Part shown: piece by piece, positions 1-64,000 of the stretch
Layout of the letters: each line of letters starts with the position of its first letter
Numbering within the stretch: the first letter of the stretch is position 1
NCBI GenBank assembly: GCA_009781635.1
Contig: WQXU01000010.1
Location: forward strand, 42,707-106,706
Direction: 5' to 3'
Source of the DNA: Treponema sp.
Lineage (GTDB): Bacteria > Spirochaetota > Spirochaetia > Treponematales > Breznakiellaceae
Length of the DNA: 64,000 nt
Position numbers and translations under genes: made by a program
Notes under the pieces: generated by a model
Database searches by the model: none
The model's input: only the letters and a program-made list of their open reading frames with translations
What the model was told of the DNA's origin: nothing

Positions 1-456
1 AATGCTGTAACAGCGGATTGGGATGCAAGCGGTTATAGATTGCCGACAGAAGCGCAGTGGGAATACGCCTGCCGCGCGGGAACCACTACAGCCTTTAACT
101 GGGGCACTAATCAGATAACATCAGATCAAGCTAATTTTTTTGCTAGCGGTGATTTATATAATGGCAGTCCTTTGGGAGTATACCGCGGAGCAACAACAGA
201 GGTTGGAAGATTTACAGCTAATGCCTGGGGCTTATATGACATGCATGGGAATGTAAGGGAGTGGTGCTGGGATTGGTATGGAACATATCCATCTGGTTCT
301 GTGTCTGACCCGGAAGGAGCGGTCTCTGGATCGCTCCGTGTGATACGCGGCGGGAGCTGGAGCCACTACGGGCGGTTCCTTCGTTCTGCGTCTCGGATCT
401 TCGACAACCCATGGGTCAGGTACGTCGACGTCGGCTTCCGGCTGGTTCGCCCCTAG
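1..456 (+). CDS. Formylglycine-generating-enzyme/SUMF1-type (C-type-lectin-fold) domain protein, 5' truncated by window edge; candidate DGR variable protein
   Basis: Open frame from base 1 (NAVTADWDASGYRLPTEAQWEYACRAGT...) with FGE signatures LPTEAQWEYA, GNVREWCWDWYG, RVIRGGSW and VGFRLVRP; stop TAG at 454-456. Confidence 0.9.
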   Translation, partial: NAVTADWDASGYRLPTEAQWEYACRAGTTTAFNWGTNQITSDQANFFASGDLYNGSPLGVYRGATTEVGRFTANAWGLYDMHGNVREWCWDWYGTYPSGSVSDPEGAVSGSLRVIRGGSWSHYGRFLRSASRIFDNPWVRYVDVGFRLVRP

Positions 457-461
457 AGTTT

Positions 462-520
462 CTAAAAAATCAACATCCATGTTGATTTTTTAGATCGAAG
501 TTTTGCCTCGGCAAAACTTC
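462..520. repeat. Two adjacent perfect palindromes: 15-bp arms (462-476/479-493, spacer cc) and 11-bp arms (497-507/510-520, spacer tc)
   Basis: ctaaaaaatcaacat-cc-atgttgattttttag and gaagttttgcc-tc-ggcaaaacttc read directly. Confidence 0.9.
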
Positions 521-774
521 ATTTAGGCATAAATAACATCGGCATCCATGCCGCCCGGCGTAATGACCATACCGGAGGGAGCGCGGTTGGGCATGGAGCG
601 AGTGCGAGCCGCAGGCCACGCCTCGTATTACAAGTAATTTATGTCTCTTACTTCCAAAACTATCAGGTTAGTGCGAGCTCCTGTATGGTTTGTAAATTGA
701 GCCCTGTTATTTTTTGTATAAACTCATATGTCGAGCCTTCTGCCTACGCATCATTATTGGGCGTCTCCGAGCTT

Positions 775-1638
775 TCATGTATTCATACTAGAGCCTGTTG
801 TCTGCATTAAAAGATTTTTCATCTCTTCAACCTCATCTTTTGATAATCTATGTGAAAGCAACTCAAAGACCTCTTCTCTGCCTTTTTCTATGCCATCTTC
901 ACGTCCTTCCTTATATCGAATGGCTCCAAGCCTCTCAACACTTATTTCTTCAAACAACATATTTATTACCTCCGAACTGTGCTTTTTTAGAAAATCCCCT
1001 AGAATGCCTTTTTCTATGCAGTATTTTATCGCAGCTCTCATGGATTCATCAAGCGATAATTCCTTATTATACTCCCATATCATGGATATGAATATGCTGT
1101 AACTGTCCAGCGTCTTGCTTTTTGCCAGTATCTGCGGATTACAGCCGTGGTTAATGTTGTATACATGCACCACTAGCTCCAAGGGCAGGCCGCTGCCGTT
1201 TATCAGTTTTAAACCTTCAATATCCTTAAAGGCAGCGGAAAGTTTTAATTGATTATAATCTGGATACTCCTCCTTGCCGTTGTACAAAACGATAAACTCC
1301 GGTGTGGGAATTTTTACAAGTTTTCTCTGGTATAAATTATCCTGTTCAAGAATTTTCTCGTACACACGCCCAATATACATCAGCAGTCTGACAGGGACGT
1401 TGTTGTTTATGGTAGATTGATGTTCTATTAACACGACAATACGATCATTGATAGTGAAAGAGATATCGTTAATCTGATTCATGTAGATCGCATCGGATAA
1501 GGTGTTAATGTCGATGATTGCATCCGGCGGAATGTCGATCCCTTCGATGGCTGAATAAACCTCTCTTAGAACTTCCGGATTGGAAAACAGAGTTGAAAAC
1601 ACGCTGCTTTTGTGTCTCCTGTTTACATTTGAGTCCAT
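775..1638 (-). CDS. Rpn family recombination-promoting nuclease / PD-(D/E)XK nuclease family transposase-like protein
   Basis: Protein DSNVNRRHKSSVFSTLFSNPEVLREVYSAIEG...IVVLIEHQSTINNNVPVRLLMYIGRVYEK is typical of the family. Confidence 0.8.
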   Translation of the reverse strand: MDSNVNRRHKSSVFSTLFSNPEVLREVYSAIEGIDIPPDAIIDINTLSDAIYMNQINDISFTINDRIVVLIEHQSTINNNVPVRLLMYIGRVYEKILEQDNLYQRKLVKIPTPEFIVLYNGKEEYPDYNQLKLSAAFKDIEGLKLINGSGLPLELVVHVYNINHGCNPQILAKSKTLDSYSIFISMIWEYNKELSLDESMRAAIKYCIEKGILGDFLKKHSSEVINMLFEEISVERLGAIRYKEGREDGIEKGREEVFELLSHRLSKDEVEEMKNLLMQTTGSSMNT

Positions 1639-1960
1639 ATATACCTCACAAGAAAATGATTAAACCTTCATAAAAAGGTTCACATATATATGGCGCGGCC
1701 ATGCGTGGCGCTTTAGTGAAACAGGAAAAAATATTCAATTATTTACCAAATTTTCTAAAATGCAGCAGCCACATTTTCGTAGTTTGGTTTGGCATCATAC
1801 CTGCACCACGTATAACGTAGCTGCACAGTTTTTACGGAACTGCCATAATCACGCTCCGCGCCTGCCAAGCCGCTGTACAGAGAGCGGTTAATTGCAGCAT
1901 TTACCATCAATCCCTTGACATCTATACCTTATCCGTATAACATATAAGCAGGAGTATCAG

Positions 1961-2266
1961 ATGAAAAAAGTAAATCATATACCAAACATAGGTGAGGTGT
2001 TGGCCCTGGAGTTTCTTGAGCCTATGGGTATAAGCCAAAATTCGCTGGCAAAGGCGTTGGGTATACCGCAGAACCGTTTGAGCGAGATAATAAATGGGAA
2101 AAGAGGTATTTCTGCAGATACAGATCTGCGTCTTTGTAAATACTTTGGTTTAACTGATGGCTATTTTACCGGTATGCAAATGGATTTTGAACGTATTGCG
2201 GCAAAACAGGCACTGAAAAAAGAGCTTGATAAAATAAAACCATTAAAAGTGGCTATAGTCATATAA
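1961..2266 (+). CDS. higA: HigA-family addiction module antitoxin (XRE HTH)
   Basis: HTH motif ISQNSLAKALGIPQNRLSEIINGKRGISADTDLRLCKYFG. Confidence 0.85.
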   Translation: MKKVNHIPNIGEVLALEFLEPMGISQNSLAKALGIPQNRLSEIINGKRGISADTDLRLCKYFGLTDGYFTGMQMDFERIAAKQALKKELDKIKPLKVAIVI

Positions 2267-2548
2267 ATGATTCAATCTTTTAAATGCAAGGAAACTGCAA
2301 AGCTTTTTGATACCGGTTTTTCCCGCAAATTTCCCAATAGTATATTAAAGTCTGCAATTATTCGTCTTGCAATGCTTAATCATTCCGGAAAACTGGATGA
2401 TCTTAAAATTCCTCCTTCTAATTGTCTTGAAAAACTATCAGGAGACAGGGAAGGTCAATATTCTATACGTATAAATAACAAGTATCGAATTTGTTTTAAA
2501 TGGGAAGTGAACAATGCGTATGATGTGGAAATTGTTGATTATCATTAA
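2267..2548 (+). CDS. higB: RelE/HigB-family toxin
   Basis: LSGDREGQYSIRINNKYRICFKWEVNNAYDVEIVDYH motif; directly adjacent to the antitoxin (TAA-ATG). Confidence 0.82.
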   Translation: MIQSFKCKETAKLFDTGFSRKFPNSILKSAIIRLAMLNHSGKLDDLKIPPSNCLEKLSGDREGQYSIRINNKYRICFKWEVNNAYDVEIVDYH

Positions 2549-2596
2549 TATTAATTCTGGTGACGCACGGCAGCAGCTGCTATCAAAGCACTTCAA

Positions 2597-3739
2597 TCAG
2601 CCTAAATATTTATGCGCGCTCTTCATGTTTTCTATTATTGTGACGCCGAAAGGACAGCGGGTTTCGCAGCTTCCGCATTCTGTACATTCATCGCCTTTAT
2701 GATCCAGGTTCTGATAATGAGAACGGATCGAAGGCGGGATATTCGCTGTATCCAGTTTTGCAATATCAAGATATTTGTTAACAGCTGCGATATCAATCTG
2801 CGAGGGACAGGGCTGACAGTGGCTGCAATAAAGGCAATTTCCCTGCAGGCCGCCGCGAATGGAGCTTAAGATGCCTGTATAGTCGCGCTCAGCCTCATCA
2901 AGTTCCAGATACTTTACGGTGTCCAGAATTTCTTCCGGTGTTTTGCAGCCGGGCAGAACGCTTACAACAGCAGGTCTTGAAAGAGCGTAGTGTATGCACT
3001 GTGCAACGGTAAGAGCTTTGCTGAAAGGAGTATGTTCAGGTGATATCAGTTTTCCGGCTCCAAGCGCTTTCATAACCGTTATGCCAACTTTTTTTTGCTC
3101 GCAGAGTCTGTACAGTTCCGCGCGTTTCGGTTCTACTGCGGTAAGGCTGTCTGCGTTAAAGCCGTTTTCAAGATGCGGAAAAATGCTTTCGCCTGTGGGG
3201 ATTATATCAAATGCCGGATTGATGCTGAACATCATTATCTCAGGGAGATTTGTGTTGACCGCTTTTATTGCCATAACCGGATTATGCGAACTAAACCCGA
3301 TGTGCAGGATATCACCCTTTTCTTTTAGCTTAAGGGCATAATCTGCGATTCCTGTTTCAAAGACATTTTTATAGTCGTCCTCAGAGTCGATAAAAAATAA
3401 CATTCCAAAATCTATGTATCCGCCGCACAGGCGCAGATGCTCTTCAAAAAAACGCCGGACTGTGGGCATGTCACGGCTTATGTCATATTGCTGTCCGGCA
3501 TTTGACGAGCCGATATGTCCCTGAATCATTATGTCTTTGCGGCGTGAGCCGAATGCCTTTGAAAGATTTTCACGGACTTCTTTTCCGGGCATGAATATAT
3601 CATATATATTGATGCCGTTTGCAATTGCCGCATCTATTGTGCTTTTAACCTGATCATAGGGCTTACAGTCCAGGTGCTCGCAGCCAAGGCCGATAATGCT
3701 TGCTTTTTTTCCGGTATTGCCGATTTCACGATATATCAT
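2597..3739 (-). CDS. Aldo/keto reductase with C-terminal 4Fe-4S-type Cys motifs
   Basis: MIYREIGNTGKKASIIGLGCEHL..., CLYCSHCQPCPSQI and CTECGSCETRCPF; true start probably 3739 or 3757, not the 4084 of the longest ORF. Confidence 0.82.
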   Translation of the reverse strand: MIYREIGNTGKKASIIGLGCEHLDCKPYDQVKSTIDAAIANGINIYDIFMPGKEVRENLSKAFGSRRKDIMIQGHIGSSNAGQQYDISRDMPTVRRFFEEHLRLCGGYIDFGMLFFIDSEDDYKNVFETGIADYALKLKEKGDILHIGFSSHNPVMAIKAVNTNLPEIMMFSINPAFDIIPTGESIFPHLENGFNADSLTAVEPKRAELYRLCEQKKVGITVMKALGAGKLISPEHTPFSKALTVAQCIHYALSRPAVVSVLPGCKTPEEILDTVKYLELDEAERDYTGILSSIRGGLQGNCLYCSHCQPCPSQIDIAAVNKYLDIAKLDTANIPPSIRSHYQNLDHKGDECTECGSCETRCPFGVTIIENMKSAHKYLG

Positions 3740-3781
3740 ATGGTTGCATTCTAACATGAAATTATATTTTGTGAAACAACG

Positions 3782-3916
3782 GCAAGCAAGGGGAGCTGCG
3801 CAGGGCTGCGCTGGCTCCGGGCGGCTGTGGCTGCAATTAACGCACGCTCTGGCGTGACTGGCTACGACTTCACACCGAAGTCGCCAGCGCAGCCCTGCGC
3901 AGCTCCCCTTGCTTGC
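3782..3916. repeat. Long perfect inverted repeat: 33-bp arms (3782-3814 / 3884-3916) with inner 7-bp hairpin (3865-3871/3877-3883)
   Basis: gcaagcaaggggagctgcgcagggctgcgctgg is the exact reverse complement of ccagcgcagccctgcgcagctccccttgcttgc. Confidence 0.95.
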
Positions 3917-3993
3917 AGTGATTACATATTTATATGTTGAAATGCTTGCGGGGGAAGAATAGAGCCCTGTCGGCAGTGGCTGCAATTTATATG

Positions 3994-5481
3994 TTATCTT
4001 GTAAACCTTACGGAGAGGATGTGTCCGCGGGGCAGTAAAACCAGGGCTGAGTTTTTGTCCTCGCAAACATGCACATCTTCCCATTTTGCGTAATTGTTAT
4101 TGCTCGATCTCATCGCTCTTGCCTCATTAATTATAAAATCATCGGGCAGCTGTATTTTTACAGTTCCCATGTCTACGCCGCCGGAGCCGTTGATTGATGT
4201 CGGAGTGAACATTACAAGGCTAATTGTATTGCCGTCCTGCGATACAAAAGCCGTCGCTCTCGCCGTAAGGCCGTCAATGTTATCTAAAAGAGTGTTAAAG
4301 TTTCTTGTGCTGATATTGTCTCCGTTTGCTGCGGTTCCTTCGGCAAAGGCGTAAACGCGGTAAGTTTCATTTGCAAATTTCGCGTAATGCGATATTGCAT
4401 GACCGCGCGGGAGAATCCTTCCCTCCGCAGTACCCCATTGGCCGTCGCCGATAAAACTGTAGAAACGTTTCGCCGCCCACCAGATAAATGCGCTTTCGTC
4501 ATTTAACCTGATACTTAAATCGATATCGTTCATTAACTTCCATACATAGTTCCATTTTGAATCATTCGGGTATCCGGCTGCGTTCCCGCTGTTTATATTA
4601 TGCTCTGTCATCCAGACTTCTTTTGGATCTGTTGGGTGATCAATGGCTCTTCCGTAGCGGTTCAGCCTGTTGCCGTAAGTATGACGGCCGATAAGATCAA
4701 TTGCAGCCCTTGACTGCGGATTATTCAAAGCGGCATCGTTGATGTTCGGATGGTTTGCAGATTCGCCGTTCATCGTCAGAACAAAGGGAATCTCCTTTCC
4801 GCCGCCATATCCCCTAACGCCCTCTGTAAAACGGCCTGTCTGTAAAAAGAAGTCCCTCATTTCATTCTGCGACCACAGGCAGCCGTCATAATCTACTTCA
4901 TAATTCGGTTCGTTTTGTATTGAAACGGCATAAATAGGCGCGCCGTTCTGATACATATCCAATGCGAATGCCTTTAAATAATCAGCATAATCCTGATAAT
5001 GCGCAGGGCGCAGCCTGCCGTTGTTGCGCGTGTTATGCGAATTATTGCTCTTCCATGCGGCTGGCGGAGTCCACGGGCTTGCCAGAACATAGCCGCCGTA
5101 TTTATTTACGATTTTAACATTCTCGTAATAGTCTGGCCTGTCATTGGAAACAAGCTCTTTCATTGTGGTATTGATATCAGTATTCCATGGCATTATCATT
5201 ATGCGCAAAATATTAAGGCCAAGCCCTGTGTCAGGGTTATACATTAATTCAGTATCACGGGCGCTTGTCCGCGGGAAGTTTCTCCATGCAACATCCATTC
5301 CGCCGAAGCCGCGAACATACTGGTATTTGGCGCTTGTATCTACCGTTATGACAACATTTACATCTCCGATTTCACCCAGTTCCGGATTTGAATCTTCCTG
5401 TGAAAAATTCGATATGCAGCCTGTAAAAATAACTGTAATAATAAAAATCGCAAACCCAGAAAATAATTTATTTAAACTCAT
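3994..5481 (-). CDS. GH30-type glycoside hydrolase (endoxylanase/glucanase-like), lipoprotein signal
   Basis: YVRGFGGMDVAWRNFP, LGLNILRIMIMPWN, LASPWTPPAAWKSNNS, VSIQNEPNYEVDY; N-terminal lipobox-like FTGC. Confidence 0.8.
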   Translation of the reverse strand: MSLNKLFSGFAIFIITVIFTGCISNFSQEDSNPELGEIGDVNVVITVDTSAKYQYVRGFGGMDVAWRNFPRTSARDTELMYNPDTGLGLNILRIMIMPWNTDINTTMKELVSNDRPDYYENVKIVNKYGGYVLASPWTPPAAWKSNNSHNTRNNGRLRPAHYQDYADYLKAFALDMYQNGAPIYAVSIQNEPNYEVDYDGCLWSQNEMRDFFLQTGRFTEGVRGYGGGKEIPFVLTMNGESANHPNINDAALNNPQSRAAIDLIGRHTYGNRLNRYGRAIDHPTDPKEVWMTEHNINSGNAAGYPNDSKWNYVWKLMNDIDLSIRLNDESAFIWWAAKRFYSFIGDGQWGTAEGRILPRGHAISHYAKFANETYRVYAFAEGTAANGDNISTRNFNTLLDNIDGLTARATAFVSQDGNTISLVMFTPTSINGSGGVDMGTVKIQLPDDFIINEARAMRSSNNNYAKWEDVHVCEDKNSALVLLPRGHILSVRFTR

Positions 5482-5822
5482 ATTATTGCCGCCTTTTCTA
5501 ATTCTATAAAACCATAAATAATATCTATAACTTCTAATAAAATATCTTCCGGAACATCTTCAATAAATTCATATTTACGGGCTTTAATATCCAATGTCCT
5601 TGCCTGGTCACATAAAATCACACCTGTTGTATTTGTCTTTTCATTTAATTTAATATGAAACGGATGATTTTTATTCACATTTGTTATTGGGCAAACAATA
5701 GCCATTTTTGAAAAATTATTAAAAGTATCATTACTTATTACGAGTGCCGGCCGTCTGCCCTTTTGCTCATACCCTGTCTGTGGATCAAAATCCAGCCATA
5801 CTATATTTCCCTGTCTTACCAT
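5478..5822 (-). CDS. mazF: Type II toxin PemK/MazF
   Basis: VRQGNIVWLDFDPQTGYEQKGRRPALVISNDTFN...VCPITN. Confidence 0.9.
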   Translation of the reverse strand: MVRQGNIVWLDFDPQTGYEQKGRRPALVISNDTFNNFSKMAIVCPITNVNKNHPFHIKLNEKTNTTGVILCDQARTLDIKARKYEFIEDVPEDILLEVIDIIYGFIELEKAAII

Positions 5823-6079
5823 ACTTCATTTCCAACAGGTTTACCCCAGTCAATTTCCTTTTGATTTGCTGCATATTGCTCAAAATTATTCCCATAAAAA
5901 TCTATAAGCCGCTGTTTTGTTGTTTTATGTTTTTTTTCATTAACTTTTCTTATTATAATTCTCTCATTATCTAATGTGACATCTACAGGATCATTCTCAA
6001 AAATTTTAATATTTTGAAGAAAAGCCTTTGGCAATCTTATTCCATGACTGTTTCCCCATTTTACAACAGTTGTTTGCAT
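5816..6079 (-). CDS. mazE: AbrB/MazE-family antitoxin
   Basis: MQTTVVKWGNSHGIRLPKAFLQ; overlaps the toxin start. Confidence 0.9.
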   Translation of the reverse strand: MQTTVVKWGNSHGIRLPKAFLQNIKIFENDPVDVTLDNERIIIRKVNEKKHKTTKQRLIDFYGNNFEQYAANQKEIDWGKPVGNEVW

Positions 6080-6156
6080 AAAATACCCCCATATATCACG
6101 TATATATAAAGTATATCCCTAATAGATAAAATGTCAATAATAATTCGTACTCATAA

Positions 6157-6195
6157 AAAAAGTGCCGAGTACTGCAATACCCGGCACCGCAATTT
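6157..6195. terminator. Putative intrinsic terminator hairpin
   Basis: aaaaaagtgccgagtactgcaatacccggcaccgcaatttt: gtgccg/cggcac stem between mazE and dksA-like gene. Confidence 0.5.
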
Positions 6196-6267
6196 TAATA
6201 TAGTTGTTTAATAATTATGTTTCCAGGTTCCAATGGAGTAGATATTCCTTGTATTGGAAAAGCATTA

Positions 6268-6663
6268 TCAGCGGTTTCGTCTTTCTTCTTCGGATTTACA
6301 TTCGATGCACATAAGGGCATACGGAATCGCTATAAGCCTGTCCTGGGGAATGCGCTTGCCGCATTTTATACAGTGGCCGTATTTACCCTGCTTGATCCTG
6401 GTTAAGGCGGATTCAATTAATTTAAGGCGTTTAAGCTCCTGGGCGCCGATGGCTTCTATCATCTTGCGATCGATATCGTCGGACGCAATATCGGCAAGGT
6501 CTTTTGGCTCAACCCCGTCCATTATCTCTTTAAAATCTTCATTGCTGGTAATCAAATTATCAATAATTTCAGATTTAAGCGTTAGAAGAGCATTTTCCAT
6601 TTTATCGAGGAATTCCTTGTCAATCGGCGGGATTTTCTTTTTCTTTTTACCGGTAGCAGCCAT
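6268..6663 (-). CDS. TraR/DksA C4-type zinc-finger protein
   Basis: CIKCGKRIPQDRLIAIPYALMCIECKSEEE. Confidence 0.88.
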   Translation of the reverse strand: MAATGKKKKKIPPIDKEFLDKMENALLTLKSEIIDNLITSNEDFKEIMDGVEPKDLADIASDDIDRKMIEAIGAQELKRLKLIESALTRIKQGKYGHCIKCGKRIPQDRLIAIPYALMCIECKSEEERRNR

Positions 6664-6768
6664 TGTACCCCCTTTTACAGATACATGGTTAATTCACAAC
6701 ACACGCAAAGGGCTGTTGATTAACGCTGATTACAATAACATGCCTTTTCCAAAGTTGTCAACATAAAT

Positions 6769-7836
6769 TTATTCCATTTTTAAATACGGAATTACAGGCG
6801 CGGTGAGTTCCATTGCCGCCGGAAAGTCACCCGGCTGCAAAAGAATTGTTTCGCCGTCCATCTGGGCCAGAATCGGGTGGCTGCCGGTAAACTCCAAACG
6901 GTGCGCCTTGAAAATAATTACTTCACGGTTGTTAGTATGCTTGCCCTTTGAAACCTGGCTCTTTATTGCAAGTTTCCGGAAAAGCGACATCTGCTTTACA
7001 AAACATACATTGCGATCGTCAGGGAATATTTTTTGCTGGGAGCCGTAAGATCGATAACCTGAAGCGCCCATTGCCATAAGCAGCATTTTTTCCCTGAAGG
7101 AGTGTATCTTGTTATTTTTTTCGTCAAAAGCCTGCACGCTAAAAAAATCTACCTTGTATTTGCGGTCATATGACAGGGCGGCCATATCCAGCCAGAATTT
7201 ATAAGAGTCGCCGGGTGTTTTGCCCTTCATTAAATTTGTCTGATGAGTTACATAGGCATCCAGCCCGAGGGATAAAATATTAAAAGCAAGGAATTGCCCT
7301 TTCCAGTTTGAAGGTCCGTTTTGAGCCGGTATCAATTGAACGGCAGGAGTTAATTCGATACGGACAGGTTTAAGAAGTAAATCCAGGGCATTTGAAAGGC
7401 AGGAATTATCCGCTCCGTCATTGCCTGTTCCCAGGGGGAGCCGCAGTACTGCCATGTTTGAGCGCACATGGGCGGGCGCATTGAAAAGGGCGGCCATGAC
7501 TTCGCTGTGAGTTCCGTCTCCGCCTGCGCTTATTATAAGGTAGAAAGGCACAGGATCCTTCTCGATTCTGTCCACGAAGGCCTTGGTAATTTCCCTGGCG
7601 GAACCCTTGCCTTCTGTAATATTGATGATCATGTTTTTGTGTATTTGCCTGCGCGGATTCAAATCGGCCTTTTCCCGGTATTTGGTTAAAGTGCGTACGT
7701 GCGCCTCCCATTTTGAGGTAATGGAAAACCCGCCGGCAACAGGATTAACGACAGTCATGCAGCGCAGAGGACGTCCCGGAGATACCATGGAATGCTCACA
7801 AATATCATTCAATGTTTGAGCGAAAAAGTAATTCAT
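6769..7836 (-). CDS. Diacylglycerol kinase-family lipid kinase
   Basis: VVNPVAGG and LIISAGGDGTHSEVMAAL motifs. Confidence 0.82.
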   Translation of the reverse strand: MNYFFAQTLNDICEHSMVSPGRPLRCMTVVNPVAGGFSITSKWEAHVRTLTKYREKADLNPRRQIHKNMIINITEGKGSAREITKAFVDRIEKDPVPFYLIISAGGDGTHSEVMAALFNAPAHVRSNMAVLRLPLGTGNDGADNSCLSNALDLLLKPVRIELTPAVQLIPAQNGPSNWKGQFLAFNILSLGLDAYVTHQTNLMKGKTPGDSYKFWLDMAALSYDRKYKVDFFSVQAFDEKNNKIHSFREKMLLMAMGASGYRSYGSQQKIFPDDRNVCFVKQMSLFRKLAIKSQVSKGKHTNNREVIIFKAHRLEFTGSHPILAQMDGETILLQPGDFPAAMELTAPVIPYLKME

Positions 7837-7969
7837 GGGGGAATTATAACATTTATATCCATTAAAATAAAGGTATATGTATTATAAGAAAAACCGTTAA
7901 TTTTGACACGGTTTTTGAATTAGCAGTCACCCCTGACATAAATTAATAAATTTCCTATACTTCCTTATT

Positions 7970-10858
7970 ATGGCAAAGTATCCTTTTGAAACAATCGAGC
8001 CGAAATGGCAGAAATTCTGGGCAGATAACAAGACTTTTAAGACTGCAGAAGATCCCGCAATCCCCAAAGACAAGCGCATGTATGTGCTTGACATGTTTCC
8101 CTATCCAAGCGCATCCGGGCTGCATGTAGGCCATCCCGAAGGCTATACGGCCACCGATATTTACTGCCGCTACCTTCGCATGAACGGATATAATGTGCTG
8201 CATCCCATGGGTTTTGATTCCTTCGGTCTGCCCGCTGAAAACTATGCTATAAAAACCGGCACTCATCCCGCCGTTACAACAGCGGCGAATATAGACCGCT
8301 TCCGCATGCAGATAAAGGCTCTGGGCTTTTCCTACGATTGGGATTGCGAAGTTGATACATCGGCGGAAGACTACTACCGCTGGACACAATGGATATTCTT
8401 AAAACTTTTTGAAAAAGGGCTTGCCTACGAGGCGGAAAGTCCGATCAACTGGTGCCCGTCATGCAAGACAGGGCTTGCCAACGAAGAGGTGAAGGACGGC
8501 CTCTGCGACCGTTGCGGCGAGAAAGTTACCCGCAAGCGTATCCGTCAGTGGGTACTCAAAATAACTGCATATGCAGAACGCCTGCTTGCAGATCTTGATT
8601 CTCTGAACTGGCCGGAACCTGTAAAAATGATGCAGCGCAACTGGATTGGCCGCAGTGAAGGCGCAAATGTTTTTTTTAAAATTGACGGTCATCCCGAATC
8701 GCTTGAGATATATACAACCCGTCCCGATACGCTTTTCGGCGCTACCTACATGGTGCTGTCGCCGGAGCATCCGCTTGTTGAAAAACTTACTACTGCAGAA
8801 CAGAAAGAGGCCGTAACGTCATACATAGAAGCTGCGGGAAGAAAGAGCGATCTTGAACGCACAGATCTTGCAAAGGAAAAAACCGGCGTTTTCTGCGGCG
8901 CATATGCGATAAACCCGGTGAATGATGAGAAGATACCTGTATGGATAGCCGACTATGTTTTAATTTCCTACGGAACAGGCGCAATCATGGCTGTCCCCGC
9001 ACATGATGAAAGAGACTGGGAATTTGCAAAAACTTTTGGACTGCCTATTTTGCAGGTTGTATCAGGGAGTGGGGATCAGGGAATAGGGGGTGGGGATCAG
9101 GGAATAGGGAAGGGGTTAAAAGTTGATAAAGACATTCAAGGATTTGATAGTGTGGCAGGAAGCGATGAATCTTGTCGATATGATTTACCATCAAACAAGA
9201 AATTTTCCGAAGGAAGAAATATACAGCCTGACCGTTCAAATGAGGAGAGCTGCAGTATCGATTCCATCCAATATTGCAGAGGGGCACGGACGGAAGAGCA
9301 GGAAAGAGTATCTTCGGTTTCTATCAATAGCGAACGGTTCAATAAAGGAGTTGGAGACGCATGTAATAATAGCGGAAAGACTCAACTTTCTAACGAAAGA
9401 GATATCAGAACAACTGCAAACACAGATACAAATTGTAGGCCGCCTTCTTTCAGCTCTGAGAAAATCTCTAACCCAGTAAATTCCGCCCCCTGTACCCCGC
9501 ACCCCATACCCCATACCCTCTTTACAGCGGACGGCTACTCAGTAAACTCCGGCATGATTACAGGGCTTCCTACTGCGGAGGCAAAGGCAAAGATTACATC
9601 CTGGCTGGAAGAAAAAGGCCTTGGTAAAAAAGCTGTAAATTACAAACTCCGTGACTGGATATTTTCGCGTCAGAGATACTGGGGTGAGCCCATTCCCGTT
9701 GTGCATTGTAAAACCTGCGGTATTGTTCCGCTGCAGGAGAGCGAGCTTCCGCTGAAACTGCCGGATGTTAAATCTTATGCGCCGACAGGCACAGGAGAGT
9801 CTCCGCTTGCCGGAATCGATGAATGGGTAAACACTGTCTGCCCCAGGTGCGGCGCCGCAGCGAAACGCGAAACAAATACCATGCCTCAGTGGGCAGGTTC
9901 CTGCTGGTACTATATCCGCTACCTCGACCCAAAAAACGATAAGGTCTTTGCTGCAAAAGATAAAATCGATTATTGGCTGCCTGTAGATTTATATGTCGGC
10001 GGAGCGGAACATGCTGTTCTGCATCTTTTGTACAGCCGTTTTTGGCATAAGGTATTGTACGACTGCGGCCTTGTAAACACGGTCGAACCCTTTCAGAGGC
10101 TGATAAACCAGGGGATGATTCTGGGAGAGGATAATCAGAAGATGAGCAAGAGCCGCGGCAATGTAATAAACCCCGATGATGTTATAAAGGCGTACGGAGC
10201 GGATTCCATGCGTGTCTATGAAATGTTCATGGGGCCTCTGGAAGTCAGCAAGCCCTGGGTAACTGCCGGGCTTGTCGGCGTATCAAGATTCCTTGAGCGC
10301 CTTTGGGCAATCAGTGAAAAGATCGGCACAGCAGCTTCGCAAAACGAAGGAGATATGGTTGAACTGAAAAAGCTGCTTCACCGCACCATAAAAAAGGTAA
10401 CAGATGACACATCCAGCCTGAACTTTAACACAGCCATAAGCGCGATGATGATCTATACAAACGAACTTGTAAGACTTACAAACGAGCAGGGGGTGAAGGT
10501 TCCGCGTTCAATGTGGGAGCCGCTTGTTATAATGGCAGGGGCATATGCGCCTCATCTTTGCGAGGAACTTTGGGAAAAACTCGGCAACAGCGGATCTGTA
10601 TCAGCCTGTTCATGGCCGGTGTATGATGATGCTCTGACGCACTTTGATGAGGTAACCGTTGTGGTGCAGGTTAACGGAAAAATCCGTGACAAATTTACCG
10701 CCGCTGCCGGAACTTCCAAAGAAGAACTTGAGAAGATTGCTTTCTCTCTGCCCGGCCTTCAAAAATGGCTTGAACCCGGCGGACAAAATTCTGTGGAAAG
10801 TAAAACTGTTAAAAAAGTTATATGCGTACCTGACAAATTAGTTAATATCGTGTTATAA
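7970..10858 (+). CDS. leuS: Leucyl-tRNA synthetase, with an approx. 153-codon unusual in-frame insertion (approx. 9062-9520)
   Basis: [22 protein letters not shown] (HIGH region), [14 protein letters not shown] (KMSKS), [22 protein letters not shown]; insertion after PILQVV and before [14 protein letters not shown]. Confidence 0.97.
9123..9479 (+). CDS. Four-helix-bundle protein / 23S rRNA intervening-sequence-protein family, nested inside leuS in another frame
   Basis: [86 protein letters not shown] is a canonical member; TTG start with aagggg at 9110-9115 as a plausible ribosome-binding site. Confidence 0.9.
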
Positions 10859-10873
10859 TTTTAACCTATAACA

Positions 10874-13054
10874 ATGATTTCTAAAAACATTGATGCGCCG
10901 GACACGGCCTATGATCCGTATTTTCGCGATGATCCCGGTGAAGGTGTTGAAAGAGTTCCAGTTCATATATTCGACCTTGAGCACAATTTCTCTGTCTGGA
11001 AATCGTGGCGGACAAATGACGGCCGCGTCCTTCCGAATGTAAACAGCGGTTTTGAGCATGTAAACGATCCCTTCGAGACAGGCAGCCTTATTATGCTTAC
11101 AACCCACTTTGATCCCGTTATTGCAGGAAAGGCCTTCGGCGGCTTCGGAATGAGAGCGCCCATTTCTCCGGCTATAAGCATGAACAATCAGACATTCGTA
11201 GAGTTTGATCTTTTCTACCCAAAAAGCGCTGTCGGGAAATACATGAGATTTGAAATATGGTCTACGTCGACAGGCGGCGAGGGGTTTCAGGGTGAAGCAG
11301 GTTTTCCCGGAAACAATAGAACGCAGGTTTACATAAGGACTTCTGATATCGAAAGCCTTGCCCAGATAAAACCGGAATGGATTGGGTTTCATGAAGGGGA
11401 AACATGGTATAAAAAATCCATTTCCGCAGTGACGCCTGTATCATCCGGAACATGGGAATATCTTAATATCGATCTGCATACAGAAACAGGAACAAAGCTG
11501 GAAGGCGATAAACTTTTAATAGGCAATATAAGAATAACCAGGGGAGATTCCAGCGGAGTGCCAATCCCCGATATTGTTAATTTAAAAAATTACCTGGAAG
11601 TTGAACCTGTCAAAAGCAAATACAATCCGGGAAATGGTTATTTCTATATCGGTACAGTAGGAACAAGAGATATCGATCCAAAACTGCCTATCGAGCCAAA
11701 ATCTCTGCTGGGTTATCACTTTGAAATACTGGCTGATGAAAACAATCTGAAACCGGAGCGTCACGTAAGACCTCCCCAGTGGCTCAAGGATTTATATCCG
11801 AAATTCAATTTCAGGTACGACGGCGAGGGCACTGAATGGGAACTTCCGACTGAGGAATATTTAAACATAAGGAATTCGCATACTGACGGAGGCGGGGAAT
11901 ATAAAATACACGGACATTGTCTGGCATGGATTAATCAATCGCCTCCCTGGATGAGGCAGATGCTGCCGGAAAATGTTACTTCCATGCAATGGAATTCCAG
12001 CGGGCTCTTTTATACCGGCGGAACAAACGCAATAGGGCCGTATTTAAAGGTTAACAAGGAAACAGCAAGAAGGATTTACTATAATCACATACTGTACCAA
12101 ATGCGCCATTTTATGACCACCGATGCCAGATATGATTCCAGCAAGGAAAGGGGTATTATACCCTTCCATTCATTTGATGTGGTTAATGTCGAGATTCATG
12201 AAAGCCGCCACAGCACAATAACCAAGGACAATCCAGTTGAATGGAAATCCGCATTAAGGCATGTCTCGTGGTTTATGGCAATGACTGATGATAATGTCGG
12301 CGATATAAGGCAGAACTATATGTATCTGCTTTATAAATACGCGCACATTGCAATTCCCAATGCGCAAATGGCCGAAAAATACAAGGCGCACTTTAACGAT
12401 CCTGATATAGTCCCCGAATATATGAAGCTTGACAATCACGATGATAACGGCAGCATAGACGCTTTTGTAAGCGATAAGCCGCCCTTGCTTGTCTACAATG
12501 ATTATGAAATAAATGTATGGTCAAAGATGACTGTGGCTTTTAATATGATAAAAGAGTTAAATACCGCATGGAAAACCGATCCCCTGTATGACGGCAGAAA
12601 CCTGGTTGAATGTCTGGGGATTCAGGGGCACGGCACTGTTAATCCGAATATTGCAAGCCAGAATCAACGCGCAGTTGCTTTTTTTGCGGATCTTATTAAT
12701 GAGGGTTTGCTGGATTCCATTTGCTATTCCGAGGTTGATGTAAGGCAGCCCGACGGCGCTCCCGGCGGCGAAGCGCTTGCGCCCGCTGTTTTAAACCAGA
12801 AACAGGCCGATGCCATCGCCTATCAATATGCGCTTTTCTTCAAGACCTTTGAAAACTACAAAAAGTATATCGACCATGTGATTATCTGGAGCCCGCACAG
12901 CTCCGGCTGGATGAGCAGTTACGTGCTATTTGATCATGAAAAAATGGCAAGCCAGGCATATTACGCTGTAATGGATCCCGACAGGTTCATACAGGGGCAT
13001 TCATATCTGGATAGCTATTTTATTGATGAGTATAATAAAATCAAATCCAGTTAA
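10874..13054 (+). CDS. GH10-type endo-xylanase-like protein without obvious signal peptide
   Basis: YKIHGHCLAWINQSPPWM, LLVYNDYEINVW, LGIQGHG, CYSEVDVR, VIIWSPHSSGWMS match GH10 motif order. Confidence 0.72.
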   Translation: MISKNIDAPDTAYDPYFRDDPGEGVERVPVHIFDLEHNFSVWKSWRTNDGRVLPNVNSGFEHVNDPFETGSLIMLTTHFDPVIAGKAFGGFGMRAPISPAISMNNQTFVEFDLFYPKSAVGKYMRFEIWSTSTGGEGFQGEAGFPGNNRTQVYIRTSDIESLAQIKPEWIGFHEGETWYKKSISAVTPVSSGTWEYLNIDLHTETGTKLEGDKLLIGNIRITRGDSSGVPIPDIVNLKNYLEVEPVKSKYNPGNGYFYIGTVGTRDIDPKLPIEPKSLLGYHFEILADENNLKPERHVRPPQWLKDLYPKFNFRYDGEGTEWELPTEEYLNIRNSHTDGGGEYKIHGHCLAWINQSPPWMRQMLPENVTSMQWNSSGLFYTGGTNAIGPYLKVNKETARRIYYNHILYQMRHFMTTDARYDSSKERGIIPFHSFDVVNVEIHESRHSTITKDNPVEWKSALRHVSWFMAMTDDNVGDIRQNYMYLLYKYAHIAIPNAQMAEKYKAHFNDPDIVPEYMKLDNHDDNGSIDAFVSDKPPLLVYNDYEINVWSKMTVAFNMIKELNTAWKTDPLYDGRNLVECLGIQGHGTVNPNIASQNQRAVAFFADLINEGLLDSICYSEVDVRQPDGAPGGEALAPAVLNQKQADAIAYQYALFFKTFENYKKYIDHVIIWSPHSSGWMSSYVLFDHEKMASQAYYAVMDPDRFIQGHSYLDSYFIDEYNKIKSS

Positions 13055-13164
13055 ATATAATACAACTATTTGTATTTAACAAGATTTTATTTAATGTAAA
13101 GCAGCTATTGATTTAAATGGAAATCTGTGATAAAGTAGCTTAAATAGCTCGTTGAGCTATTGCG

Positions 13165-13197
13165 GACACAAAAAAATACGTTGTGTTTTTTTGTGTC
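13165..13197. repeat. Inverted repeat upstream of small membrane protein gene (12-bp arms gacacaaaaaaa/tttttttgtgtc)
   Basis: Read directly; preceded by a second small hairpin atagctc-gtt-gagctat at 13144-13160. Confidence 0.8.
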
Positions 13198-13228
13198 TTG
13201 TTATTATCCATATAAAAGAGGTTATGTT

Positions 13229-13612
13229 ATGGCAGGATTAGGAGTAGTTATTTGGAAAGTCGCGGTTGCTTTGTATCTTATGGCAACTGGTGTTTTGGGA
13301 TTGAGCAAGGCTGGTGATTTAAACGCTATTTTAGGAGCAATTAATCTGAGCAATAGTATCGTTGTAGTAATTGCAGGCGTTATTGCGTTAATTGCAGGTA
13401 TCTTCCTTCTGCTTGAATTGTTCAATATTAAAATTGCTATCCTTGATACCCTTATTTTCATTATTGCGATTATCTGGGCTATTTTTATCGTTCTCTTACT
13501 TATTCAGTGGATCGTAAGCGGCTTTGCTGGTATTTGGACAACCTTACAAATGCTTGGTACATATGTAATGGTTCTTGCTTCCTTACTGATTGCAAGCAAG
13601 AGATTTGGTTAA
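13229..13612 (+). CDS. Small multi-pass membrane protein, unknown function
   Basis: MAGLGVVIWKVAVALYLMATGVLG... hydrophobic; ATG at 13229 preceded by agagg. Confidence 0.65.
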   Translation: MAGLGVVIWKVAVALYLMATGVLGLSKAGDLNAILGAINLSNSIVVVIAGVIALIAGIFLLLELFNIKIAILDTLIFIIAIIWAIFIVLLLIQWIVSGFAGIWTTLQMLGTYVMVLASLLIASKRFG

Positions 13613-13635
13613 TATAAACTGAATCATATCTTTTG

Positions 13636-13668
13636 AAAGTGACAGCCGCCTAGCTGTCACTTTTTTTA
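13636..13668 (+). terminator. Intrinsic terminator
   Basis: aaagtgacagc-cgccta-gctgtcacttt followed by T run. Confidence 0.85.
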
Positions 13669-13718
13669 TGCGCAGACAGATACTGTTTATATCCATAATA
13701 AAATGATATACTGCCGGC

Positions 13719-14486
13719 ATGGCGCTCACTACAGAACAATTGGATGCTTTTTTTAAAAGTCTTCTCGAAATAGACGGTTTTGCATCAAATGACAAGTCAT
13801 TAAACGGAATCCAGGTAGACAACGACGGCTCTCCTGTCCGTAAAATAGCCTTTGGCGTTGATGCTGCCATGGAAACATTTGAACAGGCTGCGGCTGCCGG
13901 CGCGGGTATGCTCTTTGTCCATCACGGCTTGTTTTGGGGCGCTCCTTCCAGAGTTGCAGGAAACTTAAGGAAGCGGATTAAATTTCTTTTGGATCACAAT
14001 ATCTGCCTGTATGCGGTGCATCTGCCGCTGGATCAGCATCCAAAACTTGGAAACAATGCCGTGATAGCAAAACTTCTGGAACTGACAAACATTGAACCCT
14101 TCGGCGATTATCACGGCCGGAAGATAGGTTACAAGGGAATTTTTGAAAAACCTGTTACCATAGATGAAGCAGCAAAAAAAATCAATTTTATGGACAGGCC
14201 GCCGTCAGGTATATTTCCTTTTGGAAAAAAAGAAATCTCAAGCGCGGCAATTATGTCAGGCGGCGCTGCGGAAAGCGCGCGGGATGCCATTGAAAACGGC
14301 GTGGATTTATTTGTAACAGGAGAGAGTTCCCATTCGGTTTATCATGACTGCCTGGAAGCCAGGCTTAACATGATCGCAGGCGGCCATTACTGTACGGAGG
14401 TCTGGGGGCTTCAGGCCCTTATGCGCCATTGCGCAGCGGAGCTTGGCATTGATGTTGAATTTTTGGATATTCCTACAGGGCTTTAA
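13719..14486 (+). CDS. Nif3-like dinuclear metal center hexameric protein
   Basis: NGIQVDNDG...VDAAMETFEQAAAAGAGMLFVHHGLFWG...GGHYCTEVWG. Confidence 0.9.
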   Translation: MALTTEQLDAFFKSLLEIDGFASNDKSLNGIQVDNDGSPVRKIAFGVDAAMETFEQAAAAGAGMLFVHHGLFWGAPSRVAGNLRKRIKFLLDHNICLYAVHLPLDQHPKLGNNAVIAKLLELTNIEPFGDYHGRKIGYKGIFEKPVTIDEAAKKINFMDRPPSGIFPFGKKEISSAAIMSGGAAESARDAIENGVDLFVTGESSHSVYHDCLEARLNMIAGGHYCTEVWGLQALMRHCAAELGIDVEFLDIPTGL

Positions 14487-14514
14487 TACACTATGAACTT
14501 AACGGAGTGCAGTA

Positions 14515-15048
14515 ATGAAAGAGCTTATTAAAGAAAAAATCATGCCCTTGTCGCTGACAGCATTTATTATTCTTGCGGATCAAATTACAAAGGCAATTAT
14601 TGTAAATATCCAGCCGGGATACGGGTTAATCAAGGATGTTTTTAATAACGGTTTTTTATGGATATTCCATGTGCGCAACAAGGCGATTGCATTCAGCATC
14701 GGAGAGAATCTTCCCGAATTTATAAAGCCTGTGCTCTTTATTATTGTTCCCATTCTGGTTTTGTCATTTTTGATGTGGTACTATTTTAAATCCGGCGAGT
14801 TTACATTATTGCAGCGCTGGGCGACAGCGGGCATTATCGGAGGCGGTCTTGGAAATATAATCGACCGTATCTTCCGCCCCGACGGAGTAGTGGACTTTAT
14901 AAGCGTAAAATTTTACGGTTTTCTCGGCTTTGAACGCTGGCCTACTTTTAATGTTGCAGATTCAACCGTTGTTGTGTGCTGTATCTTGCTGCTTATTACA
15001 ATGTTTATTCCGGTAAAAAAACCTGCAGAGGATGCGGCAGATGAATAA
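14515..15048 (+). CDS. lspA: Signal peptidase II
   Basis: ILADQITKAII, GGGLGNIIDRIF, VVDFISV, FNVADS. Confidence 0.92.
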   Translation: MKELIKEKIMPLSLTAFIILADQITKAIIVNIQPGYGLIKDVFNNGFLWIFHVRNKAIAFSIGENLPEFIKPVLFIIVPILVLSFLMWYYFKSGEFTLLQRWATAGIIGGGLGNIIDRIFRPDGVVDFISVKFYGFLGFERWPTFNVADSTVVVCCILLLITMFIPVKKPAEDAADE

Positions 15049-15334
15049 AAAAGTAAATACCTTATTGTTTATACTCGGTGCGACTCTTTTTAATGTTATT
15101 GTTGCTGTAATAAGTTTTATTTTGCTTTTAATTTTTTATGCCAGTTTTATAGCTCCTATAGTACCGGGTTCACAGGCCTGGGCTGTCTCCCTTTTATTCC
15201 TGGCCGCTATTGCAGTTTCTATATTTGTTTACCGCATTGTTTTAAAGGCGCTGCTTGCAAAAGTTGATGTAGAAAAGTATTTTGATCCGCTTTTTGTAAG
15301 AAGGCCCGGAAAAAAACCGGGTTCGTCAGCCTAG
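15032..15334 (+). CDS. Small membrane protein downstream of lspA
   Basis: Hydrophobic helices; overlaps lspA 3' end. Confidence 0.6.
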   Translation: MRQMNKKVNTLLFILGATLFNVIVAVISFILLLIFYASFIAPIVPGSQAWAVSLLFLAAIAVSIFVYRIVLKALLAKVDVEKYFDPLFVRRPGKKPGSSA

Positions 15335-16068
15335 AATTCTGCCCTGAATAATCTGACAAATTCATCCGGGCTTATGTCTATGGCGCCGAGCCTGGCTTTG
15401 TAATCCAGCGGCATCCCCATATCAAAAAAACTGAATCCGTGTTCCTGTAAATAACGCGCGGCAAGGATTATCTGCACAGTTCCGGCATTATCTTCGTTAT
15501 AGAAGCCTGAGTAACTTGTATAGACCCTGCCGCAAACTATTCCAAACTCCCCGGCAGCCAGTTCTCCGTCACGGTAAAGCGCAAAGGAAGCCGGCCAGGG
15601 ATGCGCCCAGGGAGACAGGGATTGCTGCTCCTGGCCGTTTAAATCCCTTATTTTCTTTATGCAATCTACAAGCGGAGGGGTAAGCCAATCCGCGCCGTGT
15701 TTCTCCACACAGCGGTCAATAATATACTGAAAATCCGTATTTGCCCGCAGTTCGTATTTGCCCAGCAAACGGCGCACCGATTTTTTTACATGCAAATTTT
15801 CAAAGAAGAGGGCGGAACGTGTAAGATGCAGTTTTGGCAGCAAAATATACTGAGGTTCCCCTTCTCCTGCGGATATATTCATCGACATTACCAAAAAACC
15901 GGCTTCCATAAGCCTTGTGACAAAATCCGCGCTGAAATCCACGGCAATACAGAATTCCTCGTTATAATCTGTTGCAAGCATTGCATCAACAATATCATGG
16001 CAGTCATCTTCCGGTGAAATGTATAAGTATCCTGAGACTGTATATTTGAGATTCATGCGCTTGACCAT
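15331..16068 (-). CDS. Leucyl/phenylalanyl-tRNA-protein transferase-like (Aat/GNAT-like fold)
   Basis: LHVKKSVRRLL, FQYIIDRCV, GELAAGEFGIVCGRVYTSYSGFYNEDNAGTVQIILAARYLQEHGFSFFDMGMPLDYKARLGAIDISPDEFVRLF pattern. Confidence 0.65.
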   Translation of the reverse strand: MVKRMNLKYTVSGYLYISPEDDCHDIVDAMLATDYNEEFCIAVDFSADFVTRLMEAGFLVMSMNISAGEGEPQYILLPKLHLTRSALFFENLHVKKSVRRLLGKYELRANTDFQYIIDRCVEKHGADWLTPPLVDCIKKIRDLNGQEQQSLSPWAHPWPASFALYRDGELAAGEFGIVCGRVYTSYSGFYNEDNAGTVQIILAARYLQEHGFSFFDMGMPLDYKARLGAIDISPDEFVRLFRAEF

Positions 16069-16171
16069 ATTCCCTGTTTATTCTAAACTAAAATTCTGTT
16101 TTTGTTTATGAGAACCTTGGTTTGCCGGCAAGCCTTTTTGCGGCAAACTTTATATATTAGGAGAAAATACC

Positions 16172-16327
16172 ATGAAACGTACTTATCAGCCCAGTAAGGT
16201 AAAGAGGAACCGTAAATTTGGTTTCCGCGCCCGTATGAAAACCAAGAGCGGGCGGCTTGTTTTGAAGCGCCGCAGGGCAAAAGGCAGAATTAAACTATCA
16301 GTTTCTGACGAGAAAAAGCCCTATTAG
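16172..16327 (+). CDS. rpmH: 50S ribosomal protein L34
   Basis: [51 protein letters not shown]; absent from the supplied ORF list because it is short; aggag upstream. Confidence 0.97.
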
Positions 16328-16349
16328 TATTGATTATGCATCTGACAGC

Positions 16350-16772
16350 TTGTCAGAAAACCCCGCAGAGGGGGACAGAGTTTCTTTTCGCTTCAGGCGG
16401 GAAGAGCATTTAAAGGGAAGGAAGGAGATTCGGGAGGTTTTTAATAAAGGCAGAAGGTACGGATGCCGCGGCGCTAAACTTTTTGTGTTAAAGAACAATT
16501 TACAATATAACCGTATATGTTTTACCTTTGCCAAAATTACCAGAAAAGAGCAGCCGTCCTGGAACGCTGTATCCAGGAACCGGGCCAGAAGGCTTGGCCG
16601 TGAGTCATTCAGATTGATGAAAGACCGTCTTTTAAAAGGTCATGACTTCATTCTGCTTGTCTATCCCGGGGAAGCAAATGTTAAAAGTGAAAGACCTAAA
16701 AAGAAAATAATCCTTTCTGACAGGTTAAATCAACTTGAATCCCTTTTTATAAAAGCCGGTTTATTAAAATGA
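16350..16772 (+). CDS. rnpA: Ribonuclease P protein component
   Basis: Position after rpm[37 protein letters not shown]. Confidence 0.9.
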
Positions 16773-17008
16773 AGAATATAGCGCTGGTTATTATCCGTTT
16801 TTATCAAAACGCAATTTCTCCCCATTTTCCGCCGGCTTGCAGGTATTATCCAAGCTGTTCAACCTATGCCTACGAGGCTGTAAGCAGGTTTGGTATTCTG
16901 CGCGGTTTTGTAATGGCTGTAAAACGGATTCTCAGATGTCATCCCTTTCATAAGGGCGGCTATGATCCAGTACCTGAGCAGACAGGGTGCGCCGGAAATT
17001 TACTTTAA
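16769..17008 (+). CDS. yidD: Membrane protein insertion efficiency factor
   Basis: [27 protein letters not shown]...[14 protein letters not shown]. Confidence 0.95.
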
Positions 17009-17017
17009 GGAAATAAA

Positions 17018-18886
17018 ATGGAAAGAAATACAATTTTGGCTGTTGTTTTATCCAGTATTGTTCTGATTGCTTCTTTTTTGATACAGGGCTATTTTGCAAC
17101 ACAACGTCAGCAGGCCTTAAGTGTTCAAATTCAGGAGCCTCAGGTAACAGCTGCAGAAACCGAACCCCAGCTTCAGGAAACTTCACCTGCGTTTCAAGCG
17201 GCGCCTGCATTGCAATCGGCGCCTGAACAGCAGTCAGCTTTTGCGGAAACCCCGGTTCAAATGGTGCCGCCGGAGAGCATTGAGCAATTATCGCAATTAC
17301 AGGGAAATAACGTTCCCCTTGAGTATGTTACTATAGATACTGAACTATTCACTGCCGTTTTGACAAATGCAGGCGGCGATATGGTTTCATTTAAATGGAA
17401 GGATGCAAGGAATAACACTTATGTAGATCTTATTCTTTCCGGCGACAATGAGGCGCGGGCTTTTTCCGTTGCTTTCGGCGATCATAACGCCCAGCCGATA
17501 ACATCCAATTTTCATGTAAGAAAATTATCAAATTATTCCGTGGAATTTTACCATGATTTTTTTTCACCTAACGCCAATTACGGTACTGACGGAAGGTTCA
17601 CTCTCAGAAAACGCTACGAATTTATCCCGAATGAATACATGTTCAGGCTCACAGTTTTCCTGGAAGGAGGTTTTTCCGTACCGGGCTTTAACTTTGCAGG
17701 AAACGCATATACATTGTCTTTTGGTCCGCAGATCGGCCCTCAGTTTGTCAAGCTAGATAACATATACGATTACCGTCATTACGACATTTTTACAAACGGC
17801 AGGCGCAGAACTGTAAAAGTTAACGATGTTATAGACAGCCGTCCGTCATGGGCTGCAATTACCGGAAAGTACTTTGCATTTATGGTAAGACCCCTGATTG
17901 CGCAGTACAGTATTATTTATTCTGATAAGGCGGAAGCGGGACTTGTTTCGGCTTCCAGGCTTAATATAGTGCGGCCTGCTGTAAATGTGTCGCAAATGGA
18001 AGATGTTTATCAATTTTATCTTGGGCCGAAAACCCAGGAAATTCTTGCCAATTACAATACCGGCAGAAACGAGTTTGGCATAAGGGATGCAAGCCTTAAC
18101 GAAGTAGCAAGCTCGCGCGGTTTTTGGGGAATATTCTCACCGCTGGAAAAGCTGTTAAAATGGCTGCTGCTTTTATTTTACGGGATTGTTCAGAACTACG
18201 GTATTGCAATTATTCTGCTGACATTGCTGATTAAAATTCTTTTCTTCCCCTTAACCAAAAAAGGATCGGAAGCCACATTGCGGATGCAGGCTCTTGCGCC
18301 CAGGATTAAGGAAATACAGGATAAGTATAAAAACAATCCGCAGAAATTACGGGCGGAGATGGGCAATTTTTATCAGCAGGAAGGTTATAACCCAGTTTCC
18401 GGATGCCTTCCCATGCTGCTTCAGCTGCCGATATTTATCGCCATGTATAATCTTTTTAACAATCATTTTGATCTTCGCGGCGCAGGGTTTATTCCCGGAT
18501 GGATACCGGATCTTTCGGTTCCCGAATATATTGTGCAATTTCAGGACTTCAGAGTACCCATTTTCGGCTGGACAGCGTTAAGAGTCCTGCCGTTTATTTA
18601 TGTTGGTTCGCAGCTGCTCTACGGCAAGGTAACCCAGATGCCGGGACAGCAGTCCAACAACCAGATGAAGATGATGTTATACGTCATGCCAATTGTTTTC
18701 TTTTTCATTCTTTACGATGTGCCGTCCGGGCTTTTGATATACTGGATTTTCTCAAACCTTTTAACGCTGGCCCAGCAGCTTGTCATTAACAAGTATGTTA
18801 TCAAAAAGAAAGCCGCACTTGAAAAGGCCCAGGCCGAACAGGAGCCCAAAATTGCTCCCGGTAAAAAGAAGAAAAAGAATTTTTAA
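17018..18886 (+). CDS. yidC: Membrane protein insertase
   Basis: YGIAIILLTLLIKILFFPLTKKGSEATLRMQALAPRIKEIQDKYKNNPQKLRAEM...NPVSGCLPMLLQLPIF. Confidence 0.97.
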   Translation: MERNTILAVVLSSIVLIASFLIQGYFATQRQQALSVQIQEPQVTAAETEPQLQETSPAFQAAPALQSAPEQQSAFAETPVQMVPPESIEQLSQLQGNNVPLEYVTIDTELFTAVLTNAGGDMVSFKWKDARNNTYVDLILSGDNEARAFSVAFGDHNAQPITSNFHVRKLSNYSVEFYHDFFSPNANYGTDGRFTLRKRYEFIPNEYMFRLTVFLEGGFSVPGFNFAGNAYTLSFGPQIGPQFVKLDNIYDYRHYDIFTNGRRRTVKVNDVIDSRPSWAAITGKYFAFMVRPLIAQYSIIYSDKAEAGLVSASRLNIVRPAVNVSQMEDVYQFYLGPKTQEILANYNTGRNEFGIRDASLNEVASSRGFWGIFSPLEKLLKWLLLLFYGIVQNYGIAIILLTLLIKILFFPLTKKGSEATLRMQALAPRIKEIQDKYKNNPQKLRAEMGNFYQQEGYNPVSGCLPMLLQLPIFIAMYNLFNNHFDLRGAGFIPGWIPDLSVPEYIVQFQDFRVPIFGWTALRVLPFIYVGSQLLYGKVTQMPGQQSNNQMKMMLYVMPIVFFFILYDVPSGLLIYWIFSNLLTLAQQLVINKYVIKKKAALEKAQAEQEPKIAPGKKKKKNF

Positions 18887-18968
18887 TTACAGAATCATGG
18901 TTCTGCGCAGCATGAATTAAATTACCTGATCGTTATGCGATCAGGAATTAGATAAGGAGATTACATAG

Positions 18969-19721
18969 ATGGAATTTGAATTTGAAGGCCGTACAGAGAA
19001 AGAAGCAATTGACAGAGCGGCAGGTGAACTGGGTCTTGAAAAAGACGATTTTGATGTTGAAATTCTTGAAACCCAAAAAAGCGGTTTATTCAAGAAAGGC
19101 TTAGTGCGGATTAGAGTCCATGTTGGAAATTTCGCAAGCTCTTTTAAACCGTCTTCGCGCCCTGCGGAAGGCAACTCATATGCCGGCGGCGGCATGGACA
19201 GGGATCGCATAGGAGGCCCTGCAAGCAAAGTGGTTTTCGGGGAGCCTGCTCCCCAGAACGAGTTTGAAGAAAAGATGATAGAGTTCACATCCGGTTTGAT
19301 AGACCGCATGGGTTATCCCGGCAAGGCTTCTATTCTGTTTCGTGATAAAAACAAGCTTGGAATTAAAATCGATTCCGGGCATTCATCAATATTAATTGGT
19401 AAAAAAGGCAAAAACCTTGACGCATTGCAGCTTCTGTTAAATATTTATGCAGGAAGGCTTGGCAAGGAAGAAACCCGCATAATTCTTGATACAGAAAATT
19501 ACCGCATACGCCGTGAAGAATCGCTTGTGCGCCTTGCCTACAATGTGGCGGAGAAAGTCCGCGAGAGCCGCGGCTCTGTATTATTGGAACCGATGAATCC
19601 CTTCGACAGGTGGCTTATACATACAACACTAAATGATATCGGCGATGTTGAAACCAAAAGCGAGGGAGATGGTTTATATAAACAGGTAAGGGTATTCTAC
19701 AGGGGATTAAAACAGGGTTGA
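18969..19721 (+). CDS. jag: Jag/KhpB RNA-binding protein
   Basis: Jag-N domain start FEGRTEKEAIDRAAGELGLEKDDFDVEILE, KH ILIGKKGKNLDALQLLLN, R3H region. Confidence 0.93.
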   Translation: MEFEFEGRTEKEAIDRAAGELGLEKDDFDVEILETQKSGLFKKGLVRIRVHVGNFASSFKPSSRPAEGNSYAGGGMDRDRIGGPASKVVFGEPAPQNEFEEKMIEFTSGLIDRMGYPGKASILFRDKNKLGIKIDSGHSSILIGKKGKNLDALQLLLNIYAGRLGKEETRIILDTENYRIRREESLVRLAYNVAEKVRESRGSVLLEPMNPFDRWLIHTTLNDIGDVETKSEGDGLYKQVRVFYRGLKQG

Positions 19722-19730
19722 TGTAAATTA

Positions 19731-20534
19731 ATGAAAAGTATTATTTTACCGGTTATTATTTTCTCTTTTACTGCCTTCTCTGCGTTTTCTGCGCCGCTGG
19801 AGAGCCTTGTATCTGCCGCTCATGCGGCGCAGCTTCGTTCCAGCGGCGAAATTGTAATGCAGACTCAGCTGAGGAACCCTGTTCCCGGACTGGTTCCCAA
19901 TAATAGCGATTTAAGGCGGCATGTTAATGCCGTAATGAGCTCTTTAAATCCCGGCACAATTGTAGAAGCCCTGTGCTTGTATAAAAAACCGGCTCCCTTT
20001 CATACATCTGTAAACAGCTGGGATGCAGAGCAGAAAACAGGCGTTTTTAACCAGATGCTTGCCATAAGCACTCTTACAGGCACCCAATATTATTCTGCAA
20101 GCCGCAATACAATGCGGACATTCTATGAAAGCTCTGTCATTATAGACGGGCCGTCAACCAGAAATCCGCTTGCGGATCCTGTCTTTTCCCAGCCTCCGGC
20201 AGCGCTGAGCCTCTATGCAAGGCAGAAAGATCTTACCTTTGGAGATAATATTTACCGGTATGACTGTGTAAATACAAGAGATGCCGTCTTTTTTACCCAG
20301 GAAAATGTTACATCGTTAAATTACGGAATAATCCCGGCAGTGGGAAGAGGTAATCTAAGATCGATAGTAGCTGTCATTGATTGCGGCGATTCAATTTTAA
20401 TTTACATTGTTTCCATGGCAAGGACATTTTCTGTTCCCGGTATTGGAGAGAGAATCACAAATTCCTTCAGTAACAGGACAGAAGCTGTATTAAAATGGCT
20501 TACAGGCAGATTGGACAGGGAATTATTCAATTAG
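19731..20534 (+). CDS. Conserved hypothetical exported protein (DUF6675-like)
   Basis: Signal peptide-like N-terminus; LYKKPAPFHTSVNSW. Confidence 0.55.
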   Translation: MKSIILPVIIFSFTAFSAFSAPLESLVSAAHAAQLRSSGEIVMQTQLRNPVPGLVPNNSDLRRHVNAVMSSLNPGTIVEALCLYKKPAPFHTSVNSWDAEQKTGVFNQMLAISTLTGTQYYSASRNTMRTFYESSVIIDGPSTRNPLADPVFSQPPAALSLYARQKDLTFGDNIYRYDCVNTRDAVFFTQENVTSLNYGIIPAVGRGNLRSIVAVIDCGDSILIYIVSMARTFSVPGIGERITNSFSNRTEAVLKWLTGRLDRELFN

Positions 20535-20829
20535 TGATTAGTAACAGGCTTTACGGACAGACGCCAATCAGGCTTATAAAAGAAATACAGTCTCAGGTTT
20601 AAATGTTGTTATTTTAAATATATTTAGTTATTTCATTTCCATTTTCCCGGGAATTATGTTATCATATATAATAACGGCTGATTATTCTGCAAAAGGCATG
20701 TATTGTCAGATTTTTGTAAGAATTAAATGTTTGATTGCCGAAAATTAACAAAGGCTTGTTCAAAGGAGCGGCGGATTAGTTCGCATTTCTTATAAAGCTT
20801 TATAATTATGTAATTAAGGACGGGTTGAT

Positions 20830-21738
20830 ATGAGATTATTTACCAGATCTGACTTTGACGGTTTAGCCTGCGGTGCGCTTTTATCATATTTAGGACTAAT
20901 TAATGAATGGAAATTTGTCCATCCCAAAGATATCCAGGATGGTTTGGTTGAAGCGACAGACAATGATATTCTGGCAAATATTCCTTATATAAAAGGCTGC
21001 AAACTCTGGTTTGATCATCATTCAAGCGAATCTGAGCGTATGGGTGTAAATTCGTATTTTGAAGGCGTTTCAAAACAGGCTCCAAGCTGCGCAAGGGTTA
21101 TTTACGAATATTACGGCGGTGATGCGAAATTGGGGCGGTTTGCGGAAATGATCCATTATGTCGATAAAGTGGACGCCGGCGATTTAACCACTGATGAAAT
21201 TCTCGATCCAAAGGGCTGGATACTCCTTGGGTTTATCATGGATCCGCGTACCGGTCTTGGCCGTTTCCGCAATTTTACAATCAGTAATTATGATTTAATG
21301 ACAAGCCTTGCCAAGGCGTGCTCGGAAAAATCAATAAGCGAAATAATGAACATGCCGGATGTCAAAGAGCGCCTCGATCTGTATTATCAGCAAAGGGATC
21401 TTTTCACGGAAATGGTTAAAAGCCATGCAAAAGTTTCGGGCAGTGTCGTCGTTGTGGATCTGCGGGATGTAGATACTATCTTTGCCGGAAACAGGTTTAT
21501 TATCTACACGCTTTATCCTGAACAGAATATTTCCATGTGGATTGTAGACGGCCGCAATAAATCAAATGTAGCAATTACAATTGGCTACAGTATTGTTAAC
21601 CGCACATGCAATGTTGATGTCGGCTCAATGCTGCTTTCCTACGGCGGCGGCGGTCATAAACAGGTTGGTACCTGTCAGGTATCCTATGATGATGCAGACA
21701 GAATTATTGCGGAAATAATGGAACGAATCAAAGGTTAA
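20830..21738 (+). CDS. DHH-family phosphoesterase
   Basis: RSDFDGLACGALLSYLG, LWFDHHSSE, GGGGHKQVGTCQV. Confidence 0.88.
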   Translation: MRLFTRSDFDGLACGALLSYLGLINEWKFVHPKDIQDGLVEATDNDILANIPYIKGCKLWFDHHSSESERMGVNSYFEGVSKQAPSCARVIYEYYGGDAKLGRFAEMIHYVDKVDAGDLTTDEILDPKGWILLGFIMDPRTGLGRFRNFTISNYDLMTSLAKACSEKSISEIMNMPDVKERLDLYYQQRDLFTEMVKSHAKVSGSVVVVDLRDVDTIFAGNRFIIYTLYPEQNISMWIVDGRNKSNVAITIGYSIVNRTCNVDVGSMLLSYGGGGHKQVGTCQVSYDDADRIIAEIMERIKG

Positions 21739-21907
21739 TTAATTTTATACTAAGTTGTTATGGAATCGCAGTTCTTCGGTTCGTAAGTTTTGGTACGGTT
21801 GCTCTGGATATAAATAAAAGAGCAGAGAATTTCTTTTAGGAAGTTTATTCCGGATTTTACGGCAAATCCAGTTGCAAATGTAGTTAATAATTGTATAATA
21901 TTAAGGT

Positions 21908-23356
21908 ATGTTAGAAAAAGAAGTTACAATTCTCCTTTCAAAAATATTAACGCAGCAAGGCACAAAGGGTAATAACTTAAACTATATAGATATAATCCAG
22001 GAAGAAGAAATACCGGTTTTATGCGTAAATAAAGCTGCGCAGAAAAAACGGCTTATGCCTTTTAAAACCTTATTTGATAATAATAATGATTTCTGGCACA
22101 TGAGCGGAAGCTGGGAATATTATCTTACAGAAGAAGGCTACAACAAACTAAAGAGCAAACTGCTTGAAAAGCGTCCTGACTGGAATGTGCAGAAAAAACC
22201 GGAAGAAAAAAAAGAAAAAGCCGCAGAACCTGCAGCCGGCGTCAAAATGGAAATGGGATTTGGAAGCGAGTACAAAACCTACGCGGAAATGACTGCCAAA
22301 GAAAAAATTGAATGTCTTAACAATGATAAAAACAGATTAAATGAAATTCTTTTAAGTAAAACAAAAGACAATGCTGTAGTAACAGAGGTTCTTGTAGACA
22401 CAACCAAAGACGCCGCAATGATTAACCATGCAACCATTGAAGAAGCCATAAACCTTGCAGATGATGAAGCGAAGAAACTTACGCAGGATTTGGTTGATTC
22501 CACGCAGGAAATGGTAAAATCATCCGCGCAGCTTATATCGGAAAATGTTTTCAGCAATGAATTGATGAACACGCTGGTGGAAAAATCCAACGGCACAATC
22601 ATTCAGCATATGACCCGCGTTTATCTTAACGGTATTGCATTTCTTTCGTATTATAACAACCTTGTATCAACATCCAGCGCTATACAGAGGCTGCGTATTT
22701 CATTTGCAACAAAATACCGGACGTTTTATCACAAGCTGCTTCCGCATATGAATTTGGACGATATTGTTCTGGAGCGCGTATTTTACAGAGGCATGAGAGC
22801 CATTCCGCCGGAGCTTTACTTTAAATGGGCAGTAGGTTTTCTTATTCACGATATCGGCAAGGCGGGCGCTGTTGAATACCACGAAGGCGAGGCATTGTAC
22901 GACCGCAAAATTGTAATTGACCATGTAAAGCAGGGATACAAGTCCATCATGACAAAGACAAATTATCCCATGGAAGCCAGCCTTATGACCGGGTATCACC
23001 ACGAGTATTACGGAGATGTCGATGGCTATGGATATTTCCGCGCCTATCTTCAGCAGTATAAAAAGGCAAACCCGGATGCCAAACAGGACTACTGCATTAC
23101 GTACGAACTGGAACCAATCCTGGATTATCAGGCGCTTGCATATTTTCCCGCAAAAGTTCTGGAAATAATCGATGTGTATGACAGCGTAACAGATCCTCTC
23201 AGGACTTACAGAAAAGCCCTGTCATCCGAAGAGGCTCTTAATATGATGAAAGAGCAATTTGTTGAAAAGCAGGCAAAGATAGACGCAATTTTATTTGATA
23301 TTTTTTCTACTTTTATCCGCGAAAAAAATAAACAAGGCCTTAAGCAGAGCGCTTAA
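21908..23356 (+). CDS. HD-domain phosphohydrolase (HD-GYP-like)
   Basis: GFLIHDIGKAGAVEYHEGE...VKQGYKSIM...GYHHEYYGDVDGYGY. Confidence 0.75.
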   Translation: MLEKEVTILLSKILTQQGTKGNNLNYIDIIQEEEIPVLCVNKAAQKKRLMPFKTLFDNNNDFWHMSGSWEYYLTEEGYNKLKSKLLEKRPDWNVQKKPEEKKEKAAEPAAGVKMEMGFGSEYKTYAEMTAKEKIECLNNDKNRLNEILLSKTKDNAVVTEVLVDTTKDAAMINHATIEEAINLADDEAKKLTQDLVDSTQEMVKSSAQLISENVFSNELMNTLVEKSNGTIIQHMTRVYLNGIAFLSYYNNLVSTSSAIQRLRISFATKYRTFYHKLLPHMNLDDIVLERVFYRGMRAIPPELYFKWAVGFLIHDIGKAGAVEYHEGEALYDRKIVIDHVKQGYKSIMTKTNYPMEASLMTGYHHEYYGDVDGYGYFRAYLQQYKKANPDAKQDYCITYELEPILDYQALAYFPAKVLEIIDVYDSVTDPLRTYRKALSSEEALNMMKEQFVEKQAKIDAILFDIFSTFIREKNKQGLKQSA

Positions 23357-23359
23357 ACC

Positions 23360-24874
23360 TTAGCAAAAATGTTCTTTTAAAAACTCCAAATTCAACTGCG
23401 GATACACAGGGTGTTTTTCCATTATGGCTTTTACGCGCGCGTGAACATCGTTTTTTACGGCGCTGTCCAAAACGTACTTTGCCTTGCTGTTTTTGGAAGG
23501 ATCTTTTTCGTTCTTTGCCTGGGTTGTTCCTTTTATGACCTTTGCTATTAATTCTCCAAGCTCTGTCATTTCCGCTTCTGTCATGCCAAGCGTGGTGACT
23601 GCGGCAGTTCCCACCCTGATACCCGATGTATACCACGGGCCGTTGGGATCGCGCGGAAGACTGTTGCGGTTTAATGTTATGTGACACTCGTGCAGCGCGC
23701 TTTCCGCCTGCCTGCCTGTAAGTCCTGCCTTGTGAACATTTACAAGTATAAGGTGGTTGTCCGTGCCGCCTGTAAGAACATCAAGCCCGTGTTTAATGCA
23801 CGAAGCTGCAAGGGCCTTGCAATTATCAGCAACTTTCTGAGAATACTGACGGAATTCCGGGGCTGCAGCTTCGCGGAAAGCGATTGCCTTTGCAGCTATC
23901 ACATGAGGCAGCGGGCCGCCCATTGTAAGGGGGCATCCCTTGTCCAGCGCTTCTGCAAACTCGTTTGTGGACAGCACAAGTCCGGCGCGCGGGCCGCGTA
24001 AAGTTTTGTGCGTTGTGCTTGTTACAACATGCGCCCATGGAACAGGATCGTATTCGCCGGTAAAAACTTTCCCTGCGACAAGGCCTGCAAAGTGCGCCAT
24101 GTCTACCATAAAGACAGCTCCCGCCTTGTCGGCAATTTCCCTCATGCGTTTAAAATCGATCTTCCGCGGGTAGGCGGAATAGCCTGCCAGCAGAATAAGC
24201 GGGCGCACTTCCATTGCCTGTTTTTCAATATCATCGTAATCGAGCATTCCGTTTTCGGCGGATACTGAATAACCGTAAAAATCGAACATTCTCCCGGAAA
24301 GATTATGACGGTAGCCATGCGTTAAATGACCGCCGGAATAGTAGTCCAGTCCCAAAAGACGCTGATTGCCGAAAGAAGCCCTGAGCTCATTCCATTTGGA
24401 ATCGTCAAGCTTGTAGAGATTTGTCTCGTTCCATTTTTCCATTGCAGGGTTTTCAACCCGCGTGCTTAAAATCGCCCAGTATGCAAGAAGGTTGGCATCA
24501 GCTCCGCAGTGTGCCTGCACGTTGGCGTATTGAGCGCCGAAGAGTTTGCAGGCTTCCTGCGAGGCAAGCGTTTCGATTGCATCGACATTTTCATTTCCGG
24601 CATAAAAACGGTGATATGGAACACCCTCGGCATATTTATCGGTTAAAAGATTGCCCATTGCAAGCTGCACTGCCATGGAACAGTAATTTTCGCTTGCAAT
24701 AAGTTTTACGCGCTTTCTCTGGTTTTCCAGTTCTTTAACAATGGAGGAAGCAATTTCGGGGGTTACTTTGGAAACTTCTGACAGACTGCAGACATAGGCC
24801 AGCATATCAGCATCGATTTTATCAGGGGAAATATTGGCTATATATGCCGCAACCGGATTTGATTTCATGAGCAT
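23360..24874 (-). CDS. glyA: Serine hydroxymethyltransferase
   Basis: RKRVKLIASENYCSMAVQLAMGN, VVTSTTHKTLRGPRAGLVL. Confidence 0.96.
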   Translation of the reverse strand: MLMKSNPVAAYIANISPDKIDADMLAYVCSLSEVSKVTPEIASSIVKELENQRKRVKLIASENYCSMAVQLAMGNLLTDKYAEGVPYHRFYAGNENVDAIETLASQEACKLFGAQYANVQAHCGADANLLAYWAILSTRVENPAMEKWNETNLYKLDDSKWNELRASFGNQRLLGLDYYSGGHLTHGYRHNLSGRMFDFYGYSVSAENGMLDYDDIEKQAMEVRPLILLAGYSAYPRKIDFKRMREIADKAGAVFMVDMAHFAGLVAGKVFTGEYDPVPWAHVVTSTTHKTLRGPRAGLVLSTNEFAEALDKGCPLTMGGPLPHVIAAKAIAFREAAAPEFRQYSQKVADNCKALAASCIKHGLDVLTGGTDNHLILVNVHKAGLTGRQAESALHECHITLNRNSLPRDPNGPWYTSGIRVGTAAVTTLGMTEAEMTELGELIAKVIKGTTQAKNEKDPSKNSKAKYVLDSAVKNDVHARVKAIMEKHPVYPQLNLEFLKEHFC

Positions 24875-25014
24875 ATGTTACCTTAAAAGAGGCAGCATTT
24901 TCAAGGCTGAAAAGCGGCAAACTTTTTTTAATATGTTATTAACCGAATGAAATACGGAATATAAACGAAATAGTTAACATTGCATTCTTATCCATAATAA
25001 TAGTAAAATAAACT

Positions 25015-27741
25015 ATGAAACATTTTAAGAATGCCCTTGTGGGTCTTGCCGCGGCTGCCGTATTCTCTTTGTTATATTTGGTAGGAGCGTTCGCTTCACT
25101 TGAAGATCGCCTATATGACTTCTTTTTAAATTTCAGAGCGAGCCGCGAACCTATAGACAGCGTTGTCTTCCTTGATGTTGATGATCAGGCTATTGCATAT
25201 TACGGTTTCTTCCCATGGCCGCGCTCCATCACCGCAGACGGCCTTTTGCGTCTTAAAGAGTACGGCACAAGGGCTGTAATTTTCGATATCGAATATATTG
25301 ACAGAGGCCCTCAGGGTGTAGACAGCCTTTATCTGGAACAGGGTCTTGGCTATGATTTTGACCGCAGCTTTTCCGAAATTAATTCATCTGCACAGGAAAT
25401 ATTTTCCGCTCTGGGATCGGGACGTTTAGGGCGCGATGACATTGCAGGTTTTGCCGGCATTCTTTCTGATATCATTGTAGATCAAAAAAATGATCTATAC
25501 AGCAAGGCACAGGGTGTTGCGCGTGACAACGATGTTTATCTGGCGCAGGCATTGGCTCTTAATGGCCGCAGCTGGTCTACTATCAACCTGTGGTCGTATT
25601 ATCTGGAAGGTGAACAATCCGAGCGCCGCGCCATAGCCGAAGAAAATTTTTCTTACCCTGTTAATGCGGCGCCCAATGCATCATTGGGTGCGGGCTTTGT
25701 TGACATTCTGCCTGCTCTTCCGCTGTTTGCCAGTGCCGCTAAAGGAGCAGGATATACAAATATAGAAATTGATGATGATGGCGTAAGAAGGCGCGTTTTT
25801 CTTGCTCAAAATGTTTTTGATCACTGGTATCTGCAGTTGTCCTTTGCTCCTCTGATTGATTATCTTGGAAGACCTGAAATTCTTCTTGAAAAACGCAGGC
25901 TGACTATCAAGCAGGCGCAAATGCCGGACGGCAGGGTCAAAGATATTGTTATCCCGCTTGATTCAAGGGGGAGAATGCTGCTTGACTGGCCCAAAGAAGA
26001 TTATGATGAGAGCTACACTCATATTTCATTTGCTGAATTCAGTTCGTTAGACGAAATGGAAGCGGAGATAATAAGATACAGCCACGCCATGTTTGCCGCC
26101 GATTTGAATTTTTTCGCCCAGTTTGATCGTTCATTAAGTTCTGTACCCTTGATTCTGAATGAAGTCATTCAGCTTTTGGATGCGGCTCAGGAATCAAGGC
26201 ACTATGCCATGGAAAATACAGATGACGATTACTTTAATGATTTTATTAAATACCGGAATTTCGCATATGAACTTCTGAATGAATTATTTGCAGATGATCC
26301 TATAGAAAAAATAAAGATAATCAGCGCACAGCTTGGAGAAGAGTATCCTGACATGGCGGATATTATAGAAGACGAAGCTGAATATATCGCATTGGTGGCA
26401 AATGCAATTACAGTTAACCTGAACCGGCTTGCGGAGTTAAACGAAATTAACGACAGGGTGCTAAGGGATAAATTTGTAATTATCGGCCGTGTTGATACCG
26501 GAACAACAGACTACGGCGCAAACCCGTTTTACGGTAAATATATCAACGTAGGAACACACGGTGTTGTGCTTGATACTATTCTTTCGGAATCTTTCATTAT
26601 TCCTGTTGATTATATATGGAAGGTTCTTTTCATGCTGATCTTTGTCTCTCTGTTTTTTATAATTACGGCGCAGCTTTCACCTGTTATCCGCGCTTCTGCG
26701 GGTTTTGCGGTTGCTCTTGCCATCTTTATTATTACGGTTTTAATTTTCCGTTTCACGGGTTTTTTCTGGGGGCCGCTTGGAACAATTCTGGCGATTTTAT
26801 CCGCCGTTATTGTACGCGAGATAATCTCCTATGCAGGCTCGGAAAAGGAAAAACAGTTTATCCGCACTGCATTTTCAACTTATGTAAGCAGTGATGTAGT
26901 AAAAGAAATAATCGCCGATCCTTCGCGTCTTCAGCTGGGCGGAAAAGAACACTACATGACAGCGGTCTTTACGGATGTTAAAGGCTTCTCCACTATTTCC
27001 GAAAAACTCGGAGATCCTACTAAACTTGTAAGTCTTTTAAATAAATACTTAAGCTCCATGAGCGATGTTGTTCTTGCCGAAAAGGGAACGATTGACAAGT
27101 ACATAGGAGACGCAATTGTCGCATTCTTCGGCGCTCCGATGCCGCTGGAAGATCACGCCCTGCGCGCCTGTGTAAGCGCTATCACCATGAAAAAGCTTGA
27201 AGCGGAACTGAATAAAACCATCATGGAAGAACAGTTGTCGCCCATACCGCTTTTAACCCGCATTGGAATAAATTCCGGCCATATGGTTGCAGGTAACATG
27301 GGTACGGCAAACAAGATGAACTACACAATCATGGGCAATGCAGTAAACCTTTCTGCGCGTCTTGAAGGAGTAAACAATCAGTACGGAACATGGATTCTGG
27401 CTTCTGAAGAAACTGTAAAGCAAACGGGAGATGCTCTCCTCTACAGAAAACTGGATCGCGTGCGTGTTGTCGGCATCAATGAGCCTGTGCGTCTTTGCGA
27501 ACTTGTCGACATGATGGATATTGCATCTGAACAGGATAAAAAGCTTGTAACGGTATTTCACGAAGCGCTTGAAAATTTTGAAAAACGCAAATGGAAAGAT
27601 GCGATAGAAGGCTTTAAAGAGGCAATATCAATAAGGCCTGGCGACACGCCGTCAACAATTTACCTTGACAGATTAAAGCAGTTCTCTGTGGCTATGCCTG
27701 CTGAATCCTGGGACGGTGTTTACAATTTAACATCAAAATAG
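25015..27741 (+). CDS. Adenylate/guanylate cyclase with CHASE2 sensor
   Basis: N-terminal CHASE2-like FASLEDRLYDFFLNFR; cyclase VFTDVKGFSTISEKLGDPTKLVSLLNKYL, GINSGHMVAGNMGTANKMNYTIMGNAVNLSARLEG. Confidence 0.93.
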   Translation: MKHFKNALVGLAAAAVFSLLYLVGAFASLEDRLYDFFLNFRASREPIDSVVFLDVDDQAIAYYGFFPWPRSITADGLLRLKEYGTRAVIFDIEYIDRGPQGVDSLYLEQGLGYDFDRSFSEINSSAQEIFSALGSGRLGRDDIAGFAGILSDIIVDQKNDLYSKAQGVARDNDVYLAQALALNGRSWSTINLWSYYLEGEQSERRAIAEENFSYPVNAAPNASLGAGFVDILPALPLFASAAKGAGYTNIEIDDDGVRRRVFLAQNVFDHWYLQLSFAPLIDYLGRPEILLEKRRLTIKQAQMPDGRVKDIVIPLDSRGRMLLDWPKEDYDESYTHISFAEFSSLDEMEAEIIRYSHAMFAADLNFFAQFDRSLSSVPLILNEVIQLLDAAQESRHYAMENTDDDYFNDFIKYRNFAYELLNELFADDPIEKIKIISAQLGEEYPDMADIIEDEAEYIALVANAITVNLNRLAELNEINDRVLRDKFVIIGRVDTGTTDYGANPFYGKYINVGTHGVVLDTILSESFIIPVDYIWKVLFMLIFVSLFFIITAQLSPVIRASAGFAVALAIFIITVLIFRFTGFFWGPLGTILAILSAVIVREIISYAGSEKEKQFIRTAFSTYVSSDVVKEIIADPSRLQLGGKEHYMTAVFTDVKGFSTISEKLGDPTKLVSLLNKYLSSMSDVVLAEKGTIDKYIGDAIVAFFGAPMPLEDHALRACVSAITMKKLEAELNKTIMEEQLSPIPLLTRIGINSGHMVAGNMGTANKMNYTIMGNAVNLSARLEGVNNQYGTWILASEETVKQTGDALLYRKLDRVRVVGINEPVRLCELVDMMDIASEQDKKLVTVFHEALENFEKRKWKDAIEGFKEAISIRPGDTPSTIYLDRLKQFSVAMPAESWDGVYNLTSK

Positions 27742-27767
27742 TACCATAACTGCACAAGGAGCAAGTT

Positions 27768-28892
27768 ATGGCACAAGCGCAAAATTCAATTAGCAAAATC
27801 CCGGTTGGAATTCTGGGTGCCACAGGCATGGTTGGGCAGCAGTATATTTCCCTTTTAAATGATCACCCCTGGTTTGAGGTGCGGTTTGCTGCGGCCTCTC
27901 CGCGGAGCGCGGGCAAAAAATATTCCGAAGCTGTCGCTGGCAGGTGGCAGCTAACAAAAACTTATGCTCCGCATGTTGGCGGCATTATGGTAGAAGATGC
28001 AAACGATGTAAGCCGCGCTGCGGAAGCGTTTAAAAAAGGCGAATGTTCATTTGTGTTTTCCGCACTGGAAATGAGTAAAGATGAAACAAAGGCTCTGGAA
28101 GAAAAATATGCCGCGGCAGGAATTCCTGTTATCTCAAATGCTTCAGCTCACCGCTGGACGCCAGATGTGCCGGTTTTAATAGCAGAGGTAAATCCCGGGC
28201 ATACGGATATTATCCCCATGCAGAAAAAAGCGCGCGGCTGGGATCGCGGATTTATTGCCGTAAAACCCAACTGCTCAATTCAAAGTTATATGAAGCCGGT
28301 TCATGCTCTTGCGCAGGCCGGTTATCCGGCGCAGAGGATTGTTGTTGTAACAATGCAGGCAGTTTCCGGGGCAGGTTATCCCGGCGTGCCAAGCCTCGAT
28401 GTAATTGATAATGTTGTTCCGTATATTGGCAGCGGCGAAGAAGAAAAATCTGAAAATGAGCCCTTAAAGATTTTTGGCTCCATAGAAAACGGCGTGTTTA
28501 AAAATGCAGAGTTCCCGAAAATTGCAGCTCACTGCAACAGGGTGCCTGTAACTGACGGACATTCGGCATGCATAACGCTTGAATTTGCGGATAAAAAGCC
28601 GTCACTGGATGAAATAAAAGCTATTTGGGCTGCTTATAAGGGATTGCCGCAGGAAGCGGATTTACCCATGGCGCCCAGGCAGCCGATTATTTACCGCGAG
28701 GAAGAAAACCGTCCCCAGCCGCGTAAGGATCGCGATACGGACAAGGCGATGGCAGTTACTGTCGGACGACTGAGGCCCAGCAATGTTTTTGATATCCGTT
28801 TTTTTGCATTGTCGCATAACACTGTTCGCGGCGCTGCAGGCGGCGGAATATTAAATGCAGAACTGCTTAAGTACAAGGGCTATCTTGGTTAA
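27768..28892 (+). CDS. asd: Aspartate-semialdehyde dehydrogenase
   Basis: VGILGATGMVGQQYISLL, KPNCSIQSYMKPVHAL. Confidence 0.93.
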   Translation: MAQAQNSISKIPVGILGATGMVGQQYISLLNDHPWFEVRFAAASPRSAGKKYSEAVAGRWQLTKTYAPHVGGIMVEDANDVSRAAEAFKKGECSFVFSALEMSKDETKALEEKYAAAGIPVISNASAHRWTPDVPVLIAEVNPGHTDIIPMQKKARGWDRGFIAVKPNCSIQSYMKPVHALAQAGYPAQRIVVVTMQAVSGAGYPGVPSLDVIDNVVPYIGSGEEEKSENEPLKIFGSIENGVFKNAEFPKIAAHCNRVPVTDGHSACITLEFADKKPSLDEIKAIWAAYKGLPQEADLPMAPRQPIIYREEENRPQPRKDRDTDKAMAVTVGRLRPSNVFDIRFFALSHNTVRGAAGGGILNAELLKYKGYLG

Positions 28893-28909
28893 TTAAAATA
28901 ACCATTGGA

Positions 28910-30199
28910 GTGTCAGTGAACAACAAATATTTTCCGTTGGACAGGGCTGCGCTGGATGATCTGGCGCTGCGTTATCCAACGCCGTTTTATATTTATGATG
29001 AGAAGGCAATAATCGAAAATGTACGCCGGATAAAGGCTGCGTTTTCGGTTTTTCCCGCTTACAAAAATTATTTTGCGGTAAAGGCGCTGCCTAACCCGTA
29101 TATTCTCAAAATTCTTGCCGCAGAAGGCTTTGGCGCCGATTGCGCAAGCTATGCGGAATTATTGTTAGCTGAAATGTCAGGCATGAAGGGCGAAGACATC
29201 ATGTTCACTTCCAATGAAACTCCGGCAAAAGAATATGCTGCAGCCATAAATATGGGCGCTGTAATAAATCTTGACGATTTTACGCACATTGAGTTTCTTG
29301 AAAAAACCGCAGGCTTGCCGGAATTAATTTCCATGCGGTATAATCCGGGCCCCCTTAAAGAGGGGAACGCCATAATCGGCAAGCCGGAAGAAGCAAAGTA
29401 CGGTTTTACCCGCGGGCAGTTAATTCAGGGTTACGCTCTTCTCAGGCAGAAGGGTGTAAAGCGTTTTGCGCTTCATACAATGGTTGCAAGTAATGAATTA
29501 TCCGTTCCCTACCATATAGAAACTGCGCGTATGCTTTTTGAACTTGCCGTTGAAATTTCCGGCAAGACAGGAGTACGCCTGGAATTTATTAATCTTGGCG
29601 GCGGAGTGGGGATTCCCTACAAGCCGGATCAGTCTGCGGTGGATTTAAAAGCCCTGGTTGAAGGCATTCAGAATGCATATAACGAAGTGCTTGTACCCGC
29701 AGGACTTTCTCCAATGAATATCCGCACTGAATGGGGCAGGGTGGTGACAGGCCCGTACGGCTGGCTTGTAACGCGGGCAGTTCACAAAAAGGAAATATAC
29801 CGCAGCTATATCGCACTTGATGCATGCATGGCGGATTTTATGCGCCCGGCTTATTACGGAGCATATCATCACATAACGGTTCCCGGCAAGGAAGATGCGC
29901 TTTTAACTGAAACCTACGACATAGTCGGCAGCTTGTGCGAAAATAACGATAAGTTCGCAGTTCAAAGACAACTGCCGAAGATAGAAACTGCTGCCGAAAG
30001 CGGGATTAAAGGCGACTTTGTAGTCATTCATGATGCCGGCGCGCACGGAAGGGCGATGGGCTTTAATTACAACGGAAAGCTCCGGTGCGGCGAACTGCTT
30101 CTGCGCGCAGACGGTTCTGTTATGCAGATCCGCCGTTCAGAGACGGTAGAAGATTATTTTGCTACATTAAATCTTGATGGTGTAAAAGATTTTACCTGA
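28910..30199 (+). CDS. lysA: Diaminopimelate decarboxylase-type PLP enzyme
   Basis: YAVKALPNPYILKILAAEGFGADCASYAEL, FINLGGGVGIPY, GSLCENNDKFA, HDAGAHGRAMGFNYNGKLR. Confidence 0.85.
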   Translation: MSVNNKYFPLDRAALDDLALRYPTPFYIYDEKAIIENVRRIKAAFSVFPAYKNYFAVKALPNPYILKILAAEGFGADCASYAELLLAEMSGMKGEDIMFTSNETPAKEYAAAINMGAVINLDDFTHIEFLEKTAGLPELISMRYNPGPLKEGNAIIGKPEEAKYGFTRGQLIQGYALLRQKGVKRFALHTMVASNELSVPYHIETARMLFELAVEISGKTGVRLEFINLGGGVGIPYKPDQSAVDLKALVEGIQNAYNEVLVPAGLSPMNIRTEWGRVVTGPYGWLVTRAVHKKEIYRSYIALDACMADFMRPAYYGAYHHITVPGKEDALLTETYDIVGSLCENNDKFAVQRQLPKIETAAESGIKGDFVVIHDAGAHGRAMGFNYNGKLRCGELLLRADGSVMQIRRSETVEDYFATLNLDGVKDFT

Positions 30200-30229
30200 A
30201 GAAATATTTAATTATTTTTGGAGGATGCA

Positions 30230-31438
30230 ATGATTGCACGTAACCCATATATCGCCAATTTAAAAGCAGGCTATCTTTTTCCGGAAATCGCAAAGAGGCG
30301 CCGCGAATACGCAGCTTCTAATCCCGGCGCAAAAATTATAAGTCTTGGTGTCGGCAACACAACAGAACCAATTCTGCCCCATACAAACGCAGGCCTTGCA
30401 GAGGGAGCAAGAAAACTTGGTACAGCAGAGGGCTACTCAGGTTATCAGGATGAAGGACTGGCATCGTTAAGAGAAAAAATTTCTTCTGTGTTTTACAGCG
30501 GGAAATTTGCAATAGATGAGATCTTTATTTCTGACGGGGCAAAGTGCGATATAGGAAGACTGCAGCTGTTATTCGGCTCCGGGGTAAAGGCTGCTGTACA
30601 GGATCCTTCATATCCTGTTTATGTTGACGGCTCTGTCATTGCAGGCGCTGCAGGCCCTGTTTCCGCGGAAGGCGCAGGTTATTCAGGCATCACATATCTT
30701 CCCTGTACGGCGCAAAACGGCTTTTTCCCCGATTTGGATTTGATTCCGCAGAATTGCCTTATATATTTCTGTTCACCTAACAATCCTACGGGAGCAGTAG
30801 CAAATCGCGGGCAGCTTTCCGCGCTTGTAGACGCGGCGATTAGCAAGGGCTGTATTATTGTTTTTGATGCAGCATACAGCGAGTTTATCCGGGATCCTGA
30901 GCTGCCAAAATCAATTTACGAAATAGAGAAGGCTGTTCAGTGCTCCATCGAAGTTAACTCGTTCTCCAAACCCGCAGGTTTCACAGGCGTTCGTCTTGGC
31001 TGGTCTGTCATTCCAAAAGCGCTTAAGTACTCGGGCGGCGAAAGCATTAACGCAGACTGGGGCCGCATTATGGGTACAATCTTCAACGGCGCATCCAATA
31101 TAGCGCAGGCCGGCGGACTTGCCGCGTTAGACGACGAGGGATTGAAAGAAATGCGCGAATTGACGGATTTCTATCTGGGCAATGCCAGGTTGATAAGAGA
31201 TGCGCTTCAGAAGCTGGGGCTTAATTGCATCGGCGGCGATAATTCTCCGTATATATGGGCGCATTTCCTGGGCAGAGACAGCTGGGAAGTGTTTTCGGAA
31301 ATTCTTGAAAAATGCCAGATTGTCACAACACCTGGCGCAGGCTTCGGTCCCGCAGGCCAGGGTTTCATCCGTTTTTCGGCATTCGGCCATCGCGCGGATA
31401 TTGAAGAAGCCTGCGTGCGCCTTACATCATCATTATAG
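30230..31438 (+). CDS. dapL: LL-diaminopimelate aminotransferase
   Basis: NPYIANLKAGYLFPEIAKRRREY, YLPCTAQNGFFPDLD, CSPNNPTGAVANRGQL, EVNSFSKPAGFTGVRLGW. Confidence 0.93.
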   Translation: MIARNPYIANLKAGYLFPEIAKRRREYAASNPGAKIISLGVGNTTEPILPHTNAGLAEGARKLGTAEGYSGYQDEGLASLREKISSVFYSGKFAIDEIFISDGAKCDIGRLQLLFGSGVKAAVQDPSYPVYVDGSVIAGAAGPVSAEGAGYSGITYLPCTAQNGFFPDLDLIPQNCLIYFCSPNNPTGAVANRGQLSALVDAAISKGCIIVFDAAYSEFIRDPELPKSIYEIEKAVQCSIEVNSFSKPAGFTGVRLGWSVIPKALKYSGGESINADWGRIMGTIFNGASNIAQAGGLAALDDEGLKEMRELTDFYLGNARLIRDALQKLGLNCIGGDNSPYIWAHFLGRDSWEVFSEILEKCQIVTTPGAGFGPAGQGFIRFSAFGHRADIEEACVRLTSSL

Positions 31439-31552
31439 AAAATAGCGTATACTTGAAAAATATTTCACGCTATTGTAGTATATGGATGCTATTTCCGGTT
31501 TGATTGCCAAATTAGGAAAAATATCAAAAAATTTTAAACAGGGAGATTAAAA

Positions 31553-32422
31553 ATGAGAAAAGCAGTTTTTATAACATTTTTATTGGTATCAGTTTTTGCT
31601 TATGCGCAGGAACCACAGGTGCAGTATAGTGTTAGAGTTCTCAATGGTGAATGGGGCGCTTATGTATCCAATGGAGCAATGGCCGGATCAACAGGAGAAT
31701 CCAGACATTTAGAAGCAATGAGAGTCCGCGTCGTTTCCAACATCCGGGGCAGCATTGAATATGAAGCTCACATTGAAAACAGCGGCTGGATAGGCTGGAA
31801 GGAAGCTGATGTGATAGCAGGTATGCAGAGTCAGAGGATCGAAGCAGTCCGTATGCGGCTTACAGGTGAATTGGCGGAACTTTATGATGTACGATACCGT
31901 ACTCATATGTCAGGGTTTGGCTGGGGCGGATGGTCAGCAAACGGGAATATTTCAGGAACTACCGGTCAGAGACGCCATCTTGAAGCAATTGAAGTTGTGC
32001 TTGTTAACAAACGGCAGCAGGTTAATGAGATTTCCTACGAAGTCTTCATTGCTGAAATTGGCTGGGCCGGATACTCATTTAACGGAGCAATGGCCGGATC
32101 AACAGGGCAAAACAGGCGTTTAGATGCACTAAAAATGCATGTTAATACAACCGCGGGCGGTATACGTTATGATGTTAGCAGTAACGGAAGATGGTTAGGC
32201 TGGAAAGCTAACAATGAACAGATAGGTACAGTAGGACGAAGCATACTTGAAGCTATCCGCGTAGAATTAACAGGAGATTTTGCAAATCAATTTAATGTAC
32301 GCTATCGTGTTCTTACGCAAAACGTGGGCTGGAGCGATTGGGTTATGAATGGCACTGCGGCCGGAACAACCGGACAAAACCGCAGGATTGAAGCAATTGA
32401 AGTAGTACTTGTTCCCAAATAA
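31553..32422 (+). CDS. ChW (clostridial hydrophobic-W) repeat protein, secreted
   Basis: Repeats GW..W..(G)..(A)GTTGQ.RR.EAIEV: GFGWGGWSANGNISGTTGQRRHLEAIEVVL and equivalents; signal peptide. Confidence 0.82.
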   Translation: MRKAVFITFLLVSVFAYAQEPQVQYSVRVLNGEWGAYVSNGAMAGSTGESRHLEAMRVRVVSNIRGSIEYEAHIENSGWIGWKEADVIAGMQSQRIEAVRMRLTGELAELYDVRYRTHMSGFGWGGWSANGNISGTTGQRRHLEAIEVVLVNKRQQVNEISYEVFIAEIGWAGYSFNGAMAGSTGQNRRLDALKMHVNTTAGGIRYDVSSNGRWLGWKANNEQIGTVGRSILEAIRVELTGDFANQFNVRYRVLTQNVGWSDWVMNGTAAGTTGQNRRIEAIEVVLVPK

Positions 32423-32562
32423 GTATTAATATATTCCGGCGGAACATTTGTTTTGCCGGAATATCATATAATGTAAAAAAGTTTTTTCATTGACCTGTAC
32501 AGGATCTCCTCTTATAATACCCCTACCGGCAAGTTTGCCTGAAATCAAATGAGGAGAATGTC

Positions 32563-34650
32563 ATGGAACGCGAAGCAAAGATCGCAGAATTAATTTCACA
32601 AATGACACTGGAAGAAAAAATCTCCCAGTTGCTTTATAAAAGTCCGGCGATTGAACGCCTTGGAATACCTGAATATAACTGGTGGAATGAGTGTTTGCAT
32701 GGAGTGGCAAGAGCCGGTATTGCGACTGTTTTTCCGCAGGCCATTGCGATGGCGGCGGCTTTCGATGACGCTCTTGTAAAAGAGATAGCTGCAGCCATTT
32801 CCGATGAAGCGCGCGCTAAATATAACGAAGCTGTTAAACAGGGTAACCGCGGTCAATACTGGGGGCTTACTTTCTGGACACCCAATATCAATATTTTCCG
32901 CGATCCGCGCTGGGGCCGCGGACAGGAAACATACGGAGAGGATCCCTATCTGACAGCCAGGATCGGCCTTGCCATGGTACAGGGCCTGCAGGGCGAAGAT
33001 CCCGAAAATCTGAAACTTGCCGCATGCGCCAAACATTATGCCGTACATTCAGGCCCGGAAAAGGATCGCCATACATTTAATGCGGTTGTTACAAAAAAGG
33101 ATCTTTGGGAAACCTATCTGCCTGCATTCAAGGCGCTTGTAAACGGCGGTGTAGAAACTGTTATGGGAGCTTATAACCGTACTCTGGACGAGCCTTGCTG
33201 TGCCAGTAATCTTCTTATAAAAGATATTCTGCGCGGAAAATGGAAATTTAAGGGTCATTTTGTTTCCGATTGCTGGGCAATCCGGGATTTCCATGAATAT
33301 CATAAAATTACCCAAACACCGGAAGAATCTGCGGCTCTGGCCCTTAATGCAGGCTGCGATTTAAACTGCGGCTGTACATATCCGTTTTTGACAGTGGCCC
33401 ACAAAAAGGGGCTTGTTACGGAAGACACCATCAATATATCTCTTGCAAGGTTATTACGGACAAGGTTTAAACTGGGGATGTTCGATCCGCCCGGCAAGGG
33501 TAAATACGGCAAATTGAACCGGAAAATTATCAACTGCGAGAAACACCGCAAGCTTGCCCTTAAAGCAGCCCATAAATCGATTGTTCTGCTGAAAAACGAT
33601 AATAATCTGCTTCCCCTCGATTCCAGTCCCAAGAAAATTGTAGTTGTTGGCCCTGCCGCGGCAAACCCTCATACGCTTTTTGGCAACTATTACGGGGTTA
33701 GTTCCCACTTTACCACCATACTTGAAGGGCTGGCCGGGAAGGTCAGCGATAAATTCGGCATTAATCTGGATTACCGCCAGGGCTGCCTGATGTACAGCGA
33801 AAACAGCAAATCGCTTGTTCATTACGGTGAGGCAAATATAACCGATGTTGTCATTGCGGTAATGGGGCTGGACGGCGCAATGGAAGGCGAGGAAGGCGAT
33901 GCGATTGCCTCGGATTCCAACGGCGATAGGGCTTCTATAGAGCTTCCTGCCTGGCAGCTCAAATTTCTGCAGAAAATACGTGAAGCCGGTAAAAAGATAA
34001 TTCTGGTATTAACGGGCGGCAGCGCAATCGCCTTTCCGGAAGATATGGTCGATGCTGTCATTTATGCATGGTATCCGGGCGAATCCGGCGGCAAGGCTGT
34101 AGCGGACATCATTTTCGGCGATGTTAACCCGTCAGGTAAACTTCCTGTTACATTTCCGGCTTCAACAGCCCAGCTTCCCGCTTATGAAGATTATTCCATG
34201 AAAGGGCGAACCTACCGCTATTTGACGGAAAAACCCCTGTATCCCTTCGGTTTTGGGCTTTCTTATACAAGTTTCCGTTTCGATTCCATCGATCTTTCGG
34301 CTCAGTCCATATCCGCCGGCGGCAGGGTAACAGCTTCAGTTACTGTGAGCAATACCGGCAAAATGGACGCCGATGAGGTAGTCCAATTATATATAACAAG
34401 GGATAACCGCAGCGATGACGAACCGCTTTTTTCATTAAAAGGTTTCCGCCGTGTCTTCATAAAAGCCGGTAAAAGCATAAAAGTTGATTTTGAGCTTCAA
34501 TCTTCGGCATTTGAAACGGTAAACGCAGAAGGCGAATACGGCCTTGCAGCCGGCTCTTATACTATTATTGCCGCGGATGCCGCACCGGCGGCGGTTGCTG
34601 TGGAAAAAGGAGCGCCTGCCCCTGTAAAGGCAAAAATAAGTGTGAAATAA
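32563..34650 (+). CDS. GH3 glycoside hydrolase (beta-glucosidase/beta-xylosidase-like)
   Basis: YNWWNECLHGVAR, RDPRWGRGQETYGEDPYLT, FVSDCWAI, YPFGFGLSYTSF, C-terminal fibronectin-III-like domain. Confidence 0.95.
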   Translation: MEREAKIAELISQMTLEEKISQLLYKSPAIERLGIPEYNWWNECLHGVARAGIATVFPQAIAMAAAFDDALVKEIAAAISDEARAKYNEAVKQGNRGQYWGLTFWTPNINIFRDPRWGRGQETYGEDPYLTARIGLAMVQGLQGEDPENLKLAACAKHYAVHSGPEKDRHTFNAVVTKKDLWETYLPAFKALVNGGVETVMGAYNRTLDEPCCASNLLIKDILRGKWKFKGHFVSDCWAIRDFHEYHKITQTPEESAALALNAGCDLNCGCTYPFLTVAHKKGLVTEDTINISLARLLRTRFKLGMFDPPGKGKYGKLNRKIINCEKHRKLALKAAHKSIVLLKNDNNLLPLDSSPKKIVVVGPAAANPHTLFGNYYGVSSHFTTILEGLAGKVSDKFGINLDYRQGCLMYSENSKSLVHYGEANITDVVIAVMGLDGAMEGEEGDAIASDSNGDRASIELPAWQLKFLQKIREAGKKIILVLTGGSAIAFPEDMVDAVIYAWYPGESGGKAVADIIFGDVNPSGKLPVTFPASTAQLPAYEDYSMKGRTYRYLTEKPLYPFGFGLSYTSFRFDSIDLSAQSISAGGRVTASVTVSNTGKMDADEVVQLYITRDNRSDDEPLFSLKGFRRVFIKAGKSIKVDFELQSSAFETVNAEGEYGLAAGSYTIIAADAAPAAVAVEKGAPAPVKAKISVK

Positions 34651-34767
34651 CCATTCATTAAATAAATAAAAAAAGTATTGACCCTTTTATTACAATATGG
34701 TAATATATTGACAATAAATTAAACCCAAAAAAAGGTTGGGGAAAAAATGTATTTTGGAGGAAAAGAG

Positions 34768-36018
34768 ATGAAAAAAGCTTTAGTCATCATTGGCGCGATT
34801 TTTATTCTGTTTAGTGTAGCTGGATGCGCAAGACAAGATGGGCTGGTAGTATGGTCATTCACCGATGAATTGGAAAACATGATCAATAATTACTATCGGA
34901 TAGCATTCCCGGATGTTAAGATTAACTATTCCTTAACACCCTCGGACAATTTTGAAACCAGATTGGATCCGGTATTGGCAACAGGCCGCGGAGCACCGGA
35001 TATTTTTGCTTTAGAATCTGCTTTCGTACGCAAATATATCGAATCAGGTCAGCTTTTAGACCTTACCGATATTTTTGACAAACACAGAGGCAGACTTCTT
35101 CAGTACACCGTTGATATTGGAACATATAACGGCAGAGTATACGGAATGTCATGGCAGGCATGCCCGGGCGCGATGTTCTATCGCCGCAGCTTCGCACAGA
35201 AGTATCTCGGTTCAGATGATCCTGCAGTAGTACAGACCTATTTTACAGATCTTAACAAATTCCTTGAAACAGCCGAACTGCTCAAAACCGTATCAAACGG
35301 TTCCTGCGTAGTAGTATCAAGCCGCGGCGATCTTTATAACGTATTCCTCGGCTCACGCGCAACACCCTGGGTTGTAAACGGAAGATTAAACATAGATCCT
35401 AACATGGAAATGTACATGGACATCAGCAAAACCATTCATGACAACCTCTTTGATGCACGCGTTGGTCAGTGGTCAGAAGGCTGGTTTGCAGGCATGAACG
35501 ATAATCTCAGAGATGAAAACGGCAATTCACTTGAAGCTTTCTCATACTTCCTTCCCACATGGGGCCTCCACTATGTTCTCAAGGGCAATGCTCCTGACAC
35601 AGCCGGTGACTGGGCAATGATCCCCGGTCCTGCAGCTTATCGCTGGGGCGGCACATGGGTAGGCGCTTACAGAAATACAAAGAATGCTGCACAGGCGAAA
35701 CAAATGATCGAATGGCTCACAACAAGCGAAGATTTCCTTGAAGCATGGGCAAGAGATACAGGCGACGTAGTCAGCAGCCTCGCAGTTATGAATAGAATTA
35801 AAGACAACTTCAGCGAGCCCTTCCTTGGCGGACAGAATCATTACTCAGCATTTGTCGAAATGGCAATGAGTGTAGACGGAAGTTTAACACAGGGAACAGA
35901 CCAGGCTATTGAAGGTATCTTCCAGGAAGCTACCACAGCTTTTGTAATGGGCGAGAAAACCAAAGCCCAGGCTCTTGCAGATTTCAGAGCTCAGGTTCAA
36001 AGCACACTCGGACTCTAA
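34768..36018 (+). CDS. Sugar ABC transporter substrate-binding lipoprotein
   Basis: Lipobox-like VAGC; VVWSFTDELENMINNYY...RGAPDIFALESAF; start at 34768 with ggagg upstream. Confidence 0.88.
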   Translation: MKKALVIIGAIFILFSVAGCARQDGLVVWSFTDELENMINNYYRIAFPDVKINYSLTPSDNFETRLDPVLATGRGAPDIFALESAFVRKYIESGQLLDLTDIFDKHRGRLLQYTVDIGTYNGRVYGMSWQACPGAMFYRRSFAQKYLGSDDPAVVQTYFTDLNKFLETAELLKTVSNGSCVVVSSRGDLYNVFLGSRATPWVVNGRLNIDPNMEMYMDISKTIHDNLFDARVGQWSEGWFAGMNDNLRDENGNSLEAFSYFLPTWGLHYVLKGNAPDTAGDWAMIPGPAAYRWGGTWVGAYRNTKNAAQAKQMIEWLTTSEDFLEAWARDTGDVVSSLAVMNRIKDNFSEPFLGGQNHYSAFVEMAMSVDGSLTQGTDQAIEGIFQEATTAFVMGEKTKAQALADFRAQVQSTLGL

Positions 36019-36054
36019 TCAACAGAGGTTGATTATCTGAACAAACAAATTTGG

Positions 36055-36088
36055 CCCAGCATCTAAATACTAGGTGCTGGGTTTTTTT
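36055..36088 (+). terminator. Intrinsic terminator/attenuator between binding protein and permease
   Basis: cccagcatct-aaatact-aggtgctggg-ttttttt. Confidence 0.85.
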
Positions 36089-36099
36089 CAGGAGGACCT

Positions 36100-37311
36100 A
36101 TGCAAAAGAGCGACAATGAAGTCGAAACGAATGCAGATCTTTTGCAGGAAAGCCCGCAAGGGGCTGATCAGACTAATCAGTTTGATCAATCTGATCAATT
36201 AGATCAATCTGATCAGGCAGCATTAAAAAAAGTTAAAATAAAAAAAGTCATTGGCCATGAGGCAAGAACGAACCGCTATGGTTATTTATTTGTTTTGCCT
36301 TTTCTAATTGTTTTTTCTATTTTTAATCTTTGGCCTACCCTTTATACATTCATGCTCGGATTTACCAATTTACGCGGTTTAACATCTGAATTTGAATTTG
36401 TCTCTGTCTGTTCGCTTTGTGAAGGCGCCGGTTCCAGAGTTGTATGGGGATGGGATTTTCCGTTGAGATGTCATGAATGTAATTCAACCGGCAAGATAGT
36501 GCATTTTTTTGCTAATTATAATCGATTAATTAATGATACATTTTTTTGGGGCGCTCTTGGAAATACATTTATTATTTGGGGTTTAAACTTTATACCTCAG
36601 TTGGGAATAGCTTTAGTTCTTGCAATCTGGCTTTCAGATTCAAGATTAAATTTAACAGGTAAGGGTTTATTCAGAGCTGTTATTTATATGCCGAACCTTC
36701 TTACCGCAGCGTCTGTAGCTTTGCTTTTCCGCAGTATTTTTGGTTTTAATGGCCACGTTAACGCGCCTGCAAATCAGTTTCTGCGTATTCTGGGCATTTA
36801 TTACAACAACGAGATACAGGGAATCGCTCAGGACGCATTTAATTTCTTTCGCAGTGTTCCGTTCTCACGAAGCCTTGTAGCGTTTATTCAATGGTGGATG
36901 TGGTACGGTCATACATTAATTATGCTGATGGCAGGTATTACAAGTATTCCCGTTTCATTATATGAATCAGCCACAGTAGACGGCGCAAGCAGCCGCCAGA
37001 CAGCATGGTATATTACATTGCCGCTTTTGCGCCCTATGATGCTTTACATTCTTGTTACTTCGATGATTGGCGGTATGCAGATGTTTGATATTCCATTCCT
37101 GCTTACCGGTATGCGGGGAGAGCCCGCTTTCAGTATAAGAACAACAGTTGTTTATCAGTTCAATGTATCGTTTATGGGACGCAGCGATTATGCGTACGGC
37201 GCTGCTGTTTCTCTGGGAATATTTATGGTCACCATTGTTCTTGCCCTGCTGATATTCTTCTTCCTGCAGGATCGCAGTGAGCTTAAAAAGAATAAAGGAG
37301 GTAAGGCATGA
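36100..37311 (+). CDS. Sugar ABC transporter permease (MalF-like) with CxxC...CxxC insertion in first periplasmic loop
   Basis: FLIVFSIFNLWPTLYTFMLGF; EAA-loop YESATVDGASSRQTAWYITLPLLRPMM; insertion VCSLCEGAGSRVVWGWDFPLRCHECNSTGKIV. Confidence 0.92.
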   Translation: MQKSDNEVETNADLLQESPQGADQTNQFDQSDQLDQSDQAALKKVKIKKVIGHEARTNRYGYLFVLPFLIVFSIFNLWPTLYTFMLGFTNLRGLTSEFEFVSVCSLCEGAGSRVVWGWDFPLRCHECNSTGKIVHFFANYNRLINDTFFWGALGNTFIIWGLNFIPQLGIALVLAIWLSDSRLNLTGKGLFRAVIYMPNLLTAASVALLFRSIFGFNGHVNAPANQFLRILGIYYNNEIQGIAQDAFNFFRSVPFSRSLVAFIQWWMWYGHTLIMLMAGITSIPVSLYESATVDGASSRQTAWYITLPLLRPMMLYILVTSMIGGMQMFDIPFLLTGMRGEPAFSIRTTVVYQFNVSFMGRSDYAYGAAVSLGIFMVTIVLALLIFFFLQDRSELKKNKGGKA

Positions 37312-38519
37312 CAATGGGAATAGGCAGAAGCGATACACCGGTAAAAAGATACTTTATTCATGCATTTATGATTTTCCTTGCACTTCTTGCAATTGTGCCA
37401 ATTTATGTTTTATTAATTAATTCTACCCGTACAACAGAGCAGATAAATACAGGTCTTTCCATAATTCCAGGCAGCGGCGCTTTCTGGTCATCAACGGTAG
37501 TAATAACCGCTGACTGGGGATTTACTGATGACGGCGAGGAATTAGAGCATGATCCGGATGCTAACCTGCTTGCAACAGAGGGGACAGTAAGGTTTTTAGA
37601 CTTAATAATGAACGCAAGTAATGCAAATTTAAGAGAAGTTGTTAATAGTAAAACCGGACAAACGGAATTACATGTGTCCAAGGCCTTAACCGATTCAAGG
37701 TCGCCGCGTATTGTCGTGGTTGATGATGAGGGCGACAGACTTGGTATTTTCTTCCTTTCTGACAGATCAATTCTCTATGTAAGAGACGGTCAAAAAATAG
37801 TGAAGGGAGCGAATCTTGCAAGAGTAGTTACTCCGCCTAACGTTCTTCATAACTGGCGCGCGTTAACCGGACGCGGCTTCCATATCTGGCAGGGTTTCAG
37901 AAACAGCGCCTTTATCGCCATTTGCGCTACATTGTTAAGCGTATATTTTTCTGCATTGACAGCTTACGGGCTGCATGTTTACAGGTTCAGGGGCAGAATG
38001 GCTATTTGGGCAATTATTCTTATAATCATGATGCTGCCGGGTTCTCTTACATTTATTGGTTTTTATCAGTTAATGGCGCAGTGGCATCTGACAGATACAT
38101 ATATTCCGTTAATAATACCGGGAATAGCTGCCGCTGCAACGGTCTTGTTCATAAGGCAGTATATGATGTCGGTTCTTTCCTTTGAACTGATTGATGCCGC
38201 GCGCATAGACGGCGCCGGAGAATATCGTATTTTTAATACTATTATTCTGCCTGTAACGATTCCGGCTCTTGCAGCCCAGTGTATTTTTACCTTTGTAGGC
38301 TCATGGAATAACTTCCTTACGCCGTTTATTTTGATTTCATCGCGGGATAAATACACGCTGCCAATGCTGATTCAGGCCTTACGGGGCGATATTTACCGCA
38401 CCGAGTTTGGCGGAATTTATCTTGGTATTTCAATTTCATTAATACCGATTCTTATTTTCTACGGCTTTATGTCCCGGTTTATAATTTCCGGTCTTACAAT
38501 GGGCGGTATTAAAGAGTAA
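37308..38519 (+). CDS. Sugar ABC transporter permease (MalG-like) with large periplasmic-loop insertion
   Basis: FELIDAARIDGAGEYRIFNTIILPVTIPAL EAA loop; insertion approx. GSGAFWSSTVV...VTPPNVLHNW. Confidence 0.92.
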   Translation: MTMGIGRSDTPVKRYFIHAFMIFLALLAIVPIYVLLINSTRTTEQINTGLSIIPGSGAFWSSTVVITADWGFTDDGEELEHDPDANLLATEGTVRFLDLIMNASNANLREVVNSKTGQTELHVSKALTDSRSPRIVVVDDEGDRLGIFFLSDRSILYVRDGQKIVKGANLARVVTPPNVLHNWRALTGRGFHIWQGFRNSAFIAICATLLSVYFSALTAYGLHVYRFRGRMAIWAIILIIMMLPGSLTFIGFYQLMAQWHLTDTYIPLIIPGIAAAATVLFIRQYMMSVLSFELIDAARIDGAGEYRIFNTIILPVTIPALAAQCIFTFVGSWNNFLTPFILISSRDKYTLPMLIQALRGDIYRTEFGGIYLGISISLIPILIFYGFMSRFIISGLTMGGIKE

Positions 38520-38562
38520 TTGAATTGTAAGCGGGTTGTTCAAAAACAGATGTTTTTGGACA

Positions 38563-38648
38563 GCTCAATTTTAGCTTTTCATGGAAAAGAGGCAAGCCTC
38601 CTTAGTTTTTGGTTTTTATTAAATGACCAATTACGCGGGAGGCTTCTT
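38563..38648 (-). pseudogene. Remnant copy of the 3' end of the recQ-like gene
   Basis: catggaaaagaggcaagcctccttag-tttttggtttttattaaatgaccaattacgcgggaggcttctt matches 42542-42611 with one indel; reverse strand reads EASRVIGHLIKTK then a frameshift. Confidence 0.85.
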
Positions 38649-38775
38649 TTTTATACATATTATGGAATAAAAATGTTGTTTTTTCGGTATAAATAGATTT
38701 TTAGTAATATTTTTTATTTGCTATTTAACCATAGTATGGTATCATTTAATAAAGACAATTCATTAGGAGGAAAAA

Positions 38776-40440
38776 ATGAAGAAAAAGTTAAACACTGTTA
38801 TTATTTTTGCGGTGTTATGCTTTATGGTCACAGCCTTTTTTACAGGTTGCCAGAATGAAAGGGCTCGCGGCGGTGATTTCTACCCGATAGAAATTTCGAT
38901 ATTCCATGAGACAGCGGATGCCCCCCGGCCTACAGCCGATAATCCCATTGCTATGTATTTAAGTGATAACCTGAATGTAACTTTCTCGTGGGATCTTCTT
39001 GTAGGCGATATCGCTCAAAGACGCGGTGTTATGATAGCTTCCGGCGATTATCCTGATCTTCTTGAAATAAGGGGAAATGAATGGATAGACGCAGGCGCTT
39101 TAATACCGTTACAGGATCTTATTGAACGGCACGGTCCCAACATTAAAAAACACTATGCTGAACATTGGGATAAAATGAAGTCTGCAGACGGCAATATTTA
39201 CTACCTTATCAATTTCGGTGTAATCCATGGTCTTGATCATACTCCCGATTATAACCAGGCTGCTTTCTGGATTCAAAAAGATATTTTAAAGTGGGCCAAT
39301 TATCCTGTAGTCAAAACTGTTGATCAGTATTTTGATTTAATCGAAAGATATTACAGAGCAAACCCGACAATTAATGGCCAGCCTGCAATTCCTTTTACAG
39401 CTCTTACCCACGACTGGAGAGCGTTTGAACTTTGGAATCCGCCTAACTTCCTTGCGGGTAACCCCAACGAAGGCAACGGTATGGTAAACGCTGCTAACAA
39501 CTACGAATACAAAACATTCTTTACAATGGATGTAAGCAGAAGATGGTTCCAGAAATTTAATGAGATGAATGCCAGAGGTCTTGTAGACAGAGCAGGCTTT
39601 ACCGATAACTACGATCAGTATTCTGCAAAAATCGCTGCAGGCCGTGTATTAGGTCAGAGCGTTCAGGGCTGGCAGTTTATGTACTCGGCTGATGCTGCAA
39701 ACCGCGACAGGGGTCAGAACAACCGCACTATGGCTCCGCTTCCAATCGTATTCGATGAAAGCATCACACCGCGGTACCGCAATTTACCTATTCCTAACCT
39801 TCTTCGCGGCGTTGGAATCAGCGTAAGCGCAAAAGATCCTGTTAGAATTATTCGTTTCTTCAATCAATTACTCGAAGAAGATGTACAGCGCACCATTCAT
39901 TGGGGTATTGAAGGACAGCACTGGCAGAAAGATGCACAGGGAGTTCCATACCGTACACAGCAGCAGCGCGATAACTGGCGGAATGATAACTGGCAGACAC
40001 AAAACCGTTTAAGGCTTTTGGATGCTGTAACTCCGAAGTTACAAGGTTCTTTCTCTGATGGTTATCCTGCCGACCTTAGCCATTTCTTCCCGGAACGCGA
40101 AGCAACTTTACTTCCTGAAGACAGGGAACTGTTACTCGCTTATGGCGTAACAAACTACAACGAATTGATGGATCCGAATCCTCCGCAAAATAATCCCTGG
40201 TTCCCAACCTGGAGTATGCCGACTCCTCCAGACGGCTCGGATGCACAGATGGCATTAACGCGCATAGAACAGATCATGAAACAGCGTCTGCCTCAAATGG
40301 TTCTGGCGCCGCCTGCTGATTTTGACAGATTGTGGAATTCTTATGTGGCAGAAGTTAATGCTGCCGGCCTTGCAGCTTATGAAAGGTATATGCAAGAGCA
40401 GCTTAATTTACGCCTGAGAGAATGGGGTATTAGAAGATAG
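38776..40440 (+). CDS. Extracellular solute-binding lipoprotein (LplA-like family)
   Basis: FFTGCQNERARGG lipobox; ...PDLLEIRGNEWIDAGALIPLQDLIERHGPNIKKHY. Confidence 0.87.
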   Translation: MKKKLNTVIIFAVLCFMVTAFFTGCQNERARGGDFYPIEISIFHETADAPRPTADNPIAMYLSDNLNVTFSWDLLVGDIAQRRGVMIASGDYPDLLEIRGNEWIDAGALIPLQDLIERHGPNIKKHYAEHWDKMKSADGNIYYLINFGVIHGLDHTPDYNQAAFWIQKDILKWANYPVVKTVDQYFDLIERYYRANPTINGQPAIPFTALTHDWRAFELWNPPNFLAGNPNEGNGMVNAANNYEYKTFFTMDVSRRWFQKFNEMNARGLVDRAGFTDNYDQYSAKIAAGRVLGQSVQGWQFMYSADAANRDRGQNNRTMAPLPIVFDESITPRYRNLPIPNLLRGVGISVSAKDPVRIIRFFNQLLEEDVQRTIHWGIEGQHWQKDAQGVPYRTQQQRDNWRNDNWQTQNRLRLLDAVTPKLQGSFSDGYPADLSHFFPEREATLLPEDRELLLAYGVTNYNELMDPNPPQNNPWFPTWSMPTPPDGSDAQMALTRIEQIMKQRLPQMVLAPPADFDRLWNSYVAEVNAAGLAAYERYMQEQLNLRLREWGIRR

Positions 40441-40457
40441 TATTTAAGTTTGTTTAT

Positions 40458-40494
40458 AAACAGAGGCAGAGAGTTTTCTGCCTCTGTTTTTTTT
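40458..40494 (+). terminator. Intrinsic terminator/attenuator between binding protein and permease
   Basis: aaacagaggcaga-gagttt-tctgcctctgttt + T run. Confidence 0.88.
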
Positions 40495-40593
40495 CTTAAT
40501 TAAAACGCAGTTTTAAGGCAGCATGACGGGAAACTGAAAAGTAAATTGCAAAGCAATTTCAAATGTAAAACAATTGGCTAAAACAGGTATTAA

Positions 40594-41589
40594 ATGAATA
40601 CGCAAATGACTTTTTTAGTCTTATCCATATTAATCCTTATTATGGGAACATCAATAATTGGTTTTTACAGATTAAAGGATAAATTATTTTTTAAAAAAAT
40701 CAGCCGTCAAAAACAGCTCCTTTTTATGAGTCTTCCTATAATTATTTATATTCTGCTTTTTACCTATGTCCCTCTTTGGGGCTGGACGATGGCTTTTCAA
40801 AATTACCGGCCTGCAAGAAGTTTTTCCAATCAGGAATGGGCAGGGCTAAGGTGGTTTACGTTTTTATTTAATGACATGGTATTTCTTAGAACCATAAGAA
40901 ATACCGTGGCTATGAGTTTTATAAATACTACTTTAGGTTTTATCACAGCTATCGGACTTGCGCTTATTCTAAATGAAGTAAAAAAGATTTTATTTAAACG
41001 TACAATTCAAACAATTTCATATCTTCCGCACTTTTTATCCTGGGTTATTGTTACAGGTCTTGTGTCATCCATGCTTACTACAGATAACGGGGCGATTAAT
41101 AACGCTCTTATGGCGCTGGGTTTTATTAAGGAGCCGGTATTATGGCTTGCTGAGCCGAATTATTTCTGGGGAATTATCGGCGCTACTTATGTCTGGAAGG
41201 AAGTAGGCTGGAATACAATTATTTATCTTGCGGCAATTGCCGGAATAGATCCGAATTTATATGAAGCTGCAGAAATTGACGGCTGTAACAGATATCAAAA
41301 GATGTGGCGTATTACGCTTCCATGTATAAAACCTACTATAATTATTTTGCTTATTATGAGTATAGGACGCATTCTTGATGCCGGATTTGAAATGCAATAC
41401 CTGCTGCGAAACGGACTTGTAATGGATGTTTCGGACACAATAGATGTTTATGTGCTTATTTATGGCCTTAGCCGCAATAATTATTCGCTTGCAACCGCAG
41501 CCGGAATGTTTAAGAATGTTGTAAATATAACTTTGATATTTATCGCAAATGAGCTTGCAAAAAGAGCAGGCGAGGAGCGTTTAATATGA
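40594..41589 (+). CDS. ABC transporter permease (LplB-like)
   Basis: YEAAEIDGCNRYQKMWRITLPCIKPTIIILLIMSIG. Confidence 0.93.
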   Translation: MNTQMTFLVLSILILIMGTSIIGFYRLKDKLFFKKISRQKQLLFMSLPIIIYILLFTYVPLWGWTMAFQNYRPARSFSNQEWAGLRWFTFLFNDMVFLRTIRNTVAMSFINTTLGFITAIGLALILNEVKKILFKRTIQTISYLPHFLSWVIVTGLVSSMLTTDNGAINNALMALGFIKEPVLWLAEPNYFWGIIGATYVWKEVGWNTIIYLAAIAGIDPNLYEAAEIDGCNRYQKMWRITLPCIKPTIIILLIMSIGRILDAGFEMQYLLRNGLVMDVSDTIDVYVLIYGLSRNNYSLATAAGMFKNVVNITLIFIANELAKRAGEERLI

Positions 41590-42506
41590 AAATTAAACCT
41601 TATACCTTATCAAAAATAGAAAATATTGTTTTTCATGTGTTTAATTCTTCATTATTAATTCTGCTTGCCTTTATCACCCTTTATCCTTTCTGGAATACTA
41701 TAGCTGTATCTTTTAATGACGCAATGGACTCCATGCGGGGAGGCATTAATTTTTGGCCGAGACAATTTACCCTGTTTAACTACGAGGTTATATTCCAGAC
41801 AGGCGCAATTCCCAGAGCGTTTTTTATATCTGTTGCAAGGACTTTAATTAATCTGGTAACAAGCGTTTTCTTTACAGCGATGCTGGCTTTCGTTCTTTCC
41901 AGAAATGAGTTTATTCTGCGTAAACCTTTCACATTTATTATTATTCTTTCGATGTATATAAACGCAGGTCTTATCCCGACCTTTTTCCTTATTCGAAGCC
42001 TTAGAATGGTAAATTCATTTTTGGTATATGTTGTTCCTGGTGTTATAAACGCATTTAATTTTGTTGTAATGAGAACATATATGCGTAATATTCCTGAAAG
42101 TATTATTGAGTCAGCGCGTATTGACGGCTACGGGGATTTTTATATTTTCTTCCGCATTATTCTGCCCTTATGTCTTCCTGTTCTTGCTACAATCGGGCTT
42201 TTTGTTTCTGTAGGAGCGTGGAATTCCTGGTTTGATACTATGATTTACAATTCAGGCAGAGAGCATTTACATACATTGCAGTATAAACTGATGGAATATC
42301 TGCAATCAAGCCAAAATGCAGGACGAAGCGCAAGCGATGCAGGAGCTATGGGCTTAGCCGCTGATGCAGGAGCTTCAGGCATGGTAACGCCCATGAGTAT
42401 AAGAGCCGCAATTACCGTAATTGCAGCTGCGCCTATTCTTTTGATTTATCCGTTTATGCAGCGCTACTTTGTTGTAGGCTTGAATGTCGGCGGCGTAAAG
42501 GAATAA
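41586..42506 (+). CDS. ABC transporter permease (LplC/YtcP-like)
   Basis: ESARIDGYGDFYIFFRIILPLCLPVLATIGLFVSVGAWNSWFD. Confidence 0.93.
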   Translation: MKIKPYTLSKIENIVFHVFNSSLLILLAFITLYPFWNTIAVSFNDAMDSMRGGINFWPRQFTLFNYEVIFQTGAIPRAFFISVARTLINLVTSVFFTAMLAFVLSRNEFILRKPFTFIIILSMYINAGLIPTFFLIRSLRMVNSFLVYVVPGVINAFNFVVMRTYMRNIPESIIESARIDGYGDFYIFFRIILPLCLPVLATIGLFVSVGAWNSWFDTMIYNSGREHLHTLQYKLMEYLQSSQNAGRSASDAGAMGLAADAGASGMVTPMSIRAAITVIAAAPILLIYPFMQRYFVVGLNVGGVKE

Positions 42507-42519
42507 CAATTAGGAGAAA

Positions 42520-44037
42520 TTAAAGTGTAATTTTATCCTTCCATGGAAAAGAGGCAAGCCTCCTTAGCTTTTTGGTTTTTATTAAATGACCAATTACGCG
42601 GGAGGCTTCTTCTTGCGACCATCTATATGTTATGCAAGCGGCCAGAATCGATGCTGCCTGTGTTTGTGTAAAACGTTTTTTATTTTTACGGAAGAATTTT
42701 AAAACGGCTGCTTCTTCACGCAGATGATCCGCTGTTACGGTTTTATCCTGCGGACAGCAGATATCACAGCAGGCTTTTTCCGGTACTTCGCTTCCTGAAT
42801 CAAAATTTAAAAGATTAAGAAGAGAATGCCTTCTGCAGCCTGATGTATTTCTGGCGTAATCAAGCAGAACAGAAAGCCTGTCCCGCTCTGCACCGTTTTT
42901 TGCTCTTGCAAGAGCTGCTTCGTCATCCGGTCCCCATAGTAAAACGGCCTTTGACTGTTCTCCGTCACGCCCGGCTCTTCCGGATTCCTGCAAATATGCT
43001 TCAATCGACGGCGCGCAGTCTCTGTGTATGATTGTCCGTATATCGGATTTATCGATTCCCATCCCGTAGGCGCAAGTTGCGCATAACACTGCTTCTCTGT
43101 TATTTATAAACCACCTTTCTGTCAGTGTTTTTTCTTCTTTGCTTAATCCCGCATGATAGAACCGGATTTCATTGTGCCAGTAATGACCTATTTCATTAAG
43201 TTCATTCCTCAGATAGCGTGCCAGTTTTTCTGTACCAGGACGCGAGGAACAAAAGACAATTGCAGGCCGTTTGTTCATTGCCAGTAAATCCCGTACCGCA
43301 AGGTCGCGGTTAATGCAGCCATTTGCGGAATAGTATATATTGGGTCTGTCCGGATTACCCATAATTTGATTTGTTTCCTGTCCGTTAAAAATGTATTTTT
43401 TTATTTTTTCCAGTACAGGAGCGCTTGCAGTAGCGGTAAAAGCTGTAACAAGCGGCGGATTAATTAGATTGACTATAGCGCCTATTTCCAGATAAGCCGG
43501 GCGGAAACTTTCCCCCCATTCGCTTACACAATGCGCCTCGTCAATTACAACATGCATAATTTTTATTTTTTCCAGTCTCTCTTTCACCTGCTTTGTAAGC
43601 AGCACTTCCGGATTTGCAATTATAAATTTGCTTTGCCCGCTTTCAAGTTTCCGCCATATCTCATCCCGCGCTTCTTTGCTCTGTCCTCCTCTGATTATTA
43701 CAGGTGATAAATTTATTCCATTGGAAATTTCTGTCCGCGTTGTGATTTCTTCCAGCCGCCTTTGCTGATCCGCCATTAATGACAGTATGGGATAAATGAC
43801 AAGTGTAATACCTTCTATCATCATTGCCGGAAGCTGGAAGCAAAGGGACTTTCCCGCGCCTGTTGGAAGGATAACAATCTGTTTTCCCGGGATGTCCCTG
43901 TCTGACATCTGCTTCTCCGCAGCTTCCAGGATATTTGATATAACAAGCCTTTGATACGGAAAGAGGTATGAAAGCCCGAAATAATTTTTTAATGCTTCAT
44001 CAAGCGGATCGGGCCTTGTGTTAGTTGGATTATTCAT
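42520..44037 (-). CDS. recQ: RecQ-family ATP-dependent DNA helicase (short form)
   Basis: IVILPTGAGKSLCFQLPA, VIDEAHCVSEWGESFRPAYLEIG, CATCAYGMGIDKSDIRTIIH, YLQESGRAGRDGE. Confidence 0.92.
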   Translation of the reverse strand: MNNPTNTRPDPLDEALKNYFGLSYLFPYQRLVISNILEAAEKQMSDRDIPGKQIVILPTGAGKSLCFQLPAMMIEGITLVIYPILSLMADQQRRLEEITTRTEISNGINLSPVIIRGGQSKEARDEIWRKLESGQSKFIIANPEVLLTKQVKERLEKIKIMHVVIDEAHCVSEWGESFRPAYLEIGAIVNLINPPLVTAFTATASAPVLEKIKKYIFNGQETNQIMGNPDRPNIYYSANGCINRDLAVRDLLAMNKRPAIVFCSSRPGTEKLARYLRNELNEIGHYWHNEIRFYHAGLSKEEKTLTERWFINNREAVLCATCAYGMGIDKSDIRTIIHRDCAPSIEAYLQESGRAGRDGEQSKAVLLWGPDDEAALARAKNGAERDRLSVLLDYARNTSGCRRHSLLNLLNFDSGSEVPEKACCDICCPQDKTVTADHLREEAAVLKFFRKNKKRFTQTQAASILAACITYRWSQEEASRVIGHLIKTKKLRRLASFPWKDKITL

Positions 44038-44134
44038 TAAAACCTTTGGATTTTTTTTTTATTTTAAAATATTTATTCTACTGATAATAATAATAAAATC
44101 ATTTAAAGGTTACATAAATTGTTTAGGACACTAG

Positions 44135-44392
44135 CTACGCTTCTTCCAGACCAAGATCGTCGTTTGTGTCAGTTGAAGGCATATCATTATGGATTTCATG
44201 CAGGATCGCAGATTTAGGGGCTTTTTTCTTAAATATATTTACATTGCCGAATTTCATGGTTCGCGGTCTTCTGTATCTCCTGGATACATAAGATACTATG
44301 CTCAGATATATAATGATAACCAGTGTTACAACTATTACCTGCCAGGATGTGAGAACCTCTTTTATGACATCCATAAAGCTCATGTGCTGCAT
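44135..44392 (-). CDS. Small single-TM hypothetical protein
   Basis: MQHMSFMDVIKEVLTSWQVIVVTLVIIIYLSIVSYV...; start chosen to avoid tyrS overlap. Confidence 0.5.
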   Translation of the reverse strand: MQHMSFMDVIKEVLTSWQVIVVTLVIIIYLSIVSYVSRRYRRPRTMKFGNVNIFKKKAPKSAILHEIHNDMPSTDTNDDLGLEEA

Positions 44393-44462
44393 TTCTTTAA
44401 TTATCGGTAATAATCCGCAAAAAGTGACTGACACCTTTTTGTAAATTCTGTACAATCTACCC

Positions 44463-45704
44463 ATGAACTCTACTTTAGAAATCTTAAAAACCAGAGGCTT
44501 TTTTCAGCAATGCACTGACGCGGAAAGTCTGTCAAAACTAATGGATGAAGGTCCTGTCACTTTTTACGAAGGCACTGACCCTACCGGGGGAAGTCTGCAC
44601 ATAGGTCACATGGTTCCCTACTTTGCATTCCGCCACCTTAGAGACAATGGCCATAAGGGGATTGCGCTGCTTGGAGGCGGCACTGCCAGAATTGGAGATC
44701 CTTCCGGCAAGAGCGAAATTCGAAAGATGCTTACATACGAACAATTGGATGAAAATACCGAATCCATAAAAACCCAGCTTGATCGTTTTGTCGGTTTTGA
44801 CGGTAAAACTGCTTTTCCTGTAAATAATAAGGACTGGCTTGCTGATCTAAATTATATTGATTTTTTACGTGACATTGGAAAACATTTTTCTGTAAACCGC
44901 ATGCTTAGTTTTGAAGCCTACAAAATGAGGCTGGAAACAGGTCTGTCTTTTATCGAATTTAATTACCAGCTTTTGCAAAGCTTTGATTTTCTTGAACTGT
45001 ACCGCCGGCACGGATGCCGTCTGCAAATCGGCGGGGATGATCAATGGGGCAATATTGTCGCCGGCGTAGAACTTGTCCGCCGTGTTGAAGGCGCGGAAGT
45101 TTACGGCCTGACATTCCCTCTTGTAACAACGGCGGACGGTAAGAAAATGGGCAAAACCGAGAAAGGCGCGCTTTTTCTTGATCCCGCAAAAACAAGTCCT
45201 TATGATTTTTTCCAGTACTGGCGGAATGTGCAGGATCAGGATATTCACCGGTTTTTACTTATGTTTACCTTTTTGCCTGTTGATGAATGCAATGCCCTGT
45301 GCGGTTCGGAGAAAAATCCTAACGAAGCCAAAGAAAGGCTTGCGTGGGAAATAACAGCTCTTATCCACGGCAAAGATGAGGCGGACAGGGCCTTATCAGG
45401 CGCCAGGGCGGCCTTTGGTTCATCAGGGGACAAATCCGCCATGCCCAAAACAGAAATTGAACGTTCGCGTTTGGATGCCGGTTACAATATAGTGGATCTT
45501 TTCTTTGATACAGGATTACTGGCCAGCAAGAGCGAGGCTCGCCGCCTTGTCCAGCAGGGCGGGGCTTTTGTGTCTGCAGGCAGCGGTGAGCTTGCGGCAA
45601 TCAGCGATCCGTCTGCTTCTATTGGAGCTGACAGGCTTAATGCCGACGGTGAATTAATTTTAAGAGCGGGAAAGAAGAGATATTTACTGGTCTTGATCAA
45701 ATAG
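44463..45704 (+). CDS. tyrS: Tyrosyl-tRNA synthetase
   Basis: FYEGTDPTGGSLHIGHMVPYF, LQIGGDDQWGNI, GKKMGKTEKGALFLD. Confidence 0.96.
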   Translation: MNSTLEILKTRGFFQQCTDAESLSKLMDEGPVTFYEGTDPTGGSLHIGHMVPYFAFRHLRDNGHKGIALLGGGTARIGDPSGKSEIRKMLTYEQLDENTESIKTQLDRFVGFDGKTAFPVNNKDWLADLNYIDFLRDIGKHFSVNRMLSFEAYKMRLETGLSFIEFNYQLLQSFDFLELYRRHGCRLQIGGDDQWGNIVAGVELVRRVEGAEVYGLTFPLVTTADGKKMGKTEKGALFLDPAKTSPYDFFQYWRNVQDQDIHRFLLMFTFLPVDECNALCGSEKNPNEAKERLAWEITALIHGKDEADRALSGARAAFGSSGDKSAMPKTEIERSRLDAGYNIVDLFFDTGLLASKSEARRLVQQGGAFVSAGSGELAAISDPSASIGADRLNADGELILRAGKKRYLLVLIK

Positions 45705-45810
45705 TTGTACGACACTTTTTATTTCAGAAAGTTGCAGAAATTATCATTTATATTTTGACATATTTACCGGCCTTGTATATAATGTAGCCATACTGTTAAC
45801 GAGGTGTACT

Positions 45811-47559
45811 ATGTTAAAGTTCGAAGATTATGTCTCCAGTATTCCCGATATTCCTCATGACAATTTTGCCCAGTTAGTTGATCATCAATCAAAAATGCAT
45901 CCTGATAAAGATGCCATTCTTTTTAGATCCGGCAAACAAAAGCAATTTACCCGCTGGAGTTTTTCCAGGTTTAGCGATGAATGCCAAAGAGTAGCCCGCG
46001 GTTTACAGGCGGCAGGGCTTGCCTCCGGAGATCGTGTGGTTCTTTGGGCGGAAAACCGTCCTGAATGGATGGCAATTTGGATGGGGACTGTAATTGCAGG
46101 TATTGTCATTGTACCTGTGGATTTTCTTGCAACAGAACAGGAATGTATCAATATAATTAATATTACAAAGGCTAAGGCATTTATCTATTCCGGAAGGAAA
46201 AGGGGTTTTGCCGCTTCTCTTTCGTCTAACGGAATACATATGCTGGCGTCGGTGTGTATAAGCCCGGATAACGATGATGCGCCTGCTTCGCAGCAGACAG
46301 AATTTGATAACTTCGGCAAGGATGCAGACGATCAGGCGCTGCCCGGGATAGACAGCATTTCACCTGATCATCCGGCTTCAATAGTGTTTACTTCAGGAAC
46401 CACGGGTTTTGCCAAGGGCGTAACTCTGTCGCATAAAAATATTATTGCAAATGCAAGCGCTGCAATCCGTATTCTGGAACCGGATGATACCGATGTTTTT
46501 ATCGATGTTTTACCTCTTCATCATACATATCCAACCACATGTTCATTTATAGCGCCGCTTGCTACAGGCGTCCCGATAGTAATTGTTGAAAAAATTGTCG
46601 GCAAGGTTGTTATAGACGATATAAGAGACGGAAAAGTTACATTTCTTATCGGCGTTCCTCTTCTTTATGACAAGGTTATGCTGGCAATAGATGCGGGTTA
46701 TCAGAAACTTTCACCGCTTATACGCGAACCTCTGAACTATCTCAGAAAAATTACGCTTGAAAAAGCAAAGAAGGGTGATTTTAAATTCGGGCAAAAGGTG
46801 TTCAGGTTTATCCGCAAAAAAGCAGGGCTTCAATCCATCAGGGTGATGGTTGCAGGCGGCGGGCCTTTAAGCGTTAAAACATCGGACTTTTTTGATTCCC
46901 TTGGTTTTAATATTGTTCAGGGTTACGGCATGAGTGAAAATGCGCCGCTGATTACTGTTAATACGCCGCGTTTTAAAAATAATGAATCTGTAGGGCTTCC
47001 GGTCAGTTATACTGATGTACAAATCATGGATCCAACACCAGATGGGATTGGTGAAATCGCCTGCAAGTCGCCGTCTGTAATGCTTGGCTATTTTGAGAAT
47101 GAAGAAGCGACAAAAGAAGTTATTACAGAAGACGGTTATTTAATGACAGGCGATCTTGGTTACCGTGACGAAAAAGGATTTCTGTACATTAAAGGCCGCA
47201 AGAAAAACCTCATTGTTGGTTCAGGCGGAAAGAATGTGTATCCTGAAGAGGTCGAAGCGCACTTCGCAAGTTCGCGCATTATAGCCGAAGTGCTTGTTGT
47301 AGGAAGAAAAACTCCCTGCGGCGAAATCATTTACGCCGTAACTGTTCCCAATTTTGAAAACCTTAAAACTGATTATCCCGGCAAGGAAAACGATGAGGGT
47401 TTTATAAGAGAGCTTATCAAAAAAGAAATTGAAGAAGCTAACCGTTCTCTGCCGATTTACAAGAAAATAGGGGATTTCTGCGTACGCAGAGAGCCGTTTG
47501 AAAAGAACGCTCAGCAGAAAATAAGGCGTTTCATTTACAGGAATTATGAGAATCCCTGA
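45811..47559 (+). CDS. AMP-dependent synthetase / long-chain acyl-CoA (acyl-ACP) ligase
   Basis: IVFTSGTTGFAKGVTLSHKN, GYGMSENAPLITVN, YLMTGDLGYRDEKGFLYIKGRKKNLIVGSGGKNVYPEEVE. Confidence 0.93.
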   Translation: MLKFEDYVSSIPDIPHDNFAQLVDHQSKMHPDKDAILFRSGKQKQFTRWSFSRFSDECQRVARGLQAAGLASGDRVVLWAENRPEWMAIWMGTVIAGIVIVPVDFLATEQECINIINITKAKAFIYSGRKRGFAASLSSNGIHMLASVCISPDNDDAPASQQTEFDNFGKDADDQALPGIDSISPDHPASIVFTSGTTGFAKGVTLSHKNIIANASAAIRILEPDDTDVFIDVLPLHHTYPTTCSFIAPLATGVPIVIVEKIVGKVVIDDIRDGKVTFLIGVPLLYDKVMLAIDAGYQKLSPLIREPLNYLRKITLEKAKKGDFKFGQKVFRFIRKKAGLQSIRVMVAGGGPLSVKTSDFFDSLGFNIVQGYGMSENAPLITVNTPRFKNNESVGLPVSYTDVQIMDPTPDGIGEIACKSPSVMLGYFENEEATKEVITEDGYLMTGDLGYRDEKGFLYIKGRKKNLIVGSGGKNVYPEEVEAHFASSRIIAEVLVVGRKTPCGEIIYAVTVPNFENLKTDYPGKENDEGFIRELIKKEIEEANRSLPIYKKIGDFCVRREPFEKNAQQKIRRFIYRNYENP

Positions 47560-47561
47560 TT

Positions 47562-48182
47562 CTATAATTCATCCCTGCTGGTTATGATCCTGCTTATTAA
47601 CCCGTAACTTACGGCTTCTGCGGCAGTCATCCAATAGTCGCGATCAGTATCTTTTTCTATCTGTTCTGCAGGATTGCCTGTTTCATCGGCAATAAGACAG
47701 TTTATTTTTGCACGTAATTTTTCCAGTTCTTTAGCGTGTATCTCAATGTCAGTGGCAACGCCGCGTATTCCGGAAAGGGGCTGGTGAATTAAATAATGGC
47801 TGTTTGGCAATCCTGCGCGCCGCTCTTTCGGAGATGCAAGCTGAATTATTGCCGCGGCGCTGGCGACAAGTCCCATGCCGATTGTCCACACCTGGGGTTT
47901 AACAAAACGGATCATATCAAAAATCGCATAACCTGCATCTGCATCTCCGCCGGGAGAATCTATAAAAATGCGAATGGGATCTGCGCTTATGTCTTCTAAA
48001 AGCAGAAGCTGACGTATGGTTTTCTCGGCTAATTCCTTGTTTATTTCTCCGGACAAAAGAATGGTCCGGGTCTTTAACATCCTTGCAGCAAGCGGATCTA
48101 TAGCCGGTGTTTTATTGTTGTCCTGATTTTCATCATCATCTTCATATAAAAATGGATTCATTAACTGGCCTCCATGGAACAT
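47562..48182 (-). CDS. clpP: ClpP-family protease
   Basis: RTILLSGEINKELAEKTIRQLLLLE, IFIDSPGGDADAGYAIFDMIRF, GLVASAAAIIQLAS, HYLIHQP. Confidence 0.9.
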   Translation of the reverse strand: MFHGGQLMNPFLYEDDDENQDNNKTPAIDPLAARMLKTRTILLSGEINKELAEKTIRQLLLLEDISADPIRIFIDSPGGDADAGYAIFDMIRFVKPQVWTIGMGLVASAAAIIQLASPKERRAGLPNSHYLIHQPLSGIRGVATDIEIHAKELEKLRAKINCLIADETGNPAEQIEKDTDRDYWMTAAEAVSYGLISRIITSRDEL

Positions 48183-48195
48183 AGTAACTTATGAT

Positions 48196-49368
48196 CTATT
48201 CCTTGTATACCCTTGGCACTCTTCTATTAATGTTGCAAGTTATTTCATAAGGAATGGTTCTTACAGCTTTTGCCAAATCTGCCGCGCTCTGCCTGATTAT
48301 TATTTCATCTGCAGTCTGCTGTCTGGAACCAAAAATTATAACTTCGTCCCAGCGCTGTACGCCTGGCTTTGGGCCAATATCAATACAGCACTGATCCATG
48401 CAGATTCGTCCCGCTACAGGGTATAACTCACCGCCAATTTCAACCTGCCATCTGCCGCTTGCAAGACGCGGAAATCCGTCGCCGTAACCTGTGGGAATAA
48501 TCGCTATAAATGTATCCTGCGCAACTGTCCAAGTTCTGCCGTAAGAAACAGTTTCACCCTTTTTTATTTTTTTTATTAATGTAACTGTGCTTTTTAATTC
48601 CATCACAGGTTCAATCTGCAAGGCCTTGAATTTTGACATTTTCTTAAGGCTGGCAAGCGGCAGTTCATATTCATCTGCGGCCTTATATCCGTAAAGCAGG
48701 ATACCCGGTCTGACCATATCAAACCATGCTTCCGGGTGCAGAATGACTGCGCCGGAATTAGCCGCATGAACAATTCCGGGATTGACACCGGCATTCTTAA
48801 TCGCAGCGATTGCTTTTTTAAAAAGTTTTAACTGCATTGCAGTGTAATTAATATCGTTTGAATCGGCCGAGTCTGAAACCGCCAAATGGGTGGCTGTCCC
48901 TGTCAATTCCAAAGCGGCGCATTTTTTTATATGTTTTGCAAGAGAGGCAGCTTCATTTACAGGACAGCCTATGCGCCCCATGCCGGTATCGATTTTTAAA
49001 TGAACCGGCAGCTTTATTTTTTTCTTGCCGGCCAGGCTATTTAAAATTGAAGTAAATTCAATATCTGATAAAAACGGGCTTAGCCTTGCTTCCAATATTT
49101 CCGGAATTTCATCCGGATGAGGCTGCGAAAACAGCAAAACAGGCGCTTTTATCCCTCCTTTTCTGAGTTCTATCCCCTCTTTAACAGTTGCCACCCCAAG
49201 GCAATAAGCCCCGTACTCAAGGCTTTTTTTGGCTATTTTCAGGGCCCCGTGTCCGTAGCCATTTGCCTTTACCGGCACGCAAATTCGCCTTTCCTTGCCG
49301 ATTCTTGCCTTAACGGCGTTTATATTATCTTTAAATCTGTTCAGGTATATTACAGCTTCCGTCCGCAT
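48196..49368 (-). CDS. alr: Alanine racemase
   Basis: ICVPVKANGYGHGALKIAKKSLEYG, HLKIDTGMGRIG, VRPGILLYGY, GRICMDQCCIDIG. Confidence 0.95.
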   Translation of the reverse strand: MRTEAVIYLNRFKDNINAVKARIGKERRICVPVKANGYGHGALKIAKKSLEYGAYCLGVATVKEGIELRKGGIKAPVLLFSQPHPDEIPEILEARLSPFLSDIEFTSILNSLAGKKKIKLPVHLKIDTGMGRIGCPVNEAASLAKHIKKCAALELTGTATHLAVSDSADSNDINYTAMQLKLFKKAIAAIKNAGVNPGIVHAANSGAVILHPEAWFDMVRPGILLYGYKAADEYELPLASLKKMSKFKALQIEPVMELKSTVTLIKKIKKGETVSYGRTWTVAQDTFIAIIPTGYGDGFPRLASGRWQVEIGGELYPVAGRICMDQCCIDIGPKPGVQRWDEVIIFGSRQQTADEIIIRQSAADLAKAVRTIPYEITCNINRRVPRVYKE

Positions 49369-49438
49369 ATCAACATAATATCAGATAATAATAGTTTAAA
49401 AAAGTTGATTCTATGCCTGTTCATGTGGTATATTAATA

Positions 49439-50965
49439 ATGGGTATGTATGCTAAAAAAATAGTATATTTTTTATTAATTCTCATTTTTGCAGTCATTTT
49501 CAGCAGTTGCGAAGACTCTCTTTTCCCGTCTGCGGGCAGCTATAAAATTAACATATTAGTTAATAATGTTACGCTGGACGATTGTTCCTTTGCAAGATCA
49601 AGCGATAAAATACGTCCCTTTTTTGAAGAATCTGTTACCAATGACAAGGATATAACAGCTCTTATTGTTTTCCTGAGGGATTCCATGGGCGATGTTGCCG
49701 GTCAAAGGGTAATTTATACTCTTTCAAAAGATGAAGTGTCAGATGAAGATATCATTTTTGTTGTTGAAAGCCTGGACGATAACCTGCCGTTTTTTCCGCT
49801 GCCCGGCAATTTGAGTATGGGCAGATATACTTTTGTTTCCAATATTATGAGCGGTAAAAATATACTGCAGCGAACAGAAAAACCCATTTACTATTTAAGC
49901 GCTAATTCATTTGCCTATGAAGGTATCAGTGTATACCTTCCCGGTATTACGGAAAACTCTCACCTTGTGCCGAAAGACGCTGTATTAATGCTTGAAGCAA
50001 ATCTGGACTTTGATAAAAATCTGGATCCCTACATTATATGGTATGACGGCAGAAGGGTAATCGGCGAAGGGAAATACTCTGAAGGTTCAGGGCAATTTTT
50101 CTGGAAAGCGCCCGAACAAAGCGGTTTCTTTACGCTGCGCGCCGAGATTTTTCCGGCGGTTAATTTTGACGGACTTGTTGGTTATAAAAAAGGAATATCG
50201 GTTCTTGTTTCTTCTACGGAAATGGATATTAATCTTGTTGCCGAGGATATACCGAATCTTTTACACTGGTATACATTTGAAGGTAATCTGTACGATTCAA
50301 AAATAACTGACGCTGCAGAGCGCGCTCTAATTCCTTCTTCCGGGAATAATTCAAGATGGATGGGCGCCAACGGAACCTATGGGCTTGCTACCGGCTATAA
50401 CAATATTATGCATTTGCCGAAGGTTTCTGTTTTGAACAGGGCAATGGAAAACTGGCAGGCTTTATTCAGGTTTATGCCTGTAAATGACGGCGGATTATTT
50501 TCTGTACAGCTTGATTCATCCAATAATACCAATATGCATTTGTCAATGCATGGCCGCAGTCTTATATTAACACTGGAATCGCCTTCCAAAACTGAATCGC
50601 AAATTTTAGAATTGCCGGATGAACCAAACAATAATGTCATTGACAGATTCCTTACTGCAGCTGTAAATTTTTCAATCAGGCCGGGCTGGTTATCTGCACA
50701 TATCAGTTTTTTGGATAATATTATTAATGACACCCTGGCTTTGGAACCCATTACCCTGGAAATAAAAGCCGGAGATGCGTTTCAGATTCTGCTTGGTTTC
50801 CTGCATGAAGTTACAGAAGAGCTTTCTGATGAGGCGCCGGAAAGCGAAAATTTTCTCCCTGAACTAACTGCGCTTTGGGATGAGTTTGCATTATATTATA
50901 TGCCGTCAACGGATATTTTAATTGCTGAAGCAGAATTAATTGCAAACGAAAATGATGGCTCCTAG
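49439..50965 (+). CDS. Hypothetical lipoprotein with LamG/ConA-like C-terminal region
   Basis: Lipobox VIFSSC; LLHWYTFEGNLYDSKITDAAERAL. Confidence 0.55.
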   Translation: MGMYAKKIVYFLLILIFAVIFSSCEDSLFPSAGSYKINILVNNVTLDDCSFARSSDKIRPFFEESVTNDKDITALIVFLRDSMGDVAGQRVIYTLSKDEVSDEDIIFVVESLDDNLPFFPLPGNLSMGRYTFVSNIMSGKNILQRTEKPIYYLSANSFAYEGISVYLPGITENSHLVPKDAVLMLEANLDFDKNLDPYIIWYDGRRVIGEGKYSEGSGQFFWKAPEQSGFFTLRAEIFPAVNFDGLVGYKKGISVLVSSTEMDINLVAEDIPNLLHWYTFEGNLYDSKITDAAERALIPSSGNNSRWMGANGTYGLATGYNNIMHLPKVSVLNRAMENWQALFRFMPVNDGGLFSVQLDSSNNTNMHLSMHGRSLILTLESPSKTESQILELPDEPNNNVIDRFLTAAVNFSIRPGWLSAHISFLDNIINDTLALEPITLEIKAGDAFQILLGFLHEVTEELSDEAPESENFLPELTALWDEFALYYMPSTDILIAEAELIANENDGS

Positions 50966-51611
50966 ATTTTTAAGTACAGTTATTCCGCTTACCCTTATAA
51001 TTTTTATTTCATGCGCAGGTCAAAATAGCAATGTATTTACTCCCGTTCCGGATTTTACAATTTATGAATTAGATGATTTTCCTATTGATAATATAGGCAG
51101 CATTATAGACAGCAGAAATATGCCGGAATGGCTCCGTGCCTATATTTACGGCGGGAATGAATTTGTTGAAGAGCTTGATAATTATAAAAATAAATATGCA
51201 TTTGTGGCAGTTAATAGAGGAATTAATCTTGCGCAATTAAATAAATGGGCGGAAAATATTTCCGCAAGGTTTGATTTTCCTGCGCTGGCAGCGGAAAGAA
51301 TAGAAAAAAGAATGGTATCGTCAGCTACGCTTTATCCCGATGATGAATATGGATTATTTTTTGAGACGATGATTAAAAATGCATATAACAGCGAATATCC
51401 CGGCGTTGAGAAAGAAGACTCTCATTGGATAAGGGTCAGAGCGGAATCTGAGGAAAATTATATGTACTTTGTTTTAATGATAATTGACAGAACGGCGATG
51501 CAGTCAATAATAAGGAATATGTTTGCAAGATCCGGCGCCCGGATAAATTATTCCGGGAATCAGGCCAATGCAGTAAACCGCCTAAGGCAGACTTTCTTTG
51601 AGGGTTTTTAA
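50952..51611 (+). CDS. Hypothetical lipoprotein
   Basis: MMAPRFLSTVIPLTLIIFISCAG lipobox. Confidence 0.6.
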   Translation: MMAPRFLSTVIPLTLIIFISCAGQNSNVFTPVPDFTIYELDDFPIDNIGSIIDSRNMPEWLRAYIYGGNEFVEELDNYKNKYAFVAVNRGINLAQLNKWAENISARFDFPALAAERIEKRMVSSATLYPDDEYGLFFETMIKNAYNSEYPGVEKEDSHWIRVRAESEENYMYFVLMIIDRTAMQSIIRNMFARSGARINYSGNQANAVNRLRQTFFEGF

Positions 51612-51613
51612 AT

Positions 51614-52270
51614 ATGGAATTAATTTTTATGTATTTTTTCTTAGTACTGTCTTTATTTATTTTCTGGTGTATTAATGAAAAAGTTGGAATACAGCTTGGT
51701 ATTGTTTTAGCTCTTTTAGCATGGATAGTTTTGATTTATTCACACTTTAAAGAGCTTGTCCCTGTTAATATTGATCTTAAATGGATTATTATCGCAGTTA
51801 TTTTCTGCGGTTATTTTTTCCTGCGTAACAAAATTGATGCGCTTATTTCCAGAGGCGGCTTTCGGGCGTATACGATTACTACTGCTGCAGTTTCATTTAT
51901 AATGATCCTTTACAGGCCGGGCTGGGAGTTTGTAATACCCGGCGGATGTCTGCTTGGGCTTGGTATAGGTTACTGTTTAAATAAACGTTATGTTGGTTTT
52001 GCAAGCGCCGCTTATTTACAGAGAGAAGGAAGTAAAAAATACTTAACAATGGCTGCGCGGTTTCTTCTGGGGATTGCAGTGCTTGCGGTAATAGTAATCA
52101 GGGTTAATATAGTCATACATCAGCTTTCTGAAAGCCAAAATGCCGCGCTGTATTGTTTTCTCTGTTATGCGGTTACATGCCTGTGGATTTCTATTGCAGC
52201 TCCCTGGGTCTTTACCAAATTACATCTTGCAGGAACAGTTCAGGTTCCTGCAGAACCCTGGAAGCCATAA
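51614..52270 (+). CDS. Hypothetical multi-pass membrane protein
   Basis: Hydrophobic helices; TAATG overlap with mnmE. Confidence 0.6.
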   Translation: MELIFMYFFLVLSLFIFWCINEKVGIQLGIVLALLAWIVLIYSHFKELVPVNIDLKWIIIAVIFCGYFFLRNKIDALISRGGFRAYTITTAAVSFIMILYRPGWEFVIPGGCLLGLGIGYCLNKRYVGFASAAYLQREGSKKYLTMAARFLLGIAVLAVIVIRVNIVIHQLSESQNAALYCFLCYAVTCLWISIAAPWVFTKLHLAGTVQVPAEPWKP

Positions 52271-53697
52271 TGACAGGTGAGGCTTCCAAAATTTCCTACG
52301 GTGATGAGTCGCCCATTGCAGCTTTTGCAACCGCTCCGGGGAACAGCGCTCTTACCCTAATCCGGTGTTCCGGGAAAGGCGTAATAGAGATGTTTTCACA
52401 GGTTTTTACTCCGGCAGGAAAGAAATCTTCGGAAGGGAAAGCGCATCTTGAAAACGCCGGCGGAAACACTGTCATCCACGGCTGGATCGTTGCAGCTAAC
52501 GAAAAAATAGACGAAGTGCTTGTTTCCTTATTCCGCGCTCCAAGGAGTTATACCGGCGAAGACAGCCTTGACATTTGCTGCCACGGCGGTTCGTCAGCCG
52601 GAAAGGCCGTAATGGCTGCTCTTAAGAGCGCTGGTTTCCGCGATGCATTGCCGGGAGAATTTACTTTCCGCGCTTTTATTAACGGTAAACTGGATCTTAC
52701 CCGCTGCGAATCTGTAATGGAACTTGTCAGCGCAAAAACCGACGCAGGCCGCCGTCATGCTGTTTCGCGGCTTATGGGTTCCATTGAAAAAGAGATTAAC
52801 GGAATAAAGAGCAGGCTTGTGCAGGTTCTTGCCGGCGCAGAAATATTTCTTGACTATTCTGAAGATGAGATCGGCGCCGATGCAAATGAAATTGCAGGCA
52901 TACTTCCGTACAAGGACATTGCGCTGGAAGCTTTGGAGCAGCTAAAAAAATTGTCTGCATCCTGGCAGCTTGAACGCATCTATCAGGAAGGGATTACGCT
53001 TGTTATTGCAGGCCGCCCGAATGCAGGCAAATCAAGCCTTTTTAATTTACTCCTAAAAGAAGACCGCGCAATTGTAACTGAAATGCCGGGGACAACCCGC
53101 GACTGGATAGAGGCATTTGTATCTATCGAAGGAATTCCGGTTCGTCTTGTAGACACAGCCGGCTTGCGTGATGCTTCCGACTCTGTTGAAAAAATCGGCG
53201 TAGAGCGCAGCCGCAAATTACTGCAGGAAGCTGAAATCGTTCTGTATTTAATAGACGGAGCATACGGATTAACAAACGAGGATAAGGAATTTATCTGCGG
53301 CCTGACATGCGAAGCTCGTCTTGTTGCCTGGAGTAAATGCGACATTGCCTTACCGCCTCAGCCTTTTCCGTTAAATGATATTTCCCCGTTAAGCGTCAGC
53401 GCGAAAACCGGTGAAGGTTTGATTGAACTTTACAAGGCAATCGCTTCAGCTGTTTTACTGCAGACAGCCGCAGAACAAGGCGTTTCGCTTGGTACGAAAA
53501 GACAAAAAACACTTGTTGATTCTGCGTGCGCTGCTCTTGAGGAAGCTCTTGCAATGGCGGAATCGGAAGGCAGCGAACTTGATTTAATTGCGCCGCTATT
53601 AAGGGAAGCTGTCAGCCTGCTTGGTGAAATAACAGGAGAGGTTTCTACAGCCGATATTCTGGAAGAAATGTTCAGCCGGTTTTGTGTAGGAAAATAA
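52270..53697 (+). CDS. mnmE: tRNA modification GTPase MnmE
   Basis: IAAFATAPGNSALTLIRCSG, VIAGRPNAGKSSLFNLLLKEDRAIVTEMPGTTRDWIEA, C-terminal ILEEMFSRFCVGK; start at 52270. Confidence 0.96.
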   Translation: MTGEASKISYGDESPIAAFATAPGNSALTLIRCSGKGVIEMFSQVFTPAGKKSSEGKAHLENAGGNTVIHGWIVAANEKIDEVLVSLFRAPRSYTGEDSLDICCHGGSSAGKAVMAALKSAGFRDALPGEFTFRAFINGKLDLTRCESVMELVSAKTDAGRRHAVSRLMGSIEKEINGIKSRLVQVLAGAEIFLDYSEDEIGADANEIAGILPYKDIALEALEQLKKLSASWQLERIYQEGITLVIAGRPNAGKSSLFNLLLKEDRAIVTEMPGTTRDWIEAFVSIEGIPVRLVDTAGLRDASDSVEKIGVERSRKLLQEAEIVLYLIDGAYGLTNEDKEFICGLTCEARLVAWSKCDIALPPQPFPLNDISPLSVSAKTGEGLIELYKAIASAVLLQTAAEQGVSLGTKRQKTLVDSACAALEEALAMAESEGSELDLIAPLLREAVSLLGEITGEVSTADILEEMFSRFCVGK

Positions 53698-53769
53698 CTT
53701 TTAAATATATTTCCGGCAAATTAATAATTGACAAATCAATTAAATAATGTATAAAATAAAACAAATAAA

Positions 53770-53875
53770 ACTGAGCAGGCGATAAACTTCTCTCTTAAAG
53801 AGAGACAGATTTATGGGGCCGGGCCGCCGTGTTGCGGCAACGGGTGAGTATTATACGCATCTGTGGGACGGTAAA
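53770..53875 (+). ncRNA. NiCo (czcD-motif) riboswitch aptamer
   Basis: actgagcaggc ... gggccgggccgcc..gcggcaac.ggtgagtattatacgcatctgtgggacggt matches recalled conserved elements of the NiCo class (ACUGAGCAGGC, GCCGGGC, GCGGCAAC, GAUUACACGC-CAUCUGUGGGACAGU); upstream of a CDF transporter. Confidence 0.85.
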
Positions 53876-53897
53876 ATGTTCCATAGATGCTTTTTTT
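53857..53897 (+). terminator. Riboswitch expression-platform terminator
   Basis: gcatctgtgg / ccatagatgc stem then TTTTTTT; the 5' arm lies within the aptamer. Confidence 0.8.
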
Positions 53898-53920
53898 ATG
53901 GAATTTTTAAGGATGTCATT

Positions 53921-54784
53921 ATGACAAAAGTTAAGGCACAGATTTTAGAGGGTGTTCTGTCAGTTATTATTAATGCTGTTTTATTCGGTATTAAATTCTG
54001 GGCAGGTTTATTAACAGGATCAATCGCATTAATAGCGGACGCATGGCATACATTATCGGATTCGCTTACTTCCGTATTTGTAATATTCTCCGTTAAATTG
54101 ACAACAAAAAAACCTGACAAACAGCATCCCTTCGGGCATGGACGCTGGGAACAAATATCATCAATATTTATTTCCTTTGTTCTTGGAATTATCGCTTATG
54201 ATTTTATGATTAATTCAATAGAGAGATTCAGAAACAAAGAGAGTGTTATATACGGAACGCTTGCAATTGTTGTAACTGCAGTTTCAATAGTTGTAAAGGA
54301 ACTGCTGGCTCAGTACTCATTTTATCTTGGCCGTAAAACAGATAATGTTATTTTAAGAGCGGACGGCTGGCATCATCGTTCGGATTCGCTTTCATCGGTA
54401 GTTGTTTTAATCGGCATTTTAATTACGAAATTCACAGTGCAAATATGGTGGATGGACAGCGTTCTTGGAATGTTCTGCGCATTGGCAATTTTCTATGCCG
54501 CCTTTGAAATTATGAAAGAATCAATTTCTAAGTTATTGGGAGAGGAGCCAAAACAGGATTTAATTGATAAAATAATCGCAGAGATAAAAATTTTGTATAG
54601 TGACGATCTGCAGATACATCATTTTCACCTGCATAATTATATATCGCATAAAGAACTGACTTTTCATATAAGACTTGAAAAAAATATGACTATCGAAAAC
54701 GGACACAACCTGGCATCTGTCTTTGAGAAAATGATTGAAGAAAAATTTGATATGACAGCGACAATACATATTGAACCAATGTAA
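53921..54784 (+). CDS. Cation diffusion facilitator family transporter
   Basis: TGSIALIADAWHTLSDSLTSVFVIF...KQHPFGHGRWEQISS...RADGWHHRSDSLSS; ATG at 53921 with aagga upstream. Confidence 0.95.
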   Translation: MTKVKAQILEGVLSVIINAVLFGIKFWAGLLTGSIALIADAWHTLSDSLTSVFVIFSVKLTTKKPDKQHPFGHGRWEQISSIFISFVLGIIAYDFMINSIERFRNKESVIYGTLAIVVTAVSIVVKELLAQYSFYLGRKTDNVILRADGWHHRSDSLSSVVVLIGILITKFTVQIWWMDSVLGMFCALAIFYAAFEIMKESISKLLGEEPKQDLIDKIIAEIKILYSDDLQIHHFHLHNYISHKELTFHIRLEKNMTIENGHNLASVFEKMIEEKFDMTATIHIEPM

Positions 54785-54802
54785 TTTAATAAGGATTGTA
54801 TT

Positions 54803-55417
54803 ATGGACAAGGGACGTAAAAAATTTTCATTGCTGCCTGTATTAATAATAATTGTGTGTCTGTTTCTTGTATTAATTATAGCAGTCACATGGATAGCGGC
54901 AAGAAAGCCGCTGGTTGTAAAACAATTAATAGAGACTAATATAAGCACTGTTGTAAAGGAAATTCTGCCTGTTTCCGAATATGTCTGCCTTGTTTATAAT
55001 TATCAGTCAATTACCCAAAGAGCGTATAATCCCGGCAACTGGCTTAATGCGCGTAACCTGCTTATTGTCCTTGACGGCAGCATCAAATTTGGTTTTAACT
55101 GCGGTGATATCGAAGTAAAAGAAGCCGGCTCATGGCTTACATTTCATATGCCGCCGATTAAGATCCTTGCCCATGAACAGTATCCGGAGCGCGCAAGATC
55201 ATATGAACTTGCGGGGGGAGGCATTCTTCCGCGGGCTGTAAGGCCGCAGGAGATACTTGATTTATTAGGTGACACAAAAATTGATCAGGAAAAAGCGGCG
55301 GAAGAAAATGAAGAATTGATTAAGCAGGCGCGTGAATCCGCAGAAGCGCTTTTCAGGCCTTTAATTGAATTGAATCCGTCAATAAGAGGCAGATATTTAA
55401 TTTCCTTTGTCTGGTAG
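54803..55417 (+). CDS. DUF4230-like membrane-anchored protein
   Basis: N-terminal TM; QLIETNISTVVKEILPVSEYVCLVYNYQ...LLIVLDGSIKFGFN. Confidence 0.6.
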   Translation: MDKGRKKFSLLPVLIIIVCLFLVLIIAVTWIAARKPLVVKQLIETNISTVVKEILPVSEYVCLVYNYQSITQRAYNPGNWLNARNLLIVLDGSIKFGFNCGDIEVKEAGSWLTFHMPPIKILAHEQYPERARSYELAGGGILPRAVRPQEILDLLGDTKIDQEKAAEENEELIKQARESAEALFRPLIELNPSIRGRYLISFVW

Positions 55418-55423
55418 AATTTC

Positions 55424-57190
55424 ATGGACTACGACTGCATTGTAATCGGCGGCGGTCATGCCGGAATTGAAGCGTCCCTTGCAGTTTCGCGTCTTGGGTT
55501 TTCCGCCCTTCTAATCACCCAGAATCCGGATAAAATCGGAGCGCTTTCATGCAACCCTGCGATTGGCGGGCTGTCAAAGGGCAACATTGTGCGGGAGATT
55601 GACGCGCTTGGCGGCGAGATGGCAAACCTGATAGATGCAACAATGATCCAGTACCGTGTGCTTAACCGTTCCCGCGGCCCGGCTGTGCAGGCGCCAAGAG
55701 CGCAGGCGGACAAGCTTGCATATCAGACTGCTGCCCGTTCTGTTCTTGAAAAACAAAAAAACCTGAAAATATTTATGGATACGGTTAGGGCTTTGATTAC
55801 CGAAGGCGATACTGCCGGAAACAACAGGGCAAAAATTGCAGGCGTTATCACAAGCCGCGGACATCGCATAACAGCGCGTACAGTAATTCTCGCCGCAGGT
55901 ACGTTTATGGAAGGGAAAATATTTATCGGCGAATATGATGCACCGGAGGGAAGACTTGGCGAAGAAGCGGCGGCGGGACTTGGCGCTTCTCTGCGGCGGC
56001 TTGGATTTCCTGTGGGAAGGCTTAAGACAGGCACTCCCGCGCGTATTTCTGACAGTTCAATTGATTTTTCCGTAATGGAAAAACAGGACGGAGAAGAAAT
56101 GTATCCGTTTTCCATTGATGCGCAGACAGATACTGTAATTGAAAAGCCTTCATTGCCTTGCTGGATTACTTACACAACATCAAAGACGCATGAAATAATC
56201 AGGGCGAATATAAGCCGCTCGCCCTTATACGGCGGGAAAATAACCGGCACAGGCGCGCGTTATTGTCCATCTATCGAAGATAAGGTTGTCCGCTTTCCCG
56301 GGCGGGAGCGCCATCATATTTTTATAGAGCCGGAAGGACTTTCAACTAACGAAATGTACTTAAACGGCGCGTCCACTTCGCTGCCGGAAGATGTGCAGCG
56401 CAGTTTTATTAACAGTATTCCCGGTCTTGAAAAAGCTCATATTGTCCGTCCCGGTTATGCTGTTGAGTATGATTACATTGATCCATTGGATCTGTATCCA
56501 TCGCTTGAATCTAAACGCCTTTCAGGTTTTTTTTCGGCAGGGCAGACCAATGGCAGTTCCGGTTATGAAGAAGCCGCCGCTCAGGGACTTATTGCAGGCA
56601 TTAATGCCGTGATGAAAATGCAGGGACGTCCGCCTCTGATATTGGGGCGCGCGGAAGCTTATACAGGCGTACTTGTAGACGATCTTACAACCCTGGGAAC
56701 AAAGGAACCTTACCGCATGTTTACAAGCCGCGCGGAACACAGGCTTATGCTGCGCCACGATACGGCGGACACAAGGCTTACTCCAAAGGGACGCGATGCA
56801 GGCCTTATAGACAGCAGCCGATGGGAACGCTTTCTGGAAAAGACAAAAACGTTAGACGAAATTAAAGAACTGCTTGAAAAGCGAAAACCTGCGGCTGCTA
56901 CGGATACCGCCTTAGCGGCATATCCGCCTGAGCTTGTAGAAAGAGCGCTGCTCGATAAAAAATACGCAGGTTATATAGAGAAGGAAATCCGCTTTGCCGC
57001 AAAAGCCGCAAAAATGGATGCCATCAAACTGAATCCGGATCTGGATTATACTGCAATCACTGGGCTTTCTTCCGAGGCAAGGGAAAAGCTTAATACCGTA
57101 AAACCGCTCAATGTAGGCCAGGCAGCGCGAATACCCGGTGTCCGGCAGGGTGATGTTGCGCTGTTAATAATTTTATCGAATAAAAGGTAG
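55424..57190 (+). CDS. mnmG: tRNA uridine-5-carboxymethylaminomethyl modification enzyme MnmG
   Basis: [62 protein letters not shown]. Confidence 0.97.
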
Positions 57191-57193
57191 GAC

Positions 57194-58942
57194 ATGAACA
57201 TACTTTGGCGTATTGCAAAAGAGGCAGCCAGATACAAGCGCTGGTTTGCGTTAGCTGTCATCGGGACATTGTCGCTGACAGTTGTTAACCTGATTGCCCC
57301 AAGAATAATGGCGTCAATGACAGGGATAGTCGCTTCCGGCATGACGCAGGAAAGCCTTACTACGGTTTTTTGGATGACAGGCGGATTGCTTGGACTGTTT
57401 TTGCTGCGGATTTTATTCAGGTTTTTGAGCAGTTATTGCTCGCACCGCGCGGCATGGCGTCTTGTACTTGAACTGCGCATGAAAGTTTATAATGCAATTC
57501 AGTCTTTCTCCATGGATTACCTTCATAACAAGCAGACAGGAGAACTTCTCAGCCGTGTGATGAATGATGTTGCTACCTTTGAACTTATCTATGCCCATAT
57601 CACTCCGGATATTATTACAAATTTTGTTACTTTTACAGGCGTTACAATAATTCTTTTTTCCATTAATCCGCAGCTTGCGTTAATTACCTGCATTCCAGTT
57701 CCCTTTATCCTGCTGTCCGGCTGGTTTTTCAGCCGGAAGGTGCGTCCGAATTTTCAGAAGATGCAGAAATCGCAGGGAGAGCTGTCGGCTCAATTACAGG
57801 ATAATTTTTCCGGCTTGCAGGAAATACAGGTTTTTGGCAGGCAGGGCTCCGCTTCGGAAAAAGTGCTGCGCAAGGGCGAAAAATTTACACGTAACATGCT
57901 TCGCGCCCTGAAATTAAGCGCGGTGTTTCATCCCGGCGTAGAATTTTTAACATCGATTGGCAGCGTTATCGTTGTCGGGTTTGGCGGTTTCTTGGCTTTT
58001 TATAACCGGCTTTCGGTATCCGATATCGTAGCTTTCATGCTCTACCTTGCGTTGTTCTACGCTCCCATTACAGGTCTTGCCAACCTTATGGAATCTGCGC
58101 AGCATGCATTTGCCGGCGCAGAACGGGTAATTGAAATTCTTGATGCGCCTCAAAGTATTAGGGATCTTCCCGGCGCAATTTGTACAGGAAAAGCGGAAGG
58201 ACATATCCTGTTTGAGAATGTAAGTTTTTCCTACATCGAAGGCATTACAGTTCTTGACAGTGTTTCCTTTGAAGTAAAGCCGGGGAAAATGGTTGCGCTC
58301 GTTGGTTCTACCGGCGTAGGAAAATCAACGCTTAGTCAGCTTATATCAAGGTTTTATGATCCGACAGCAGGGAGGATTCTGCTTGACGGGCGCGATATAA
58401 AAGGCATAACGCTTGAAAGCTTGCGCCAAAATATATCGATGGTTTTGCAGGACACATTTTTGTTTTCCGGAACTGTCGAAGAAAATATCGCGTTTGCAAA
58501 ACCGGATGCATCATTTAAGGAAATTGAAGAATCGGCCCGCATTGCAAGAATACATGATGAGATTATGATGATGCCTGATGCGTACCGTACCCAGGTCGGA
58601 GAGCGCGGAGTCAAGCTATCCGGCGGACAGAAACAGCGTATTGCGATCGCGCGCGCTGTACTGTGCCAGGCGCCTGTATTAATCCTTGATGAAGCCACTG
58701 CATCTGTTGATATGCGGACAGAAGCGCAGATTCAGCAGGCAATAAATGAAATTGCCGGAAGCCGCACAATCGTGATAATTGCGCACAGGTTATCTGCAAT
58801 CCGCAATGCCGATCTTATCCTTGTTTTTGAAAAAGGCCGTATTGTGCAATCAGGTAATCATCAGGAATTAATGGAACAGGAAGGCTTGTATAAAAATTTA
58901 TGCCAGGTGCAGGATAAAATAAATATTTCCGAAAACGCCTGA
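57194..58942 (+). CDS. ABC transporter ATP-binding/permease (MsbA/MdlB-like exporter)
   Basis: LVGSTGVGKSTLSQLISRFYDPTAGRILLDGRDI, KLSGGQKQRIAIARAVL, ILDEATASVD. Confidence 0.95.
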   Translation: MNILWRIAKEAARYKRWFALAVIGTLSLTVVNLIAPRIMASMTGIVASGMTQESLTTVFWMTGGLLGLFLLRILFRFLSSYCSHRAAWRLVLELRMKVYNAIQSFSMDYLHNKQTGELLSRVMNDVATFELIYAHITPDIITNFVTFTGVTIILFSINPQLALITCIPVPFILLSGWFFSRKVRPNFQKMQKSQGELSAQLQDNFSGLQEIQVFGRQGSASEKVLRKGEKFTRNMLRALKLSAVFHPGVEFLTSIGSVIVVGFGGFLAFYNRLSVSDIVAFMLYLALFYAPITGLANLMESAQHAFAGAERVIEILDAPQSIRDLPGAICTGKAEGHILFENVSFSYIEGITVLDSVSFEVKPGKMVALVGSTGVGKSTLSQLISRFYDPTAGRILLDGRDIKGITLESLRQNISMVLQDTFLFSGTVEENIAFAKPDASFKEIEESARIARIHDEIMMMPDAYRTQVGERGVKLSGGQKQRIAIARAVLCQAPVLILDEATASVDMRTEAQIQQAINEIAGSRTIVIIAHRLSAIRNADLILVFEKGRIVQSGNHQELMEQEGLYKNLCQVQDKINISENA

Positions 58943-59015
58943 AAACATAATTTGACAAACATTTATTAAATGATATTATTGTCAAAGAATTTAATATTTC
59001 AGGCAGGAGCAGACA

Positions 59016-59636
59016 ATGATCAAACTTGCCGCCTTTTTGGGTAATCCGGGTCCCGGATATGCGCGGAACAGGCACAATGCCGGGCGAATGCTTGCAGAAT
59101 CACTTCCATTTTATCCGTCGCTTTCATGGCAGAATAAATCCAAAGGTTTATATGCTTCGCATAACGGTATTCACTTTCTTATGCCGGAAACTTACATGAA
59201 CCTTTCGGGGCGTTCTGTTCAGGCCGCATCCTCATTTTATAAAATATTGATAGAAGAAATAATTGTTGTTCACGATGAACTGGAACTGCCGCTTGGAACA
59301 ATTTTCCTGAAATTCTCAGGCGGTCTTGGCGGGCATAACGGCCTTCGTTCCATGAAAGATAGTTTTGGCAGCGTAAATTTCTGGCGGCTTAGAATAGGAA
59401 TTGGCCGCCCGGATTCAAGAATACCGGGTGAAGGCGGGCAGGAGGGAAGCGGAGAAGGAGTTTACGACTGGGTGTTATCAGATTTTTCCAGGGCCGAACA
59501 GGAGATACTTATGCCGGCGCTGGATGCAGGCGCGAATCTTCTGATGCAGACAACTGAGTGCGATCCGGAAACCCTGCTTAAAGAATGGGCAAAAAAGAAA
59601 ATTATAATTGACAGACAGGAAAAGGAAGTGCAATGA
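59016..59636 (+). CDS. pth: Peptidyl-tRNA hydrolase
   Basis: LGNPGPGYARNRHNAGRMLAE, PETYMNLSGRSV, GGLGGHNGLRSM. Confidence 0.96.
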   Translation: MIKLAAFLGNPGPGYARNRHNAGRMLAESLPFYPSLSWQNKSKGLYASHNGIHFLMPETYMNLSGRSVQAASSFYKILIEEIIVVHDELELPLGTIFLKFSGGLGGHNGLRSMKDSFGSVNFWRLRIGIGRPDSRIPGEGGQEGSGEGVYDWVLSDFSRAEQEILMPALDAGANLLMQTTECDPETLLKEWAKKKIIIDRQEKEVQ

Positions 59637-60433
59637 CAGCTAACGATGCTTTTAAAACATTATATGAAACCGTAGCAAGACTGCGCGCTCCTGACGGCTG
59701 CGAATGGGACAGGGAACAGACGCCGTCAACATTGAGGGGCGCGTTAATCGAAGAAACTTACGAGTGCATTGAAGCAATCGACGAAAACGATACTGTTCAT
59801 ATTGCCGAAGAGTTAGGTGATTTATTTCTGCTTGCAACAATGATTGGCTATATGCATGAGCAGGAAGGCAAGTTTTCTGTAGCAGACGCATTATTAAAAG
59901 TTAGTGAAAAGCTGATACGCCGTCACCCCCATGTATTCGGCGATGTAAAAGTTGCAAATACCGGTGAAATCTTAAGTAACTGGGCTGCTATAAAGATAGA
60001 GAAGGAAGGCCGCAAACCGAAAGACTCGTTAATGGATGAAGTAAGCTCCGCTTTGCCGCCAATGGATCGTTCGTATGCTCTGCAGAAAAAAGCGGCAAAG
60101 GCTGGCTTTGACTGGCCTGATTCTGAAGGCGTAATTACAAAAATTAAAGAAGAACTTGATGAAGTGGCGGATGTAATTAAAACTGCAGAAGACAGTATGC
60201 AGCATATGCTGGAAGAAGAACTTGGCGATCTTTTATTTTCTGTAATAAATCTCTGCCGTTTCTTAAAGGTTGAACCTTCGATAGCGCTTCGCCGCACAAA
60301 CAGCAAATTCGTTAGCCGCTTTAAGCATGTAGAAAAAAAGATGAAGGAAACAGGCCAGGAAATGAAAAAAGAAAACCTGGAACTAATGGAAAGCCATTGG
60401 GAAGAATCAAAAAAACAGCCGCATCATAATTAA
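59633..60433 (+). CDS. mazG: Nucleoside triphosphate pyrophosphohydrolase MazG
   Basis: LRAPDGCEWDREQTPSTLRGALIEETYECIEAID, HPHVFGDV. Confidence 0.95.
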   Translation: MTANDAFKTLYETVARLRAPDGCEWDREQTPSTLRGALIEETYECIEAIDENDTVHIAEELGDLFLLATMIGYMHEQEGKFSVADALLKVSEKLIRRHPHVFGDVKVANTGEILSNWAAIKIEKEGRKPKDSLMDEVSSALPPMDRSYALQKKAAKAGFDWPDSEGVITKIKEELDEVADVIKTAEDSMQHMLEEELGDLLFSVINLCRFLKVEPSIALRRTNSKFVSRFKHVEKKMKETGQEMKKENLELMESHWEESKKQPHHN

Positions 60434-60487
60434 TGCCAGCCAACAAGGAATCAGGCTTGCGTTGCTGCCGCCGAAGCGTTTGCGTGA

Positions 60488-61162
60488 TTACCCATGCATC
60501 ATATCAAATACAATTTGATTAATATCGTTACGAAATTCATCCCATGTAGGTTTTTTAGTCCAGGCAATTGTTTTAAATTCACTTTGGGGTATTCCTGTTA
60601 AAACATCAGAAATATAAGTTAATTCAAGCCCGGCTTCCTTTTGTCGTGCATCATTAATTGCCTGTGACCAATCCACTGACTCATGAAGAGCAATTTCTCT
60701 AATATCTGCAACATCTTTAGCTGCAAATCTAAAAACAGCAGATAATTTATTGGAAAGTATATTACAAATTGAATCTGTCCGGTAATACAAATCAGTTTTA
60801 GTAATTCCGCCAAAATGAACTGCAACATCATTTACAAAATCAAGCTTTAATAAAGCATCTGATTTACTCCAGCCTACTCTAAAAGTAGTAAATGTATTAT
60901 TACTGATAAAATCAACTACAGGATCCCAAAAAAAACCTTCTTCCTTTAACTTAAAAAATACTTCTTTTACCTGTTCTAAATAATCAGCGTCGTTATTTAC
61001 AAAGAAATCAAGATCATCAGAATAACGGTGATTATAATACGCTCTGCTTAACGCTGTACCACCTGTTAGAAAAAACCGGACGCCACATTTGCTTATAGTG
61101 TTCAGAACCCCATCTTGAAGGGGGTAAAGGTTCTCTTCGTAATACTGCGAGGGCAAAATCAA
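60488..61162 (-). CDS. Nucleotidyl transferase AbiEii/AbiGii toxin family protein
   Basis: FFLTGGTALSRAYYNHRYSDDLDFFVN. Confidence 0.88.
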   Translation of the reverse strand: MILPSQYYEENLYPLQDGVLNTISKCGVRFFLTGGTALSRAYYNHRYSDDLDFFVNNDADYLEQVKEVFFKLKEEGFFWDPVVDFISNNTFTTFRVGWSKSDALLKLDFVNDVAVHFGGITKTDLYYRTDSICNILSNKLSAVFRFAAKDVADIREIALHESVDWSQAINDARQKEAGLELTYISDVLTGIPQSEFKTIAWTKKPTWDEFRNDINQIVFDMMHG

Positions 61163-61427
61163 AATGATACCTCCTTTCTTTTGGCCAAATACGCTTTGCT
61201 ATTTCAGGTGTGTATAATTCTTTTATTGTTTCAACGCCCCAAAGAGCTGTAACATAGTGCCAGGGAAGCCGTTCCAGGGAGCGGACAAATAATTTATCGC
61301 GTGTAAATGCACCGGATGATTCGATGTTTCCTTCAATAACCGAAAGCATGTCCTCATGTGTATCCAGATAATCCCAATTTAGAGAACGCATAAGTTGTAA
61401 TTTTTCTTCATGAGTTAAATTCATCAT
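61032..61427 (-). CDS. AbiEii-partner (putative antitoxin-like, DUF6922-like) protein
   Basis: Position immediately upstream and overlapping AbiEii; LFVRSLERLPWHYVTALWGVETIKELYTPEIAKRIWPKERR. Confidence 0.6.
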   Translation of the reverse strand: MMNLTHEEKLQLMRSLNWDYLDTHEDMLSVIEGNIESSGAFTRDKLFVRSLERLPWHYVTALWGVETIKELYTPEIAKRIWPKERRYHFDFALAVLRREPLPPSRWGSEHYKQMWRPVFSNRWYSVKQSVL

Positions 61428-61665
61428 AATATTTTTATTATATGATACATTTCATAAATAAGATAGATATTCAAATATCCCAAAGGTATCTATCACCAAA
61501 TCTTCCTGGTACACAAATTATTTCAAATTTTAGCACGAGGCGGCGCAGAGTTCGCGGAGTTGTTGAAAAAAATGGTTGCTGCACCCGTTCCCCGCCGCTA
61601 TATGCGGTGCAGGCATGACGTGTAACAACACTGCGAAAAAGTGATAGCTGCTGCCAGAACGCTTC

Positions 61666-64000
61666 TCACTGTCCCGGCATTACTGCGCCGTTAGGGCTAA
61701 TACGCAGGCGAGGAAACCCTTCCCTGCTGACATTGTTAAAGTTCCAGTTGGCTGCGGGAAAACCTAAACTGCCTGTGCCTGTCCAGAAGGATAAGTTAAA
61801 GAACATACTGTCGCTGAAAGTTGCGCCGTGCCGTTGCGTTGCGTTACCTGCATCGGTTGGGGCTAAATTGTTAAACAAGGTTTGGGCATAAATCCCTTCC
61901 TCTATTCGCATACTTTGCTTTACGCGGTTACCGCTGCCAATTGCAGTAGTGTCTATTGGAAAGCCGCTGATGCGCCCTGCGTGCCTTGTTGGACCTTGCG
62001 CAGTAACGCTTGCTCCCAAAGCGGCAGTGTTGCTGATTGCACCTCCATCCCTGTACCCCACAAGGCCGCCGGCATAGGCTTCCCCTGATGCGGACTGAGC
62101 GATAACCTGCCCAGCGGCGAAACTGTTGCTAATGTTTCCCGTTAATGCTAAATTATAGCCGACAAGGCCGCCTGCGGACAAAATTCCTGTCCCGCTTTGT
62201 TTATCGGCAATTACATTTCCAAGAGCATAACAGTTCTCTATTATTGTTGATCCTCCCCCTTCTTTTCTGCCTACCAAACCTCCGACATTTACATTTACAT
62301 GAGGCGAACCGGCGTTTTGTATGACATGTACAGTGCCAGCCGTATAACAATTTCTGATAGAACCTCCGTTCAATAACCTGCCAGTAAAACCGCCAATATT
62401 ATTATCTGCAAGAGAAGCAGCGGTTGTAAACAAACTATACACATTAATATCCATCCTGCTAAAACAGTTGGAAATTGAAGCTCCTGAATAGCTTATAAAT
62501 CCTCCAATATGAAGAGTGTCACTACTAATCTCATCAGTATTGATTAACATTGTGCCAGACAAAACGCCGCAGTTATTAAATATATTGCTATTGCTTGAAG
62601 CACCACCCAATAATCCGGTAAAACCTCCAATTTGGAAAGCTCCGGATCTTCCGCTTATGTCGATTGTTCCTTCCTCAAAATAGGTGTTTGTTATGACGCT
62701 CGTGCCGTTGTTTTGTGTAATCGACGACCACCCCAAGATACCGCCAATATTTTTTACCTCTCTAGCTTTTATTTTGATATTTGTCCTTGAATTGCATTTA
62801 TGGATAAAATAATTCCCAGTAGAATTTATTTGATTATAACCGACAATTCCGCCAAGTCGAAGAGCACCTCTTGTTTCATTACCGCCGATTGTTTCGATAT
62901 TGCCGTAAAATTGGCTCTCTATAATGTTTGTTAGTATTGCATGTCCTACAATACCTCCGATACTGTTTGTATCGGTACTGACAGTCCTGTAATATGAAAC
63001 TGTCCCAATTGCAAATGCAATATCGTTCATGGTGTTTAACTCGCTTCTTCCAACCGCGCCGCCAGCGGCTAATATGCCGTTTCTTGTGGTTTTGTCAGCA
63101 CTCACATCAGCGGTTATGGTTACGCCGTTTATGAGCAGTCTTTGAAGGGTAACATCGGGACCACGTGCGGCATTCGTACTGGTGTATTCGTTATTTATGC
63201 GAAGGGTGTTTGCCGTGCCGCCTTCGCCTGTTTCTCCTGCAATGCCGCCTATGAGGACTTCGCCTGTGTGCGCGTCTGTCGCTGTCAAAGCGTATTTCAC
63301 AGAAAGCGCTGCGAGGCAGTTTTCAATTTTACCGTTTCCCTCAAAGTACCCTGCAATGCCGCCTAAACGAATTATCTGATCGCCGCTTGACGCGCTCACG
63401 GTAAGCGCGCCCACTGGAATTGATTGCGCGCCTACTGGAATTGATTGCGCATCTGATGAGTTTGCGCCTCGTACAATGCAGTTAAGTATTTGCGTGTTTC
63501 CTATGGCGTACCCCGTTATGCCGCCGACATTGCTTCCTGTAACATCTGTATCATTGCTATTGGTAAAACTGCCCGACGCAGGGTTGCTGATGGTCTGCGT
63601 ACCGGTATATTCAACCGCTAAATCACGGATTAATGAGTTGCCGCTCACTGCGCCGAACAGCCCAATATTTCCATTGTTCACTGTTAATTGTACACTGTTC
63701 ACTGTTATTGTATGTCCGTTGCCGTAGAAGTTGCGATCAGTCAGGTCGATTGGTGTCCAATCGTTAAGGCTGAAACTGTTTGTCAGAACTATGTTGGTTT
63801 TGGCAGTATCGTCAAGTGCGTCTGTAAGCTCGCTCTGGCTGGAAACGGCTGCGGTGTTGGTTTGTGTTATATTCATTCCGGGAATATTCCAAACAGCCAA
63901 TGTCTGCCCTGCGGCATCCCCTGCGGCGTTATACGCTACAACTCTAATGTTGTATTGAGTAACATTGCTTACAGCCTGTCCGTTTCGTACATTGTTTGGG
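61666..64000 (-). CDS. Large GLUG-motif-like surface protein, 5' truncated by window edge
   Basis: Repeated NIGGFTGRL/VGGLVGRK/AGGLVGYN/GGIVGHA motifs; frame continues to base 64000 (VRNGQAVSNVTQYNIRVVAYNAAGDAAGQTLAVWNIPGMN), fibronectin-like. Confidence 0.85.
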   Translation of the reverse strand, partial: PNNVRNGQAVSNVTQYNIRVVAYNAAGDAAGQTLAVWNIPGMNITQTNTAAVSSQSELTDALDDTAKTNIVLTNSFSLNDWTPIDLTDRNFYGNGHTITVNSVQLTVNNGNIGLFGAVSGNSLIRDLAVEYTGTQTISNPASGSFTNSNDTDVTGSNVGGITGYAIGNTQILNCIVRGANSSDAQSIPVGAQSIPVGALTVSASSGDQIIRLGGIAGYFEGNGKIENCLAALSVKYALTATDAHTGEVLIGGIAGETGEGGTANTLRINNEYTSTNAARGPDVTLQRLLINGVTITADVSADKTTRNGILAAGGAVGRSELNTMNDIAFAIGTVSYYRTVSTDTNSIGGIVGHAILTNIIESQFYGNIETIGGNETRGALRLGGIVGYNQINSTGNYFIHKCNSRTNIKIKAREVKNIGGILGWSSITQNNGTSVITNTYFEEGTIDISGRSGAFQIGGFTGLLGGASSNSNIFNNCGVLSGTMLINTDEISSDTLHIGGFISYSGASISNCFSRMDINVYSLFTTAASLADNNIGGFTGRLLNGGSIRNCYTAGTVHVIQNAGSPHVNVNVGGLVGRKEGGGSTIIENCYALGNVIADKQSGTGILSAGGLVGYNLALTGNISNSFAAGQVIAQSASGEAYAGGLVGYRDGGAISNTAALGASVTAQGPTRHAGRISGFPIDTTAIGSGNRVKQSMRIEEGIYAQTLFNNLAPTDAGNATQRHGATFSDSMFFNLSFWTGTGSLGFPAANWNFNNVSREGFPRLRISPNGAVMPGQ

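Follow-up and report, generated by a model that had tools for sequence, protein, structure and literature searches.

Two copies of the recQ 3' end bracket an ABC transporter operon in a Treponema genome: a possible scar of recQ displacement

Introduction

In the attL and attR sites of integrative elements, a direct repeat of the 3' end of a gene brackets a segment of the chromosome, and one of the two copies completes the gene. The locus described here, from a Treponema genome of 2.77 Mb (G000), resembles such elements in that a direct repeat of the recQ end brackets a segment with one copy completing the gene, but it shows neither an integrase nor recurrence, and its cargo is an ordinary transporter operon, read as one for sugar. 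A closer likeness may be to duplication-and-loss rearrangement (PMC5745709), in which a gene likewise shifts among its neighbours and a truncated remnant is found at the old position; our case differs in that it concerns a bacterial chromosome, that the duplicated intermediate is unseen, and that the second recQ could equally derive from recombination with a related strain. The repeat also carries a hairpin that recalls the intrinsic terminators between convergent genes, for example of Zymomonas mobilis (PMC7566282), which similarly lie near both gene ends and can stop transcription of one gene or of both. Here, in contrast, the whole hairpin lies inside the recQ coding sequence (codons EAS...LRRL), and the demands of coding break up its T tract (TTCTTCTT); the noncoding copy is the exception.

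Throughout, positions are those of the window, meaning the whole 64,000-nucleotide stretch that was analysed, and L and R denote the left and right copies of the repeat. The named relatives are Treponema metagenome-assembled genomes (MAGs), whose termite-gut origin is our reading of the isolate names.

Results

Table 1. Features of the recQ locus, in window coordinates.
Feature	Coordinates	Strand	Remarks
P1a and P1b permeases (BPD_transp_1), preceding ABC operon	36100..38519	+	In relatives, adjoins recQ directly or overlaps it
Separate intergenic hairpin	38533..38566	+	Between P1b stop and L; second candidate terminator
L copy, 85 nt	38567..38651	+	Noncoding, frameshifted recQ 3' end; from alignment and fold
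L hairpin (predicted)	within 38567..38651	+	AAGCCTCC...GGAGGCTT then CTTTTTTAT
Degenerate recQ-upstream-type motif (promoter-like)	38655..38695	-	Orientation fits a recQ at L
P2 operon (SBP2, P2a, P2b)	38776..42506	+	Closest to G017 and G021
SBP2	38776-40440	+	P2 operon
P2a permease	40594-41589	+	P2 operon
P2b permease	41586-42506	+	P2 operon
P2b-recQ junction	42507..42528	+	Stretch ending GAAATTAAAG; G017 equivalent is P2b-TAGAAATTAAG-orf109
R copy	42529..42614	+	Functional recQ 3' coding end (recQ on minus); same predicted hairpin, 3' of P2 operon
recQ-family helicase, 505 aa	42520..44037	-	TIGR00614 277 bits (cut-off 219.8); DEAD, Helicase_C
orf109, small membrane-protein-like ORF	44135..44464	-	Directly after P2 operon in G017 and G021

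Local alignment of L with R revealed 4 substitutions and one 1-nt indel across 86 columns, and a 73-nt query from R, searched against the 2.77-Mb genome, recovered R itself (E = 3.7e-32) and L (E = 1.5e-28) with no third copy, the next match having E = 0.6. The similarity of the two copies is far beyond chance, and the direct repeat of the recQ 3' end around an ABC operon that the original prediction had described is real; its similarity extends to 38567, near the outer limit of 38563 given there, and the core given there falls short of the true edges by a few bases. As had also been proposed, the segment between the copies is exactly one operon, with SBP2, P2a and P2b as its only genes, and contains no recombinase or integrase. 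L is noncoding because its 1-nt gap breaks the recQ frame, such that a truncated, frameshifted recQ 3' stub adjoins P1b at one border of the segment and R completes recQ at the other. An Rfam search of the repeat returned no match.

Matches to the repeat with E <= 0.01 were present in 8 of the 59 other genomes searched. In seven of these (G010, G034, G033, G032, G008, G002, and G019) the repeat sits at the recQ 3' end, while the eighth (G004) holds a 20-nt identity only; G034 additionally has a second match of 18 nt. Because relatives hold a single copy at the recQ 3' end, and because the recQ C-terminus is conserved to its end across the genus, we take R to lie in the original gene and L to be a derived stub, in agreement with the direction of copying first suggested.

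Left of L lies the P1 operon (SBP1, P1a, and P1b), itself preceded by a GH3 glycosidase gene, and the SBP2 product is a putative solute-binding lipoprotein that had no family match. P1a (36100-37311) carries at residues ~105-130 a CSLC...CHEC four-cysteine zinc-ribbon-like insertion (CSLCEGAGSRVVWGWDFPLRCHEC) that is unusual in a BPD_transp_1 permease, and P1b, with 403 aa, is likewise long. Elsewhere in the window are a NiCo riboswitch (53761-53873, plus strand; Rfam RF02683, 63.6 bits), a TD-2 RNA (457-555, minus strand; RF03162, 63.9 bits) and, after a MazG-like gene, an AbiEii-like nucleotidyltransferase ORF with a small partner ORF, both assigned by eye (60488-61427, minus strand). In G014 and G015 the place of this last pair is taken by a phosphofructokinase-like gene and, adjoining it, an operon of P2 type that is more distantly related (P2a ~80%).

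Relatives in which the P1b permease (37308-38519 here) adjoins recQ with no operon between them, which the original prediction had proposed to look for, do exist: P1b is directly convergent with recQ, without P2, in 10 relatives (G019, G033, G034, G008, G010, G002, G032, G014, G036, and G005); G034 and G008 have a divergent type of P1 operon there. The stop regions of P1b and recQ overlap by 11 nt in six of the ten (G019, G033, G034, G008, G010, and G002). The closest P2 operons, in contrast, were found in G017 and G021 (SBP2 89%, P2a 92-95%, and P2b 91-92% amino acid identity; clade support 100/100), where the order is GH3 - recQ - SBP2-P2a-P2b - orf109 and P2 thus lies on the 5' side of recQ; for G021 this order was joined from two contigs overlapping by 123 identical bases. 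These two genomes have recQ-P2-orf109 without the P1 operon and P1b-recQ is seen in other genomes, with no single genome among the relatives examined holding P1b-recQ-P2-orf109 and none found that holds both recQ copies. The orf109 of G000 is 58% identical to that of G021, 51% to that of G017 and 39-49% to others, and the grouping has support of 87/91.

Other contents of the neighbourhood vary as well. Between GH3 and recQ, G034 (L054) and G008 (L058) have another ABC operon, 32-48% identical, with the same 11-nt recQ overlap and the same recQ hairpin. This slot is empty in G015, G007, G017, G021, and G003. Three tandem SBP1-type binding-protein genes lie between recQ and orf109 in G032 (L048:9449-13336).

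Evaluating the flanks of L further, an anchored alignment, extended leftward from clear homology until it reached the L edge, matched positions 38648-38703 of G000 to the G017 spacer between the recQ start and SBP2, with 2 of 400 dinucleotide shuffles as good. The same flank matched the G021 spacer more weakly (24 of 400 shuffles as good), and plain local alignment of the flank to the spacer was not significant. A promoter-like motif found upstream of recQ across the genus (CTATATATGGCGCG..TTTTGCTTTA) is absent from the present recQ 5' flank and recurs in degenerate form at 38655-38695 (PWM score 7.64 bits, reached by 21 of 127920 windows), a stretch that is probably a remnant of an old recQ 5' flank. 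A better match, the best in the window, lies at 1683-1723 (CATATATATGGCGCG...GCGCTTTAGTGAAA), and the motif seems to represent a promoter type widespread in the genus and not specific to recQ. At the other end of the operon, P2b and the stretch following it are continued by recQ in G000 and by orf109 in G017 (Table 1); part of the likeness between these junctions could be due to chance because the recQ stop itself supplies TTAAAG. The 98-nt spacer between recQ and orf109 gave no informative match.

Comparison of DNA identity between G000 and G017/G021 hints at lateral transfer of P2, because P2 (83-85%) exceeds groEL plus recA (81-83%), GH3 (77%), and recQ (71%). The species tree from groEL plus recA is weakly supported for the position of G000 relative to G017 and G021, and rpoB had no match in the G017 and G021 assemblies.

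Folding of the operon strand predicted the same long, G+C-rich hairpin for both copies, with an inner TTGGTT/GACCAA stem. The z-scores of L and R were -4.6 and -3.5, respectively, or -5.9 and -3.4 when the folded segments had different ends. The T run that follows is CTTTTTTAT in L and the weaker TTCTTCTT in R and relatives, and the T tract of L as a whole (TCTTTTTTAT) is longer than those of the coding copies, most of which have TTCTTCTT. The recQ hairpin is present in 8 genomes (G000, G032, G019, G033, G034, G008, G010, and G002), with that of G019, folded alone, at z = -1.9 and so not clearly beyond shuffles; its loop is long and branched, and a simple terminator scan had no entry for it. 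No intergenic terminator was found in the six genomes with overlapping P1b and recQ stops, whereas three genomes that lack the recQ hairpin (G005, G014, and G036) carry between the genes a 13-14-bp hairpin that runs into T's or a T-rich stretch. A hairpin also occurs in G032 at the place equivalent to 38533-38566 of G000. Other genomes, in which a neighbour that is not P1 overlaps recQ, have neither the recQ hairpin nor an intergenic one, so the association of hairpin and overlap is limited to one group and is no rule. Two base pairs are changed on both sides, a level that 44 of 500 shuffles reach, the stem core is invariant, and the hairpin could be kept by recQ coding alone. Judged from its predicted structure, the recQ hairpin is probably an intrinsic terminator of the convergent operon.

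Discussion

We consider it somewhat better than an even chance that the two copies record where the recQ 3' end formerly lay (L) and where it lies now (R), L being a displacement scar of recQ. The flank of L, the P2b junction and the kinship of orf109 together point to a former position of P2 between recQ and orf109 in G000 too, and the ancestor would have had the order P1 operon - recQ - P2 operon - orf109. A second recQ would then have been placed between P2b and orf109, either through tandem duplication of recQ-P2 or through recombination with a recQ-orf109 fragment from a related strain. The first recQ, having become redundant, would have lost everything from the vicinity of its start codon up to its last ~85 nt, leaving as stub L a hairpin able to terminate the convergent P1 operon, while the intact recQ end at R would now play the same terminator role for P2. 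L may have been retained for that role, an idea that the extra hairpin at 38533-38566 makes less convincing. We infer the order of these events, the copying mechanism and the terminator function from comparison of sequences; displacement calls for two or more events, homology in the flank to the right of L is weak, and the motif within it is general.

The main competitor, which we regard as possible but distinctly less probable, is that P2 was inserted directly from a G017-like donor into the P1b-recQ junction by homologous plus illegitimate recombination, with the 3'-terminal ~85 bp of recQ duplicated. A single event would give both copies, many relatives have the empty site, as this proposal of the original prediction anticipated, and the P2 DNA is closer to that of G017 and G021 than groEL plus recA, GH3 and recQ are, which suggests lateral transfer. 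The nearest possible donors, however, carry P2 on the 5' side of recQ and have no recQ 3' end beside P2b, and a region resembling a recQ promoter that begins the insert right at L would have to be a coincidence. Because the closest P2 lies on the other side of recQ and DNA resembling the old 5' flank lies right of L, displacement is favoured over insertion. Very little credence is left for site-specific integration, in which L and R would be attL and attR, the recQ 3' end attB, and the integrase would have come from elsewhere: the copies are co-oriented and one restores the 3' end of the gene, but the segment has no integrase, the genome has two copies only, the repeat was found around no further cargo in it or in the 59 relatives, and P2 operons elsewhere lack flanking repeats (none of >= 30 nt in the four other genomes sampled). 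We therefore reject an integrative element, and the genomic-island reading is not supported.

It is about as improbable that the arrangement was created during assembly, by joining of a metagenome-assembled genome through the 85-bp repeat. The repeat is about the size of a k-mer and G000 may be a MAG as its named relatives are; against this, there are five differences between the copies, orthologues of both flanks occur in other assemblies, and the recQ gene is whole. Least probable of all, and hardly to be entertained, is that L and R belong, independently of each other, to a dispersed family of terminators or repeats; the idea has some appeal in that two ABC operons each end in the repeat, which forms a strong hairpin on the operon strand. 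Such a family, which the original prediction had itself named as the finding that would speak against it, is largely refuted by the count of two copies in the genome, and relatives have the repeat only inside recQ codons.

A broader proposal, which we think rather unlikely, is that the recQ 3' end is a recurrent exchange slot for ABC transporter operons, because permeases ending in GG(V/I)KE-stop overlap the recQ stop and a candidate terminator is embedded in recQ codons. If it were true, operons would be swapped or added with recQ and its terminator restored each time, and a duplicate gene end would sometimes be left behind.

As a rearrangement scar, the locus is a modest finding. It indicates that a repeat resembling att sites can arise without a mobile element, which calls for caution in repeat-based detection of islands. 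The point that may be reused is that one group of termite-gut treponemes has a conserved, terminator-like hairpin in the 3' codons of recQ, where the convergent operon leaves no room for an intergenic terminator.
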